Made by a program: the position numbers and the translations under genes. From NCBI RefSeq assembly GCF_007556605.1, contig NZ_VJND01000001.1, positions 124,001-188,000 of the forward strand: a stretch of 64,000 bases of DNA. Reading direction: 5' to 3'. This DNA comes from Tepidimonas sediminis (lineage in GTDB: Bacteria; Pseudomonadota; Gammaproteobacteria; Burkholderiales; Burkholderiaceae_C). Shown here piece after piece: positions 1 through 64,000 of this stretch (positions are counted from its first letter, which is position 1; every line of letters starts with the position of its first letter). The notes under the pieces are model-generated. The model had not been told where the DNA came from, ran no database searches, and worked only from the letters and a program-made list of their open reading frames with translations.

Positions 1-1
1 G

Positions 2-730
2 AACGGCCGGCCGGTGCGCACGCGGCTGCTGGAGCTCGTGCGGGAGCTGGGGCTGCTGGCGCGCGCGCACGGTGCCTGGGTGCGGCTGCACTACGTCTAC
101 CCGTACCCGCACGTGGACGAGCTCATCCCGCTGATGGCCGAGGGGCTGGTGCTGCCGTACCTGGACGTGCCGTTCCAGCACAGCCACCCGGACGTGCTGC
201 GACGCATGAAGCGCCCCGCCAGCGGCGAGCGCAACCTGGAGCGCATCCAGGCATGGCGGAGCGCCTGCCCGGAACTCGTCGTGCGCAGCACCTTCATCGC
301 CGGCTTTCCCGGCGAGACGGAGGCGGAGTTCCAGCACCTGCTGGACTTTGTGCGCGAGGCGCAGATCGACCGCGCCGGCTGCTTTGCCTACTCGCCGGTG
401 GAGGGCGCGGCGGCCAACGCGCTGCCCGGTGCGCTGCCGGACGAGGTGCGGCAGGAGCGGCGCGCGCGCTTCATGGAAGTGGCCGAGGCGGTGGCGGTGG
501 AGCGCCTCAAGCGCCGTGTCGGCGCCACGATGCAGGTGCTGGTCGATCAGGCGCTCAGCCTGGGCAAGAAGGGCGGGGTGGGGCGCACCTACGCCGACGC
601 GCCGGAGATCGACGGCACGGTGCGGCTGCTGCCGCCCGAAAAGGCCAGCAAGACCTACCGCGCCGGCGACTTCATCCGCGCGCGCATCGTCGCGGCCGAG
701 GGGCACGATCTGGTCGGCCTGCCGGTGTGA
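2..730 (+). CDS. rimO: Ribosomal protein S12 methylthiotransferase RimO (C-terminal part)
   Basis: This is the carboxy-terminal half of RimO, a radical-SAM enzyme that methylthiolates a conserved aspartate of ribosomal protein S12. The frame is open from the window edge, so the N-terminal domain and the CxxxCxxC cluster lie outside. Visible are the end of the radical-SAM barrel ([30 protein letters not shown]) and a C-terminal TRAM domain in about the last 65 residues. The string [10 protein letters not shown] is typical of RimO and separates it from its relative MiaB. The stop is TGA at 728-730. A hairpin downstream at 788-807 lacks a T-tract on this strand, so termination of rimO itself is unclear. 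Confidence 0.93.
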
Positions 731-783
731 GCACGGCCGCCGTGCGGCTGACCGGCGGTCACCTGGTCAGCGGCGCCCCAAAG

Positions 784-807
784 CAAAAGCCGACCTTGCG
801 GTCGGCT
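784..807 (-). terminator. Rho-independent terminator of the tRNA-Leu genes
   Basis: An 8-bp perfect hairpin (AGCCGACC, loop of four, GGTCGGCT at 788-807) is followed on the minus strand by TTTTG. It sits about 48 bases downstream of the leftward tRNA-Leu gene, which is the likely client. It may also slow rimO transcripts from the other side, but there is no T-run on the plus strand. Confidence 0.75.
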
Positions 808-854
808 GTCACATCACACTGCGCAGAGGCCGCAGAGACCACCCACGCGAAACT

Positions 855-939
855 TGGTGCCCAGGAGAGGACTCGAACCTCCACGCCTCGCGGCGCCAGT
901 ACCTGAAACTGGTGCGTCTACCAATTCCGCCACCTGGGC
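855..939 (-). tRNA. tRNA-Leu (anticodon CAG), copy 2
   Basis: On the minus strand the sequence folds as a class II tRNA of 85 bases including an encoded CCA. The acceptor stem is GCCCAGG/CCTGGGC, the anticodon stem CCAGT/ACTGG carries loop TTCAGGT with anticodon CAG, a long variable arm follows, and the T-loop is GTTCGAGTCC. It reads CUG, by far the commonest leucine codon in this GC-rich genome. The copy at 1035-1119 is identical over the tRNA body. Confidence 0.96.
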
Positions 940-955
940 AATTCAGGATTTTCGA

Positions 956-961
956 ATTGTA
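956..961 (-). promoter_or_regulatory. Candidate -10 element for tRNA-Leu copy 2
   Basis: On the minus strand TACAAT lies 16 bases upstream of the mature 5' end of the tRNA-Leu at 855-939, the right distance for a start of transcription just before the tRNA. No good -35 hexamer is seen. This suggests copy 2 has its own promoter rather than depending only on read-through from copy 1. Confidence 0.4.
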
Positions 962-1034
962 ACCGATGCGCCAATGCCGCGACGGCGCGCCAACTGTGGC
1001 ATCATCGGTGGCCCGAGACGGCGCCCATGCGCTG

Positions 1035-1119
1035 TGGTGCCCAGGAGAGGACTCGAACCTCCACGCCTCGCGGCGCCAGTACCTGAAACTGGTGCGTCTA
1101 CCAATTCCGCCACCTGGGC
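1035..1119 (-). tRNA. tRNA-Leu (anticodon CAG), copy 1
   Basis: This second 85-base tRNA-Leu is identical to the one at 855-939, with the same acceptor stem, CAG anticodon, long variable arm and encoded CCA. The two form a leftward tandem pair 95 bases apart. A possible -10 (TATGAT on the minus strand, 1136-1141) lies 16 bases upstream. The flanking sequences differ, so the duplicated unit is essentially the tRNA itself. Confidence 0.96.
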
Positions 1120-1135
1120 GTCTCAGGAAGCCATA

Positions 1136-1141
1136 ATCATA
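1136..1141 (-). promoter_or_regulatory. Candidate -10 element for tRNA-Leu copy 1
   Basis: TATGAT on the minus strand is placed 16 bases before the tRNA-Leu 5' end, in the short gap divergent from rnr. The hexamer and its spacing are plausible. No clear -35 is visible. Confidence 0.35.
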
Positions 1142-1182
1142 CACCAAACACACCCGCGGTCCGCGACCGCGCGAGGGTCTCA

Positions 1183-3444
1183 TTGAACGTGAAAGACAAG
1201 AACACCCCCATCGTGCCCGAGATCGAAGGCACCGTCGTCGGTCACCGCGACGGCCACGGCTTCGTCGTGCGCGACGATGGGCAACCCGACATCTACCTGC
1301 CGCCCAACGAGATGCGCGCGGTGCTGCACCGCGACCGCGTGCGCGTGCGCATCCTGCGGCTGGATCGACGTGGCCGACCCGAGGGACGCGTGACCGAGAT
1401 CCTGGCGCGGCCGGCCACGCCGATCATCGGGCGGCTGCTGCACGAAAACGGCGTGTGGCTGGTGGCGCCGGAGGACAAGCGCTACGGCCAGGACATCCTC
1501 ATCCCCAAGGGGGCCACCGGCACCGCGCAGCCGGGGCAGGTGGTGGTGGTGGAGCTGACCGAACCGCCGGCCCTCTATGGTCAGCCGGTGGGCCGCGTCA
1601 CCGAGGTGCTGGGCGACATCGACGACCCGGGCATGGAGATCGAGATCGCGGTGCGCAAGTATGGCGTGCCGCACCAGTTCTCCGAGGCCGCGCTGGCCGA
1701 GGCGCGCGCGCTGCCGGACAAGGTGCGCGCGGCCGACCGCCGCGGTCGCATCGACCTGACCGACGTGCCGCTGGTGACCATCGACGGCGAGGACGCGCGC
1801 GACTTCGACGACGCCGTCTACTGCGAGCCGGCGCGCGTCGGGCGCGGCAAGGGCTGGCGGCTGCTGGTGGCCATCGCCGACGTCAGCCACTACGTGCGCA
1901 ATGGCTCGGCGCTGGACGTCGACGCCTACGAGCGCGCCACCAGCGTCTATTTCCCGCGCCGCGTCATCCCGATGCTGCCGGAAAAACTCTCCAACGGGCT
2001 TTGCTCGCTCAACCCCGGGGTGGACCGGCTGTGCATGGTGTGCGACATGCTGATCGACGCCAAGGGGCAGGTGCAGGCCTACCAGTTCTATCCGGCGGTG
2101 ATGCACAGCCACCAGCGTTTCACCTACACCGAGGTGGCCGCCATCCTGCAGAACACGCGCGGCCCCGAGGCGCAGCGCCACGCGCAGCTGGTGCCGCACC
2201 TGCTCAACCTGCACGACGTCTTCCGCGCGCTGCTGCGCGCGCGCGAGGCGCGCGGCGCGGTGGACCTGGAGACGGTGGAGACGCAGATCGTCTGCGACGA
2301 GGCCGGCCGCATCGAGCGCATCGAGCCGCGCACGCGCAACGACGCGCACCGCCTGATCGAGGAGGCGATGCTGGCGGCCAACGTCTGCGCCGCCGACTTC
2401 ATCGCCAGCCACCACCATCCGTGCCTGTACCGCGTGCACGAGCCCCCCTCGGCGGACAAGGTGGAGCTGCTGCGCGAGTACCTCAAGGCGCTCGGCGTGG
2501 CGGCGACGCTGCCCGATGCGCCGGCGCCGCGCGACTTCCAGGCGCTGTCCAAGGCCACGGCCGATCGCCCCGACGCGCCGCAGATCCACCAGATGCTGCT
2601 GCGCTCGATGCAGCAGGCCATGTACTCACCGCACAATGTGGGCCACTTCGGGCTGGCGTTCGAGGCCTACACGCACTTCACGAGCCCGATCCGGCGCTAC
2701 CCGGACCTGCTGGTGCACCGCGTCATCAAGGCGATCCTGAAGGGCGAGCGCTACCACCTGCCGGCGCTGCCGCTGCCGGGCGAGGCGCAGGCCAAGCTGG
2801 CCAAGCGGCTGCAGGATCGCGGCGCCTCCGAGGCGATGACGCGCACGCGCGGGCGACCCAGCGACGAGGTGCTCGGCTGGGAGGCCGCCGGCCTGCACTG
2901 CAGCGCCAACGAGCGCCGCGCCGACGAGGCCAGCCGCGACGTCGAGGCGTGGCTGAAGTGCAAGTACATGCGCGAGCACCTGGGCGAGGAGTTCGCCGGC
3001 ACGGTCAGCGCGGTCACCAGCTTCGGTCTGTTCGTCACGCTGGATGCGATGTACGTCGAGGGGCTGGTGCACATCACCGAGCTGGGCGCGGAGTACTTCC
3101 AGTACGACGAGCGGCGCCAGGAGCTGCGCGGCGAGCGCACCGGCGTGCGCTACACGCTGGGCACGCCGGTGCGGGTGCAGGTCAGCCGCGTCGACCTGGA
3201 CGGGCGGCGTATCGATTTCCGCCTCGTGCGGCCGCAAGGGGAGGAGGCGGTGCGCACCACCGGTGACGGTCCGCGCCGGCGCAAGGCGGAGCGGGCCGCG
3301 GTCGCCGACGCGGGCGCCGGCGACACGCGCGGTGAGCCGGCCGGGCGCAAGCGCGCGCGCGGGGCTGCCGGTGCGTCCGCCCCCCGGCGCGAGGCGGGGA
3401 CGCCGGCGCCGCGCGGCCGGCGCGGGCGCACGCCGCGGCGCTGA
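1183..3444 (+). CDS. rnr: Ribonuclease R
   Basis: RNase R is a processive 3'-5' exoribonuclease of the RNB family that degrades structured RNA. The 753 residues show an N-terminal cold-shock-like OB domain (about 12-60), a second OB domain, and the RNB catalytic domain (about 190-520). The metal-binding stretch IDGEDARDFDDAV supplies the acidic residues. An S1 domain (about 605-690) and a basic Arg/Ala/Gly-rich tail complete the protein. The start is TTG at 1183 with GAGGG five bases upstream; GTG at 1189 is an alternative. It lacks the N-terminal winged-helix segment found in the 813-residue E. coli enzyme, and the tRNA-Leu gene directly upstream leaves no room for it. It is divergent from tRNA-Leu. 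Confidence 0.95.
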   Translation: MNVKDKNTPIVPEIEGTVVGHRDGHGFVVRDDGQPDIYLPPNEMRAVLHRDRVRVRILRLDRRGRPEGRVTEILARPATPIIGRLLHENGVWLVAPEDKRYGQDILIPKGATGTAQPGQVVVVELTEPPALYGQPVGRVTEVLGDIDDPGMEIEIAVRKYGVPHQFSEAALAEARALPDKVRAADRRGRIDLTDVPLVTIDGEDARDFDDAVYCEPARVGRGKGWRLLVAIADVSHYVRNGSALDVDAYERATSVYFPRRVIPMLPEKLSNGLCSLNPGVDRLCMVCDMLIDAKGQVQAYQFYPAVMHSHQRFTYTEVAAILQNTRGPEAQRHAQLVPHLLNLHDVFRALLRAREARGAVDLETVETQIVCDEAGRIERIEPRTRNDAHRLIEEAMLAANVCAADFIASHHHPCLYRVHEPPSADKVELLREYLKALGVAATLPDAPAPRDFQALSKATADRPDAPQIHQMLLRSMQQAMYSPHNVGHFGLAFEAYTHFTSPIRRYPDLLVHRVIKAILKGERYHLPALPLPGEAQAKLAKRLQDRGASEAMTRTRGRPSDEVLGWEAAGLHCSANERRADEASRDVEAWLKCKYMREHLGEEFAGTVSAVTSFGLFVTLDAMYVEGLVHITELGAEYFQYDERRQELRGERTGVRYTLGTPVRVQVSRVDLDGRRIDFRLVRPQGEEAVRTTGDGPRRRKAERAAVADAGAGDTRGEPAGRKRARGAAGASAPRREAGTPAPRGRRGRTPRR

Positions 3445-3495
3445 ACGGCATGGCCTCGTTGGCACCCCCGCTCCCATCCCGTACGATTGCCCGCC

Positions 3496-4023
3496 ATGCG
3501 CATCGTCCTGTTTCTGCTCGATACCCTGTTCTTCATCCTGGTCGCGGCGGCGTTGCTGCGCGGCTGGATGAACACGCGCCGGCTGCGCATGACGCAGCAG
3601 CCCGGCCCGTTCGTCATCGCCATCACCGACTGGATCGTGCAGCCGCTGCGGCGCACGCTGCCGCGCCCCTGGGCGCAGGCCAACACCGACTGGGGCAGCC
3701 TGCTGGCGGCGCTGCTGCTGGCGCTGGCGTACGCCGGGCTGGTGGCACTGCTTTCCGACGGCGCAGGCTATCTGTTCGGCATTCCGCTGCTGGCGCTGCA
3801 CTTTCTGCTGCGCACGGTGCTGCAGGGGCTGATGGTGCTGCTGCTGGTCTACGCCGTGCTGTCCTGGGTGCAGCCGATGGCGCCGGTGCTGGGACTGCTG
3901 GGCCGCCTGCTGGAGCCGCTGCTGGCGCCGGTGCGCCGCGTCATCCCCACCGTCGGCGGGGTCGACCTGTCGGTGCTGGTGCTGCTGATCGGGCTGCAGG
4001 TGGCGCTGATGCTGCTGGGCTGA
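3496..4023 (+). CDS. YggT family integral membrane protein
   Basis: The 175-residue protein has the two-part YggT layout. Hydrophobic helices occur near residues 1-22, 60-82, 95-120 and 145-172, and each half contains a conserved Trp-rich or proline-rich segment (TDWIVQPLRRTLP; LLSWVQPMAPVLG-like). YggT proteins are inner-membrane proteins linked to osmotic stress and cell division in various bacteria, but their biochemical role is not settled. The ATG at 3496 is preferred over an upstream TTG because the hydrophobic helix begins directly after it. It follows rnr by 51 bases on the same strand and converges on moeA. Confidence 0.85.
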   Translation: MRIVLFLLDTLFFILVAAALLRGWMNTRRLRMTQQPGPFVIAITDWIVQPLRRTLPRPWAQANTDWGSLLAALLLALAYAGLVALLSDGAGYLFGIPLLALHFLLRTVLQGLMVLLLVYAVLSWVQPMAPVLGLLGRLLEPLLAPVRRVIPTVGGVDLSVLVLLIGLQVALMLLG

Positions 4024-4047
4024 TCGCGGCGTGCCGCGCGGCGCGGA

Positions 4048-5337
4048 TCAGATCAGCCCCTCGAACATCAGCACGTCGACCTCGTCGCCGGGTGCGACGC
4101 TGCCTTGGTGGTGGTGCAGCACGATCAGCCCGTTGGCCTCCACCATCGAGCGCAGCACGCCCGAGCCCTGCTGACCGGTGGTGCGCACCAGCAGCGTGCC
4201 GTCGGCCGCGCGCGTGACGATGCCGCGCTGGTACTCGGTGCGACCGGGTTTCTTGCGCATCGGCTCGGTGCTGCGCGCGCGCAACGGAATCGGCGCCGCG
4301 GCCGTCGCCCCCATCAGGCGCAGCAGCGCCGGCCGCACGAACATCAGGAAGGTCACCATCGCCGCCACCGGGTTGCCGGGCAGGCCGAACAGCAGCGTGG
4401 AGCGGCTGCCGGCCTGCAGCCGGCCGACCGCCATCGGTCTGCCCGGCCGCATCGCGATGCGCCAGAACGCAACCTCGCCGAGCCGGCGCATCATCGCCTT
4501 GGTGTGGTCGGCCTCGCCCATGCTGACGCCGCCGCTGGTGATGACGGCATCGGCCTGCGCCGCCGCCTGGCGGAAGGCGGCCTCCAGCGCCGCCGGCTCG
4601 TCGCGCACCACGCCGAAGTCGAGCACGTCCACGCCGAGGCGGCACAGCAGCGCGGTGATCGTGTGGCGGTTGCTGTCGTAGATCGCGCCGGGCCGCCAGG
4701 GCTCGCCGAGGCTGAGCACCTCGTCGCCGGTGGAAAAGTAGGCCACGCGCGCACGGCGCCGAACCGTCACTTCGCCGATGCCGAGGCTGGCCACGAGCCC
4801 CAGCGCCGCCGGCCCCAGACGCTGCCCGGCGTGCAGCGCGGGCCGGCCGGCGGCCAAGTCCTCGCCGCGCAGCCGACGGTGGTCGCCGGGGCGCACCACG
4901 CCGGCCGGCACCGTGATCGTGCCGTCGCCGCCGTCGCCGTCGGCGACGAACTCCAGCGGCACCACGGTGTCGCAATCGGCGGGCATGACGGCGCCGGTCA
5001 TGATCCGCACACAGGCCCCTGCCGGCACGGGCTGCGTCCAGCCCTGTCCGCCGGCGTAGCAGGTGCCCAGCACCCGCAGCGTCGTGTCACCCTCGGCGCG
5101 CAGGTCGCCGCCGCGCAGCGCGTAGCCGTCCATCGCGGCGTTGTCGTGGGGAGGCACGTCCATCGGCGAGATGACGTCGCGCGCCAGCACGCGCTGCAGC
5201 GCCTGCGGCAACGCCACGGTCTCGGTTTCCGGCAGCGGCTCCACCAGCCGCTCGAGAAACGCGCCCACCAGCTCGGCGGGCAGCGCGTGCGGGTCGTAGC
5301 CTTGCAGCTCGGCGGCAATCTGCTCCAGGGTCTTCAT
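4048..5337 (-). CDS. moeA: Molybdopterin molybdenumtransferase MoeA
   Basis: MoeA inserts molybdate into adenylylated molybdopterin, the last common step of molybdenum cofactor synthesis. The 429 residues fit the family. Seen are the N-terminal MoeA domain ([26 protein letters not shown]), the central MoCF-binding domain with TGDE and the [13 protein letters not shown] motif, [14 protein letters not shown], and the C-terminal beta-barrel domain IV. The start ATG overlaps the stop of mobA (ATGA), so the two are translationally coupled. It is the last gene of a leftward moaA-mobA-moeA operon. Confidence 0.96.
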
Positions 5338-6014
5338 CGGCGGTTCGGGGGCACGGCGCCGGCGGCATCCAGCGCGTGCAGTTCGTGCAGGGTGTTGACG
5401 TTGGCGAAGGCCAGGGGATCGTCGCCCGGCTGGTCGAATGGCACGACGACGCAGCGCTGCCGCGCCGTCCAGGCGTCGATCTTGCGCCCACCGTCGCGCA
5501 GGAAGGTCTGCAGGTCGTCCAGCAGGTGGGCGCCCAGCAGCGCGAACACCGGTTGCGCTCGCAGCACGCCGTCGTCCTCGCGCGCGGCGGCCAGCGCGAC
5601 GTCGGCCTGCGCGGCGGTCAGCGCCGCAACCAGCCGCTCGGCCAGGTCGAGCGGCAGCAGGGGGGAGTCGCACGGCACGCTCAGCACCCACGGCGTGGTG
5701 GCGTGGATCAGCCCGGTGAGCATGCCCGCCAGCGGGCCGGCGTATCCCTCGACGACGTCGGGCCACACCGGTGCGCCCAGCGCCTCGTAGGCGGCCAGGT
5801 GCCGATTGGCGTTGATGAGGCACGGGCCGACCCAGCCGCCGCGCTGCTGCTGCAGCCGCAGCAGCGCGTGCAAGGCCAGTGGCGCACCGCGGAAGGTCTG
5901 CAGGCCCTTGTCCAGGCCGCCCATGCGGCTGCCGCGGCCTCCGGCCAGCACCAGGCCGGTGACGCCGCCCGGGGTCGGGGCGCTCCAGTCGGGATGGGGG
6001 GTGGCTGCCGTCAC
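5334..6014 (-). CDS. mobA: Molybdenum cofactor guanylyltransferase MobA
   Basis: MobA transfers GMP from GTP to molybdopterin to give the bis-MGD cofactor used by DMSO-reductase-family enzymes such as nitrate reductases and formate dehydrogenases. The 226-residue protein opens, after a short tail, with the nucleotide-binding signature [17 protein letters not shown]. It carries an acidic metal-binding region around residues 100-115 (VPCDSPLLP). It starts 4 bases after the moaA stop, and its own stop overlaps the moeA start, so it sits in the middle of a tight operon. Confidence 0.95.
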
Positions 6015-6018
6015 GTCC

Positions 6019-7155
6019 TCAGCCCCCGATGTAGCTCATCTCGATGCGCCGCGCGCTGCGCCGCGTCTCGGGTGGCAGGCTGGCGCGGATCTCGGAGTAG
6101 CGGTCGGCGCGCTGGCCCCAGATGGCGGCCAGCGACGCGGCGATGTCGTCGTCGCTGGCCCCGCCGCGCAGCAGCGTGCGCAGGTCGTAGCCGCGCTCGG
6201 CGAACAGGCAGAGGTACAGGCGCCCCTCGGTGGACAGGCGCGCGCGGTTGCAGTCGCGGCAGAACGCCTGCGTGACGCTGCTGATGAAGCCGACTTCGCC
6301 CAGCGCCGGATCGTGGCGGCCGTCTGCGCCAGCGTAGCCCCAGCGCTCGGCCGTCTCGCCCGGGCTGGAGGGTTCCAGCGGCACCAGCGCGAAGGCCTGC
6401 TGCAGGCGCGCCCGCACCTCGGCGCTGGGCAGCACCTCGTCCATGCACCAGCCGTTGGAGCTGCCCACGTCCATGTACTCGATGAAGCGCAGCACGATGC
6501 CGGTGCCGCGGAAGTGACGCGCCATCGGCACGATCTGGTCGTCGTTGGTGCCGCGCTTGACCACCATGTTGACCTTGATCGGCGCCAGGCCGGCCTGCCG
6601 GGCCGCCTCGATGCCCTCCAATACCTCGGCCACCGGAAAGCCGACGTCGTTCATGCGCTGGAACACCGCGTCGTCCAGCGCGTCCAGGCTGACCGTGACG
6701 CGCTGCAGCCCCGCGTCGCGCAGCGCGCGCGCCTTGCGCTTGAGCAGGCTGCCGTTGGTGGTCAGCGTCAGCTCCGGTGGCGTGCCCTCCACCGTGCGCA
6801 GCGCGGCCAGCATCTCGACCAGGCGCTCGACGTTCTTGCGCAGCAGCGGCTCACCGCCGGTCAGGCGGATCTTGCGCACCCCGTGCGCGAGGAAGATGCG
6901 CGCCAGGCGCGTGATCTCCTCGAACGTCAGCAGATCCGCATGCGGCAGGTAGGGGTAATCCTTGCCGAACACCTCCTTGGGCATGCAGTAGCTGCAGCGG
7001 AAGTTGCAGCGGTCGGTGACGCTGATGCGCAGGTCGCGCAGCGGGCGCTGCAGACGATCCAGCAGACGGCCCTGCGGTGGCAGGGCCTGGATCGGACGGG
7101 GCGCCGCCAGCGCCGCCACGCGCTGGTCGTAGAGGGGGATGACGCGCTCGGCCAT
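6019..7155 (-). CDS. moaA: GTP 3',8-cyclase MoaA
   Basis: MoaA is the radical-SAM enzyme that converts GTP to 3',8-cH2GTP, the first step of molybdopterin synthesis. The 378 residues show the SAM cluster motif CNFRCSYC, the GGEPLLR motif, and the second cluster [14 protein letters not shown]...LCLF near the C terminus. The terminal Gly-Gly is needed for activity in studied homologues. It is the first gene of moaA-mobA-moeA. The other pathway genes (moaC, moaD, moaE, moeB/mogA) are not in the window. Confidence 0.97.
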
Positions 7156-7241
7156 GGTGCGCTAGATTATCGCCAGCCGGCAACTGCGCCGCGGGTGGGG
7201 TTTCCCGCGGGCGACAGTGCCGGCAAGTCGAGGAACGAAGG

Positions 7242-7781
7242 ATGCCGACCGATCGACGTCAATGGCTGCGGCGGGCTGCGGTGCTGGCGCTGGCCGCGGG
7301 TGCCGCCCGCGCGGGGGCGCAGCCGGCCGAGGCGGCGGCCGCGGAGGCCAAGGCGCCGCCGCTGCCGGCGCTGGGGGCACCCTGGCCCGTGCCGGCACTG
7401 GAGCTGCTGGACGGCAGCCGCTTCGAGCCGGCGCGCGCCGACGGGCAGCTGCTGGTGCTGTACTGGTGGGCCAGCACCTGTCCGTTCTGCGCCGTCACGA
7501 CGCCGCACCTCGACGCCTTCTGGCAGCGCCACCGCCAGCGCCCCGGCTGGCAGCTGCTGACGCTGTCGATCGACCGCACGCGCGAGGCGGCGGTGCGCTA
7601 CCTGCAGCAGCGCGGCTACGCGTTCCCGTGCGCCTGGGTGACACCCGACATCCAGCGCGCCATGCCCAAGCCCAAGGGGCTGCCGATCACGCTGGTGCGC
7701 GGGCGCGACGGCCGCATCCTGATGGCCGAGCGCGGCCAGCTGTTCGCCGAGGACATCGACGCCATCGCGCAGTGGCTGTGA
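7242..7781 (+). CDS. TlpA/thioredoxin-like periplasmic redox protein
   Basis: The 179-residue protein starts with a signal region containing RRQWLRRAAVLALAAG, which resembles a Tat signal, with cleavage likely after AGAQA or thereabouts. A thioredoxin fold follows with active site WWASTCPFCAVTTPHL. CPFC is the redox pair, and a cis-Pro loop (GLPITLV) lies near residue 150. Such TlpA-family proteins reduce or oxidise disulfides of exported proteins, often for cytochrome c maturation. The partner is not evident here. RBS-like AGGAACGAAGG precedes the ATG. The gene is divergent from moaA with an 86-base gap. Confidence 0.85.
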   Translation: MPTDRRQWLRRAAVLALAAGAARAGAQPAEAAAAEAKAPPLPALGAPWPVPALELLDGSRFEPARADGQLLVLYWWASTCPFCAVTTPHLDAFWQRHRQRPGWQLLTLSIDRTREAAVRYLQQRGYAFPCAWVTPDIQRAMPKPKGLPITLVRGRDGRILMAERGQLFAEDIDAIAQWL

Positions 7782-7856
7782 GGCCGCGCCGCCCCGCCGC
7801 CGGCCGGACGCCGCAGAGGCGGGACGGGCGCCCCTGCGCCGTGGGCAGGCGGGTGC

Positions 7857-9911
<2,055 letters not shown>

Positions 9912-9943
9912 ACCGATGTCTCCTCTTGCCAGGGTTGCTCGGT

Positions 9944-9993
9944 CGGAAGCCAACGCAGTCGTGACAGCCGTCGGCTTCCGCTGCGTTGCTTCC
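9944..9993 (-). promoter_or_regulatory. Hairpin with alternative fold in the hppA leader
   Basis: Bases 9945-9950 plus 9952-9958 pair with 9981-9993 to give a 13-bp stem with one bulged C. A competing 8-bp stem forms between 9944-9951 and 9973-9980 (CGGAAGCC with GGCTTCCG), and the two folds exclude each other because they share the left arm. In the minus-strand transcript this lies about 33 bases upstream of the hppA ATG, just before the ribosome binding site. The pairing is read directly; a regulatory role is inference. Confidence 0.4.
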
Positions 9994-10121
9994 TCGCCGC
10001 GCGCGGTCCCCGTCCCCGACCCCGCCGCGCGGCGATTGGCCAACGCCTCCAATGTAGCGCAAGCCTTGCCGCGATGCATCCCCCCGCGGGGCGCGCGTGC
10101 GGGCCGTCAGCGTCGCGCCAG

Positions 10122-10127
10122 TAAAAT
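10122..10127 (+). promoter_or_regulatory. Candidate -10 element of ppa
   Basis: TAAAAT stands out in a very GC-rich region, 91 bases before the ppa start codon, in the context CAGTAAAATGGGCG. No convincing -35 is present, which is common for GC-rich betaproteobacterial promoters. Confidence 0.4.
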
Positions 10128-10218
10128 GGGCGACAGTCGGGTGTGCGGCCGCTGGCCCCGCGGGGGCTGGCGCGCACGCTTTCCCTTCATCCCTTGCTGA
10201 CTGTCCTTCGACGCCATC

Positions 10219-10758
10219 ATGTCCCTCGATCAAGTCACCGCGGGCGACAAAGTGCCCGACGCCTTCAACGTCATCATCGAGATCTCCATGCACGGCGAGC
10301 CGATCAAGTACGAGGTCGACAAGGCCTCGGGCGCGATCTTCGTCGACCGCTTCATGAACACCGCGATGCACTACCCCACCAACTATGGGTACGTGCCGCA
10401 GACCATCGCCGGTGACGGTGACCCGGTGGACGTGCTGGTCATCACCCCGGTGCCGCTGCCGCCGGGCGTGGTCGTGCCGTGCCGCGCGCTGGGCCTGCTC
10501 AAGATGGAGGACGAGGGTGGCGTCGACGGCAAGGTGCTGGCCGTGCCGACCGAGAAGGTGCTGCCGCTGTACTCGCGCTGGAAGACGCTGGAGGATCTCA
10601 ACCCGGTGCGCCTGCGCACCATCGAGCACTTCTTCGAGCACTACAAGGATCTCGATCCGGGCAAGTGGGTCAAGGTGCTGGGCTGGGGCTCGGTGGAGGA
10701 GGCCCGTCAGGAGATCCTGTCGGGCGTGCAGGCGTACCGCGCCCAGCACGGCGGCTGA
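10219..10758 (+). CDS. ppa: Inorganic pyrophosphatase (soluble, family I)
   Basis: Ppa hydrolyses pyrophosphate to phosphate in the cytoplasm, pulling biosynthetic reactions forward. The 179-residue protein has the family I signature DGDPVDVLV, which supplies the metal-binding aspartates, and the active-site strings [15 protein letters not shown] and [13 protein letters not shown]. Length matches bacterial family I enzymes. It is divergent from the membrane pyrophosphatase hppA and is followed after 40 bases by nadE, whose reaction also makes pyrophosphate. Confidence 0.97.
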
Positions 10759-10798
10759 GGGTGCCGCCGACCCACGGCCGCCGTCGGGTGAGCGCACG

Positions 10799-12926
<2,128 letters not shown>

Positions 12927-12939
12927 GGCGCGGCGTCGC

Positions 12940-13548
12940 TCAGATCGCGCGCAGGTCGGCCGCGGGGGCCAACCCCGCGGCCTGCACCAGCCGCGGCAGC
13001 AGCGCCAGCGCATCGCCGTCGACGTCCACCAGCCCCAGCTGCGCATCGCCGACGAAGCCGGCGGCGCGCGTCTGCCGCAGGAAGGCCAGCAGCCCGTCCC
13101 AGTAGCCGCCGGCGTTGAGCAGCCCGAGCGGCTTGGCGTGGTAGCCCAGCTGGCGCCAGGTCCACACCTCGAACAGCTCCTCCAGCGTGCCCAGCCCCCC
13201 GGGCAGCGCGAGGAACGCGTCGGCGCGCTCGGCCATCAGGCGCTTGCGCTCGTGCATCGTGGCCACGACGTGCAGCTCGGTGCAGTCGCGCTTGGCGAAT
13301 TCGCGCGCCACCAGGCTCTGCGGGATCACGCCGATGACGCGGCCCCCGGCGGCCAGCGTGGCGCCGGCCACGATGCCCATCAGGCCCGCGTTGCCGCCGC
13401 CGTAGACCAGCTGGCCGCCGTGGCGACCGATCCAGGTGCCGACCTGCTCGGCCAGCTGCGCGAAGCGAGGATCGGCGCCCGCGCGCGAGCCGCAGTAGAC
13501 GCACAGCGAGAACGCCGGCGGCGGGGCCGGGATGGCCGCCGTCGTCAT
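12940..13548 (-). CDS. LOG family nucleoside 5'-monophosphate phosphoribohydrolase
   Basis: The 202-residue protein belongs to the LOG/TIGR00730 family, whose studied members cleave N6-modified or ordinary nucleoside monophosphates to base plus ribose-5-phosphate; in plants this activates cytokinins. Diagnostic strings are [19 protein letters not shown] and [14 protein letters not shown], which carries the PGGxGTxxE motif with the catalytic Glu. Its ATG overlaps the stop of the upstream RDD gene (ATGA), so the two are coupled. It converges on glnB with a 13-base gap. Confidence 0.88.
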
Positions 13549-14069
13549 GCGCGCGCCTCCCGCTCCTTCGGCGCGGCGGCGGGCCGCGCGTCCACCAGCC
13601 GCGTGCCGGCCAGCGCATCGTGCCAGAACTGGCGCTGCGGATGAAAGCGCGCCAGCAGCGCCCACACCGCGATCCAGCCCCCCAGCAGCACCAGCACCTC
13701 GGGGGCGGGCAGGTTCCACAGAGCGCGCACCGCCAGCGGCGGCCAGAACCAAACCCACGCCAGCAGGTAGCGCGCGAAGGCGCGGCCCTGCGAGACCGGA
13801 CCGCCGTCGGCGGTCACCAGCCGGATGTGCCAGGTCTTCATCGCCAGCGTCTGGCCCTTGTGCCAGAACCACGTGAAGTAGAGGCCGAGCACGACGAACA
13901 GGAACGCCTGCAGCGCCTCGCGGTGCTGCAGCGCGTGACGCTGCTGCGTCAGCGCCGAGAACAGGTAGCCGGCGATGAAGACCACGCCGAACAGCAGCAT
14001 CCCCTCGTAGAGCCAGCAGGCCATGCGGCGCGGCAACGAGGGCGTGGGCGGGAGGGCAGAGTCGGTCAC
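13545..14069 (-). CDS. RDD family membrane protein
   Basis: The protein has an RDD domain: Arg-Arg near the N terminus ([14 protein letters not shown]), a long hydrophobic helix, an Asp-type motif replaced here by [20 protein letters not shown], and a second helix pair around residues 110-145. RDD proteins are small inner-membrane proteins; some act as ion or sodium antiporter components, but no role can be assigned here. The GTG at 14069 is chosen because the family similarity starts just after it. A longer frame reaches 14198 but would run through the divergent promoter region. It is coupled to the LOG gene downstream. Confidence 0.75.
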
Positions 14070-14087
14070 GACGCGGGGTTTTGGTGC

Positions 14088-14108
14088 GATAATGCAGCAG
14101 ACATTATC
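14088..14108. promoter_or_regulatory. Palindromic divergent -10 region (RDD gene / ilvI)
   Basis: GATAATG at 14088-14094 is repeated in inverted orientation at 14102-14108 (CATTATC) with 7 bases between. Each strand therefore reads GATAAT, a good -10 hexamer, in the gap between the leftward RDD gene and the rightward ilvI operon. It could serve both directions or be an operator. No clear -35 is seen. Confidence 0.4.
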
Positions 14109-14109
14109 C

Positions 14110-14249
14110 ATGCAGCCCGAAACGGGCCCCGGTCGGCGGTGAAGTCGCCATGGCCGCAGGGTCCTAAGTCCCGAGGCCGCCTCACGAGGGCGCGTCATCC
14201 GAGGGGCACCGGAGGTTCTTCGTCAGAGAAAAACTGGAAGGTTCACATC
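14110..14249 (+). promoter_or_regulatory. Structured leader of the ilvI operon
   Basis: The 140 bases before ilvI contain several short hairpins: GCCCG-AAA-CGGGC at 14115-14127, GGCG/CGCC at 14135-14149, and a GAGG/CCTC/GAGG series at 14173-14189 that allows alternative pairing. No leader peptide rich in Ile, Val or Leu codons was found. Betaproteobacterial ilv genes are known to carry cis-acting RNA motifs, so a structured regulatory leader is plausible, but I cannot match a named family by eye. Confidence 0.3.
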
Positions 14250-16025
14250 ATGAAGATTTCCCAACCCGAACTGGTCTCGGCCGCCGCGGCCTCGCGCGCG
14301 TCCGCCGAGGAGCTGATGGGCGCCGACATCCTGGTGCGCTGCCTGCAGGCCGAGGGCGTGGAGTACGTCTGGGGTTATCCCGGCGGCGCGGTGCTCTACA
14401 TCTACGACGCGCTCTACAAGCAGGACGCGATCCAGCACATCCTGGTGCGCCACGAGCAGGCCGCGGTGCACGCGGCCGACGGCTACGCACGCGCCACCGG
14501 CAAGGTCGGCGTGGCGCTGGTCACCAGCGGCCCGGGCGTGACCAACGCGATCACCGGCATCGCCACGGCCTACATGGACTCGATCCCGATGGTGATCATC
14601 ACCGGGCAGGTGCCCACGCACGCCATCGGACAGGATGCATTCCAGGAGTGCGACACGGTGGGCATCACGCGCCCGATCGTCAAGCACAATTTCCTGGTCA
14701 AGGACGTGCGCGACCTGGCGCTGACGATCAAGAAGGCGTTCCACATCGCGCGCACCGGCCGCCCCGGCCCGGTGGTGGTCGACATCCCGAAGGACGTCTC
14801 GTTCAAGAAGACCGCCTTCACCGGCTATCCGGAGTCGGTGACGATGCGCTCCTACAACCCGGTGCGCAAGGGACATGGCGGCCAGATCCGCAAGGCGCTG
14901 CAGCTGCTGCTCAGCGCCAGGCGGCCCTACATCTACACCGGCGGCGGCGTGATCCTGGGCGACGCGGTGGCCGAGCTGCGCGAGCTGGTGGATCTGCTGA
15001 ACTTCCCGGTCACCAACACGCTGATGGGGTTGGGGGCGTTTCCGGCCACCGACCGGCGCTTCCTCGGGATGCTGGGCATGCACGGCACCTTCGAGGCCAA
15101 CAACGCGATGCAGCACTGCGACGTGCTGCTGGCGGTGGGGGCGCGCTTCGACGACCGCGTCATCGGCAACCCGCGCCACTTCGCGCAGGTCGAGCGCAAG
15201 ATCATCCACATCGACATCGACCCCTCCAGCATCTCCAAGCGCGTCAAGGTCGACGTGCCGATCGTCGGCGACGTCAAGGAGGTGCTCACCGAGCTGATCG
15301 GCATGCTGCGCGAGGCCGGCCGCCGCCCCGACGAGCAGGCGTTGGCGCAGTGGTGGGCGACCATCGAGGGCTGGCGCGCGCGCGACTGCCTGAAGTACGA
15401 CCGCCACAACACCGAGGTCATCAAGCCGCAGTACGTCATCGAGACGCTGTGGAACCTGACCAAGGACGACGACGTCTACATCACCTCCGACGTCGGCCAG
15501 CACCAGATGTGGGCGGCGCAGTTCTACAAGTTCGACCGCCCGCGGCGCTGGATCAACTCCGGCGGGCTGGGCACGATGGGAGTGGGCATCCCGTACGCCA
15601 TGGGCATCAAGATGGCGCGCCCCGAGGCCGAGGTGTTCTGCGTCACCGGCGAGGGCTCGGTGCAGATGTGCATCCAGGAGCTGTCGACCTGCCTGCAGTA
15701 CAACACACCGATCAAGATCCTGTCGCTCAACAACCGCTACCTCGGCATGGTGCGGCAGTGGCAGGAGATCGAATACTCCGGCCGCTACAGCCACTCCTAC
15801 ATGGACGCGCTGCCCAACTTCGTCAAGCTGGCCGAGGCCTACGGGCACGTCGGCCTGCTGGTGGAGCGGCCGCAGGACGTCGAGCCGGCGCTGCGCGAGG
15901 CGCGGCGCCTGAAGGACCGCACGGTGTTCATCGACTTCCGCACCGACCCGACCGAGAACGTCTGGCCGATGGTGCAGGCCGGCAAGGGCATCACCGAGAT
16001 GCTGCTCGGCAGCGAGGACCTGTGA
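14250..16025 (+). CDS. ilvI: Acetolactate synthase, catalytic subunit
   Basis: This thiamine-diphosphate enzyme makes acetolactate or acetohydroxybutyrate, the first common step of valine, leucine and isoleucine synthesis. The 591 residues show the catalytic Glu in [19 protein letters not shown], the FAD-binding middle domain, and the ThDP motif [19 protein letters not shown] (GDG-type, here GEG). Together with the 163-residue small subunit downstream it forms the AHAS III-type holoenzyme, feedback-controlled by valine. It heads the ilvI-ilvH-ilvC operon. Confidence 0.95.
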
Positions 16026-16147
16026 CCGCGCGCCCGCGGGCCGCGCCCTGCCCGGGGGCGGCGGCCCGCCAGCGAGGAATCTATTGACCGCCGAGCCCGC
16101 CCCTTACCGGGGGCGGGGGAGGGCGGCCGAAAAGAGGAATCCGATCC

Positions 16148-16639
16148 ATGAAGCACATCATCGCCGTTCTGCTGGAAAACGAGGCCGGAGCCCTGTCGCG
16201 CGTCGTCGGGCTGTTCTCGGCGCGGGGCTACAACATCGAGTCGCTCACCGTCGCCCCCACCGAGGATCCGTCGCTGTCGCGCATGACGATCCAGACCACC
16301 GGCTCCGACGACGTCATCGAGCAGATCACCAAGCACCTCAACCGCCTGATCGAGGTCGTCAAGGTCGTCGACCTGACCGAGGGTGCCTACACCGAGCGCG
16401 AGCTGATGCTGGTCAAGGTGCGCGCCGTCGGCAAGGAGCGCGAGGAGATGAAGCGCATGGCCGACATCTTCCGCGGCCGCATCATCGACGTCACCGACAA
16501 GAGCTACACGATCGAGATCACCGGAGACCAGGGCAAGTGCGACGCCTTCCTGCAGGCGATCGACCGCAGCGCCATCCTGGAGACGGTGCGCACCGGCGCC
16601 TGCGGCATCGGCCGCGGCGAGCGCATCCTGCGCGTCTGA
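16148..16639 (+). CDS. ilvH: Acetolactate synthase, regulatory small subunit
   Basis: The 163-residue protein begins with an ACT domain (MKHIIAVLLENEAGALSRVVGLFSARGYNIESLTV), the site of valine binding in the family. It ends with the C-terminal ALS_ss_C domain (GRGERILRV). It activates IlvI and gives it feedback inhibition. It lies 122 bases after ilvI and 72 bases before ilvC on the same strand. Confidence 0.95.
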   Translation: MKHIIAVLLENEAGALSRVVGLFSARGYNIESLTVAPTEDPSLSRMTIQTTGSDDVIEQITKHLNRLIEVVKVVDLTEGAYTERELMLVKVRAVGKEREEMKRMADIFRGRIIDVTDKSYTIEITGDQGKCDAFLQAIDRSAILETVRTGACGIGRGERILRV

Positions 16640-17728
<1,089 letters not shown>

Positions 17729-17851
17729 GCGGCGCGCGCCCGCCGGGCGCCGTGATGCATGACGGCGACAGCGCGGCGGGGGCGCTACACTTGCGAGCCG
17801 GGTGCGGCCGCCGGCAGGCGCCGCGCCCGCTCGACCGTTTGCTGCGAGGGC

Positions 17852-18655
17852 ATGTTGGACACCGCGGACACCCCTGTCGCCGCCGAGCCGCCGCGCCGGC
17901 CCAAGGGCATCTACCTGCTGCCCAACCTGGTCACGCTGGCGGCGCTGTTCGGCGGCTTCTACGCCATCGTGATGGCGATGAACGGCCGCTACGACCTGGC
18001 CACCAGCGGCATCTTCGTCGCCATGGTGCTCGACAGCCTGGACGGCCGCATCGCGCGCCTGACGCACACGCAAAGCGCCTTCGGCGAGCAGATGGACTCG
18101 CTGTCGGACATGGTCTCGTTCGGCGCCGCGCCGGCGCTCGTGGCCTACGAGTGGGCGCTGCGTGACCTGGGGCGGTGGGGCTGGATCGCGGCGTTCGTCT
18201 ACTGCGCCTGTGCGGCGCTGCGGCTGGCGCGCTTCAACGTCAACACGCACGTGGTGGACAAGCGCTACTTCCAGGGGCTGCCGTCGCCGGCGGCGGCGGC
18301 GCTGGTGGCCGGCTTCATCTGGCTGGCCACCGACGCCGGGCTCGACGGCGACGGATTGCAGTGGCCGCTGTTTGCGCTGACGCTGTACGCCGGGCTGACG
18401 ATGGTGACCAACGTGCCGTTCTACAGCTTCAAGGATCTGAGCCTGAAGCGCAGCGTGCCGTTCGCGACGCTGGTGGCCATCGCGCTGGGCATCGCCGTCA
18501 TCAACATCCATCCGCCGACGGTGCTGTTCGCGCTGTTCGTGCTGTACGGCCTGTCGGGCTACGCGGTCTACGCGGTGCGCAAGGCCAAGGGCAAGCCGGC
18601 AAGCGTGCTGTCCACTTCCACCGACGAGCCCGACGAGCGCGGGCTGCACGAGTGA
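17852..18655 (+). CDS. pssA: CDP-diacylglycerol-serine O-phosphatidyltransferase
   Basis: PssA makes phosphatidylserine, precursor of phosphatidylethanolamine, in the inner membrane. The 267-residue protein has the CDP-alcohol phosphotransferase motif DGRIARLTHTQSAFGEQMDSLSD (DG-x2-AR-x8-G-x3-D-x3-D) and about seven hydrophobic helices. The ATG at 17852 is favoured over upstream in-frame starts; GCGAGG lies just before it. Between ilvC and leuA this gene is conserved in many betaproteobacteria, usually near psd, which is absent here. Confidence 0.93.
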   Translation: MLDTADTPVAAEPPRRPKGIYLLPNLVTLAALFGGFYAIVMAMNGRYDLATSGIFVAMVLDSLDGRIARLTHTQSAFGEQMDSLSDMVSFGAAPALVAYEWALRDLGRWGWIAAFVYCACAALRLARFNVNTHVVDKRYFQGLPSPAAAALVAGFIWLATDAGLDGDGLQWPLFALTLYAGLTMVTNVPFYSFKDLSLKRSVPFATLVAIALGIAVINIHPPTVLFALFVLYGLSGYAVYAVRKAKGKPASVLSTSTDEPDERGLHE

Positions 18656-18719
18656 GCGCCGCAGCGGCATGCGCGCCGTGCCCGCGCACGGCCGCGAGCC
18701 TTGTGCTACAGTCACCGCC

Positions 18720-18779
18720 ATGGTTCGCGTTGTGTCGCCGCTGCTGCTAGCGCTGCCCCCGGGCGGGCAGGTGGACTAG
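18720..18779 (+). CDS. leuL: leuA leader peptide (leucine attenuation)
   Basis: A 19-codon reading frame, MVRVVSPLLLALPPGGQVD, begins at ATG 18720 and ends at TAG. Four of its residues are leucine, three of them consecutive (CTG CTG CTA) with one more two codons later. It is followed directly by a terminator hairpin ahead of leuA. This is the arrangement of a leucine attenuator: ribosome stalling at the Leu run when Leu-tRNA is scarce would expose the region that pairs with the terminator arm. The frame is too short for normal gene finding; identification rests on Leu content and position. Confidence 0.75.
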   Translation: MVRVVSPLLLALPPGGQVD

Positions 18780-18800
18780 CGCGCGCAACCCGACCACCGA

Positions 18801-18840
18801 CGGCCCGCATGCCTTGCCGCTGCGGGCCGTTCGTTTTGTC
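18801..18840 (+). terminator. Attenuator terminator upstream of leuA
   Basis: A 9-bp stem, CGGCCCGCA (18801-18809) with TGCGGGCCG (18821-18829), encloses an 11-base loop and is followed by TTCGTTTTGTC. A competing antiterminator is visible: GCGGGC at 18763-18768, inside the leader peptide frame, can pair with GCCCGC at 18803-18808 and would break the terminator. The stop of leuL lies 21 bases before the stem. Confidence 0.75.
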
Positions 18841-18892
18841 CCCCGCGGCAGGCGCCGGCCCCTCCCACTGACCCGAACCGGAGCGTTGAGCC

Positions 18893-20434
18893 ATGACCGA
18901 CAAGCTGATCATCTTCGACACCACGCTGCGCGACGGCGAGCAGTCGCCCGGCGCCTCGATGACCAAGGAGGAGAAGCTGCGCATCGCGCGCCAGCTCGAG
19001 CGCCTGCGCGTCGACGTGATCGAGGCGGGCTTCGCGGCCAGCTCCAACGGCGACTTCGAGGCCGTCAAGGCCATCGCCGACACGATCAAGGATTCCACCG
19101 TGTGCTCGCTGGCGCGCGCCAACGACCGCGACATCGCCCGCGCGGCCGAGGCGCTCAAGGGCGCGCAGCGTGCGCGCATCCACACCTTCATCGCCACCAG
19201 CCCGCTGCACATGGAAAAGAAGCTGCGCATGACGCCGGACCAGGTGTACGAGCAGGCGCGGCTGGCCGTGCGCTATGCGCGCAACCTGTGCCCGGACGTC
19301 GAGTTCAGCCCCGAGGACGGCTACCGCAGCGAGATCGACTTCCTCTGCCGCGTGCTGGAGGCGGTGATCGACGAGGGCGCCACGACGATCAACATTCCCG
19401 ACACGGTCGGCTACGCGATCCCCGAGCTCTATGGCGAGTTCATCCGCACGCTGCGCGAGCGCATTCCGAATTCGGACAAGGCGATCTGGAGCGTGCACTG
19501 CCACAACGACCTGGGCATGGCGGTGGCCAACTCGCTGGCCGGCGTCAAGATCGGCGGTGCGCGCCAGGTCGAGTGCACCATCAACGGCCTGGGCGAGCGC
19601 GCCGGCAACTGCGCGCTGGAGGAGGTGGTCATGGCCGTCAAGACGCGGCGCGACTACTTCGGACTCGAGGTCGGCATCGACACCACGCAGATCGTGCCGG
19701 CCAGCCGCCTGGTCTCCCAGACCACCGGCTTCGTCGTGCAGCCGAACAAGGCCGTGGTGGGGGCCAACGCGTTCGCGCACGCCAGCGGCATCCACCAGGA
19801 CGGTGTGCTCAAGGCGCGCGACACCTACGAGATCATGCGTGCCGAGGACGTGGGCTGGAGCGCCAACAAGATCGTGCTGGGCAAGCTGTCGGGCCGCAAC
19901 GCCTTCAAGCAGCGCCTGCAGGAGCTCGGCATCGTGATGGAGTCGGAGTCGGAGCTCAACGCGGCGTTCGCCAAGTTCAAGGAGCTTGCGGACCGCAAGG
20001 CCGAGATCTTCGACGAAGACATCATCGCTCTGGTGGGCGACGAAAGCGTCACGCCGGAGAAGGAGCGCTACGCGCTGGTGTCGCTGTGGCAGCATTCCGA
20101 GACCGGTGAGCGGCCGCATGCGCGCGTGGTCTTCACGATCGATGGCAGGGAGTACGTCGGCGAGGCCGACGGCAACGGCCCGGTGGATGCCAGCATCAAG
20201 GCCATCGAGTCGCACGTCAAGAGCGGCGCGGAACTGCTGCTGTACTCCGTCAACGCCATCACCAGCGGCTCCACCGAGTCGCAGGGCGAGGTGACGATCC
20301 GGCTGCAGCACGGCGGGCGCGTGGTCAACGGCGTGGGCGCCGATCCGGATATCGTCGTGGCCTCGGCCAAGGCCTATCTGGCGGCGCTGACCAAGCTGCA
20401 CAGCCAGGTCGAGCGCGTCGCCGCCCAGGGCTGA
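18893..20434 (+). CDS. leuA: 2-Isopropylmalate synthase
   Basis: LeuA condenses acetyl-CoA with 2-ketoisovalerate, the first committed step to leucine. The 513 residues match the bacterial type. The DRE-TIM barrel starts with [15 protein letters not shown], metal ligands appear in [14 protein letters not shown], and [18 protein letters not shown] marks the flexible segment. A C-terminal LeuA allosteric domain for leucine feedback (about 390-510) ends the protein. Upstream lies a leucine leader peptide and attenuator, so it is probably controlled by Leu-tRNA charging as well as feedback. Confidence 0.97.
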
Positions 20435-20543
20435 CGGCCGCCGGCGCGACGCCGGTCGTGGAGCCGCCGGTGGGCGCGGTGGACGGCGCGGGGGGCCGAG
20501 CTGCGCCGCCGGATCAAAAAAGTGCGCCAAGAGGCTGTGGCGC

Positions 20544-20574
20544 TTGACGTTTCGGGAGGCTTCGCCCGTATACT
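20544..20574 (+). promoter_or_regulatory. Sigma-70-type promoter of the endopeptidase gene
   Basis: TTGACG (20544-20549) and TATACT (20569-20574) are separated by 19 bases, two longer than ideal. The -10 lies 33 bases before the ATG of the PBP7-like gene. This is one of the better hexamer pairs in the window. Confidence 0.6.
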
Positions 20575-20607
20575 GCGGCCTGCACCGTACCGAGCGGAGA
20601 CGCCACG

Positions 20608-21732
20608 ATGACCCCGAAGCTCTCCCGCACGCTGCGCCCCGCGCTGGCGGCGCTGTTGATGGCGGCCATGGCGCTGCCGCTGCTGCCCAGCGCCGAGGCC
20701 GCGCAGCGGCAGGCCAAGCCGGCCGCCAGCGCCCAGAAGAAGGCCGCCAGCCTGAAGAGGAAGGTGGCCAAGGCGCCGGCGCGTCCGCGCCTCCAGCCGG
20801 CGCCGACCGCGCGGGTGGTCAAGGCGGCGGCACCGCGGCGCGAGGCGGCCGTGCCGGCGCAGGCCGGCGGCGCGCCGGCGGCCGCAGGGGCTGCGCTGGC
20901 TGCCGGGTCGGCCTGGGCCGGGGCCGGCGACGGCGAGGAGGTGACCTGGTTCCACGAGGGGTTGCGCCTGCATTCCAACGCGGTGCTGGTGCTGGATGCC
21001 GACACCAACGCGGTGCTGCTCAACAAGAACGATGATGCGGTGCTGCCGATCGCCTCGCTGACCAAGCTGATGACGGCGCTGGTGGTGGTGGATGCCGGCC
21101 TGCCGATGGACGAGGTGCTCACGATCACCGACGACGACGTCGACCGCCTCAAGGGCAGCGGCTCGCGGCTGGCGGTGGGCACGCGGCTGACGCGCGCCGA
21201 GGCGCTGCACCTGGCGCTGATGTCCAGCGAGAACCGCGCCGCCCACGCGCTCGGGCGCACCTACCCCGGCGGTGTCGGCGCGTTCGTGGCGGCGATGAAC
21301 AACAAGGCGCGCGAGCTGGGGCTGGAGCAGACCCGCTTCGTCGAGCCCACGGGGCTGTCGAGCGACAACCGCTCCAGCCCGCGCGATCTGGCGCGGCTGG
21401 TGCAGGTGGCCTCGACGCGGCCGCTGCTGCGCGAGCTCAGCGTCTCGCCGCAGTACGCGCTGGACGACGGCCGCCGTGTGGTGCACTACCGCAACAGCAA
21501 CAAGCTGGTGCGGGAAAGCGACTGGGACATCCTGCTGCAGAAGACCGGCTACATCCGCGAGGCCGGCCGCTGCGTGGCCATGCAGGTGCGGCTGGCCGGA
21601 CGCAACGTCATCATGGTGCTGATGAACGCCGGCAACTCGGCGGCGCGCTGGGCCGACGCCGAGACGCTGCTGCAGTGGCTGCAGCGCTCGCTGGTCGGCA
21701 GCGCCCCGTCGGGGGCGGCGCCACGTCTCTGA
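20608..21732 (+). CDS. pbpG: D-alanyl-D-alanine endopeptidase (PBP7-like serine hydrolase)
   Basis: The 374-residue protein is exported (signal peptide about 1-31, ending AEA) and then has an Ala/Lys/Pro-rich linker of some 75 residues. The penicillin-binding S11 peptidase domain follows. Its three motifs are all present: SLTK (SxxK, nucleophile Ser), SEN (SxN) and KTG. Relatives cleave D-Ala-meso-DAP cross-links in peptidoglycan and are non-essential. The linker is unusually basic and may contact the cell wall. It has its own promoter at 20544-20574 and converges on iclR. Confidence 0.88.
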   Translation: MTPKLSRTLRPALAALLMAAMALPLLPSAEAAQRQAKPAASAQKKAASLKRKVAKAPARPRLQPAPTARVVKAAAPRREAAVPAQAGGAPAAAGAALAAGSAWAGAGDGEEVTWFHEGLRLHSNAVLVLDADTNAVLLNKNDDAVLPIASLTKLMTALVVVDAGLPMDEVLTITDDDVDRLKGSGSRLAVGTRLTRAEALHLALMSSENRAAHALGRTYPGGVGAFVAAMNNKARELGLEQTRFVEPTGLSSDNRSSPRDLARLVQVASTRPLLRELSVSPQYALDDGRRVVHYRNSNKLVRESDWDILLQKTGYIREAGRCVAMQVRLAGRNVIMVLMNAGNSAARWADAETLLQWLQRSLVGSAPSGAAPRL

Positions 21733-21777
21733 CCCGGCGCGCGCTGCCGTGCGGGGTGGCGCCGGCCTGCCCGGGGC

Positions 21778-22602
21778 TCAGGTCCGGGGGGTGGAGCCGC
21801 CGGCGGCAGACGTGGCGGGCCGGTAGCCGAGCGCGGCGCTGATCTGCGCGGCGGTGGCCTGCAGCTTGGCGATCCAGCCCTCGTCGATACGGTCGGCCGG
21901 CGCCGAGATCGACAGTCCCGCCACCAGCCGCCCTTGGTCATCGTAGATGCCGGCGGCCATGCAGCGCACCCCCGGCTCCAGCTCCTCGTTGTCGCGCGCG
22001 ATGCCCAGGCGGCGGCACTGCGCCAGCTCGCGCTCCAGCGCGGCCAGCTGCGTGATGCTGTTGGGGGTGTTGCCGGCCAGCCCCGTGCGGGTGGCGTAGG
22101 CGCGCAGGCGCTGCGGATCCTCCTGCGCCAGAAACAGCTTGCCCACCGAGGTCAGGTGCAGCGGCGCGCGCCCGCCGATGGCGCGCACCACCTGCATGCC
22201 GGAGCGCTCGCTGTAGGCGCGTTCGATGTAGACGATTTCGTCGCCCTGTCGCACCGAGAGGTTGACCGGCTGCTGGATCTGGCGGTGCAGCTCGCGCATC
22301 GGTGCCAGCGCCACCTCGCGCACGTCCAGCCGCGCCTTGACGAGGTTGCCCAGCTCCAGCAGGCGCAGGCCGAGCCGGTAGACCCCGGACTGCGGCCGCT
22401 CGACGAAGCCGCCCAGCGCCAGGTCATGCAGGATGCGGTGCGTGGTGGAGGGGTGCAGCCCGGTGGCCTCGGCCAGGGTCTTCAGCGGGACTGGTTCGTC
22501 GTGCGCGGCCAGCACGTCCAGCAGCGCGAAGGCGCGCTCGAGCACCTGCACGCTGGGGCGGGTGGACGTCGCCGCGGAAGCGGGTGTCTTCGGGCGGGGC
22601 AC
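21778..22602 (-). CDS. IclR family transcriptional regulator
   Basis: The 274 residues show the IclR layout: an N-terminal winged helix-turn-helix (about 18-80, with LAEATGLHPSTTHRILHDLALGGFVER) and a C-terminal effector-binding domain (about 95-255, with ERAYSERSGMQVVRAIGGRAPLHLTSVGKL and RLVAGLSISAPADRI). Such proteins bind small aromatic or carboxylic effectors. No adjacent catabolic operon reveals the target; the neighbours are housekeeping genes. Confidence 0.9.
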   Translation of the reverse strand: MPRPKTPASAATSTRPSVQVLERAFALLDVLAAHDEPVPLKTLAEATGLHPSTTHRILHDLALGGFVERPQSGVYRLGLRLLELGNLVKARLDVREVALAPMRELHRQIQQPVNLSVRQGDEIVYIERAYSERSGMQVVRAIGGRAPLHLTSVGKLFLAQEDPQRLRAYATRTGLAGNTPNSITQLAALERELAQCRRLGIARDNEELEPGVRCMAAGIYDDQGRLVAGLSISAPADRIDEGWIAKLQATAAQISAALGYRPATSAAGGSTPRT

Positions 22603-22640
22603 GTCCGCATTTTACCTGACGAAACGCCGTTGCGGCGCCA

Positions 22641-23372
22641 TCAGGGCACGAGCTGCCAGCGCCCGTCGCGCAGGATCTCGTGCGGGCGGAAGCGCTCCTT
22701 GTAGGCCATCTTGTCGCTGGTCTCGATCCAGTAGCCGAGGTAGACGTAGGGCAGCTGCAGCTCGCGCGCCTGGTCGATCTGCCACAGGATCGCGTAGGTG
22801 CCGAGCGAGCCGGGCCAGTCCGGCTCGTAGAACGTGTAGACCGCCGACAGGCCATCGTCCAGGATATCGATCAGCGACACCATCAGCAGCCGGCCACCCT
22901 GCGCCGCCGGGGCGCGGAATTCGACCAGACGCGAGTTCACGTGGCTCTGCAGCAGGAACTGGCTGTACTGCTCGACGTCGTCCTGGTCCATGCCGCCGCC
23001 GGGATGCCGCCGCCGCTGGTAGCGCAGGTAAAGCGCGTAGTGCTCCGGCGCGTAGCCGAGCCGCATCACGCGCACCTGCAGGTCGGCGTGGCGGCGCCAG
23101 ACGCGGCGCTGCGTGCGGTCCGGGCGGAAGTCGCTGGCGCGGATGCGCAGCGGGATGCAGGCACGGCAGCCGTCGCAGTAGGGCCGGTAGGTGAACAGGC
23201 CGCTGCGGCGAAACCCGCTGGCCACCAGCCGCGAGTAGATCTCACCGCGGATCAGGTGGCTGGGGGTGGCCACCTGCGACCGCGCGGTGCGCCCGGGCAG
23301 GTAGCTGCACGGGTAGGGCGCCGTGGCGTAGAACTGCACGGCGGTCAGGGGCAGATCCTGCAGGCGGGTCAC
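22641..23372 (-). CDS. bpt: Aspartate/glutamate leucyltransferase (Bpt)
   Basis: Bpt attaches leucine from Leu-tRNA to proteins with N-terminal Asp or Glu, marking them for ClpAPS degradation. The 243 residues contain the family's Cys-rich N-terminal motif [14 protein letters not shown] and the GNAT-like C-terminal part ([44 protein letters not shown]). The start is a GTG at 23372 whose TGA frame-overlap with aat (GTGA) implies translational coupling. It is downstream partner of aat. Confidence 0.93.
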
Positions 23373-24139
23373 GGCGTGGCGACGGACAGTGGCGCATGCG
23401 GCCACAACGCGTTCCAGTATAGGGGGTCGAAGTGCCAGACCGGTGCTGGCCGCTCGATGGCCTGCCGCAGCGCACGGACAAAGTCCGCGCGCGGCTGCGG
23501 CGCCGCCCCCAGGGAGGCCAGGTGCGCGGTCTGCTGCTGGCAGTCGATCAGTTCCACGCCCCAGACGCGGCAGGCGGCCACCAGCGCCGCCAACGCCATC
23601 TTGGAGGCATCGCGGCGATGGGTGAACATCGACTCACCGAACACCGCCTGCCCCAGGTTGACCAGGTACAGCCCGCCGACCAGCACGCCGTCCCACCAGG
23701 TCTCGACGCTGTGCGCGTGACCGGCGCGGTGCAAGGCACGGTAGGCGGCCTGCATCGCCGGCACGATCCACGTGCCGTCCTGCCCGGGGCGCGGGGTGCT
23801 GGCGCAGGCGGCGATGACGGCGTCGAACGCGGTGTCGATGCGGATCTCCAGCCGCCCCTGGCGCAGCGCCGCGCGCAGCGCCTTGCGCAGCGAATCGTGC
23901 AGGCGAAAGCGCGCCGGCTGCAGCACCATGCGCGGATCGGGGCTCCACCACAGGATCGGCTGCTCCGGGCCGTACCACGGGAAGATGCCGTGCGCGTAGG
24001 CGCGCACGAGCGTGTCGACGTCCAACGCCCCTCCTGCGGCCAGCAGCCCCGGCACCGGGTCACCGGGCCCCCACGCCTGCTCCACCGGCGGAAAGGGCTC
24101 GCCCGGCTCCAGCCAGGGCAGGGGTCGGCGCGCGCTCAT
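23369..24139 (-). CDS. aat: Leucyl/phenylalanyl-tRNA-protein transferase
   Basis: Aat adds Leu or Phe to proteins with N-terminal Arg or Lys, creating N-degrons. The 256-residue sequence has the family motifs [56 protein letters not shown] and [17 protein letters not shown]. It overlaps nth upstream (ATGA) and bpt downstream (GTGA), so nth-aat-bpt form a tightly coupled leftward unit. The two transferases together cover both primary classes of N-degron substrates. Confidence 0.95.
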
Positions 24140-24843
24140 CGGGACGGCCCGTTCGAGCCGGAATCCGAAGCACCGCTGCGGGCCGTGGCACGGCGGCGCG
24201 GCGGCGCGGCCTTGGCCTGCGCGCAGGCGTGGTCGCACCACGCGGCCACCGGGCACGCACCGCACTTGGGCGCGCGCGCGGTGCAGGTGTAGCGGCCGTG
24301 CAGGATCAGCCAGTGGTGCGCGTCGCGCAGGAAGCGCGCGGGCACCCGCTGCAGCAGCCCCTGCTCGACCTGCAGCGGCGTCCTGCCGGGGGCCAGGCCC
24401 GTGCGGTTGGCGACGCGAAAGATGTGCGTGTCCACCGCCATCGTCGGCTCGCCGAAGGCGACGTTGAGCACCACGTTGGCGGTCTTGCGGCCGACGCCGG
24501 GCAGGGCTTCCAGATCCTCGCGGCGGCGCGGCACCTGGCCGCCGTGGCGCTGCAGCAGCAGGCGGCAGGTCTCGATCACGTGGCGCGCCTTGCTGCGGTA
24601 CAGCCCGATGGTGCGGATGTGCGCTTCCAGCCCCTCCTGCCCGAGCGCCAGGATCGCCTGCGGCGTGTTGGCGATGGGGAACAGCCGCCGCGTGGCCTGG
24701 TTGACGCTGCGGTCGGTGGCCTGGGCGCTGAGCATCACGGCCACGAGCAGCTCGAACACGCTCGTATACTCGAGTTCGCTTTGCGGCTGAGGCCGCTCGG
24801 CCTGCAGCGCCGAGAAGAAGGCTTCGATGTCGCGCGGTTTCAT
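24136..24843 (-). CDS. nth: Endonuclease III
   Basis: Nth is a DNA glycosylase/AP lyase removing oxidised pyrimidines. The 235 residues include the helix-hairpin-helix LPGVGRKTANVVLN with catalytic Lys and, a little later, Asp in VDTHIFRVANRTGL. A [4Fe-4S] cluster motif follows (CTARAPKCGACPVAAWC). A basic tail of about 25 residues extends past the cluster. The ATG is at 24843; the stop overlaps the start of aat. Confidence 0.95.
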   Translation of the reverse strand: MKPRDIEAFFSALQAERPQPQSELEYTSVFELLVAVMLSAQATDRSVNQATRRLFPIANTPQAILALGQEGLEAHIRTIGLYRSKARHVIETCRLLLQRHGGQVPRRREDLEALPGVGRKTANVVLNVAFGEPTMAVDTHIFRVANRTGLAPGRTPLQVEQGLLQRVPARFLRDAHHWLILHGRYTCTARAPKCGACPVAAWCDHACAQAKAAPPRRRATARSGASDSGSNGPSR

Positions 24844-24915
24844 GACCCAGATGGCGGCGCCGGGCCCCACGGGGCTGCGGCGCCTTCGCATGCACGTGCC
24901 TTGCAAGGATACGCG

Positions 24916-26136
24916 ATGACGGATCACGCGCCCGCCTCCCCGGTGCGGCTGGCCGAGCGGCTGGCCAACGTCGAGACCTCGGCGATCCGGGAACTGTTCA
25001 AGCTGCTGGGCAAGCCCGGCATCATCAGCTTCGCCGGCGGCTTTCCGGATGCGGCGCTGTTCGACGTCGAGGGCATCCGCGAGGCGACGCTGGCGGCGCT
25101 GGCGGCCAACCCGGGCGCGGCGCTGCAGTACGGCGCCACCGAGGGGTTCGATCCGCTGCGCGAGCAGCTCGCCGCCTTCATGGCCGCCAAGGGCGCGCGC
25201 GGCGTGGCGCCCGGCGACCTGATCGTGACCACCGGCAGCCAGCAGGCGCTGGACCTGATCGGCAAGACGCTCGTCTCGCCGGGCGACACGGTGATCGTCG
25301 AGGCGCCGACGTTTCTGGCCACCATCCAGTGCTTCCGCCTCTACGGTGCGCAGCTGCTGACGGTGCCGGTGGACGGGCAGGGCGCGGACGTGGAGGCGCT
25401 GGAGCGCCTGATCGAGCAGCACCGGCCCAAGTTCGTCTACCTGATCCCGACGTTCGGCAACCCGAGCGGGGCGCAGATGAGCCTGGAGCGCCGCCGCCGC
25501 GTGCTGGAGCTGGCGGTGCGCACGCGCACGCTGGTGGTGGAGGACGACCCGTACGGCGACCTGTACTTCGACGTCCCGCCGCCGCCGAGTCTGCTGGCCT
25601 TGAGCCACGAGGTGCCGGGCAGCCGGGCGTGCCTCGTGCACTGCGGCAGCCTGAGCAAGGTGCTCTCGCCCGGACTGCGCATCGGCTGGATGGTGGCCCC
25701 GCCCGAGCTGCTGGCCAAGGCGACGATGTGCAAGCAGTTCAGCGACGCGCATACCAGCACCTACGCGCAGGCCACCGCGGCGCAGTATCTGGCCAGCGGC
25801 CGCATGCCGGCGACGCTGGAGCGCGTGCGCGGCATCTACGCCCGCCGCGCCGCGGCGATGGTGGAGGCGCTGCGGCAGGAGCTGGGCGCGGCGATCGACT
25901 TCGTGCCGCCGCGCGGCGGGCTGTTCGTCTGGGCGCGGCTGACCGGCGCGAACGGCAAGACGGCCGATGGCGGGGAACTGGCCCGCCGGGCGATCGAGCA
26001 GGGCGTGGCCTTCGTGCCGGGAGCGCCGTTCTTCGCCCGCGACCCTGATCCGGCGACGCTGCGGCTGAGCTTCGCGACGGTGGACGAGGATCGCATCCGC
26101 GAGGGGGTGCGGCGGCTGGCGGCGGCCTTGGGCTGA
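24916..26136 (+). CDS. PLP-dependent aminotransferase, class I/II (MocR-free, AAT fold I)
   Basis: The 406-residue protein is a fold-type I aminotransferase of the LysN/2-aminoadipate and valine-pyruvate type. Visible are the substrate-pocket start FAGGFPDAALF, TGSQQALDLIGKTL, PTFGNPSG with the PLP-contacting Asn, EDDPYGDLYFD with Asp/Tyr, and SLSKVLSPGLRIGW with the Schiff-base Lys. Specificity cannot be read from the sequence; branched-chain, aromatic or 2-aminoadipate substrates are possible. It is divergent from nth and is followed after 13 bases by a small membrane protein gene. Confidence 0.88.
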   Translation: MTDHAPASPVRLAERLANVETSAIRELFKLLGKPGIISFAGGFPDAALFDVEGIREATLAALAANPGAALQYGATEGFDPLREQLAAFMAAKGARGVAPGDLIVTTGSQQALDLIGKTLVSPGDTVIVEAPTFLATIQCFRLYGAQLLTVPVDGQGADVEALERLIEQHRPKFVYLIPTFGNPSGAQMSLERRRRVLELAVRTRTLVVEDDPYGDLYFDVPPPPSLLALSHEVPGSRACLVHCGSLSKVLSPGLRIGWMVAPPELLAKATMCKQFSDAHTSTYAQATAAQYLASGRMPATLERVRGIYARRAAAMVEALRQELGAAIDFVPPRGGLFVWARLTGANGKTADGGELARRAIEQGVAFVPGAPFFARDPDPATLRLSFATVDEDRIREGVRRLAAALG

Positions 26137-26149
26137 AAGGTGCGCGGGG

Positions 26150-26368
26150 ATGGTTCAGGCCATCTTCTTCAAGACCGTGGCCCTCGTGGTCGGGGTCATG
26201 GTGCTTTGGGCCGGTGCCATCGTGCTGGGCCGATGGTTGGGTGGGCGGTGGGCCCGCACTCCCGCTTCCCGTGATGCGCTGTCCAAACTCATCGCCGTCG
26301 TGCTTTTTGCCGCCTCAGTGCTTATTTTTCTTCGCTTGACCACCACAGCGTGGTCGCCCACAGCCTGA
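26150..26368 (+). CDS. Small two-helix membrane protein, unknown function
   Basis: A 72-residue reading frame starts at ATG 26150, 13 bases after the aminotransferase stop, with GCGGGGA before it. It has two hydrophobic helices (about 5-28 and 44-63) separated by a basic loop, RWLGGRWARTPASRD, and a short polar tail. I recognise no family. The last 47 bases overlap the 3' end of the opposite-strand redoxin gene. Close spacing to the aminotransferase and the clean membrane pattern support it, but it could be spurious. Confidence 0.5.
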   Translation: MVQAIFFKTVALVVGVMVLWAGAIVLGRWLGGRWARTPASRDALSKLIAVVLFAASVLIFLRLTTTAWSPTA

Positions 26369-26876
26369 GCCGCATGCCGACGCCGGTGGTGTAGCCGACG
26401 GTGACGTGGCGCAGGCGGTCGCCGGCGTCCAGCACCGCGAACACCGGCACCGAGCGCCAGCCGTGCGCGGCGGCCAGGCGCCCGTCGGCGTCCAGCACCG
26501 TGACCCACGGCAGGCCGCGCTGGCGCAGGTAAGCGCGCACGGTGGCCGCATCGCCGCTGCGAGTGGCCAGCGTCACCACCGGGCGGTCGGCCGCCAGCGC
26601 GGTGACGGTGCCTTCCTCGGCGCGGCAGATGCCGCACCAGGTGGCCCAGACGTGCAGGGCCAGCGGCGAATCGGCTCCGGCGCCGAGCTGCGCGCGCAGG
26701 TCGGCCCAGCTGCCGCGGCCCTCGGTGCCGTCCGGCAGCAGCCACGCCAGCGTCCCTTCGGGCGCCCACTGCTGCGGCGTGGCGCGCGTCAGCCACGCCT
26801 GCACCCCCAGGAAAACCCCGAGCGCCAGCGTCAGGGTGATCGAAGCTTCGCGTACAAAATGGCGGATGCGGCCCAT
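26322..26876 (-). CDS. Membrane-anchored thioredoxin-like protein (ScsD/DsbE type)
   Basis: The 184-residue protein has one N-terminal membrane anchor (about 12-30, [19 protein letters not shown]) and a periplasmic thioredoxin domain with active site [15 protein letters not shown] cis-Pro loop follows (SVPVFAVL). The CGIC pair and anchor resemble suppressor-of-copper-sensitivity ScsD and DsbE proteins, which handle disulfides outside the cytoplasm. The ATG at 26876 is preferred; another lies seven codons upstream. It is divergent from trpB2. Confidence 0.82.
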
Positions 26877-26932
26877 GGCGCCATTGTGCCCGGCCACCCC
26901 CCACCGTATCCGAGCCTCTAGGAGATCCCCCC

Positions 26933-28303
26933 GTGACGACGCCGACCAAGTTCCTGCTGCAGGAAAGCCAGATGCCCAAGTACTGGTACAACATCGCCGC
27001 GGACCTGCCCAAGGCCCCGCCGCCGGTGCTGCACCCGGGCACGCTGCAGCCGGTCGGCCCGGACGATCTGGCGCCGCTCTTTCCGATGGAGCTGATCCTG
27101 CAGGAGGTCAGCACCGAGCGCGAGATCGAGATCCCCGAGCCGGTGCGCGAGATCTACCGCCTCTGGCGGCCCAGCCCGCTGTTTCGCGCCCACCGGCTGG
27201 AAAAGGCCTTGGGCACGCCGGCCAAGATCTTCTACAAGTACGAGGGCGTCAGCCCCGCCGGCAGCCACAAGCCCAACACCGCCGTGCCGCAGGCGTTCTA
27301 CAACGCGCAGGCTGGCACGAAGCGTCTGACCACCGAGACCGGCGCCGGCCAGTGGGGCACGTCGCTGTCGTTCGCGGGGCAGCTGTTCGGGCTGGAGGTG
27401 CTGGTGTTCCAGGTGCGCGTCAGCTACGACCAGAAGCCCTACCGCCGCGCGGTGATGGAGACCTACGGCGCGCGCTGCCTGCCGTCGCCCTCCACCGAGA
27501 CCGAGTACGGCCGGCGCGTGCTGGCGCAGCGGCCGGACCACCCGGGCAGCCTCGGCATCGCGATCTCCGAGGCGGTGGAGCTGGCCGCGCAGCGCGAGGA
27601 CACCAAGTACGCGCTCGGCTCGGTGCTCAACCACGTGCTGCTGCACCAGACCGTCATCGGCCTGGAGGCGATGGAGCAGCTGCAGATGGCCGACGCCTGG
27701 CCGGACGTGATCGTCGGCGCCACCGGCGGCGGCAGCAACTTCGCCGGCATTGCCTTCCCGTTCATCGGCCATGCGCTGCGCGGCGGGGCGCGGCCGCGCG
27801 TGGTGGCGGTGGAGCCGGCCGCCTGCCCGTCGCTGACGCGCGGCAAGTACGCCTACGACTTCGGCGACACGGCGCACCTGACGCCGCTGACCAAGATGCA
27901 TACGCTGGGCTCGACCTTCACGCCGCCGCCGTTCCATGCCGGCGGGCTGCGCTACCACGGCATGGCGCCGCTGGTGTCGCACCTGAAGGAGCTGGGCCTG
28001 ATCGAGGCGGTGGCCTACACGCAGACGCAGTGTTTCGAGGCCGGCGTGCTGTTCGCGCGCTGCGAGGGCATCGTGCCGGCGCCGGAGGCCAACCACGCCG
28101 TCAAGGGCGCGATCGAGGAGGCGCTGCGCTGCAAGCGCGAGGGCAGGAGCGAGACGATCCTGTTCAACCTGTGCGGCCACGGCCACTTCGACATGGCCGC
28201 GTACCAGAAATACTTCGCCGGCGAGCTCAAGGACGAGACCTACGACGAGCGCGAGCTGGCGATGGCGCTCGCGGGCCTGCCGAGCGTGCCGGAGCCGGTG
28301 TGA
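26933..28303 (+). CDS. trpB2: TrpB2-type tryptophan synthase beta-like protein
   Basis: The 456-residue protein is a TrpB2 (TIGR01415), a PLP enzyme that joins indole and serine (or phosphoserine) to tryptophan without needing TrpA. Key strings are GSHKPNTA with the PLP Lys, [13 protein letters not shown] with the catalytic Glu, and the phosphate-binding GATGGGSNF. It has the N-terminal extension and longer length typical of TrpB2, compared with about 400 for TrpB1. The start is GTG with TAGGAG nine bases upstream. No other trp gene is nearby, so it may salvage indole or act in another context. Confidence 0.9.
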
Positions 28304-28355
28304 GAAACACGTGGGTCGGCATCCGATGGGTGACCGGCCCGCGGGCCGAAGATCA

Positions 28356-28387
28356 TGCCAATCGGAAAGTTGGCTTTCCGATTGGCA
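28356..28387. repeat. Perfect 14-bp inverted repeat between trpB2 and serB
   Basis: TGCCAATCGGAAAG (28356-28369) and its exact inverse (28374-28387) flank a 4-base loop in the 102-base gap between the converging trpB2 and serB genes. The stem is AT-richer than its surroundings and has no T-tract on either side, so it is not a standard intrinsic terminator. It may still stop transcription from both directions or protect 3' ends. Confidence 0.7.
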
Positions 28388-28405
28388 CGGAAAACGGCGG
28401 GTCGC

Positions 28406-29122
28406 TCAGGGCCGCACGACTTCGAGCAGCCGATCCAGCCCGCCCATGTCGATGGCGATGTGCGCTTGCTCGCGCACCTTCGGCTTGGCGCGGTAGGCCA
28501 CCGCCAGGCCCGCCGCGGCCATCATCTCGAGGTCGTTGGCGCCGTCGCCCATCGCGATGGCCTGTTCGGGCGTGCAGCCGATCAGGTCGCACGCCTGCAG
28601 CAGGGTGCGGCGCTTCTCGGCGCCGTCGCAGATGTCACCCCAGTGCTGGTCCAGGAGCCGGCCGGTCAGGCGGCCGTCGACGATTTCCAGCCTGTTGCTG
28701 CGCGCGAAGTCCAGCGCCAGCCGCTCGCGCAGACGGTCGGTGAAGAAGGTAAAGCCCCCGCTGACGAGCAGCACCTTCAGGCCCGCCCCCTTGCACGCCA
28801 GCACCAGCTCGGCCGCGCCGGGGTTGAGCTTGAGGCGCTGGCGATACACGTCCTCCAGGTGCTGCACCGGCACGCCGGCCAGCAGCGCCACGCGGCGGCG
28901 CAGGCTTTCCTTGTAGTCGGTGATCTCGCCGCGCATCGCGGCCTCGGTGATGGCGGCGACCTCGGCCTTGCGCCCGGCGGCGTCGGCGATCTCGTCCACG
29001 CACTCGATGTTGATCAGCGTGGAGTCCATGTCGAAGGCGATCAGCCGGAAGTCGCGCAGGCGCAGCGGCGGCGTGATGCCCCGCACCGCGAGGCCGGGGG
29101 CGATGTCGGTCAGTGGGGTCAT
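28406..29122 (-). CDS. serB: Phosphoserine phosphatase
   Basis: SerB makes serine from phosphoserine, the last step of the pathway. The 238-residue HAD-family protein has motif I FDMDSTLI, motif II LLVSGGFT, the Lys in EKRRTL, and motif III GDGANDLEM. It lacks the N-terminal ACT-like part seen in some SerB forms. The ATG overlaps the stop of the PemK-like gene upstream (ATGA), placing serB at the end of mfd-yitT-antitoxin-toxin-serB. Confidence 0.95.
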   Translation of the reverse strand: MTPLTDIAPGLAVRGITPPLRLRDFRLIAFDMDSTLINIECVDEIADAAGRKAEVAAITEAAMRGEITDYKESLRRRVALLAGVPVQHLEDVYRQRLKLNPGAAELVLACKGAGLKVLLVSGGFTFFTDRLRERLALDFARSNRLEIVDGRLTGRLLDQHWGDICDGAEKRRTLLQACDLIGCTPEQAIAMGDGANDLEMMAAAGLAVAYRAKPKVREQAHIAIDMGGLDRLLEVVRP

Positions 29123-29478
29123 GACAGGGGTGGTTCTTGGAGGATCCAGCGGGCCAGCCGCTGGCGCATGCGTTGCAGCCGGGCGGGCGCGACGGCACCC
29201 AGCGCGCCTGCCAGCGTGGCGCCCTCGACCACCGCCAGCCGCGACAGCCGTGCCATGCTCGGGGCCTTCAGGCCGGTGTCGGCGAAGTCCGGGTCGGTGG
29301 GCAGGATCGGTTCATCCAGATCCGGTTCAGCCTGGTGCAGGCGGGAGGTGACCATGCAGACCAGCCAGTCGTCAAAACGGCTGGAGGCGCGGCGCAGCAG
29401 CAGGACGGGCCGCAGCTTGCCGGGGGCAAGGACGGTCTGGGCAAGGCGCAGCAGGGCGATCTGACCGGGCCGCTTCAT
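29119..29478 (-). CDS. PemK/MazF-like toxin-type protein
   Basis: The 119-residue protein carries PemK/MazF-like features near its N terminus: a hydrophobic first strand, then PGKLRPVLLLRRASSRFDDWLVCMVTSRL. Arg-Pro-Val-Leu followed by a short strand with a Ser/Thr is typical of the MazF fold; MazF relatives cut mRNA. The C-terminal half (about 60-119) is less typical and may be adapted. It overlaps the antitoxin-like gene upstream and serB downstream, both by ATGA. Toxin activity is inferred, not shown by the sequence. Confidence 0.7.
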   Translation of the reverse strand: MKRPGQIALLRLAQTVLAPGKLRPVLLLRRASSRFDDWLVCMVTSRLHQAEPDLDEPILPTDPDFADTGLKAPSMARLSRLAVVEGATLAGALGAVAPARLQRMRQRLARWILQEPPLS

Positions 29479-29705
29479 GCCCAGCGTTCCCGCAGGTCGC
29501 ACTCGTCGTACGTCACGGGATCATCATCCGAGCTCATGGCCTGCTGCGCCAGCATGGCCTGATCCTCCACACTCCAGTCGGGCACGGTACCACTCCGCAG
29601 CCTGCGCCGCGCGAGCAGGAACTCGACGAAGTCGATGACCTCCACCTGCGCATCGGCGGGCAGCGTCTGAAATCGCTCCAGCAGTCGCTCGGCAAGGGTG
29701 GTCAT
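29475..29705 (-). CDS. Small antitoxin-like protein (DUF2281 type)
   Basis: The 76-residue acidic protein (MTTLAERLLERFQTLPADAQ, then VIDFVEFLLARRRLR) has the leucine-rich helix VEVIDFVEFLLARR seen in DUF2281-type antitoxins paired with PemK/MazF toxins. An acidic tail (SSDDDPVTYDECDLRERW) could wrap the toxin. The first ATG followed by this conserved start is at 29705. Its TGA overlaps the toxin ATG. A DNA-binding AbrB or RHH domain is not evident, so autoregulation may be indirect. Confidence 0.7.
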   Translation of the reverse strand: MTTLAERLLERFQTLPADAQVEVIDFVEFLLARRRLRSGTVPDWSVEDQAMLAQQAMSSDDDPVTYDECDLRERWA

Positions 29706-29757
29706 GATCGTCGTGGCCCGAGGTCTTTGACGCCTGAATTCTACGGGGCCCACCGGA

Positions 29758-30411
29758 TCAGTAGGCCACATAGCGTCCGGGCTTGTGGTTGATGGCCAGT
29801 GTCAGGTTCATCAGCGCCGCGCCGAGCACCGACAGCAGCAACTGCAGCGGGCCGACCCAGGGGATGGCCGCCAGCAGGATGGCGGCGTCGATGGCCAGCT
29901 GCACCACGCCGGCGCGCCAGCCGTAGCGCTCCTGCAGCCACAGCACCAGGGTGTTGAAGCCGCCGAGGCTGGCCCGGTGGCGGAACAGGATGATGAAGCC
30001 CACCCCGATCAGCAGCCCGCCGGCCACGGCGGCAAACCAGGGGTTGAGCGCGCCGATGACGATCCAGCGCGGCATGACCTCGGTGAACGCGGCCAGCAAC
30101 CCCACCGCCAGCACCGTCTTGAGCGTGAACGCCCGCCCCATGCGCACCCAGGCCAGCGCGTAGAACGGCAGGTTGATCGCGAACACCAGCGCGCCGAACG
30201 GCCAGCCGCTGGCGTAGTGCAGCACGAACGCCAGCCCCACCGTGCCGCCGGTGACGAAGCCGGCGTGGCGAAACAGCACCAGGCCCAGCGCGACGAGCAG
30301 CGTGCCGGTCAGCAGCGCCTGGGCGTCGTCGAACCAGGTGTGGCGGTCGGGTGGAAACGGCACGTCGGCGCAGGCCCCAGGGGCGGCGGCGGGGGACGGC
30401 GGGATCGTCAT
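29758..30411 (-). CDS. YitT family membrane protein
   Basis: The 217-residue protein has five to six hydrophobic segments and the YitT/DUF161 signatures GTLLVALGLVLFRHAGFVTGGTVGLAFVLHY and GFIILFRHRASLGGFNTLVLWLQE. Members are inner-membrane proteins of unknown transport function; some relate to Mg or other ion effects. It starts 18 bases after mfd on the same strand and is followed after 52 bases by the antitoxin-like gene. Confidence 0.85.
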   Translation of the reverse strand: MTIPPSPAAAPGACADVPFPPDRHTWFDDAQALLTGTLLVALGLVLFRHAGFVTGGTVGLAFVLHYASGWPFGALVFAINLPFYALAWVRMGRAFTLKTVLAVGLLAAFTEVMPRWIVIGALNPWFAAVAGGLLIGVGFIILFRHRASLGGFNTLVLWLQERYGWRAGVVQLAIDAAILLAAIPWVGPLQLLLSVLGAALMNLTLAINHKPGRYVAY

Positions 30412-30429
30412 CGCGCAGTGCCTCTTGCA

Positions 30430-33915
<3,486 letters not shown>

Positions 33916-33925
33916 GAGGGGCGAC

Positions 33926-33935
33926 ATTCTAGAAT
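33926..33935. promoter_or_regulatory. Shared palindromic -10 for mfd and ispDF
   Basis: ATTCTAGAAT is a 10-base palindrome in the tiny gap between the divergent mfd and ispDF. It reads TAGAAT on both strands. From the plus hexamer (33930-33935) a start about seven bases on falls next to the ispDF ATG at 33944. From the minus hexamer (33926-33931) it falls four to five bases before the mfd ATG at 33915. If it is a promoter, both messages are nearly leaderless and initiation in the two directions would be mutually exclusive. No -35 is evident. Confidence 0.4.
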
Positions 33936-33943
33936 CGCCGGCC

Positions 33944-35146
33944 ATGACGACGATGGCGACCGAGACGCCGGCGCGCGCGCGCTGCTGGGCGCTGGTGCCG
34001 GCGGCCGGCAGCGGACGGCGGGCCGGGCTGGCGCAGCCCAAGCAGCACCAGATGCTGGCGGGCCGGCGTGTGCTCGACCACACGCTGGCGGCGTTGCAGG
34101 CGGTGCCGGGGCTGGACGGCGTGGCGGTGGTGCTGGCGCCGGACGACACGAGCGGCTGGCAACCGCCGCCGGGCGTGCACGTCTGGCGCGTGGGCGGCGC
34201 CACGCGCGCGGCCAGCGTGCTGGCGGGCTTGCGGCAGTGGGCCGCCCACGGTGCGCGCGACGACGACTGGGTGCTGGTGCACGACGCGGCGCGCTGCCTG
34301 CTGCGGCCGCAGGACGTGCAGCGGCTGATCGAGGCGTGCCGCCACGATGCGGTCGGCGGGTTGCTGGCGGTGCCGCTGGCCGACACCCTGAAGGAAGAGG
34401 GCACGGATGGCCGCGTCGCCGCCACCCGGCCGCGCGAGGGGCTGTGGCAGGCGCAGACGCCGCAGATGTTTCGCCTCGGTCTGCTGCGCCGGGCGCTGCA
34501 GGCGTGCGAGGCGGCGGACTTCGACGGCATCACCGACGAGGCCAGCGCCGTCGAGCGGCTGGGGCTGCCGCCCCGGCTCGTGCCGGGCCACCCCGGCAAC
34601 GTCAAGCTGACCTATCCGGAGGATTTCGCGATGGCCGAGGCCTGGCTGCGCGGGCAGGCGCCGGCGCCCCAGTGGCGTGTCGGCGAAGGCTGGGACGTCC
34701 ACGCGCTGGTGCCCGGCCGGCCGCTGGTGCTGGGCGGCGTGACGATCCCGTTTGACAAGGGGCTGCTCGGCCACTCCGACGCCGATGCGCTGCTGCACGC
34801 GATCACCGACGCGCTGCTGGGCGCGGCCGGGCTGGGCGACATCGGCACGTGGTTTCCCGACCACGACGAGCGCTGGCGCGGCGCCGATTCGGCCCGCCTG
34901 CTGGACGAGGCGGCCGCGCAGGTGCGCGCGCGCGGCTGGCAGCCGGTCAACGTGGACGCCACCGTGGTGGCGCAGGCGCCGCGGCTGGCGCCGCACCGCG
35001 CGGCGATGCAGGCGCGCATCGCCGCGACGCTGGCGCTGCCACCGGAGGCGGTCAACGTCAAGGCCAAGACCGCCGAGCGGCTGGGGCCGGTGGGGCAGGG
35101 GCTGGCGATCGAGGCGCGTGCGGTGGTGCTGCTGCAGCGCGGCTGA
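33944..35146 (+). CDS. ispDF: Bifunctional MEP cytidylyltransferase / MECDP synthase IspDF
   Basis: The two activities act at steps three and five of the MEP isoprenoid pathway. Residues about 10-235 are Isp[29 protein letters not shown] and the closing [10 protein letters not shown]. After a short PAPQ linker, residues about 243-400 are IspF: GWDVH and [31 protein letters not shown] with metal ligands, and [10 protein letters not shown] at the end. The frame runs through without stop, so this is a true fusion of 400 residues. Such fusions are common in alpha- and epsilonproteobacteria, whereas betaproteobacteria usually carry two adjacent genes. It is divergent from mfd. Confidence 0.95.
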
Positions 35147-35159
35147 CGCGGCGTCCCCG

Positions 35160-36464
35160 TCATGCCGCCGGCAGGTGCAGCGTCGCCTCCAGCCCGCCGC
35201 CCTCGGCCAGCGCCAGCGTCAGACGCCCGCCCAGGCGCTCGGCGCCGCGGCGCACGATCGCCAGCCCCAGCCCGCTGCCGGGCGTGGTGCGGGCCGCCTC
35301 GGCGCGGTAGAACGGCTCGGTCAGGCGCGGCAGCACTTCCACCGGCACGCCGGGCCCGTGGTCGCGCACGCGCAGCCGCACCCAGCCCGGTTCGTCGCGG
35401 GCCGCCTCGATCTCCAGATGCACCGTGCCATCGGCGCTGCGACCGTGGCGCACGGCGTTTTCCAGCAGATTGGTCAGGATGCGCAGCAGCACCGTGGCAT
35501 CGGCGCGCACGTGCAGGTCATCGGCGACGCGCACATTCAGCGCGACATCGCCGCGCGCGCGGTAGGGCGCGGCGGCACGCTCCAGCGCCGGCCCCAGCGC
35601 CAGCGCTTCGGTCTGCAGCGGCCGCTCGCGCGCGAAGTCGAGGAACTGGCCGAGGATGGCGTCGACCTCGGCGACGTCGTCGGCCATGCGGCTGCGCGTG
35701 GCCGCATCCGGAACGCCCAGCTCGATCTCCAGCCGCAGCCGCGCCAGCGGCGTGCGCAGGTCGTGCGAGATGCCGGCCAGCATCAGCCGCCGGTCGGCCT
35801 CCGAGCGCGCCAGCCGCGCCGCCATCGCGTTGAAGGCGTGGTTGACGCTGGCGATCTCCCGTGTGGGCTGGCTTTCGTCCAGCCGGGCGCCGTCGAAGTC
35901 GCCCTCGCCGACGCGGCGCGCGGCCTGGGCGAGCTGCTGCAGCGGGCGGTTGATCACGCGCGTGATCAGCACCGCACCCAGCAGCGACAACCCCAGCGCG
36001 GTGGCGCCCCACACCAGCCACGTGCGCCCCTGCACGCCGGCCAGGCGCGAGGGGTCGGCCAGCAGCCAGTACTTCTCGTCCTCGATGGCGAAGCCGATCC
36101 ACAGGCCGTCGAAGCCGTTGACCTCGCGCGCCACGACGGTGCCGGGGCCGAGCCTGTCCTGCAGCGCCTGCGCCACGCGCGCGCCCAGCGTGCCGGGCGG
36201 GTAGGGCTGGTGTTCGTCGCCGTCGTCGCGCACGGCGATGCGCACGTTTTCCTCGTCGACCAGCGTCTTGACCAGCGCCACGCGCGCGATCGGGTCGGTG
36301 TAGATGAGCGCCGCGCGCGTCAGGTTGACCAGCGAGGCCAGCGCCTGCGCGCTCTGCAGCGCGCGCGGCTCCTGCTCCAGCGTGCGCAGCGCCTGGAACC
36401 ACGCCAGCACCGACAACGCCAGCAGCCCGGCCAGCAGCAGGAAGTTGCGCCAGAACAGGCTCAT
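35160..36464 (-). CDS. envZ: EnvZ-type osmosensing histidine kinase
   Basis: The 434-residue protein has two membrane helices (about 5-25 and 150-172), a periplasmic sensor of some 120 residues, a HAMP domain, and the H-box GISHDLRTPLARLRLEIE with His. N- and G-boxes follow (LLENAVRHG, DHGPGVP, GSGLGLAIV). It phosphorylates and dephosphorylates OmpR encoded just upstream. The ATG overlaps the ompR stop (ATGA). The signal sensed cannot be deduced. Confidence 0.92.
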   Translation of the reverse strand: MSLFWRNFLLLAGLLALSVLAWFQALRTLEQEPRALQSAQALASLVNLTRAALIYTDPIARVALVKTLVDEENVRIAVRDDGDEHQPYPPGTLGARVAQALQDRLGPGTVVAREVNGFDGLWIGFAIEDEKYWLLADPSRLAGVQGRTWLVWGATALGLSLLGAVLITRVINRPLQQLAQAARRVGEGDFDGARLDESQPTREIASVNHAFNAMAARLARSEADRRLMLAGISHDLRTPLARLRLEIELGVPDAATRSRMADDVAEVDAILGQFLDFARERPLQTEALALGPALERAAAPYRARGDVALNVRVADDLHVRADATVLLRILTNLLENAVRHGRSADGTVHLEIEAARDEPGWVRLRVRDHGPGVPVEVLPRLTEPFYRAEAARTTPGSGLGLAIVRRGAERLGGRLTLALAEGGGLEATLHLPAA

Positions 36465-37183
36465 CGGTCGTCCGGCACGAACATGTAGCCCACGCCCCAG
36501 ACGGTCTGGATGTAGCGCGGGTTGGCCGGGTCGGGTTCGATGAGTTTGCGCAGGCGCGAGACCTGCACGTCCAGGCTGCGGTCGAACGGCTCGAACTCAC
36601 GCCCGCGCGCCAGCTGGGCGAGTTTCTCGCGCGACATCGGCTGGCGCGGATGGCGCACCAGCGCCTTCAGCATCGCATACTCGCCGGTGGTCAGCGGCAC
36701 GTCCTGGCTGTCGCGCAGCAGGCGCCGCCGTCCCAGGTCGAACGTGAACGGCCCGAACGTCACCACCGCCCCGTCGGCCGCGGCGGCTCCCGGCGCTTCT
36801 GGCGGGGGGCGGCGGCGCAGCACCGCGTGGATGCGCGCCAGCAGCTCGCGCGGGTTGAACGGCTTGGGCAGGTAGTCGTCGGCGCCCAGCTCCAGCCCGA
36901 CGATGCGGTCGACGTCCTCACCCTTGGCGGTCAGCATGATGATCGGGGTGGCGTCGCCCGCCGCGCGCAGCCGGCGGCAGATGCTCAGGCCATCCTCCCC
37001 GGGCAGCATCAGGTCCAGCACGATCAGGTCGGCTGCCTCGCGCTGCAGCAGGCGGTCCAGGCGCGCGCCGTCCTCGGCCAGCAGCACGTCGAAGCCTTCC
37101 TGCGTCAGGTAGCGCTGCAGCAGCTCACGGATGCGGGCATCGTCGTCGACGACGATCAGGCGGGTCGGGCGGCGGTTCTGCAT
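36461..37183 (-). CDS. ompR: OmpR family response regulator
   Basis: The 240 residues form a receiver domain (acidic VVDDDARIR, phospho-acceptor Asp in DLIVLDLMLPGEDG, MLTAKG, Lys in YLPKPFN) and a C-terminal winged helix (about 140-240, DVQVSRLRKLIEPDPANPRYIQTVWGVGYMF). A Pro/Ala-rich linker joins them. It is the first gene of ompR-envZ. Targets are likely outer-membrane porin or osmolarity genes, judging from the family. It is divergent from the SIMPL gene with a 205-base gap containing no clear promoter. Confidence 0.93.
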   Translation of the reverse strand: MQNRRPTRLIVVDDDARIRELLQRYLTQEGFDVLLAEDGARLDRLLQREAADLIVLDLMLPGEDGLSICRRLRAAGDATPIIMLTAKGEDVDRIVGLELGADDYLPKPFNPRELLARIHAVLRRRPPPEAPGAAAADGAVVTFGPFTFDLGRRRLLRDSQDVPLTTGEYAMLKALVRHPRQPMSREKLAQLARGREFEPFDRSLDVQVSRLRKLIEPDPANPRYIQTVWGVGYMFVPDDR

Positions 37184-37388
37184 CGGGCAGCTTGCTCCAG
37201 GCCAGGGGTGAGCGGCCAGCATGCCGTGGCCGCGGCAGCGACAGTGATTGTGACGGCAAACCGGCGCAACACGTGCAACCATCGGTAACGCGGCGGATGC
37301 TTGGCGGGGGGATGTGGCAGACTGCCGGCGGCAGGGCGCGCGAGGCGGGCATGTCGCCGCGCTTGGTTGGCCGAGGAGGTGGAATCCC

Positions 37389-38111
37389 ATGGAAACGCAT
37401 CGCAGCGGGTTGATGGGGGTGGTGCTGCTGGTCGCGGCGCTGGCGGCGGGCACGGGGTCGGCGGCGGCCGGGCAGGGGGCCGCCGAGCCGGCGCGCCTGG
37501 TGCACCTGCAGGCGCAGGCCGAGCGGCGCCTGCCGCACGACTGGGTGGTGGTCACCTTGATGGCGCGCCAGCAGGGGGCGGAGGCCGCGGTGCTGCAGGC
37601 CCAGCTGGCGCAGGCGCTGCAGCAGGCGCTGGCGCAGCTGCGCCCGCATCAGCAACCGGGCGTGCTGGAGGTCGCCAGCGGCGCCTTCACCGTGCAGCCG
37701 CGCCTGGGCCGCGAAGGCCAGATCGTCGGCTGGCAGGGCAGTGCCGAGCTGCGTGTGCAGGGGCGCGACCTGGCGCGCCTGGCCGCCCTGGTGCAGGGGC
37801 TGCAGGGCCTGACGGTGAGTGGGGTGCGTCAGGAGCTGGCGCGCGAGACGCGGCGCGAGGCCGAATCCGCGCTGCGTCAGCAGGCCATCGAGGCCTTCCG
37901 ACAGCAGGCCGACGAGGTGGCGCGGGCGTTCGGAGCGCGCGGCTGGACGCTGCGCGAGGCGCACGTCGGCGTGGCCACACCCAGCGAGCCACCGCCGCTG
38001 CGCGCGATGGCGCTGGCCGCAGGCGCCGAGGCCGGGGCGCCTCTGCCGCTGGAGCCTGGTCAGGCCTGGCTGCAGGTCACCGTCTCGGGCAGCGTGACCC
38101 TGCACCCGTGA
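37389..38111 (+). CDS. SIMPL (DUF541) domain secreted protein
   Basis: The 240-residue protein has a signal peptide (about 1-28, ending AAAG or nearby) and one SIMPL/DUF541 domain with the typical alternating pattern: Val-rich strands and QAQLAQALQQALAQLRPHQQ helices. A second helix (ARETRREAESALRQQAIEAFRQQADEVARAFG) and a final strand follow. Family members such as BP26 of Brucella form periplasmic or outer-membrane-associated oligomers; the function is unknown. It is convergent with bdhA. Confidence 0.82.
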   Translation: METHRSGLMGVVLLVAALAAGTGSAAAGQGAAEPARLVHLQAQAERRLPHDWVVVTLMARQQGAEAAVLQAQLAQALQQALAQLRPHQQPGVLEVASGAFTVQPRLGREGQIVGWQGSAELRVQGRDLARLAALVQGLQGLTVSGVRQELARETRREAESALRQQAIEAFRQQADEVARAFGARGWTLREAHVGVATPSEPPPLRAMALAAGAEAGAPLPLEPGQAWLQVTVSGSVTLHP

Positions 38112-38136
38112 GCACCGGGCGCGCCGTCGTGGCCGC

Positions 38137-38907
38137 TCACTGCGCCGCCCAGCCGCCGTCCATGTTCCAGGACACGCCGCGCACGTTGTCGCCCGCGGGC
38201 GAGCAGAAGAACACCGCGAGTTCGCCCAGCTCCTCGGGCGTGGTGAAACGCATCGAGGGCTCCTTTTCGCCCAGCAGCAGGCGCGTGGCCTCCTCGTTGC
38301 TGATGCCCAGCGCAGCGGCCTTGGCGTCGACCTGCTTCTGCACCAGCGGCGTCAGCACCCAGCCGGGGCAGATGGCGTTGCAGGTGATGCCGGTGGTGGC
38401 CGTCTCCAGCGCCACCACCTTGGTCAGGCCCACCAGCCCGTGCTTGGCTGCGACATAGGCCGACTTGTGCACCGAGGCCACCAGCCCGTGCACCGAGGCG
38501 ACGTTGATGATGCGTCCCCAGCCGGCAGCGCGCATGGCCGGCAGCGCCAGACGGATGGTGTGGAACGCGCTGCTCAGGTTGATCGCCAGGATGGCGTCCC
38601 AGCGCTCGGGCGGGAACTCCTCGATCGGTGCCACGTGCTGGATACCGGCGTTGTTGACCAGGATGTCGACGCGACCGAAGCGGGCAGCCGCCGCACGCAT
38701 CATGTCCTCGATCTCGGCCGGCTTGCTCATGTCGGCGCCGTGGTAGAGCACCGGTACGCCCAACGCCTCGATCTGGGTGCGCGCCCCCTCGACGTCGCCG
38801 AAACCGTTGAGCACGATGTTGGCGCCGCGCGCCGCCAGCGCCTTGGCGATCCCCAGCCCGATCCCGCTGGTCGATCCGGTCACCAGCGCCGTCTTGCCGT
38901 GCAGCAT
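38137..38907 (-). CDS. bdhA: 3-Hydroxybutyrate dehydrogenase
   Basis: This SDR enzyme oxidises D-3-hydroxybutyrate to acetoacetate with NAD+, a step in polyhydroxybutyrate reuse. The 256 residues have TGSTSGIGLGIA, NNAGIQHVAPIEEFPPERWD, the catalytic Ser/Tyr/Lys in NVASVHGLVASVHKSAYVAAKHG, and ICPGWVLTPLVQKQ, which is characteristic of BdhA. The ATG is at 38907. It is divergent from the alpha/beta hydrolase with an 82-base gap. Confidence 0.92.
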   Translation of the reverse strand: MLHGKTALVTGSTSGIGLGIAKALAARGANIVLNGFGDVEGARTQIEALGVPVLYHGADMSKPAEIEDMMRAAAARFGRVDILVNNAGIQHVAPIEEFPPERWDAILAINLSSAFHTIRLALPAMRAAGWGRIINVASVHGLVASVHKSAYVAAKHGLVGLTKVVALETATTGITCNAICPGWVLTPLVQKQVDAKAAALGISNEEATRLLLGEKEPSMRFTTPEELGELAVFFCSPAGDNVRGVSWNMDGGWAAQ

Positions 38908-38989
38908 GCGTCGAACTCCTTGCGATCCGCTACGATCCTGATACGGTACCAACCCATTATGCCGCCTGCGCGGCCCGTGCTGTCACCCG

Positions 38990-39967
38990 ATGGAACCCGT
39001 CCTGCAACGCCTGCCCGTCCCTGGTCCCGCCGCGCGCGGCGGCCAGCCGCGCCACCTGGCCTGGTGGTGGTGGAACGCCACCGGCCGCGACCATCCGCCG
39101 CGTGTCGCCGTGTGCGTACACGGCCTGACGCGGCAGGCACGCGACTTCGACGTGCTGGCGCAGGCGCTGGCCCCGCACATGGCGGTGGCGGCGGTGGACG
39201 TGGCCGGCCGCGGCGAAAGCGACTGGCTCGACGACCCGATGGGCTACCAGATGCCGACCTACGTGGCCGACCTGATGGCGCTGGTCGGTCACCTGCGCCA
39301 GCGGCACGCGCTGGCCACCGGCGGCGACCCGATGACGCTGACCGTGGACTGGGTCGGCACCAGCATGGGCGGACTGATCGGCATGGCGGTGGCGGCGCAA
39401 CCCGCCGCGGGCATCCATCGCCTCGTGCTCAACGACGTCGGGCCCGTGATCGAGCCGGTGTCGCTGGAGCGCATCGCGCGCTACGTCGGCGCCGACCCGG
39501 TCTTTGCCACCGTCGAGGAGGCGGCCGATGCGCTGTGGGCGGCCTCGCCGACCTTCGGCCCGCACTCGCGCGAGCAGTGGCTGGCGCTGACGCGGCCGAT
39601 GCTGCGTCCCCATCCCGGCGGTGGCTGGCGGCTGCACTACGACCCGGCGCTGGCGATCCCGTTCCGGGCGATGGTGCAGGCGCAGCGCGCCGCCGCCGCG
39701 GCCGACCCGCGGGCGGCGCAGGTCGCTTCGGAGGCCGCTGCCCAGGCTGGCGAGGCGATGCTGTGGGCCCTTTACGACGCGATCACGTGTCCGACGTTGC
39801 TGCTGCGCGGGGCTGAGTCCGACCTGCTTTCGCGCGCCACCGCGCAGGCGATGACGCGGCGCGGTCCGCGCGCCCGGCTGGTGGAGTTCGACGGCGTCGG
39901 CCACGCGCCGATGCTGGTGCAGCCCGATCAGGTGCGCGTGGTGCGCGATTTCCTGCTCGAGCCATGA
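38990..39967 (+). CDS. Alpha/beta hydrolase
   Basis: The 325 residues show the alpha/beta hydrolase fold: VHGLTRQARDFD with oxyanion-hole His-Gly, VDWVGTSMGGLIGM with nucleophile Ser, an acidic residue around LLRGAESDLL, and the final His in FDGVGHAPML. Substrate is unknown; relatives act on esters including short hydroxyalkanoates. Its stop overlaps the relA start (ATGA), so the two are coupled. Together with bdhA across the gap it may belong to PHB or 3-hydroxy-ester use, which is only context. Confidence 0.85.
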   Translation: MEPVLQRLPVPGPAARGGQPRHLAWWWWNATGRDHPPRVAVCVHGLTRQARDFDVLAQALAPHMAVAAVDVAGRGESDWLDDPMGYQMPTYVADLMALVGHLRQRHALATGGDPMTLTVDWVGTSMGGLIGMAVAAQPAAGIHRLVLNDVGPVIEPVSLERIARYVGADPVFATVEEAADALWAASPTFGPHSREQWLALTRPMLRPHPGGGWRLHYDPALAIPFRAMVQAQRAAAAADPRAAQVASEAAAQAGEAMLWALYDAITCPTLLLRGAESDLLSRATAQAMTRRGPRARLVEFDGVGHAPMLVQPDQVRVVRDFLLEP

Positions 39968-42189
39968 TCGGCGGCACGGTGACCGAAGCGCCCCAGGCGC
40001 GCGCCAGCGCGGCGGCCATCCACGCGGCGCTGGATTCGCCGCAGGCGCACGACGAGCTGGCCCTGCAGCGCGCGCGGGCGTTCGCCGAGCCGCTGCTGGC
40101 CGGCGAGCGGCTCGACACCGGCGAGCCGGCGCTGGACCATGCCGACGGCGTGGCCGCGATCCTGCAGCGCATCGGCGCCACCGCCGAGCTGCGCGCCTGC
40201 GCCTACCTTGTTTATGCCGTGGGGTTCTTGGCGCGACCGCGCGAAAGCATCGCCAAGGCCTTCGGCGAGGCGCTGGCCGACGTGGCGCTGGAGACGCACA
40301 AGCTGATCCAGCTGCAGCGCCAGGCGCGGCTGCGCGCGCAGCCCGCCCAGCCGGGTGCGCCGGCCAGCGAGCTGGACCGCGCGCAGACCGAAAACGTGCG
40401 CAAGATGCTGCTGGCGTTCTCGCGCGACCTGCGCGTGGTGCTGCTGCGGCTGGCCTCGCGGCTGCAGACGCTGCGTTACCACGCCGCCGTCAAGCAGCCG
40501 CCGCCGCGGGTGGTGGCCTCGGAAGCGATGCATGTCTTTGCGCCGCTGGCCAACCGGCTGGGCATCTGGCAGCTGAAGTGGGAGCTGGAGGACCTGGCGT
40601 TCCGCTTCCTGGAGCCGCAGACCTACAAGGAGATCGCGCGGCTGCTCGACGAGAAGCGCGCCGAGCGCGAAAGCGTGGTCGAGCAGGTGCGTCAGCGCCT
40701 GGAGCGCGAGCTGCGCGCGCTCGGGCTGGACGTGCAGGTGCAGGGCCGGCCCAAGCACATCGTCAGCATCGTCAAGAAGATGCGCGGCAAGGGGCTGGCG
40801 TTCGACCAGGTGTACGACCTGCGCGCGCTGCGCGTCATCGTCGACACGGTGGAGGCGTGCTATCGGGTGCTGGCGTGGGTGCACGAGCATTTCACCCCGC
40901 TGCCGGAGGAGTTCGACGACTACATCGCGCGCCCCAAGCCCAACGGCTACCAGTCGCTGCACACCGTGGTGCGTGACGAGCAGGGCCGCACGTTCGAGAT
41001 CCAGATCCGCACGCGCGCGATGCACGAGCACGCCGAGCACGGCGTGGCGGCGCACTGGGCCTACAAGGAGGCCGGCACCAAGGGCTACGCCGGCGTGACG
41101 GCCGCCTCCAGCTACGACGCCAAGATCGCCGTGCTGCGCCAGCTGCTGGCCTGGCAGCGCGACTTGAGCGGCATGGCGCACGGCCTGTTCGACGACACCA
41201 TCTACGTCTTCACGCCGCAGGCCGCCATCGTCGAGCTGCCCAAGGGCGCCACGCCGGTGGACTTCGCCTACGCGGTGCACACCGACCTGGGCCACCGTTG
41301 CCGCGGCGCGCGCGTGGACGGGCAGATGGTGCCGCTCAACACGCCGCTGTCCACCGGGCAGACGGTGGAGATCATCGCCGCCAAGGAGGGCGGCCCGTCG
41401 CGCGACTGGCTCAACCCCGAGGCCGGCTACCTGGTCAGCCACCGCGCCAAGGCCAAGGTGCGCGCCTGGTTCAACCACCTGGCCGCGCAGGAAAACATCG
41501 CGCGCGGGCGCGAGCAGGTCGAGCGGCTGCTGCAGCGCGAGGGCAATCGCACCACCAGCCTGGAGGCGCTGGCCGAGGCGCTGGGTTTCGACACCCCCGA
41601 GGGGCTGTTCGAGGCCGTCGGCAAGGAAGCCATCACGCTGCGCGCGGTGGAGCAGGCGCTGGCGCCGCCACCAGCGGCCGCCGCCGAGCCGGCGCCGCTG
41701 GTGGTAAAGAAGGCACGCCCTGCAGCCGCGCGCGCCGGCGACGTGCTGGTGGTGGGGGTCGGCTCGCTGATGACGACGCTGGCGCGCTGCTGCAAGCCGG
41801 CGCCGCCCGACGACATCCGCGGCTTCGTCACGCGCGGCAAGGGTGTCAGTGTCCATCGCGCCGACTGCCCGGATTTTGCCGCGCTGGCCGCGCGCCAGCC
41901 GCATCGCGTCATCGACGTAGCCTGGGCTGCGGCGCCGTCGGACGGGCCCCATGGGCCGGTGTATGCGGTGGACGTGGGCGTGCAGGCCCAGGATCGCCAA
42001 GGCCTGCTGCGCGACATCTCCGAGGCTTTTGCGCGCGAGAAGATCAACGTCGTCGGCGTGCAGACGCAGACCGTCAAGGACACGGCCTGGATGACCTTCA
42101 CGGTGGAGGTCAGCGACGCCTCACGCGTGGCGCGCGTGATGGCGGTGCTGGCCGACGTCCCGGGCGTGCTGAAGGTCTGGCGCCGCTGA
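39964..42189 (+). CDS. relA: GTP pyrophosphokinase RelA
   Basis: RelA makes (p)ppGpp on starved ribosomes. The 741 residues have the N-terminal HD-like domain, here degenerate: the metal-binding His and Asp pairs of active hydrolases are not seen. The synthetase domain (about 230-390) has DLRALRVIVD, PKPNGYQSLHTVV and FEIQIRTRAMHEHAEHGVAAHW. A TGS domain (VFTPQAAIVELPKGATPVDFAYAVHTDLG), the zinc-finger/helical region with RCCKPAPPDDIRGFVTRGKGVSVHR, and a C-terminal ACT domain follow. It therefore looks synthetase-only, RelA rather than SpoT. It is coupled to the hydrolase upstream. Confidence 0.93.
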   Translation: MIGGTVTEAPQARASAAAIHAALDSPQAHDELALQRARAFAEPLLAGERLDTGEPALDHADGVAAILQRIGATAELRACAYLVYAVGFLARPRESIAKAFGEALADVALETHKLIQLQRQARLRAQPAQPGAPASELDRAQTENVRKMLLAFSRDLRVVLLRLASRLQTLRYHAAVKQPPPRVVASEAMHVFAPLANRLGIWQLKWELEDLAFRFLEPQTYKEIARLLDEKRAERESVVEQVRQRLERELRALGLDVQVQGRPKHIVSIVKKMRGKGLAFDQVYDLRALRVIVDTVEACYRVLAWVHEHFTPLPEEFDDYIARPKPNGYQSLHTVVRDEQGRTFEIQIRTRAMHEHAEHGVAAHWAYKEAGTKGYAGVTAASSYDAKIAVLRQLLAWQRDLSGMAHGLFDDTIYVFTPQAAIVELPKGATPVDFAYAVHTDLGHRCRGARVDGQMVPLNTPLSTGQTVEIIAAKEGGPSRDWLNPEAGYLVSHRAKAKVRAWFNHLAAQENIARGREQVERLLQREGNRTTSLEALAEALGFDTPEGLFEAVGKEAITLRAVEQALAPPPAAAAEPAPLVVKKARPAAARAGDVLVVGVGSLMTTLARCCKPAPPDDIRGFVTRGKGVSVHRADCPDFAALAARQPHRVIDVAWAAAPSDGPHGPVYAVDVGVQAQDRQGLLRDISEAFAREKINVVGVQTQTVKDTAWMTFTVEVSDASRVARVMAVLADVPGVLKVWRR

Positions 42190-42216
42190 CGCCGCGGGGC
42201 GCGGGTGTTTTTCGTC

Positions 42217-42222
42217 TATAAT
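42217..42222 (+). promoter_or_regulatory. -10 element of the tRNA-Val gene
   Basis: A consensus TATAAT, followed by a GC-rich discriminator (GCGGGCTC) typical of stringently controlled stable RNA promoters, lies 57 bases before the tRNA-Val 5' end. No good -35 is present. Confidence 0.65.
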
Positions 42223-42278
42223 GCGGGCTCTTCGCTGCCGATGCTTCTCCTTCGAAGCAGGGCGCGCAAGATCGACCC

Positions 42279-42355
42279 AGGCGCGTAGCTCAGCTGGTTA
42301 GAGCACCACCTTGACATGGTGGGGGTCGTTGGTTCGAGTCCAATCGCGCCTACCA
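42279..42355 (+). tRNA. tRNA-Val (anticodon GAC)
   Basis: A 77-base tRNA including encoded CCA. Acceptor stem AGGCGCG/CGCGCCT, D-arm AGCTCAGCTGGTTAGAGC, anticodon stem CCACC/GGTGG with loop TTGACAT and anticodon GAC, T-arm GTTCGAGTCC. It reads GUC and GUU. A strong terminator follows at 42368. Confidence 0.97.
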
Positions 42356-42367
42356 GTTTCGCATCGA

Positions 42368-42396
42368 CACCGAGCGGGTTGCCCGTTCGGTGTTTT
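42368..42396 (+). terminator. Rho-independent terminator of tRNA-Val
   Basis: An 11-bp stem (CACCGAGCGGG with CCCGTTCGGTG, one G-T wobble) and a 3-base loop are followed by TTTTGCTTTG. It is 13 bases downstream of the tRNA-Val 3' end. Confidence 0.9.
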
Positions 42397-42419
42397 GCTT
42401 TGCGGGGGCATCGCATAAG

Positions 42420-45068
42420 ATGCCCGCCATGGCTGGGTCCATGCCCCTTTCCCGCTGTGCCAGGCCGTGGCGCGTGCCCGCGCGGCTGGCGCTCGTGGTC
42501 GTGATGGCCACCGTGGCGGTGGCGGCGCCAGCGCGCACCCTCAAGGTCGGTTTCTACGACAATCCCCCGAAGCTGACGCGCACCAGCACCGGCGAGCCGG
42601 GCGGCAGCTTCGTCGAGCTGCTGCAGGCCATCGCGCGCGCGGAGGGCTGGACGCTGCAGTGGCAGGAGTGCCGCTGGGCGCAATGTCTGGAGCGGCTGGA
42701 GCGCGGTGAGCTCGACCTGATGCCGGACGTGGCCCTCACCGCTGACCGTCAGACGCGCTTCGATTTCCACGTCCAGCCGGCGATGCTGAGCTGGTCGCAG
42801 CTGTACCGCGCCCCCGCGGTGACGATCGGCTCGGTGCTGGATCTGGACGGGCGTCGCGTGGCGGTGCTGCGCGACAGCGCGCAGGCCGGCGCGCTGCAGG
42901 GAATGCTGCAGGGTTTTGCGTTGCGCGTCACGCTCGTGCCGGTCGACTCGCTCGCCGAGGCCTTCGCCGCGGTGGCGCAGGGAGGGGCCGACGCCGCCGC
43001 AGCCAACGTGCACTTCGGCGACTATCACATGAACGTCTACGGCCTGCGCGCCACGCCGGTGGTGTTCAACCCCTCGCGCCTGTACTTCGCCGCGCCGCGC
43101 GGCCGTCACGGCGACGTGCTGGCCGCCATCGACCGCCATCTGCTGCAGTGGGGATCGGACCCTTCCTCGCCGTACCACGAGATCATGCGGCGCTGGGCCA
43201 CGCCGCAGGGCGTGGTGCGCCTGCCGGCTTGGGCCTGGCCGGCGCTGGGCGGGCTGGCCGGGGTGGCGCTGCTGTTCGGCGGCGTGTCGCTGTGGCTGCG
43301 CCGTCGAGTGCACCAGGCCACCGAGGAGCTGCGGCGCAGCGAACGGCGCTACCGCGAGCTCACCGAAACCATCAACGATGTCATCTGGACCTTGGATCCG
43401 GTCACGATGCGCTTCACCTACGTCAGCCCGGCGGTGCAGCGCCTGCGCGGCCACACGCCCGAGGAGATCGTCGGTCAGCCGCTGGAGTCGGCGTTGACGC
43501 CCGAGTCCGCCGTGCGGGTGCGGGCGCTGCTGGCGCGGCGGCTGGCGGACTTCGAGGCCAGCGGCCGCAGCCAGAGCGAGCCGGCGGTGCTGGAGCTCGC
43601 GCAGCCGCGCAAGGATGGCGGCGTCGTCTGGACCGAGGTGGTCAGCACCCTGGTGCGGCGCCCCGAGGACGGCCGCGTGGAGGTGCTGGGCGTGACCCGC
43701 GACATCACCGAGCGGCGCGCCGCGCAGGCGCGCATCGAGCAGCTGGCGCGGTACGACCAGCTCACCGGTCTGCCCAACCGCGAACACCTGCGCCAGCAGT
43801 TGCGCGCGCTGCTGGCCGCCGCGCGCCTGCAGCGGCAGGCGTTGGCGGTGCTGATGGTGGATCTGGATCACTTCAAGACCGTCAACGAGGCGCAGGGCCT
43901 GGGGGTGGGAGATGCGCTGCTCGGCGAGGTGGCGCAGCGCCTGCAGGCCGGCTGCGGCCCGCGCGATCTGGTGGCACGCATGGCCGGCGACGAGTTCGCG
44001 CTCGTGCTGACCGACGTCGATGCGCAGGGCGCGATGCAGCGCGCGCAGGCGCTGCTGGAGGCGATCTCGAGGCCGTGCCGCATCGCCGGCGGCGAGATCG
44101 GGCTCGGCGCCACGATCGGCATCGCGCTCTTTCCGGACGACGGCGACGATCCTGACGAGCTGATGCGGCGCGCCGAGGCGGCCATGCATCAGGCCAAGCA
44201 GACCGCGCGTCACTCGTGGCGCTTCTACACGCCGGCGCTGCAGCATCACTCCGACCGGCTGCTCAGGCTTTCCACCGCGCTGGCGCAGGCGCTGCCGCGC
44301 GGCGAGCTGCGCCTGCAGTACCAGCCTCAGGTGTCGCTGCGCGACGGACGCATCGTGGGTGCCGAGGCGCTGCTGCGCTGGCGTCACCCCGGGCTCGGGG
44401 AGGTTGCGCCGGCCGAGTTCATCCCGGTGGCCGAGAGCTCCGGCCGCATCGTCGAAATCGGCGACTGGGTGCTGCGCGAAGCCGTGGCGGCCGCGCGCCG
44501 CTGGGTTGACCTGCCGCAGGCACCCTACGTGGCGGTCAACGTCTCGGTGCCCCAGCTGCTGCAGCCCGACTTCGCCGCGCGGGTGCGTGAGCTGACCGCA
44601 CGCGCCGGCCTGCCGCCGCAGCGGCTGGAGCTGGAGGTGACCGAATCGGTGGCCGCCGGCGGGCTGGAGGACGCCCGCCGGACCCTGCGGTCCCTGGTGG
44701 AAGCGGGCTTTGCCGTGGCCATCGACGACTTCGGCACCGGCTACTCGTCGCTGGCCTACCTGCGCCGGCTGGGATTTGCGCGCCTGAAGATCGATCGCGT
44801 CTTCGTGCAGGACATCGGCCGCGACGCCGACGATGAGGCCATCATCCGCGCCATCGTGCAGCTGGCGCACACGCTGGGCCTGAGCACCATCGCCGAAGGG
44901 GTCGAGACGGTGGAGCAGGCGCGCTTCCTGGCCGAGGCCGGCTGCGACGTCATGCAGGGTTGGCTGTTCTGTGCCGCCCTGGACGAGGCCGACTTCGTCA
45001 CGCTCGTGCGCAAGCACGATGCCGCCGGCTGGCATGCGCGTTGGCTGGCCACGCCGGCAGCGGCGTGA
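42420..45068 (+). CDS. Membrane c-di-GMP protein with substrate-binding, PAS, GGDEF and EAL domains
   Basis: The 882-residue protein has a signal segment, a periplasmic SBP_bac_3-like domain (about 42-255) that probably binds a small solute, one membrane helix (about 265-288), a PAS domain (about 310-430), GGDEF (about 432-600) and EAL (about 615-865). The GGDEF motif is AGDEF, and the inhibitory RxxD site is missing (GPRD). The EAL part keeps EALLRW, EVTES, DDFGTGYSS, KIDRVF and EGVET, so phosphodiesterase activity is likely. It appears to link a periplasmic ligand to c-di-GMP turnover. ATG 42420 is chosen; 42429 is equally possible. It follows the tRNA-Val terminator. Confidence 0.88.
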   Translation: MPAMAGSMPLSRCARPWRVPARLALVVVMATVAVAAPARTLKVGFYDNPPKLTRTSTGEPGGSFVELLQAIARAEGWTLQWQECRWAQCLERLERGELDLMPDVALTADRQTRFDFHVQPAMLSWSQLYRAPAVTIGSVLDLDGRRVAVLRDSAQAGALQGMLQGFALRVTLVPVDSLAEAFAAVAQGGADAAAANVHFGDYHMNVYGLRATPVVFNPSRLYFAAPRGRHGDVLAAIDRHLLQWGSDPSSPYHEIMRRWATPQGVVRLPAWAWPALGGLAGVALLFGGVSLWLRRRVHQATEELRRSERRYRELTETINDVIWTLDPVTMRFTYVSPAVQRLRGHTPEEIVGQPLESALTPESAVRVRALLARRLADFEASGRSQSEPAVLELAQPRKDGGVVWTEVVSTLVRRPEDGRVEVLGVTRDITERRAAQARIEQLARYDQLTGLPNREHLRQQLRALLAAARLQRQALAVLMVDLDHFKTVNEAQGLGVGDALLGEVAQRLQAGCGPRDLVARMAGDEFALVLTDVDAQGAMQRAQALLEAISRPCRIAGGEIGLGATIGIALFPDDGDDPDELMRRAEAAMHQAKQTARHSWRFYTPALQHHSDRLLRLSTALAQALPRGELRLQYQPQVSLRDGRIVGAEALLRWRHPGLGEVAPAEFIPVAESSGRIVEIGDWVLREAVAAARRWVDLPQAPYVAVNVSVPQLLQPDFAARVRELTARAGLPPQRLELEVTESVAAGGLEDARRTLRSLVEAGFAVAIDDFGTGYSSLAYLRRLGFARLKIDRVFVQDIGRDADDEAIIRAIVQLAHTLGLSTIAEGVETVEQARFLAEAGCDVMQGWLFCAALDEADFVTLVRKHDAAGWHARWLATPAAA

Positions 45069-45120
45069 ACGTGGCCAGCGTTGGCCGATGGCGCCGGCGT
45101 TGCTGCCACAATCGGCCCCG

Positions 45121-48100
45121 ATGGATCATGAACGCATGCCTGAATCGCTGGCCGGCGGCCCGGCGCTGCCGCCGCTGGAGCACGACGCGCAGCTGGCCGC
45201 GCTGCGCGTGCCGCCGCATTCGCTGGAGGCCGAATCGAGCGTGCTGGGCGGCCTGCTGCTGGACAACGCCGCCTGGGACCGGGTAGCCGACCTGCTCACC
45301 GAAAGCGACTTCTACCGCCCCGAGCACCGGCAGATCTTCGCCGCCATCGACGCGCTGATCGGCGCCGGCAAGCCGGCCGACGTCGTCACCGTGCACGAGC
45401 ACCTGAGCTCGCTGGGCCGGGCCGAGGACGTGGGCGGGCTGGCCTACCTGAACCAGCTGGCGCAGTTCGTGCCCAGCGCCGCCAACATCCGCCGCTACGC
45501 CGAGATCGTGCGCGAGCGCGCCATCCTGCGCAAGCTGATCGCCGCCAGCGACGAGATCGCCGCACAGGCCTTCGCTCCGCGCGGCAAGCCCGTGGCCACC
45601 ATTCTCGACGAGGCCGAGCAGAAGATCCTGTCGATCGGCGAGGAAGGCAGCCGCATGAAGCAGGGCTTCCAGTCGATGGACAAGCTGGTGGTGGAGCTGC
45701 TCGACCGCGTGCAGGAGATGGCCGACAACCCCAACGACATCACCGGGGTGCCCACCGGCTTCATCGACCTGGACCGCATGACCGCCGGCCTGCAGCCGGG
45801 CGACCTGATCATCATCGCCGCGCGCCCGAGCATGGGCAAGGCCCAGCCGCTGGACGCCCGCGTGCGCACCCTCACGGGCTGGAAGCGCATGGGCGAGCTG
45901 CGCGTCGGCGACGCGCTGGCCTCGGTCGACGGGCGCCCGTCGATCGTCACCGGCATCTACCCGCAGGGGCGGCGCGCGCTGTACCGCGTCACGCTGTCGG
46001 ACGGGCGCAGCACCGAGTGCTGTGCCGAGCACCTGTGGCAGGTGCACTGCCGCCACTGGAACGGGCCGCGCGTGCTCAGCACCGTGGAGCTCATGGTACT
46101 GCTCGGCAAGGCGCGCCACCGCAACCGCGTCTGGATCGAGCCGCACAGCGGCGAGTTCGGCCACCACGAGCCGCTGCCGATCGATCCGTGGGTGCTGGGA
46201 GCGCTGCTGGGCGTCGGCAACCTGACCGGCAGCGGGACGGTGCGCTTGGCCACCGCCTCGGACGAGATGCTGCAGCGTCTGGCCGAGCGGCTGGGTGGGG
46301 AACTTGCGCTCAGTTCGGCCTCGGCGGTCGATCACCGCATCGTGCGCCGCGGCGGCGCGCACGCGGCCGGGCGCGCCGGGCTGCTGCCGAACCCGCTGCG
46401 TCAGGCGCTGGATGCGCTCGGTCTGACCGGCGTGTCGAGCGAACACAAGTTCATTCCTCGCCTGTACCTCGAGGCATCCCGGGCGGCGCGTCTGGACCTG
46501 CTGCGCGGTCTGCTGGACACCGACGGCTGGGTCGAGCGCTGGGGCAGCATCCGCTTCGCGACCGCCAGCCCCCAGCTGGCGCAGGACGTGGCCGAGCTGG
46601 TGCGCTCGCTGGGGGGCTGGTGCCGCGTGCACGTCCGCACGACGACATTCCGCGACGCGCGCGGGCAGGTCCGCACGGGCCGCCCGGCCCACGTGCTCGA
46701 CATCGCCCACCCGCAGCCCGACCAGTTGCTGCTGCTGTCGGACAAGCAGGCGCGGCTGCAACCCCGGCGGATGCGCCAGAAACGGCTCAACATCGTCGCC
46801 ATCGAGCCGACCCGCGAGGCCGAGTGCCAGTGCATCGCCGTCAGCCACCCCTCGCGCCTCTACATCACCGACGGCGACATCGTCACCCACAACACCGCGT
46901 TTGCGATCAACATCGCCGAGCACGTGGCGCTGCACGAGGGGCTGCCGGTGGCGGTGTTCTCGATGGAGATGGGCGCGGCGCAGCTGGCGGTGCGGGTGGT
47001 CGGCTCGATCGGGCGCATCAACCAGAGCCACCTGCGCACCGGCAAGCTCACGCCCGACGAGTGGCCGCGCCTGACCGAGGCGATCGAGAAGCTGCGCCAC
47101 GTCTCGCTGTTCATCGACGAGACGCCGGGGCTGACGCCGGCCGAACTGCGCGCCAACGCGCGCCGGCTGGCGCGCCAGTGCGGCAAGCTCGGGCTGATCG
47201 TGGTCGACTACCTGCAGCTGATGAACGGCTCCGGCTCCGGCGAGGAGAACCGCGCCACCGAGCTGGGCGAGATCTCGCGCGGCCTCAAGATGCTGGCCAA
47301 GGAGCTGCAGTGCCCGGTGATCGCGCTGTCGCAGCTCAACCGCGGCGTGGAGCAGCGCACCGACAAGCGGCCGATGATGTCGGATCTGCGCGAGTGCGTG
47401 ACCGGCGATACCCTCGTGTGCCTGACCGATGGACGGCGCGTGCCGATCGAGCGGCTGGTCGGCACGCGGCCCGAGGTCTGGGCGGTCGATGCGCACCAGC
47501 GGCTGGTGGCCGCGCAGGCCGCGCAGGTCTGGGCGGCGGGCGTGCGTCCCGTGTGGCGGCTGCGGCTGCGCAGCGGGCGCTGCTTGCAGGCAACCGCCGA
47601 GCACCGCGTGCTCAGTGGCAGCGGCTGGGTGACGCTCGGCCAGCTGCGCCGCGGCGACCGCGTGGCGCTGGCGCGCCGCCTTCCGGCTCCCGCCGCCGCG
47701 GGAGCGTGGGACGAGGACCGGCTGGCCTTGCTGGGCCACCTGGTCGGCGACGGCAGTTACCTGAAGGGCCAGCCACTGCGCTACACCACCGCCAGCGAGG
47801 ACAACGCCGCCGTGGTCGAGCGTGCCGCGCGCGCGCTGGGCAGCACCGTGACGCGCCACCGCGGGCGGGGGCGCTGGTTCCAGCTTCTCATTGCCGGCAA
47901 CGGCCACCGCTGGCAGCCGCGGGGCGTCAACGCCTGGCTGCGGTCGCTGGGCATCTTCGACCAGCGCTCGCACGAGAAGCGCCTGCCCGAGGAGGTCTTC
48001 GCGCTGGACGACGCGAGCCTGGCCACGCTGCTGCGGCACCTGTGGGCCACCGACGGCTCGATCCACGTGCGCGCGCCGGGGCGGCGCGGTCCTGCCCGGG

Positions 48101-48861
48101 TGTACTTCTCCACCGCCAGCGCAGCCCTGGCGGCGGACGTTGCAGCCCTGTTGCTGCGGCTGGGCATCGTCGCCCGGCTGCGCGCGCCGAAGGCGCAGGG
48201 GCGCGTCTGGACGGTGGAGGTCTCCGGCAGCGAGGCGCAACGCCGCTTTCTCGATCGCGTCGGTGCCTTCGGCCCGCGGGTCGCGCAGGCCGAGGCGCTG
48301 CGCGCCTGGCTGGACCGGCCCGAAGCCGAGGTCGGTGCCAACGTCGACACCCTGCCGCGGCAGGTGTTCGAGCGCGTGCGGCGGCTGATGCGCGAGCGGG
48401 GTCTCAGTCAGCGCGCCCTGGCGGCCCTGCGCGGTACCGCCTACGGGGGCAACGCCCACTGGCGCTTCGCGCCGTCGCGCGCGCTGCTGGCCGACTACGC
48501 CGAGCGGCTCGACGACGCCACGCTGCGCGACTGGGCAAACTCCGACCTGTTCTGGGACGTGGTGGAGGCGGTGGAGCCGCTCGGCGAGCAGCCGGTCTAC
48601 GACCTGACGGTACCGGGGCCGGCGTCCTGGCTGGCCGATGGCATCGTCAGCCACAATTCGGGCGCGATCGAGCAGGACGCCGACATCATCATGTTCATCT
48701 ACCGCGACGAGTACTACACCAAGGAACAGTGCAAGGAGCCGGGCGTGGCCGAGATCATCATCGGCAAGCAGCGCAACGGCCCCACCGGCACCGTCAAGCT
48801 GGCGTTCCTGAGCGCGCTGACGCGCTTCGAGAATCTGGCTGGTTACGACAGCGGGTACTGA
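45121..48861 (+). CDS. dnaB: Replicative DNA helicase DnaB containing two inteins
   Basis: DnaB unwinds the replication fork. The 1246-codon frame holds three DnaB extein pieces: residues 1-240, 592-758 and 1180-1246, together 474 residues, a normal DnaB length. The N-terminal primase-interacting domain starts near PPHSLEAESSVLGGLLLDNAAWDR. The Walker A is split between RPSMGK (before intein 1) and TAFAINIAEH (after it). GLIVVDYLQLMNG is Walker B, and RPMMSDLRE is split from SGAIEQDADIIMFIYRDEYY. Both insertion points are known intein sites in helicases. Without splicing the P-loop is broken, so both inteins must be active for viability if this is the only dnaB. The start is ATG at 45121. Confidence 0.97.
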   Translation: MDHERMPESLAGGPALPPLEHDAQLAALRVPPHSLEAESSVLGGLLLDNAAWDRVADLLTESDFYRPEHRQIFAAIDALIGAGKPADVVTVHEHLSSLGRAEDVGGLAYLNQLAQFVPSAANIRRYAEIVRERAILRKLIAASDEIAAQAFAPRGKPVATILDEAEQKILSIGEEGSRMKQGFQSMDKLVVELLDRVQEMADNPNDITGVPTGFIDLDRMTAGLQPGDLIIIAARPSMGKAQPLDARVRTLTGWKRMGELRVGDALASVDGRPSIVTGIYPQGRRALYRVTLSDGRSTECCAEHLWQVHCRHWNGPRVLSTVELMVLLGKARHRNRVWIEPHSGEFGHHEPLPIDPWVLGALLGVGNLTGSGTVRLATASDEMLQRLAERLGGELALSSASAVDHRIVRRGGAHAAGRAGLLPNPLRQALDALGLTGVSSEHKFIPRLYLEASRAARLDLLRGLLDTDGWVERWGSIRFATASPQLAQDVAELVRSLGGWCRVHVRTTTFRDARGQVRTGRPAHVLDIAHPQPDQLLLLSDKQARLQPRRMRQKRLNIVAIEPTREAECQCIAVSHPSRLYITDGDIVTHNTAFAINIAEHVALHEGLPVAVFSMEMGAAQLAVRVVGSIGRINQSHLRTGKLTPDEWPRLTEAIEKLRHVSLFIDETPGLTPAELRANARRLARQCGKLGLIVVDYLQLMNGSGSGEENRATELGEISRGLKMLAKELQCPVIALSQLNRGVEQRTDKRPMMSDLRECVTGDTLVCLTDGRRVPIERLVGTRPEVWAVDAHQRLVAAQAAQVWAAGVRPVWRLRLRSGRCLQATAEHRVLSGSGWVTLGQLRRGDRVALARRLPAPAAAGAWDEDRLALLGHLVGDGSYLKGQPLRYTTASEDNAAVVERAARALGSTVTRHRGRGRWFQLLIAGNGHRWQPRGVNAWLRSLGIFDQRSHEKRLPEEVFALDDASLATLLRHLWATDGSIHVRAPGRRGPARVYFSTASAALAADVAALLLRLGIVARLRAPKAQGRVWTVEVSGSEAQRRFLDRVGAFGPRVAQAEALRAWLDRPEAEVGANVDTLPRQVFERVRRLMRERGLSQRALAALRGTAYGGNAHWRFAPSRALLADYAERLDDATLRDWANSDLFWDVVEAVEPLGEQPVYDLTVPGPASWLADGIVSHNSGAIEQDADIIMFIYRDEYYTKEQCKEPGVAEIIIGKQRNGPTGTVKLAFLSALTRFENLAGYDSGY
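45841..46893 (+). other. Intein 1 in DnaB (Walker A site, class 3 type)
   Basis: A 351-residue insertion between GK and T of the P-loop. It begins with Ala rather than Cys or Ser and ends with THN before Thr+1. Block B reads CAEHLW with His64 and Trp66, the F block has ECQCIAV with Cys331 (or Cys329) as nucleophile, and the first extein residue is Thr. This Trp/Cys/Thr set is the signature of class 3 inteins, which start splicing from an internal Cys. A LAGLIDADG homing endonuclease lies inside. Its first motif is LGALLGVGN, with Val125 where the catalytic Asp is expected, while the second, LLRGLLDTDG, is intact. The nuclease is therefore probably dead. Confidence 0.88.
47395..48657 (+). other. 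Intein 2 in DnaB (DLRE/SG site, class 1 type)
   Basis: A 421-residue insertion after SDLRE. It begins with Cys1 (CVTGDTLVCLTDG, block A), has TAEHR in block B with the TxxH His, and ends GIVSHN before Ser+1 (SGAIEQD). This is the standard class 1 arrangement. The LAGLIDADG endonuclease has both acidic motifs, LLGHLVGDGSYL and LLRHLWATDGSIHV, and an additional DNA-recognition-like part (RERGLSQRALAALRG, about residues 325-365), so it could still be an active homing enzyme. It is read in frame with the exteins. Confidence 0.92.
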
Positions 48862-48886
48862 TTCCCCGACCCCAAAGGAGCATGAC

Positions 48887-49120
48887 ATGGAGCCCCCGGT
48901 GCACCGTTTCGCGGAACTGTTCCGACAGCTGGGTCTGCCCGACGATGCGGCCTCGATCGAGGCCTTCGTGCAAACGCACGCCCCGCTGCCGGCCGGTGTC
49001 GCGCTGGCCGACGCACCCTGGTGGACGCCGGCGCAGGCGCGCTTCCTGCGCGAGGCGGTTGGCGAGGATGCCGACTGGGCCGAGCTGGTCGACCAGCTCG
49101 ACGCGGCGCTGCGGCGCTGA
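48887..49120 (+). CDS. DUF2789 family small protein
   Basis: The 77-residue acidic protein matches the DUF2789 pattern: HRFAELFRQLGLPDD at the start, LADAPWWTPAQARFLREAVGEDADWAELVDQLD at the end. Function is unknown; the fold is probably all-helical. AAAGGAG lies seven bases before the ATG, and the gene begins 25 bases after dnaB, so it is likely co-transcribed with it. Confidence 0.82.
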   Translation: MEPPVHRFAELFRQLGLPDDAASIEAFVQTHAPLPAGVALADAPWWTPAQARFLREAVGEDADWAELVDQLDAALRR

Positions 49121-49141
49121 ACGGCCCGCCGCGCGCGCCGG

Positions 49142-50503
49142 TCACGGCGCCGGCGGGCAGGGGCTGGGCGCGTCGCGGCCGAACCAGCGCAGCGTCAGCC
49201 GACCCTTGCCGGCGTCCTTGGCGCGGTACATCAGCGTGTCGGCCTGCGCCAGCAGCGCCGGCAACGGGTGGTGGCCGCGGAACATCAGCACCCCGACGCT
49301 GGCCGACGGGACGACCCCGGGCCGCTCGTGCAGCGGCATGCGCAGCATGCGCACGAGCGTGCGCGCCACCCGCTGCGCCACCCGGCGCGCGGTGGCGGCG
49401 TCCTCGCCGAGGTCCGGCAGCAGGGCGACGAACTCGTCGCCGGCCAGCCGGCCGAGCGGGTCGGTCTCGCGCAAGCCGGCGCGCAGGCGCTGCGCCACCA
49501 CGGCCAGCACCTGGTCGCCGACGCCGTGGCCGTGGCGGTCGTTGATGGCCTTGAAATCGTCCAGGTCGATGAACAGCAGCGCGCACCACGACGGCTCGCG
49601 CGCCTGGCGCAGCAGCGCCTGCTCGATGCGGTCGAGCAGCAGGCGGCGGTTGGGCAGGCCGGTCAGCGTGTCGTAGAACGCCAGCTCGCTCAGCTCGGCC
49701 TCGCGGCGCTTGAGCTCGGTGATGTCACGCACCAGCACGACGAAGCGGGGGGTCCGCGTGGCCGCGGTGTCCTTGCGCGCCACCGACAGCTCGAACCAGC
49801 GCCACCCATCGGGAAGCTGCAGCGCGTAGCGGTACCCGTGCGCGTGGCCGTCACGCTCGGCCTGCGCCAGCGCCTGCTCGGCCACGCGCAGGGCCTGCGG
49901 CGGCAGCAGGTCGCGCTGGTTGCGGCCGACGATGGCCTGCGGTGGCACCAGCAGCAACTCGGGCCGGGGAGCGTGCACGTGGTGGAAGGTGCCCTCGCGG
50001 TCGACCTCGAACATCAGGTCCGGCAGGGCACGCAGCGTCGCCGTCAGATCCGCCCGCACCTCGCGCAAGGTTTGTTCGGTGCGCTTGCGCGCCGTGATGT
50101 CGACCGCCACGCCCACGTAGCCGGCGAAACGTCCATGGTCGTCGAAGCGCGGCATGCCGCTGATGGCAAACCAGCGCAGCGGCTGACCGGGGCGGTGCCA
50201 GCCGAGCTCCAGCCCCGCGAACGGCCGGTGTGACCACAGCACCCGCCGGTGGCGGCGCCAGTGACCATGACCCGGCTCGAACAAGGGGCTGTCCCACGGC
50301 GCCACGCCCAGCGCCTGCTCAAGGCCGGACGGCAGCGGCTGGCCGTCGATCCGCGCCATGCGCGCGAGGCGAAACTGCGCGTCCATCGTCCAGACCCAGT
50401 CGGCGGCCAGCGCCAGCAGCACCTCGGGTGGCGCCGGCCAAGGCCAGGCGCCACCGGCCGTCTCGGACGTCGGCGAGGCGGGCAGCAGCGGCTGACGGTG
50501 CAT
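49142..50503 (-). CDS. PAS-GGDEF diguanylate cyclase
   Basis: The 453-residue soluble protein has two PAS domains (about 30-145 and 150-270) and a GGDEF domain (about 275-445). The signature is AGDEF, preceded at the right distance by RETD, an intact inhibitory RxxD site. The first-G-to-A change is tolerated in some active cyclases, so c-di-GMP synthesis is likely. There is no membrane helix. PAS ligands are not predictable. It converges on the DUF2789 gene. Confidence 0.88.
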   Translation of the reverse strand: MHRQPLLPASPTSETAGGAWPWPAPPEVLLALAADWVWTMDAQFRLARMARIDGQPLPSGLEQALGVAPWDSPLFEPGHGHWRRHRRVLWSHRPFAGLELGWHRPGQPLRWFAISGMPRFDDHGRFAGYVGVAVDITARKRTEQTLREVRADLTATLRALPDLMFEVDREGTFHHVHAPRPELLLVPPQAIVGRNQRDLLPPQALRVAEQALAQAERDGHAHGYRYALQLPDGWRWFELSVARKDTAATRTPRFVVLVRDITELKRREAELSELAFYDTLTGLPNRRLLLDRIEQALLRQAREPSWCALLFIDLDDFKAINDRHGHGVGDQVLAVVAQRLRAGLRETDPLGRLAGDEFVALLPDLGEDAATARRVAQRVARTLVRMLRMPLHERPGVVPSASVGVLMFRGHHPLPALLAQADTLMYRAKDAGKGRLTLRWFGRDAPSPCPPAP

Positions 50504-50590
50504 GGGGGCGGGAGGCCAGATCCGATAAAAACGCTATGATATGAACTTGGGTTGACCTTTGCCATCCCCCGTTTGGGGGAGGTCGTCCGG

Positions 50591-50992
50591 TCAGGCTGTC
50601 GCCGGCGCGACGTTGACCATGTGGTCGGCCAGCTGCTGCAGCGCCTCGGCCAGCGCGTGGCGCAGGCCCTCGTCGGCCACCTCCTCGGCCAGCGCCAGCC
50701 GCATGCACAGCATCCACTGGTCGCGCTCGCGCGGGCCGATGGCGTACGGCAGGTGGCGCATCCGCAGGCGCGGGTGACCCTTTTTCTGCACGTAAAGGGG
50801 CGGGCCGCCCAGCCAGCCGGAGAGGAACTCGAACAGGCTCTGGCGCGCGCCGTCCAGGCTGTCGGGGTGCAGCTTGCGCACCGCCCAGGCCTCCGGCAGC
50901 TCGTCCATCAGGTCATAGAAGCGATTGACCAGCCGGCGCACGGCAGCCTCGCCGCCGAGCGCGGCGTAGGGGGTGGGGGCAGGCGTGTTCAC
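50591..50992 (-). CDS. Group II truncated haemoglobin
   Basis: The 133-residue protein is a truncated (2/2) globin: ALGGEAAVRRLVNRFYDLMDELPEA at the start, HPRLRMRHLPYAIGPRERDQWMLCMRLAL with proximal His and the group II Trp (G8), and a terminal helix. Such proteins bind O2 or NO and aid in nitrosative stress or oxygen delivery. The start is GTG at 50992, since the family similarity begins directly after it. It is followed by the diguanylate cyclase on the same strand after 87 bases. Confidence 0.9.
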   Translation of the reverse strand: MNTPAPTPYAALGGEAAVRRLVNRFYDLMDELPEAWAVRKLHPDSLDGARQSLFEFLSGWLGGPPLYVQKKGHPRLRMRHLPYAIGPRERDQWMLCMRLALAEEVADEGLRHALAEALQQLADHMVNVAPATA

Positions 50993-51213
50993 ACCGCCGC
51001 ATTGTGCAGCGGTCGCGCTGGCCCTGCACGCACCATGACGAAGCAACGCTTGCGGGATCAGGGGCTCTGCGCCTGTGGCGCTCGCAAGCACACCCGGGCC
51101 GGACGTCGGGGAGGGCCGCGCCCGCGGCCGGCGGACGCGCATGGCGCGGACCTGCAATCGAAACGCCAGGGTGGCGCGGCGACGGTCGGGAGGGACCCGA
51201 CGGCGAATCCGGT

Positions 51214-52020
51214 TCAGCGTGCAAACCCCGAGCGCACGGCCTCGGCCAGTCGCTGCGCGACTTCTTCGGCCAGCAGTCGGCCCTTCTCTGCGCTGGCCGC
51301 GCGGGCGCTCGACAGCACCCCCGAGGGCGGCACCCACGCCGGCCGGGGCGGAAACATGTCGTACGGGGGAAAGTCGGCCGGCGGATCGTCGGGAATCAGG
51401 TCGAGCCGCACCGCATCGGGGTGGTAGTGCAGCATCAGCGACGTCTCGATGACGGCCGCGTGCTCCAGCGCAAAGCCGGGAAAGCCCTGCGGGAAGACGG
51501 CGGCCAGCGTCTGCGGCGTCAGGAAGTCCCAGTACTCCAGCCGCATCACCTGCAGGTCGTGCTGCGGATGCAGCAGCCGCACGTCACGCAGACCGAGGTC
51601 GATGCCCTCGATCAGGAACCACTGGTTTTCGTAGTGGCCGTTGACGATGGCCAGACGGCGCAGCCCGTGGCGGGCAAACTCGCGCACGGCGTCGCGGACC
51701 TGGCCCGCCAGCGTGGCCGCGTCGACGCTGGTGGTGCCGCAGAAGTGCTGGCCGCCACCGCACTTGATCTGCGATTTGTAGCCGTAGCTGATCGGAGGCG
51801 CCACCAGCGCGCCGGTGCGCCGCGCCACGTCCGCGGCCACCGCGGTGGCCAGCATCGCGTCGGTGCCCAGCGGCAGGTGCGGCCCGTGCTGCTCCAGCGC
51901 GCCGACCGGCAGCAGCACCGTGGCGTCGGGCGCCTGCACGCGCCGCTCGTAGTCGAGCCACGACAGGTGATCCATCCAGAGGGAGGCGTCGTCGCGCAGG
52001 GAAGTGAAGAGGCCGGCCAT
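51214..52020 (-). CDS. Creatininase (creatinine amidohydrolase family)
   Basis: The 268-residue protein is close by eye to Pseudomonas creatininase, which opens the lactam ring of creatinine to creatine. Metal ligands lie in GALEQHGPHLPLGTD and NGHYEN, with a further Glu in LEHAAVIETS. The string YKSQIKCGGGQHFCGTTSVD is a creatininase hallmark. Trp of the active site (YWDF) is kept, but the second pocket Trp is replaced by Phe (GFALEHAA, where Pseudomonas has GWDIEHGG). Substrate may therefore be creatinine or a related cyclic guanidino compound. It is the last gene of the leftward SBP-desaturase-SDR-creatininase operon. Confidence 0.88.
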   Translation of the reverse strand: MAGLFTSLRDDASLWMDHLSWLDYERRVQAPDATVLLPVGALEQHGPHLPLGTDAMLATAVAADVARRTGALVAPPISYGYKSQIKCGGGQHFCGTTSVDAATLAGQVRDAVREFARHGLRRLAIVNGHYENQWFLIEGIDLGLRDVRLLHPQHDLQVMRLEYWDFLTPQTLAAVFPQGFPGFALEHAAVIETSLMLHYHPDAVRLDLIPDDPPADFPPYDMFPPRPAWVPPSGVLSSARAASAEKGRLLAEEVAQRLAEAVRSGFAR

Positions 52021-52047
52021 CGGCGTCCTTTCGTCGGGTTGCGGGCA

Positions 52048-52815
52048 TCACGTCAGCACCGAGCCGCCGTTGGGGCCGATGGTCTGACCGGTGATGAAGC
52101 TGGCGTCGTCGCTGGCGAGAAACAGGATCACGCGGGCGATCTCGTCCGGGTGGGCGATGCGCCGTTGCAGGTTGTCGCGCTCCAGCTCGAGCGTTCGGGG
52201 GCTGAGGGTGGCGGCCGACACCATCGCCGTGTCGACCGGGCCGGGGGCCACCGCGTTGACGCGGATGGAGGGTGCGAACTCGCGCGCCAGCGCGCGTGTC
52301 AGCCCGATCACGCCGGCCTTGGCGGCGCAGTACGGCGCGAAGCCCGCCCGGCCCAGCAGCGCCAGGTCGGAGGCCACGTTGACGACGGTGCCGCGGCCGC
52401 GCGCGACCATCGCGGGCAGCAGGGCGCGGCAGCAGAGGAAGACCGACTTCAGGTCGACGGCGACGATGCGGTCCCAGTCCTCCTCGGACAGCTCGAGGAA
52501 CGGCCGCTCCAGGATGACGCCGGCGTTGTTGACGAGGATGTCGAGCGCGCCGCCGGCAAATTCCTGCGCCTGCCGCGCCAGCGCCGCGACCTCTGCGGCG
52601 CGGCTGACGTCGGCATCCACTGCCAGCGCCTCGCCCCCCTGGTCCGCGATGCGCTCGACCAGCGCGGCGGCGGCGTCCGGCTGGCGCAGGTGGTTGACCA
52701 CCACGCGCGCGCCGGCGGCTGCCAGCGCCAGCGCCGTGGCGCGGCCGATGCCGGTGGCCGCGCCGGTCACCAGCGCCGTGCGTCCCGTCAGCGGGCGATG
52801 CGCGTCGGCTTCCAT
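52048..52815 (-). CDS. SDR family oxidoreductase
   Basis: The 255-residue short-chain dehydrogenase has TGAATGIGRATA, the VVVNHLRQP cofactor-discriminating strand, NNAGV, the catalytic VASDLALLGRAGFAPYCAAKAG, and APGPVDTAMV. An Arg after the Asn in strand two leaves NAD/NADP choice open. It lies 7 bases after the desaturase-like gene and 27 bases before the creatininase gene, so a shared pathway is likely. The alcohol or carbonyl substrate is unknown. Confidence 0.9.
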   Translation of the reverse strand: MEADAHRPLTGRTALVTGAATGIGRATALALAAAGARVVVNHLRQPDAAAALVERIADQGGEALAVDADVSRAAEVAALARQAQEFAGGALDILVNNAGVILERPFLELSEEDWDRIVAVDLKSVFLCCRALLPAMVARGRGTVVNVASDLALLGRAGFAPYCAAKAGVIGLTRALAREFAPSIRVNAVAPGPVDTAMVSAATLSPRTLELERDNLQRRIAHPDEIARVILFLASDDASFITGQTIGPNGGSVLT

Positions 52816-52822
52816 CGCGAGA

Positions 52823-53848
52823 TCAGACCGCGGTCAGGAACGAGACGCCGACGGCGCCGATGAAGCCCGCGGCGCGGTCGGGGTGGCCGGGCGGCCGCAC
52901 CTCGCCGTAGTCGTCGGCCAGCACGCGCCGCACCCGGTGGCGATGGTAGGCACCGAGCAGCTCGCGCACGGTGACGACCTGAGGGTAGTCCTCCCCGTAG
53001 AGCTGGCGGTGCAGGCGCGGCAGGCGGTACCACGGCTCCACCGGCCGGTCGTGGTGCGCGTTGTGAAAGCCGAAATTGAGCCACAGCAGGTTGAGCCAGC
53101 GCGCGTCCAGCCCGACGATGTCGCTGTAGGTGTTGGCCTGCTCGTAGGCGCGGTCGCGGACCTTGTCCTGCGGGATGGCCTCGTTGTCGAGGATGGGATA
53201 GGCGTCGTAGGTGTGCTGGAAGCAGTCCGCAAAGCGCAGCAGATGGATGAACAGCAGGTACGCCAGCGCGTAAAGCGCCACCGCCTTGAGCGACCACCAG
53301 GCCACCGCGGCCCAGAACGCCAGCCGCACCGCACCGACGAGCAGCACCCGGCGCCGCCCGCTGCGGCGGCGTTCGTCGAGGAACGGCAGGGCGATGACGT
53401 AGCCGCGCATCAGGAATTCCACCGCCGGGATGTACGCCCACTCCAGCGCCAGCGTCAGCCGCCGCACCCAGGGGTGGCGGCGCAGAAAGCCGCGCGCGTC
53501 GAAGGTGATGACGTCGGCGCGCTCGGTGTGGTGGCGCATGTGCTTGCGCCGCAGGTCGGCGAACGGGGCGAAGCAGCTGCCATGGATCCACGTCATCAGC
53601 GTGCCCCAGCGCTCGTTGTCGCGCGCATCGCGGAAGATCGTCTGGTGCGCGAATTCGTGCAGGAAGTACGCCGACCACGTCAGCGTCAGCGTCGTCAGGG
53701 CGACACCGGCGGCGTTGACCAGCCAGCCCGGCTGGCCGAGCATCCAGAGGCCGAGCGGCCAGCCGAGCAGCACCAGCGCCAGCGCCAGGGTGTTGGGCCA
53801 GCGGCCGTCGGCGTACCGCCAGACGGGCAGGGCGGTGGACCCGCTCAC
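52823..53848 (-). CDS. Fatty-acid-desaturase-like membrane di-iron enzyme
   Basis: The 341-residue membrane protein has three His boxes, HEFAH, HMRHH and HNAHH, which bind the di-iron centre of desaturases and hydroxylases, with hydrophobic helices between. Such enzymes use O2 to desaturate or hydroxylate; some relatives (rhizobitoxine desaturase type) act on small polar molecules. Its position between a substrate-binding protein gene (ATGA overlap) and SDR and creatininase genes argues for a small nitrogenous substrate rather than a lipid, but the sequence alone does not show this. Confidence 0.88.
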   Translation of the reverse strand: MSGSTALPVWRYADGRWPNTLALALVLLGWPLGLWMLGQPGWLVNAAGVALTTLTLTWSAYFLHEFAHQTIFRDARDNERWGTLMTWIHGSCFAPFADLRRKHMRHHTERADVITFDARGFLRRHPWVRRLTLALEWAYIPAVEFLMRGYVIALPFLDERRRSGRRRVLLVGAVRLAFWAAVAWWSLKAVALYALAYLLFIHLLRFADCFQHTYDAYPILDNEAIPQDKVRDRAYEQANTYSDIVGLDARWLNLLWLNFGFHNAHHDRPVEPWYRLPRLHRQLYGEDYPQVVTVRELLGAYHRHRVRRVLADDYGEVRPPGHPDRAAGFIGAVGVSFLTAV

Positions 53849-54879
53849 AGCAGCCCCCGCACGAACGACGCATCGAAGGTGTCCTCGATGCGCGGGATGA
53901 CGCGGATCTGGCCCTTGGCCTTCAGCAGCGGGGCGATCACGGCGGCGCTGGCGTGGTACGAGGTGGTCGCCTGCGACGGCTCGAATGCGCGCGGCATCTC
54001 GGCCAGCGGGATGTTGTAGACGCCGGCCAGCTGCTCCTTGACCTCGGCGGCGCTGATGCCCATGAACTTGCCGATCAGGCGCGCGGCCTCCTCGGGATTG
54101 CTCTTCATGTAGGCCATGCCGTCGAGGTAGCCCTTGATGAGCGCCGTGATGGCGGCGCGCCGCGCCTGGATGACCTTGTCGTCGAACACCAGCACGTCGG
54201 CGATCAGGCCCGGGGCGTCCTTGGAGGAGAAGACGACCTTGAACTTGCCGCCGCCACCCTGCGACAGGATCTGCGACAGGCTGGGCTCGTAGGTGACGCC
54301 GATCGGCAGCTGGCCGGAGGCCATCGCGGCCGGCACCGCCTCGGGCGTCATGCTGACCGGCACGATGTCCTTCTCGGTCATGCCGTGCAGCTTCAGCGCG
54401 TAGGACAGCAGGAAGTCCGACGGTGACAGCGGGTTGAAGCCGACCTTGCGCCCCTTGAAGTCCTTGACGCCCTTGATGGATGCCTGCGCGACGATGGCGT
54501 CGCCGCCGTTGGAATAGTCGATCGGCATCACGACGCGCATGCGCCGACCCGCGGCGACCTGCCCGATCACCTGGTCGTAGGTGAGCATGCCGCCGTCGAC
54601 CGAGCCGGCGTTGATCGCCGAGGGGATCAGCGCCGGGTCGTTGAAGACTTCCAGCGTTACCTTCAGGCCGTGCTTCCTGTACAGGTCAAGCGCGTCGGCG
54701 ACGTAGAACGGCCCGTAGCCGATCCAGACCACGGTGCCGATCTTCAGCGACGCGGTGGAGGCCGCGGCCAGCGCCGGCAGCAGGCCGGTTGCGGCTGCGG
54801 CGCCCAGGGCGGCGAGACAGCGTCGGCGCTGGGGTTGATGGTCAACGGGCACGGGGGAGGACGACGGGTGGCGCGGCAT
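53845..54879 (-). CDS. ABC transporter substrate-binding protein (NitT/TauT type)
   Basis: The 344-residue protein has a secretion signal (about 1-38, with RRRCLAALGAAAATGLLPALAAAS) and an NMT1/SsuA-like fold: KIGTVVWIGYGPFYVADALDLYRKHGLKV, DGGMLTYDQVIGQV, GRKVGFNPLSPSDFLL and TYEPSLSQILSQGG. It resembles the urea-carboxylase-region binding proteins. No permease or ATPase gene is linked to it, so it may share the pair at 62142-63814. AAGGAG precedes the ATG. Its stop overlaps the desaturase start, making it first in the SBP-desaturase-SDR-creatininase operon. Confidence 0.88.
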   Translation of the reverse strand: MPRHPSSSPVPVDHQPQRRRCLAALGAAAATGLLPALAAASTASLKIGTVVWIGYGPFYVADALDLYRKHGLKVTLEVFNDPALIPSAINAGSVDGGMLTYDQVIGQVAAGRRMRVVMPIDYSNGGDAIVAQASIKGVKDFKGRKVGFNPLSPSDFLLSYALKLHGMTEKDIVPVSMTPEAVPAAMASGQLPIGVTYEPSLSQILSQGGGGKFKVVFSSKDAPGLIADVLVFDDKVIQARRAAITALIKGYLDGMAYMKSNPEEAARLIGKFMGISAAEVKEQLAGVYNIPLAEMPRAFEPSQATTSYHASAAVIAPLLKAKGQIRVIPRIEDTFDASFVRGLL

Positions 54880-55100
54880 GGTGCTCTCCTTCAGGAGGGG
54901 GAGGGGTATCCGTGAAAAAGCAAGAAAAATGCCACCACGAACACCCAGAAAAGGTCTTTGAAATTGATGAAAACGGCAACAAGCAGCGCGTTGAATGCCC
55001 CATGTCGGAAGCGGGGGTCCGCTTTCGCGGCAGACCCGCCCCACGGTGGTGCGTGGCGGGCGTCGGTGCCTCATCGCCGTGCGCATGCCGCAGAAGTCCG
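54880..55100 (-). promoter_or_regulatory. Leader/promoter region of the SBP-creatininase operon
   Basis: The 221-base gap between the atzF stop and the SBP start contains, on the minus strand, a hairpin with a GAAA tetraloop (CCGC-GAAA-GCGG, extended by GGGT/ACCC) at 55011-55042. A relatively AT-rich part follows (about 45 % GC by count over 54911-54990), then the ribosome binding site. No T-tract follows the hairpin, so it is not a clear terminator. A riboswitch or promoter here is plausible; I cannot match a named guanidine riboswitch by eye. Confidence 0.35.
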
Positions 55101-56912
55101 TCATGCCGCAGCCGCCCGGGCCGCCAGCCACGCCCGCCAGCCGCCGCAGGCGCTGATGTCCTGGGCCCCCTCGACGCCCGCCGCCTCGCAGACGAAGCCG
55201 TTGATCCAGCGGCCGTCGTCCAGCTCGACCTTGCCGATGGCCAGCGGCGCGGCCACCAGGTCGACGAAGGAGCCGAAGGCCGTCGCCGGCAGTTCCCACA
55301 CCTCGCACGCGATCGGCTGGCCGCCCTCGCGGACCCGCACGAGGCCGGGCCGGCGACCGTCCGGCAGCGCGTACAGGCGGTAGCGCGGCGCGGTGCGGGC
55401 CGCCGCCACCAGCCGGCCGCCGCGCTTGAGCAACTGGCCATTGAGCGGCAGGCCGGACAGATGGGCACCGAACACGGCCACCTGCACCATCCCGCTGGCC
55501 AGGGTGGCGAGCAGGGCCTCGTCGGGCTGCGGCGGCAGTGTCCAGCCTGTGGCCCCCATCGTGTCGGCCAGGCGCCGGTGCAGCCGCGCCGCCAGCCGCA
55601 GCAGCCCGGCGTCGCGGTGCGCCGGTGCGATCAGCGTCACGCCGAACGGCAGCCCGTCGGCCTGCAGGCCGGCCGGCACCGCGGTGGCGGCCAGGTCCAG
55701 CAGGTTGACGAAGTTGGTGTAGTGGCCGAGCTCGCTGTTGAGCCGCACCGGGTCGGCCTGCATCGCGTCGATGCGGTGCACCCGGGCGGCGGTCGGCAGC
55801 AGCATCGCGTCGACGTCACCCCACAGGGCGTCGCAGGTCGCGCGCAGCGCCTGCAGGCGGTACTGCGCCTCGAAGGCGTCGGTGGCGCTGTGGCGGCGCG
55901 CGCCCTCGATGATGCTGCGCACCGGTTCGATCACTTCCGCGGCGTGAGCGTCGAAGAAGGAGCGGATGGCCGCGTGGCGCTCGGCCACCCACGGGCCTTC
56001 GTACAGCAGCCGCGCCGCTTCCAGGAAGGGCCGCAGGTCGAACGGCACGCAGGTGGCGCCCAGCGCGCGGGCCTGCTCGACCGCCTGCCGGTACAGCCGC
56101 TCGCCGTCGGCGTTGCCGAAGAACGCCAGATCCTCGTCGCGCGGCACGGCCAGCCGCCAGCCCGGCCGCGCGGCGAAGTCCCCGCCCAGCCCCGCCAGCG
56201 GCCGCGCGTACGGATCCTCCCCGTCCGGTCCGGCGGCCACCGCCAGCACCTGTGCGGCGTCCTCGGCGGTGAGCGCGAAGATCGACACGCAGTCCAGCGT
56301 GCGGCACGCCGGCACCACGCCGGTGGCGGGGATGAGGCCGCGCGTGGGCTTGTGGCCGACGAGGTGGTTGAAGGCCGCCGGCACGCGCCCGGAGCCGGCC
56401 GTGTCGGTGCCGAGCGCAAAGCTCGCCAAGCCGAGCGCGACCGCCACCGCCGAGCCGGAGCTGGAGCCGCCCGAGATCCACTGCGGATCGAACGCGTTGC
56501 GGCAGACGCCGTACGGCGAGCGTGTGCCGTTGAGCCCGGTGGCGAACTGGTCGAGGTTGGTCTTGCCGACCAGGATCGCGCCGGCGTCCAGCAGCCGCTG
56601 CACCACCGTGGCGTGGCGCGCCGGCTGATAGGCGAACGCCGGGCAGGCGGCGGTGGTGGGCAGGCCGGTGACGTCGATGTTGTCCTTGACCGCGAACGGC
56701 ACGCCGTACAGCGGCAGCGCGGCCGGGTCGTGGTCGAGCAGGGCGCGGGCACGTGCGAGCAGCGCCTCGCGCGGTACACGCGTGATCCAGATGCCGTGGG
56801 TGTGGCCCTCGGCTTCGAGGGCATCCCACAGGCGCTCGACGAGCTCGACGGGGGTCAGCTCGCGCGCCAGGTAGGCGGCGCGCAGCCGCGCCAGGTTCAG
56901 GGGGGGCAGCAT
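55101..56912 (-). CDS. atzF: Allophanate hydrolase
   Basis: AtzF hydrolyses allophanate to two ammonia and two CO2. The 603 residues comprise an amidase-signature domain (about 1-440) with the Ser-cisSer-Lys triad: Lys in AVKDNI, GGSSSGSAVAVALG, and TDTAGSGRVPAAF. A C-terminal domain of about 130 residues (VFGAHLSGLPLNGQLLKRGG) is typical of AtzF and of the fused urea amidolyase. It lies 31 bases after the carboxylase gene and completes the pathway from urea or guanidine to ammonia. Confidence 0.95.
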   Translation of the reverse strand: MLPPLNLARLRAAYLARELTPVELVERLWDALEAEGHTHGIWITRVPREALLARARALLDHDPAALPLYGVPFAVKDNIDVTGLPTTAACPAFAYQPARHATVVQRLLDAGAILVGKTNLDQFATGLNGTRSPYGVCRNAFDPQWISGGSSSGSAVAVALGLASFALGTDTAGSGRVPAAFNHLVGHKPTRGLIPATGVVPACRTLDCVSIFALTAEDAAQVLAVAAGPDGEDPYARPLAGLGGDFAARPGWRLAVPRDEDLAFFGNADGERLYRQAVEQARALGATCVPFDLRPFLEAARLLYEGPWVAERHAAIRSFFDAHAAEVIEPVRSIIEGARRHSATDAFEAQYRLQALRATCDALWGDVDAMLLPTAARVHRIDAMQADPVRLNSELGHYTNFVNLLDLAATAVPAGLQADGLPFGVTLIAPAHRDAGLLRLAARLHRRLADTMGATGWTLPPQPDEALLATLASGMVQVAVFGAHLSGLPLNGQLLKRGGRLVAAARTAPRYRLYALPDGRRPGLVRVREGGQPIACEVWELPATAFGSFVDLVAAPLAIGKVELDDGRWINGFVCEAAGVEGAQDISACGGWRAWLAARAAAA

Positions 56913-56943
56913 CGGGGTGTCCTTTCCTAGGATGGGCGTCGGT

Positions 56944-59900
56944 TCAGGCGTCGACCAGCACCAGCAGCTCCTGACCGGCGGCGACGGTGGCGCCTTCGCG
57001 GCACAGCACGCGGTGCACGCGGCCGGCGTGCGGCGCGGTGACGGCGAATTCCATCTTCATCGACTCGACCACCGCCAGCGTCTGGCCGGCGTCGACCACC
57101 GTGCCGGGGGCGACCTCCACCTTCCAGACGCTGCCGGCGACGTGGCTGGTGACGACGCGCGCCCCCGGGGGCAGGTCCAGCTCGGTGTCGACGGCGGCGT
57201 CGCGCAGCGCGGCGGCCTCCATCGGCGCGTCCAGCCCGAGCGCGCGCCAGCGCTCGCGCTCGGCCTCGAAGGCGGCCTGCTGGCGCGCCTTGAAGGCGGC
57301 GATGGAGTCGGCGTGCTCGGTCAGGAACGCGCGGTAGGCGCGCAGGCTGAAGGTGGTGGGCTCGATGCGCGGCGTGTAGCGGCCGCTGGGCAGGTCGGCG
57401 CGCAGCGCCAGCAGCTCCTCTTCGCTGACCGGATGGAAGCGGATCTGGTCGAAGAAGCGCAGCAGCCACGGTCGGCCGGGCTCGAAGGCGGCGGCGCCGT
57501 GACGCGCGTCGCGCCAGCGGTTCCACACCTGCACCGTGCGGCCGACGAACTGGTAGCCGCCCGGGCCCTCCATGCCGTAGATGCACAGGTAGGCGCCGCC
57601 GATGCCGACGGCGTTTTCCGGCGTCCAGGTGCGCGCCGGGTTGTACTTGGTGGTGACGAGGCGGTGGCGCGGATCCAGCGGCGTGGCCACCGGGGCGCCG
57701 AGGTAGACGTCGCCCAGCCCGAGCACGAGGTAGCTCGCGTCGAAGACGATGCGGCGCACCTCCTCGATCGAGTCCAGCCCGTTGATGCGGCGGATGAACT
57801 CCAGGTTGGAGGGGCACCACGGCGCGTCGCGGCGCACGGTCTGCATGTAGCGCTCGATGGCCAGCCGCGTGGCGGCGTCGTCCCACGACAGCGGCAGGTG
57901 CACGATGCGGCTGGGCACTTCCCAGTCGTCGATGGCGCCCAGCGCCGCATCCAGCTCGGCCAGCTCGTCCAGCAGCCGCCGCCGCGGCAGGCGCGCCGGG
58001 TCGTGGTGCACCTGCAGCGAGCGGATGCCCGGCGTCAGGTCGAGGATGCCGGGCAGGCCGGCGCGCTCGAGCGCCTCCATCAGCGCGTGCACGCGCAGCC
58101 GCAGCCCGATGTCGAGCACCTGCGGCCCATACTCGACCAGCAGGTAGTCGTCGCCGGACTGGCGCACGGTCATGCCGACCGGGTGCTGCGGCGGCTGGCG
58201 CTGCAGCAGGATCGGCGTGGCCAGCCGGATGTCCTGGCGCGGCGCCGGCTTCGGCGAGGCCGGGGCCGCCGGCGCCGGGGGTGGCGTGCCCAGCATGGCG
58301 ACGAAGGCGTCCTGCGCCTGCTGCAGCGCGGCGGCTTCGTCGGCCGTCAGCGGCAGGAAGCGTACCGTGTCGCCGGGGCGCAGCTGGCCCAGCTTCCAGC
58401 GCTCGGCCTGCACCACCACCGCCGGGCAGACGAAGCCGCCCAGGCTCGGCCCGTCGGGCCCCAGGATCACCGGCATGTCGCCGGTGAAGTCGATGGCGCC
58501 GATGGCGTAGGCGTTGTCGTGGATGTTGGAGGGGTGCAGACCGGCCTCGCCCCCGTCCGGGCGTGCCCACTGCGGCTTGGGGCCGACCAGGCGCACGCCG
58601 GTGCGGCTGGAGTTGTGGTGCACTTCCCAGTCGGTGGCCAACAGCATCTCGACGTCGGCGTCGGTGAAGAAGTCCGGTGCGCCGTGCGGTCCGTACAGCA
58701 CGCCCAGGGTCCAGTGCGTGCCGTAGGCCGGCCGCTGCGCTGGCGGCACGCAGGCCGGCAGGGCGGTGTCGTCCACCGCCGGCGCTGCGCCGAGGTGCAG
58801 CACGTCGCCGCCGCGCAGGGCGCGACCGGCGTGGCCGCCGAATTGGCCGAGCGTGAAGGTGGCGCGGCTGCCGAGGTATTCGGGCACGTCCAGCCCGCCG
58901 CGCACCGCCAGGTAGGCACGCGCCCCGGGGCCGCGCACCGCGCCCAGTCGCAGCGTCGAGCCGGCCGCCACGGCATGGCGGCTCCAGTTGGCCAGCGGCC
59001 GCCCGTCCAGCTCGGCACCCATGTCGGCGCCGGCCAGCGCGATCACGCCGTCGCGGTGGAAGCGCAGCGTCGGGCCGGTCAGCGTCATCTCCAGCGCGGC
59101 GGCGCCTTCCGGATTGCCGACGAGGCGGTTGGCCAGCCGCAGCGCCAGCGCGTCCATCGGGCCGGATGGCGGCACCCCCACCGCCCACAGGCCGGTGCGC
59201 CCGGGCCAGTCCTGCACGGTGGTCTGCAGCCCGGGCTCCAGCACCTCGATGCCGTCCGGCGCGTGCGGCAGCGTGCGCAGCAGCCCGGTGGTGGCCCGCC
59301 CGGCCGCGAACGTCGCGTCGGCCAGGATGCGGCGCAGGTAGGCCACGTTGGTCTCGATGCCACCCAGCCGCGTGGCGGCCAGCGCCGCATCCAGCCGCGC
59401 CAGCGCCTCGGCGCGGTCGGCGCCGACCGCGATGACCTTGCCCAGCATCGGGTCGTAGTGCGGTGGCACCTCGGTGCCGCGCTCGACCCAGGTTTCCACG
59501 CGCACGCCCGCGGGCAACGCGACCTCGGTGAGCACCCCGGCGCAGGGCTGGAAGTCGCGCGCGGGATCCTCGGCATAGACGCGCGCCTGGATCGCGTGGC
59601 CGCGCGGATGCGGCGTCCAGCCGGCCAGGTCCAGCTCGCCGGCGGCCTCGCGCACCATCCACTCCACGAGGTCCACGCCGAGCACCTCCTCGGTGACGCC
59701 GTGCTCCACCTGCAGCCGGGTGTTGACCTCGAGAAAGTAGAAGTCGCCGCGGTCGGCGTCGAGCACGAACTCCACCGTGCCGGCGCTGCGGTAGCCGACC
59801 GCCCGGCCCAGCCGCTCGGCCGCCTCCAGCAGCGCTTGGCGCTGCCGCGCCGTCAACCCGGGGGCAGGGGTCTCCTCCAGCACCTTCTGGTGGCGGCGCT

Positions 59901-60591
59901 GCACCGAGCAGTCGCGCTCGCCCAGCGCGACCACGTGGCCGCGGCCGTCGCCGAAGATCTGCACCTCGATGTGACGCGCGCGCTCGACGTACTTCTCGAG
60001 GAAGATGCCGCCGTCGCGGAAGTTGCCGCGCGCCAGCCGTTGCACGGCGTCGAACGCCTCGCGCAGCTCCTCCGGCGCGCGCACCAGCCGCATGCCGATG
60101 CCGCCGCCCCCGCCGGTGCTCTTGAGCAGCACGGGGTAGCCGATGCGCGCGGCCTCCGCGAGCGCGTGCGTGGCGTCGGCCAGCAGGCCGGAGCCGGGCA
60201 GCAGCGGCACACCGTGCGTCTCAGCCAGCTCGCGCGCCGCGTGCTTCAGGCCGAAGGCGCGCATCTGCTGCGGCGTCGGGCCGATGAAGGTGAGGCCGGC
60301 GGCGGCGCACGCCTCGGCGAAGGCGGCGTTTTCCGACAGGAAGCCGTAGCCCGGGTGGATGGCCTGCGCGCCGGCGTCGCGCGCGGCCTGCAGGATGCGC
60401 TCGATGCGCAGGTAGCTCTGCGCGGCGGGTGCCGGGCCGATCGGCAGCGCCACGTCCGCCTGGCGCACGTGCAGGCTGTCGCGGTCGGCCTCGGAGTAGA
60501 CCGCCACGCTGCGGATGCCCATGCGGCGCAGCGTGCGGATGATGCGGCAGGCAATCGCGCCGCGGTTGGCGATCAGCACCGTGTCGATCAT
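56944..60591 (-). CDS. uca: Urea/guanidine carboxylase (biotin-dependent)
   Basis: This 1215-residue multidomain enzyme uses biotin, ATP and bicarbonate. Residues about 1-450 are biotin carboxylase ([14 protein letters not shown]-binding loop, [16 protein letters not shown]). Residues about 455-1080 are the carboxyltransferase made of AHS2/KipA-like and AHS1/KipI-like parts. The end is a biotinyl domain with Lys in VESMKMEF. It makes allophanate from urea, or carboxyguanidine from guanidine. Two DUF1989 genes upstream favour the guanidine route, since these proteins are reported carboxyguanidine deiminases. The published Asn/Asp discriminator in the carboxyltransferase site could not be placed with certainty by eye. 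Confidence 0.93.
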
Positions 60592-60667
60592 GCGTTCCTC
60601 GGGGCGGGCCGTCCCGCCGGCGTCGATGTCGCGCCGCGGGCCGTCCCGCGGCGGGATTGCAGGGGGC

Positions 60668-61342
60668 TCAGGCCGACGGGGCGTCCCAGATCAGCACGCG
60701 GATCGGCGTCGGGTTGTAGGCGTTGCAGGGGTTGTTGAGCTGCGGGCAGTTGGAGATCAGACACAGCACGTCCATCTCGGCGCGCAGCTCCACGTACTTG
60801 CCCGGCGCGGAGACGCCGTCGGCGAACGTCAGCCGTCCCTGCGGCGTGACCGGCACGTTCATGAAGAAGTTGATGTTGCTGGTGATGTCGCGCTTGGTCA
60901 GCGGCCCGGTGGTGCCGTCGCCGTCCCAGTGCGCCAGCGCCAGCAGGAAGCTGTCGCGGCAGGCGTGCATCGGCCTCTTGTCCAGGCTGTAGCGCACCGC
61001 GTTGCTCTCGCAGGCGCAGGCGCCGCCCAGGGTGTCGTGGCGGCCGCAGGTGTCGGCGGTGATGGTCAGCATCACGTTGCCCTCGCTGGAGATCAGCCGG
61101 CTGCCGGCGGTCAGGTACAGCGCCTGCTGCGCGCGCACGGTGTCGGCGGCGGAGTAGCGCTCCTGCGGGTCGTGCAGGTTGTAGAACAGCGTGTCGACGG
61201 CCTGGTTGCCTTCGAGGTCGACGATGCGCAGCGTCTGGCCGCGGCGCACCGGGTGGATCCAGTAATCGCCGGCCTCGACGACGGCGTCGTAGGTGGCCGC
61301 GGCAGGGTCGAGCGGGCTTTCGACGAGGTGGAATGCGGTCAT
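60668..61342 (-). CDS. DUF1989 protein, urea-carboxylase-associated (UAAP2-like)
   Basis: The 224-residue protein is one of the two DUF1989 proteins regularly encoded next to urea carboxylase. Visible are the conserved [52 protein letters not shown] pattern (only partly quoted), [18 protein letters not shown], and the Cys-rich region around [19 protein letters not shown]. Two-subunit DUF1989 enzymes are reported to deiminate carboxyguanidine to allophanate and ammonia. It lies 76 bases before the carboxylase and 33 bases after its paralogue. Confidence 0.85.
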
Positions 61343-61375
61343 GGGTCGGGCTCCTTCGCGTCGGCGGGGGCGCGT

Positions 61376-62113
61376 TCAGCGGAACAGGATCTCGGTCAGG
61401 TAGAAGCCGCGCTGGTTTTCCGGGCAGTGGTTGCGGCAGAGGTCGTCCGGCCCGGGCGGATCGGCGCGCCAGGCGGTCAGCATCACGTCGCCGGGGGCAT
61501 AGTCCGGGCGGGGATCGAGCGGGTGCGGCGCGGCCGACAGCACCACCAGCACGTTCATCTCGAAGCGCAGGTCGACGCAGGCGCCGGCCTTGCCGTGGCC
61601 GAGGTCGAACGTCAGCCGGCCTTCCTCGTCGGCCGCCACGCGGCTGAAGAAGTTGACGTTGGGCACCAGGTCGCGCTTGCCCAGGCCCCACTTGGCCAGC
61701 TCGATCAGCAGACCGTCGCGTCCGTTGCGGTACATCGCATTGCGGTGCGTCTGGTAGGTGGCCACGCCGTACTTGGCGCGCACCAGCTGCGCGTCGGTCA
61801 CGCCGCAGACGGTGTCGTGCCAGCCGCTGGTGTCGCGCACGATCGAGCACAGCACCCGCCCCATGTCGGAGTAGCACACGTGCCCGGCGGTCAGGTAGGC
61901 GGTGTGCTGCGCCTTGAGGGTGTCGGCCATGTTGTAGCGCTCGAGCTTTTCCTCGGCGTTGAAGAACAGGGCGGCCACGTTGGCGCGGCCGTCCAGGTCG
62001 GTCAGGCGCAGCGCGCTGCCGCGGCGCATCACGCCGGACCAGTGGCAGCCGCCGGGCAGACGCTCCTCCCACAGGAAGCGCTCGGGAGGCAGGGGATGCA
62101 GATGCTGGGCCAT
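61376..62113 (-). CDS. DUF1989 protein, urea-carboxylase-associated (UAAP1-like)
   Basis: The 245-residue second DUF1989 protein shares the fold and key strings with its neighbour (RGSALRLTDLDGRANVAALFFN, RDTSGWHDTVCGV, RDLVPNVNFFSRV). It ends with a longer tail rich in Cys and His (DDLCRNHCPENQRGFYLTE). Together they are thought to form a heteromeric carboxyguanidine deiminase. Which of the published subunit names (CgdA, CgdB) applies is not certain from sequence. It follows the ABC ATPase gene by 28 bases. Confidence 0.85.
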   Translation of the reverse strand: MAQHLHPLPPERFLWEERLPGGCHWSGVMRRGSALRLTDLDGRANVAALFFNAEEKLERYNMADTLKAQHTAYLTAGHVCYSDMGRVLCSIVRDTSGWHDTVCGVTDAQLVRAKYGVATYQTHRNAMYRNGRDGLLIELAKWGLGKRDLVPNVNFFSRVAADEEGRLTFDLGHGKAGACVDLRFEMNVLVVLSAAPHPLDPRPDYAPGDVMLTAWRADPPGPDDLCRNHCPENQRGFYLTEILFR

Positions 62114-62141
62114 CGGGCTAACCTCGTCGGTGAACGGTGGA

Positions 62142-62990
62142 TCACGGTTGGGCGGCCGGCTCGGTGGCGCGGTTGAGCCGCTCGAGCAGGCCCTGGTCGG
62201 TCTTCATGCCGGAGGTGGCGCGGATGCGCGCCAGGATCTCCTTCTTCAGCGCCAGGAACTCCGGCGCGTGCTTCATGTCCGGGTCGCGCTGCGCCGGCAA
62301 CGGCACCGGGTAGATGGTGTCGATGCGCCCCGGGCGGGGCGCCAGCACGACGACGCGGTCGGCCAGGTAGATCGCCTCCTCGACGTCGTGCGTGACGAAC
62401 ACGAGGGTGGTGGCCTCCACGCGATGCACGTGGCGGATCAGGTCGTGCATCACCTCGCGCGTCTGCGCGTCCAGCGCGCCGAACGGCTCATCCATCAGCA
62501 GGATGCGCGGACGCCCCATCAGCGCGCGCGCGATGGCCACGCGCTGCTGCATGCCGCCGGAGAGCTGGTTCGGCCATGCGCGTGCCGCCCCGGTCAGCCC
62601 CATCAGCGCCAGCAGCGCGTCGGCACGCCCGGAGGCGGCCTCCACGTCGGCCAGCGTCAGGTTCTCGCGCCCGTGGCGCAGGCGGCGGCTGAACTTGACG
62701 TTGTCCTCCACCGTCAGCCACGGGTACAGGCTGTAGTGCTGGAACACCATCGCGCGGTCGGCGCCGGGCCCGTGCACCGGCTGGCCGCCGACGCGGATCG
62801 TGCCCTCGTCGTGCGTTTCCAGCCCGGCCAGCACGCGCAGCAGCGTCGATTTGCCGCAGCCCGAGGCGCCCACCAGCGTCACGAACTCGTTGTGCGCCAC
62901 GTCCAGGTCGATCGCGCGCAGCGCCTCGACGCGGCGCGCGCCCTCGTCGAACCACTTGCCCAGCGCGCGGATCTCGATTTCGGCCGCCAT
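62142..62990 (-). CDS. ABC transporter ATP-binding protein (NitT/TauT type)
   Basis: The 282-residue ATPase has Walker A GASGCGKST, Q-loop VFQHYSLYPWLT, signature NQLSGGMQQRVAIARAL, Walker B ILLMDEPFGALDA and switch His THDVEEAI. It matches the SsuB/TauB/NrtD branch. The extended C terminus (about 235-282) is seen in the urea-carboxylase-associated version. Its ATG is 2 bases after the permease stop. With the permease and binding protein it imports the substrate of the carboxylase pathway. Confidence 0.9.
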   Translation of the reverse strand: MAAEIEIRALGKWFDEGARRVEALRAIDLDVAHNEFVTLVGASGCGKSTLLRVLAGLETHDEGTIRVGGQPVHGPGADRAMVFQHYSLYPWLTVEDNVKFSRRLRHGRENLTLADVEAASGRADALLALMGLTGAARAWPNQLSGGMQQRVAIARALMGRPRILLMDEPFGALDAQTREVMHDLIRHVHRVEATTLVFVTHDVEEAIYLADRVVVLAPRPGRIDTIYPVPLPAQRDPDMKHAPEFLALKKEILARIRATSGMKTDQGLLERLNRATEPAAQP

Positions 62991-62992
62991 GT

Positions 62993-63814
62993 TCAGCCCC
63001 TCAGGTACAGCCACGGGAAGGCGCGCCGGTGCGCCCAGCGGAACAGCTGGTCCATCACCAGCCCGATGGCGCCGATCAGCAGGATGCCGACGAAGATCTT
63101 GTCGGTCTGCAGGAAGCGCTGGGCCTTCAGGATCGCGTAGCCGAGCCCGGAGTTGGCCGCCACCAGCTCGGCCACCACCAGGTAGGTCCAGGCCCAGCCC
63201 ATCGTCACGCGCAGCGTGTCCAGCAGCGCCGGCTTGGCCGCCGGCAGGATCACCCACTGGATGATCTCGCCGGTGCGCGCGCCCATGGTCTGGGCCGCCT
63301 CCACCTGCGCCATCGGCACGCGGCGCACGTCCTCGGCCATCATCAGCACCATCTGGAAGAAGGTGCCGATCCAGATGATGGCGATCTTGGACGCCTCGCC
63401 GATGCCGACCCACAGCATCACCAGCGGGATGAAGGCCACCGCCGGCATGTAGCGGATGAAGTCGGTCAGCGGCTCCAGAAGCGCCTGCACCGGGCGGAAG
63501 GTGCCGATCAGCAGCGCCAGCGGCAGCGCGATCACCGCCGACAGCGCGAAGCCGGCGCCGACGCGGTAGATGCTGATCAGCAGGTCGCCGAGCAGCCCGT
63601 CCTCGCGCCACCACGTCACCAGCCGGGCGGCCACATCCAGCGGCGAGGGCAGGAACACGCGGTCGACCACCTCCAGCGCCGCCAGCGCCCACCACAGCGC
63701 CAGCGGCACCAGCAGGCCCAGGCTGGCGTACCACCAGTACGCGCGGCGGCCGATCGGGGCGCGCAGCCGCCAGGCGCTGGCGCGCCGTCCGGATGGAGAC
63801 ATGGTCGCGCTCAC
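62993..63814 (-). CDS. ABC transporter permease (NitT/TauT type)
   Basis: The 273-residue inner-membrane protein has about six helices and the cytoplasmic EAA loop (VEAAQTMGARTGEIIQWVILPAAKPAL) that docks with the ATPase. It starts with GTG at 63814 overlapping the stop of the binding-protein gene (GTGA); an ATG at 63802 is an alternative. It is the permease of the transporter encoded with the carboxylase operon. Confidence 0.9.
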   Translation of the reverse strand: MSATMSPSGRRASAWRLRAPIGRRAYWWYASLGLLVPLALWWALAALEVVDRVFLPSPLDVAARLVTWWREDGLLGDLLISIYRVGAGFALSAVIALPLALLIGTFRPVQALLEPLTDFIRYMPAVAFIPLVMLWVGIGEASKIAIIWIGTFFQMVLMMAEDVRRVPMAQVEAAQTMGARTGEIIQWVILPAAKPALLDTLRVTMGWAWTYLVVAELVAANSGLGYAILKAQRFLQTDKIFVGILLIGAIGLVMDQLFRWAHRRAFPWLYLRG

Positions 63815-64000
63815 TTGACCCCCGCGACGTCACGCACCAGCGAGGCGTCCAGCCCCTTGGCCGGGTCGACCTTGCCTTCCATCAGCTTGTTGTCCAGCAG
63901 GAAGCGCACGATGGTCGGCGCCACCGCGAGCAGCGAGGTCGGCTCGCTGGCAGGACCGAAGGCCTTCAGATTGTCGGCCTGGTCGAAGAAGCGCGTGCCG
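63811..64000 (-). CDS. ABC transporter substrate-binding protein (C-terminal end)
   Basis: Only the last 62 codons are inside the window, read leftward from base 64000: GTRFFDQADNLKAFG, then SLLAVAPTIVRFLLDNKLMEGKV, ending in LVRDVAGVK and TGA at 63811. The pattern agrees with the binding proteins of the urea-carboxylase region. The stop overlaps the permease start, so it is the upstream partner. Its N terminus and the operon promoter, where a guanidine riboswitch would be expected, lie beyond the window. Confidence 0.7.
   Translation of the reverse strand, partial: GTRFFDQADNLKAFGPASEPTSLLAVAPTIVRFLLDNKLMEGKVDPAKGLDASLVRDVAGVK

Follow-up and report, generated by a model that had tools for sequence, protein, structure and literature searches.

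Two inteins with separate histories in the dnaB helicase gene of Tepidimonas sediminis

The dnaB gene and its two inserts

The window, the whole 64,000-nucleotide stretch of Tepidimonas sediminis DNA analysed here, carries dnaB as a single open frame without an inner stop, coding for a DnaB precursor of 1246 amino acids plus stop. Two inserts of 351 and 421 residues interrupt the helicase, and the exteins joined without them make up a DnaB of 474 residues. The parts of the gene are as follows:

45121-48861, + strand: dnaB precursor coding sequence (open frame, Pfam, TIGR00665)
45121-45840, + strand: N-extein, DnaB residues 1-240, ending ...ARPSMGK in the P-loop (extein alignment)
45841-46893, + strand: intein 1 (351 aa; signature of class 3; includes a LAGLIDADG endonuclease domain), at site MGK/T
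46894-47394, + strand: middle extein, 167 aa, from Thr+1 of the P-loop to DLRE (translation)
47395-48657, + strand: intein 2 (421 aa; signature of class 1; LAGLIDADG endonuclease carrying D119 and D220), at site DLRE/SG
48658-48861, + strand: C-extein, 67 aa plus stop, beginning with Ser+1 (translation)

The precursor matches TIGR00665 at 547 bits. Pfam places LAGLIDADG_3 in each insert and Intein_splicing in the second of them, besides the N domain of DnaB and three stretches of DnaB_C. Six congeners have intein-free DnaBs, with which the joined extein shares 92-96% identity over the part that aligns. The initial annotation had proposed a 474-residue DnaB carrying a class 3 intein in the P-loop and a class 1 intein at DLRE/SG, and frame, extein alignment, insertion sites and sequence signatures all agree with that description. 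It had also named an intein-free second dnaB, or an artefactual frame, as what would overturn it. A PF03796 profile search of the assembly found no second dnaB; one further match, below the cut-off, is RadA (TIGR00416, 584.8 bits). An assembly or frame artefact, or a chimera, is an unlikely source of the two-intein gene, since the contig is 420 kb long, the genome has a completeness of 100 and a contamination of 0.05, and homologues in other assemblies show the same boundaries.

Splicing signatures and endonuclease motifs

Class 3 inteins are defined by the absence of an N-terminal nucleophile together with Trp at B:12, Cys at F:4 and Thr at G:5 (the WCT triad), according to PMC3196547. The corresponding positions of intein 1, with its endonuclease motifs, are these:

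46021-46023, + strand: Cys61, where block B TxxH would have Thr
46036-46038, + strand: Trp66, block B:12, W of WCT
46213-46215, + strand: Val125, LAGLIDADG motif 1, endonuclease lesion (catalytic Asp in 78/80 relatives)
46522-46524, + strand: Asp228, LAGLIDADG motif 2, kept (Gly in T. fonticaldi)
46831-46833, + strand: Cys331, block F:4 nucleophile, C of WCT (80/80 relatives)
46885-46887, + strand: Thr349, block G:5, T of WCT (80/80 relatives)

Conservation was read from the best 80 of 190 relatives obtained by a pattern scan of genome contigs. Position 1 of intein 1 is Ala rather than Ser, Thr or Cys, and it is Ala in 78 of these 80 relatives, the other two being unreadable. W66, C331 and T349 each occur in 80/80, C331 and T349 lying outside the scan patterns; one pattern fixes Cys61, His64 and Trp66, so that the counts at these positions lean upward, including that for position 61 (Cys in 78, Thr in 2), and the other accepts either Asp or Gly at 228, with the same effect on that count. 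By signature and predicted fold, intein 1 would be a class 3 intein. Its AlphaFold2 model adjoins PI-SceI in a Foldseek search, the class 3 DnaB inteins 6bs8 and 6rix ranking lower, and its five sequence matches in the PDB are the DnaB inteins 6rix, 6bs8 and 6riy and the gp41-1 inteins 6riz and 6qaz. The gp41-1 intein is class 1. The PF14890 model misses intein 1 and, across the window genome, matches only stretches inside intein 2; a search of that genome for further class 3 inteins, with the intein 1 protein as sole query, gave one match. The class 3 inteins of Mycobacteriophage Bethlehem DnaB and D. radiodurans Snf2 share the same features (PMC3196547), but those were examined in splicing tests, whereas the class of intein 1 is assigned from sequence and fold.

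Intein 2 bears the residues expected of class 1, namely C1, block B T67-A-E-H70, a terminal H420-N421 and S+1, and by this signature is assigned to that class. Its AlphaFold2 model adjoins TliVMA, PI-PfuI and the Ssp and Npu DnaB inteins by Foldseek. Part of its splicing domain fits the Ssp and Npu structures (1mi8, 4o1r) at 1.1 A over 96-98 columns with 35-37% identity, although these solved inteins, at 141-142 residues, have no room for the endonuclease domain that intein 2 possesses. The replicative-helicase model NF005852 includes an intein stretch, with which intein 2 aligns in the same place (398-826, 379.6 bits); from this we infer that DLRE/SG is site a, in the DNA-binding loop.

The endonuclease motifs of the two inteins differ in state. 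Motif 1 of intein 1 (GALLGVGN) has V125 in place of the catalytic Asp (D125V), the final residue of helix 116-125 in the AlphaFold2 model, and motif 2 retains D228. The sister intein 1 of T. fonticaldi has lost the other catalytic Asp (D228G) and kept its splicing residues; both Asps are retained in 76 of the best 80 of 190 relatives. In intein 2 both Asps (D119, D220) are present, and the motifs are intact in 11 of 11 sequences including that of the window. With a dN/dS of 0.13 across the endonuclease region of intein 1, the Asp losses look recent. From these motifs the intein 1 endonuclease probably no longer cuts, and the two inteins seem to have reached different points in the homing cycle. 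A LAGLIDADG enzyme missing one Asp may still nick. D125V is a one-base change (GAC/GTC), for which a sequencing error is possible.

Distribution and descent within Tepidimonas

The survey of related dnaB genes that the initial annotation had called for was made on 11 Tepidimonas genomes, nine of which gave a dnaB match (the less complete G001 and G003 did not). Among these nine dnaBs, both inteins occur in the window genome only; intein 1 stands alone in T. fonticaldi (G010), intein 2 stands alone in G009, and neither is present in G002, G004, G005, G006, G007 and G008, the G005 gene being cut by a contig end downstream of both intein sites. With congeners carrying intein 1 only, intein 2 only or neither, the two inteins have separate histories, which bears out that part of the initial annotation.

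Divergence distinguishes the two histories further. Between the window and T. fonticaldi, dS is 0.213 for intein 1 and 0.195 for RadA, and the RadA tree places G002, then T. fonticaldi, nearest to the window genome; intein 1 therefore fits descent within this clade, with loss in G002. Between the window and G009, dS is 1.02 for intein 2, whereas the dnaB extein and RadA of this pair give 0.427 and 0.436, which points to separate entry.

It is possible, if rather doubtful, that intein 1 was instead recently transferred between the lineages of the window and T. fonticaldi, not inherited by both. Such a transfer is allowed by the conflict between host trees, as the dnaB extein tree pairs T. fonticaldi with G004 (support 0.979) and not with the window genome, and the intein 1 copies are more alike in DNA (92.9% identity) than the dnaB exteins around them (88.5%). 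However, the near equality of intein 1 and RadA dS, and the neighbouring positions of the two species on the RadA tree, speak for inheritance.

Upstream of the intein 1 site runs a stretch of low divergence, 5/210 against 129/1152 positions, which was picked post hoc. At a distance of 21-29 bases from the site there are five differences at positions where G004 differs too, an argument against a simple co-conversion tract. The stretch was therefore rejected as evidence that would prove co-conversion, being a post hoc choice and falling short of the site.

In the account we favour, and consider probable as a whole, a two-intein precursor combines an older intein 1, its endonuclease damaged, with a later intein 2, the two having separate histories. 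It draws directly on the gene structure, signature residues, distribution, divergence and endonuclease motif states, and would extend from there to splicing and its chemistry, the loss of cutting, the order of arrival and persistence through adequate splicing. From the sole dnaB found, a 1246-residue precursor would be made, from which both inteins would have to leave to yield the 474-residue DnaB. Intein 1 would follow the class 3 route, in which Cys331 (F:4) attacks the Lys240-Ala1 bond, the N-extein moves to Thr+1 and Asn351 then cyclises; intein 2 would follow the class 1 route via Cys1, Ser+1 and Asn421. Intein 1, with one catalytic Asp gone, has probably been in this Tepidimonas clade for longer; intein 2, which the two closest relatives on the RadA tree lack and which keeps both Asps, probably arrived later. 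Both presumably persist by splicing well enough in an essential gene.

Known double inteins, splicing control and joint travel

The pairing of a class 3 with a class 1 intein in DnaB is already known. According to Kelley et al. 2018 (PMC6195587), M. smegmatis DnaB contains a class 3 intein at site b in the P-loop, DnaBi1, and a class 1 intein at site a in the H4 loop, DnaBi2, in the same protein, with the same class pairing and with intein 1 likewise in the P-loop after Lys. DnaBi1, however, is a mini-intein that lacks an endonuclease, is followed by Ser+1, has Asp where block B carries Thr, and has Cys48 for its redox partner. Intein 1 of the window contains an endonuclease domain, though one of its catalytic Asps is lost, is followed by Thr+1, has Cys61 at that block B position and possesses nothing equivalent to Cys48. 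Double-intein archaeal MCM offers a second likeness: two helicase inteins, one right after the Walker A Lys and one at the DNA channel, among relatives that include singles, doubles and empties, although in MCM, unlike the window DnaB, both endonucleases are active. A literature search, with subscription papers mostly outside its coverage, gave no paper on a DnaB combining the two classes outside mycobacteria, and the sole match to 'intein' with 'Tepidimonas' was a microbiome review; our own survey found 11 more double carriers besides the window. New here are congeners with each intein alone and with neither, and the loss of different endonuclease Asps in two neighbouring intein 1 copies. The cycle of intein gain, decay and loss is thereby testable within one small genus, as is the question, raised for MCM inteins, of whether one endonuclease is free to degenerate beside another.

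The gene also tests how general the mycobacterial DnaB splicing brake is in class 3. The column of the mycobacterial partner Cys48 holds Leu47 in the window and Cys in none of the best 80 of 190 relatives. Only the zinc-ligand columns, C118/V119/Y128 in the mycobacterial intein and Cys331-Ile332-Tyr341 here, are conserved, in all 80. Judged by these residues, the published redox form of the replication brake is not conserved here. An extended reading would place the inteins at opposite ends of the homing cycle in one helicase gene: intein 1 an old class 3 element, its endonuclease disabled in parallel in two neighbouring species through the loss of different Asps, would live on splicing alone, perhaps gated by a Cys61 (block B)-Cys331 thiol pair unlike the mycobacterial one and by the kept zinc site, with intein 2 fresh and still homing. 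We regard this fuller version as unlikely.

Less likely again is a two-input replication brake, with oxidants, metals or heat holding back splicing of one intein or of both so that DnaB assembly pauses until conditions improve. Of the two M. smegmatis inteins, the class 3 one splices slowly and H2O2 inhibits it reversibly, and the class 1 one is fast and unaffected by those stressors (PMC6195587); zinc inhibits the class 3 intein (PMC7360933), and the window has both the conserved zinc-ligand columns and Cys60 with Cys61 in block B. Yet the disulfide partner is missing, and near species with neither intein indicate that the genus does not need such a brake.

We consider it very improbable that intein 1 merely hitch-hikes, an active intein 2 endonuclease driving conversion of both inteins and leaving that of intein 1 free to decay. 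The sites are 501 bp apart, with endonuclease motifs intact in intein 2 and not in intein 1, but the survey tests of joint travel disagree. In the order sample without the index genome, a strict table (15/20 non-index intein 1 hits and 10/14 non-index intein 2 hits, the score cut being post hoc) gives doubles in 3/15 intein 1 carriers against 7/383 others (Fisher p 0.004), and all hits give 3/20 against 11/378 (p 0.028), the G768 intein 1 match spanning positions 1-288 only. The family sample without the index genome, which partly overlaps the order sample, gives 1/19 against 3/377 (p 0.18). Carriers are phylogenetically non-independent, and some survey hits may lie outside dnaB. Lesions are found in 1/9 double against 3/71 single carriers (p 0.39), or in 2/10 doubles with the window (p 0.11), and the haloarchaeal MCM double allele seldom homes into empty genes, according to PMC10643990. 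Moreover, the intein 1 endonuclease of T. fonticaldi lost its Asp with no intein 2 present in the gene.

The dnaB gene and its two inteins

One frame on the forward strand encodes the helicase together with both inteins, and the features that we refer to below are as follows.

Features of the two-intein dnaB gene
window:45121-48861 (+), dnaB frame, 1246 aa encoded with no inner stops
window:45841-46893 (+), intein 1, 351 aa, in the P-loop at the Lys/Thr junction
window:46213-46215 (+), codon of Val125 (D125V) in intein 1
window:47395-48657 (+), intein 2, 421 aa, at the DLRE/SG junction

The DnaB extein pieces of 240, 167 and 67 aa join to 474 aa. Over the whole frame, Pfam and NCBIfam matched the DnaB N domain, TIGR00665 and DnaB_C split over three stretches; LAGLIDADG_3 was matched in both inteins, and intein 2 also matched Intein_splicing, TIGR01445 and TIGR01443. 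The GC fraction is 0.73 in intein 1, 0.75 in intein 2, 0.70, 0.70 and 0.62 in the extein pieces and 0.72 in the window. That this dnaB holds two inteins is true and well supported. In the window genome, an assembly of 35 contigs with a total of 2.53 Mb and a completeness of 100, PF03796 matched this gene, in its three pieces, and RadA (TIGR00416) as a single match below the cut-off; the gene that the initial annotation had described as carrying a class 3 and a class 1 intein thus has no second, intein-free dnaB beside it in this search. Antisense to dnaB lies an open frame of 1296 aa (window:44998-48888, −), taken as a GC-rich artefact.

Intein 1 has Ala1, His64, Trp66, Cys331, Thr349, His350, Asn351 and Thr+1; a pattern of Ala1, Trp, Cys and Thr is the class 3 signature in PMC3196547. 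We compared it with the best 80 of 190 relatives, all from named genomes and each with DnaB sequence on at least one flank. Cys331, Thr349, His350, Asn351 and Thr+1 occur in 80/80, and Ala1 with the preceding MGK in 78, the remaining two being unreadable; the counts for Trp66 (80/80), His64 (80/80) and Cys61 (78/80) are partly selected, all three lying within one search pattern. Intein 2 has Cys1, TAEH, Asp403, His-Asn and Ser+1. Both models are confident (mean pLDDT 93.5 and 86.3, respectively), and Foldseek placed PI-SceI at the top for intein 1, with 6bs8, 6rix and 6riy further down, and, for intein 2, retrieved TliVMA, PI-PfuI and the DnaB inteins Ssp and Npu. From the signature residues we infer that the two would splice by two routes. 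A class 3 and class 1 pair in DnaB is already described for M. smegmatis (PMC6195587). Unlike that case, intein 1 of the window has an endonuclease domain, and the genus adds natural comparisons within itself. The host phylum, too, is a different one.

Occurrence and history of each intein

A dnaB match was found in 9 of 11 Tepidimonas genomes. Among these nine, the window genome has both inteins, T. fonticaldi (G010) intein 1 alone and G009 intein 2 alone, while G002, G004, G005, G006, G007 and G008 have neither, the G005 gene ending at a contig end past both sites. The family sample comprised 397 genomes with a completeness of 90% or more; 20 of them have intein 1, 5 have intein 2 and 2, counting the window genome, have both. 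With the window genome left aside, co-occurrence shows no clear excess (p 0.18, carriers not independent). The order sample of 399 gave 21 for intein 1 and 15 for intein 2, weak matches among them, and 4, counting the window genome, for both. With the window genome again left aside, there is an excess at p 0.004 with a score cut and 0.028 with all matches, again with carriers that are not independent. Both inteins occur at 9 of the 80 named loci (best 80 of 190), L109 ending ahead of the second site. Together with survey genomes G505 and G768, separated by contig coordinates, these make 11 distinct double carriers besides the window; G768 was counted on an intein 1 match of 1-288 only, and G651, identical with L120, was counted once. 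Two of the 11, L104 and L115, are MAGs with the label Rokuibacteriota.

At L115:4545-4956 the middle extein lacks a stretch and its length there is no multiple of three, indicating a decaying gene or an assembly error. One family genome has, apart from its full-length intein 1 match, a further and distant one at another place (G405:C12:88545-89435), and the dnaB of G089 (L058) leaves DnaB similarity after about extein residue 436, continues to 750 aa and looks frameshifted near its end.

Inserts of this kind also occur on viral contigs. DnaB-like sequence flanks intein 1 on both sides at 15/66 loci, near-duplicates among them, and flanks intein 2 on at least one side at 3/53. Most of the viral loci L155-L206 have intein 1-like inserts after GK (GK|A ... 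THN|T/S); because their host proteins have no detected DnaB similarity, this intein type seems to target the P-loops of several phage ATPases.

By RadA, used for host relatedness, the neighbours of the window genome are G002, which has no intein (dS 0.148), and then G010 (dS 0.195). With a dS of 0.213 between the two intein 1 copies, this order fits inheritance of intein 1 in the window/G010 clade, G002 having lost or replaced it. The extein tree disagrees with RadA, grouping G010 with G004 and not with the window genome, and the exteins of the window and G010 differ by a dS of 0.304; on these grounds exchange of intein 1 between the two lineages, instead of inheritance, is kept as a possible if rather unlikely reading. 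For intein 2, a dS of 1.02 between the window and G009, against 0.43 (dnaB) and 0.44 (RadA) for the hosts, points firmly to separate entries. The dnaB genes of G008 and G009 are 96% identical, and only G009 has intein 2.

Homing endonuclease motifs

In intein 1 of the window the motif 1 Asp is replaced by Val125 (GTC) and Asp228 of motif 2 is intact; its neighbouring copy in T. fonticaldi (L051:3554-4606), 94% identical in protein, retains Asp125 and has Gly228 (GGC), so that a different endonuclease Asp is lost in each. Of the 80 relatives (best 80 of 190), 76 have both Asp; the exceptions are T. fonticaldi (L063), L097 (D228G), L112 (D125E) and L130, which has a deletion and measures 299 aa. 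In the intein 1 model, helix 116-125 ends at residue 125 and helix 214-228 at residue 228; LAGLIDADG active-site residues are expected at the ends of the motif helices. Intein 2 has both Asp, as do 10 compared homologues. L130:3501-4397, from Giesbergeria, lacks part of motif 1 and is possibly becoming a mini-intein.

A dN/dS of 0.13 between the endonuclease regions of the window and T. fonticaldi copies indicates that selection probably acted on this region until recently. Two helicase inteins interfere in homing in haloarchaeal MCM, for which the question of whether one of two endonucleases may freely degenerate was raised (PMC10643990). The endonuclease of the T. fonticaldi intein 1 decayed without an intein 2, which suggests that endonuclease decay needs no neighbouring intein. 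Synonymous divergence between intein 1 (window:45841-46893) and the G010 copy (L051) is higher in the endonuclease part (40/160 sites) than in the splicing parts (12/120; Fisher p 0.002).

Redox and zinc residues

A regulatory brake on splicing would be hypothetical here. In M. smegmatis DnaBi1, catalytic Cys118 pairs with Cys48 upon oxidation (PMC6195587) and is a zinc ligand together with Val119 and Tyr128 (PMC7360933). The place of Cys48 is taken by Leu47 of intein 1 in a pairwise alignment, and Cys was found there in 0/80 relatives (best 80 of 190). The zinc-ligand places are held by Cys331, Ile332 and Tyr341 in 80/80 of the same set. Cys61 occupies the block B Thr place in 78/80 (best 80 of 190, a biased search) and is also invariant in a nine-sequence alignment, for which the sequences other than the window's were collected by searching whole genomes; by inference only, it is a candidate redox partner.
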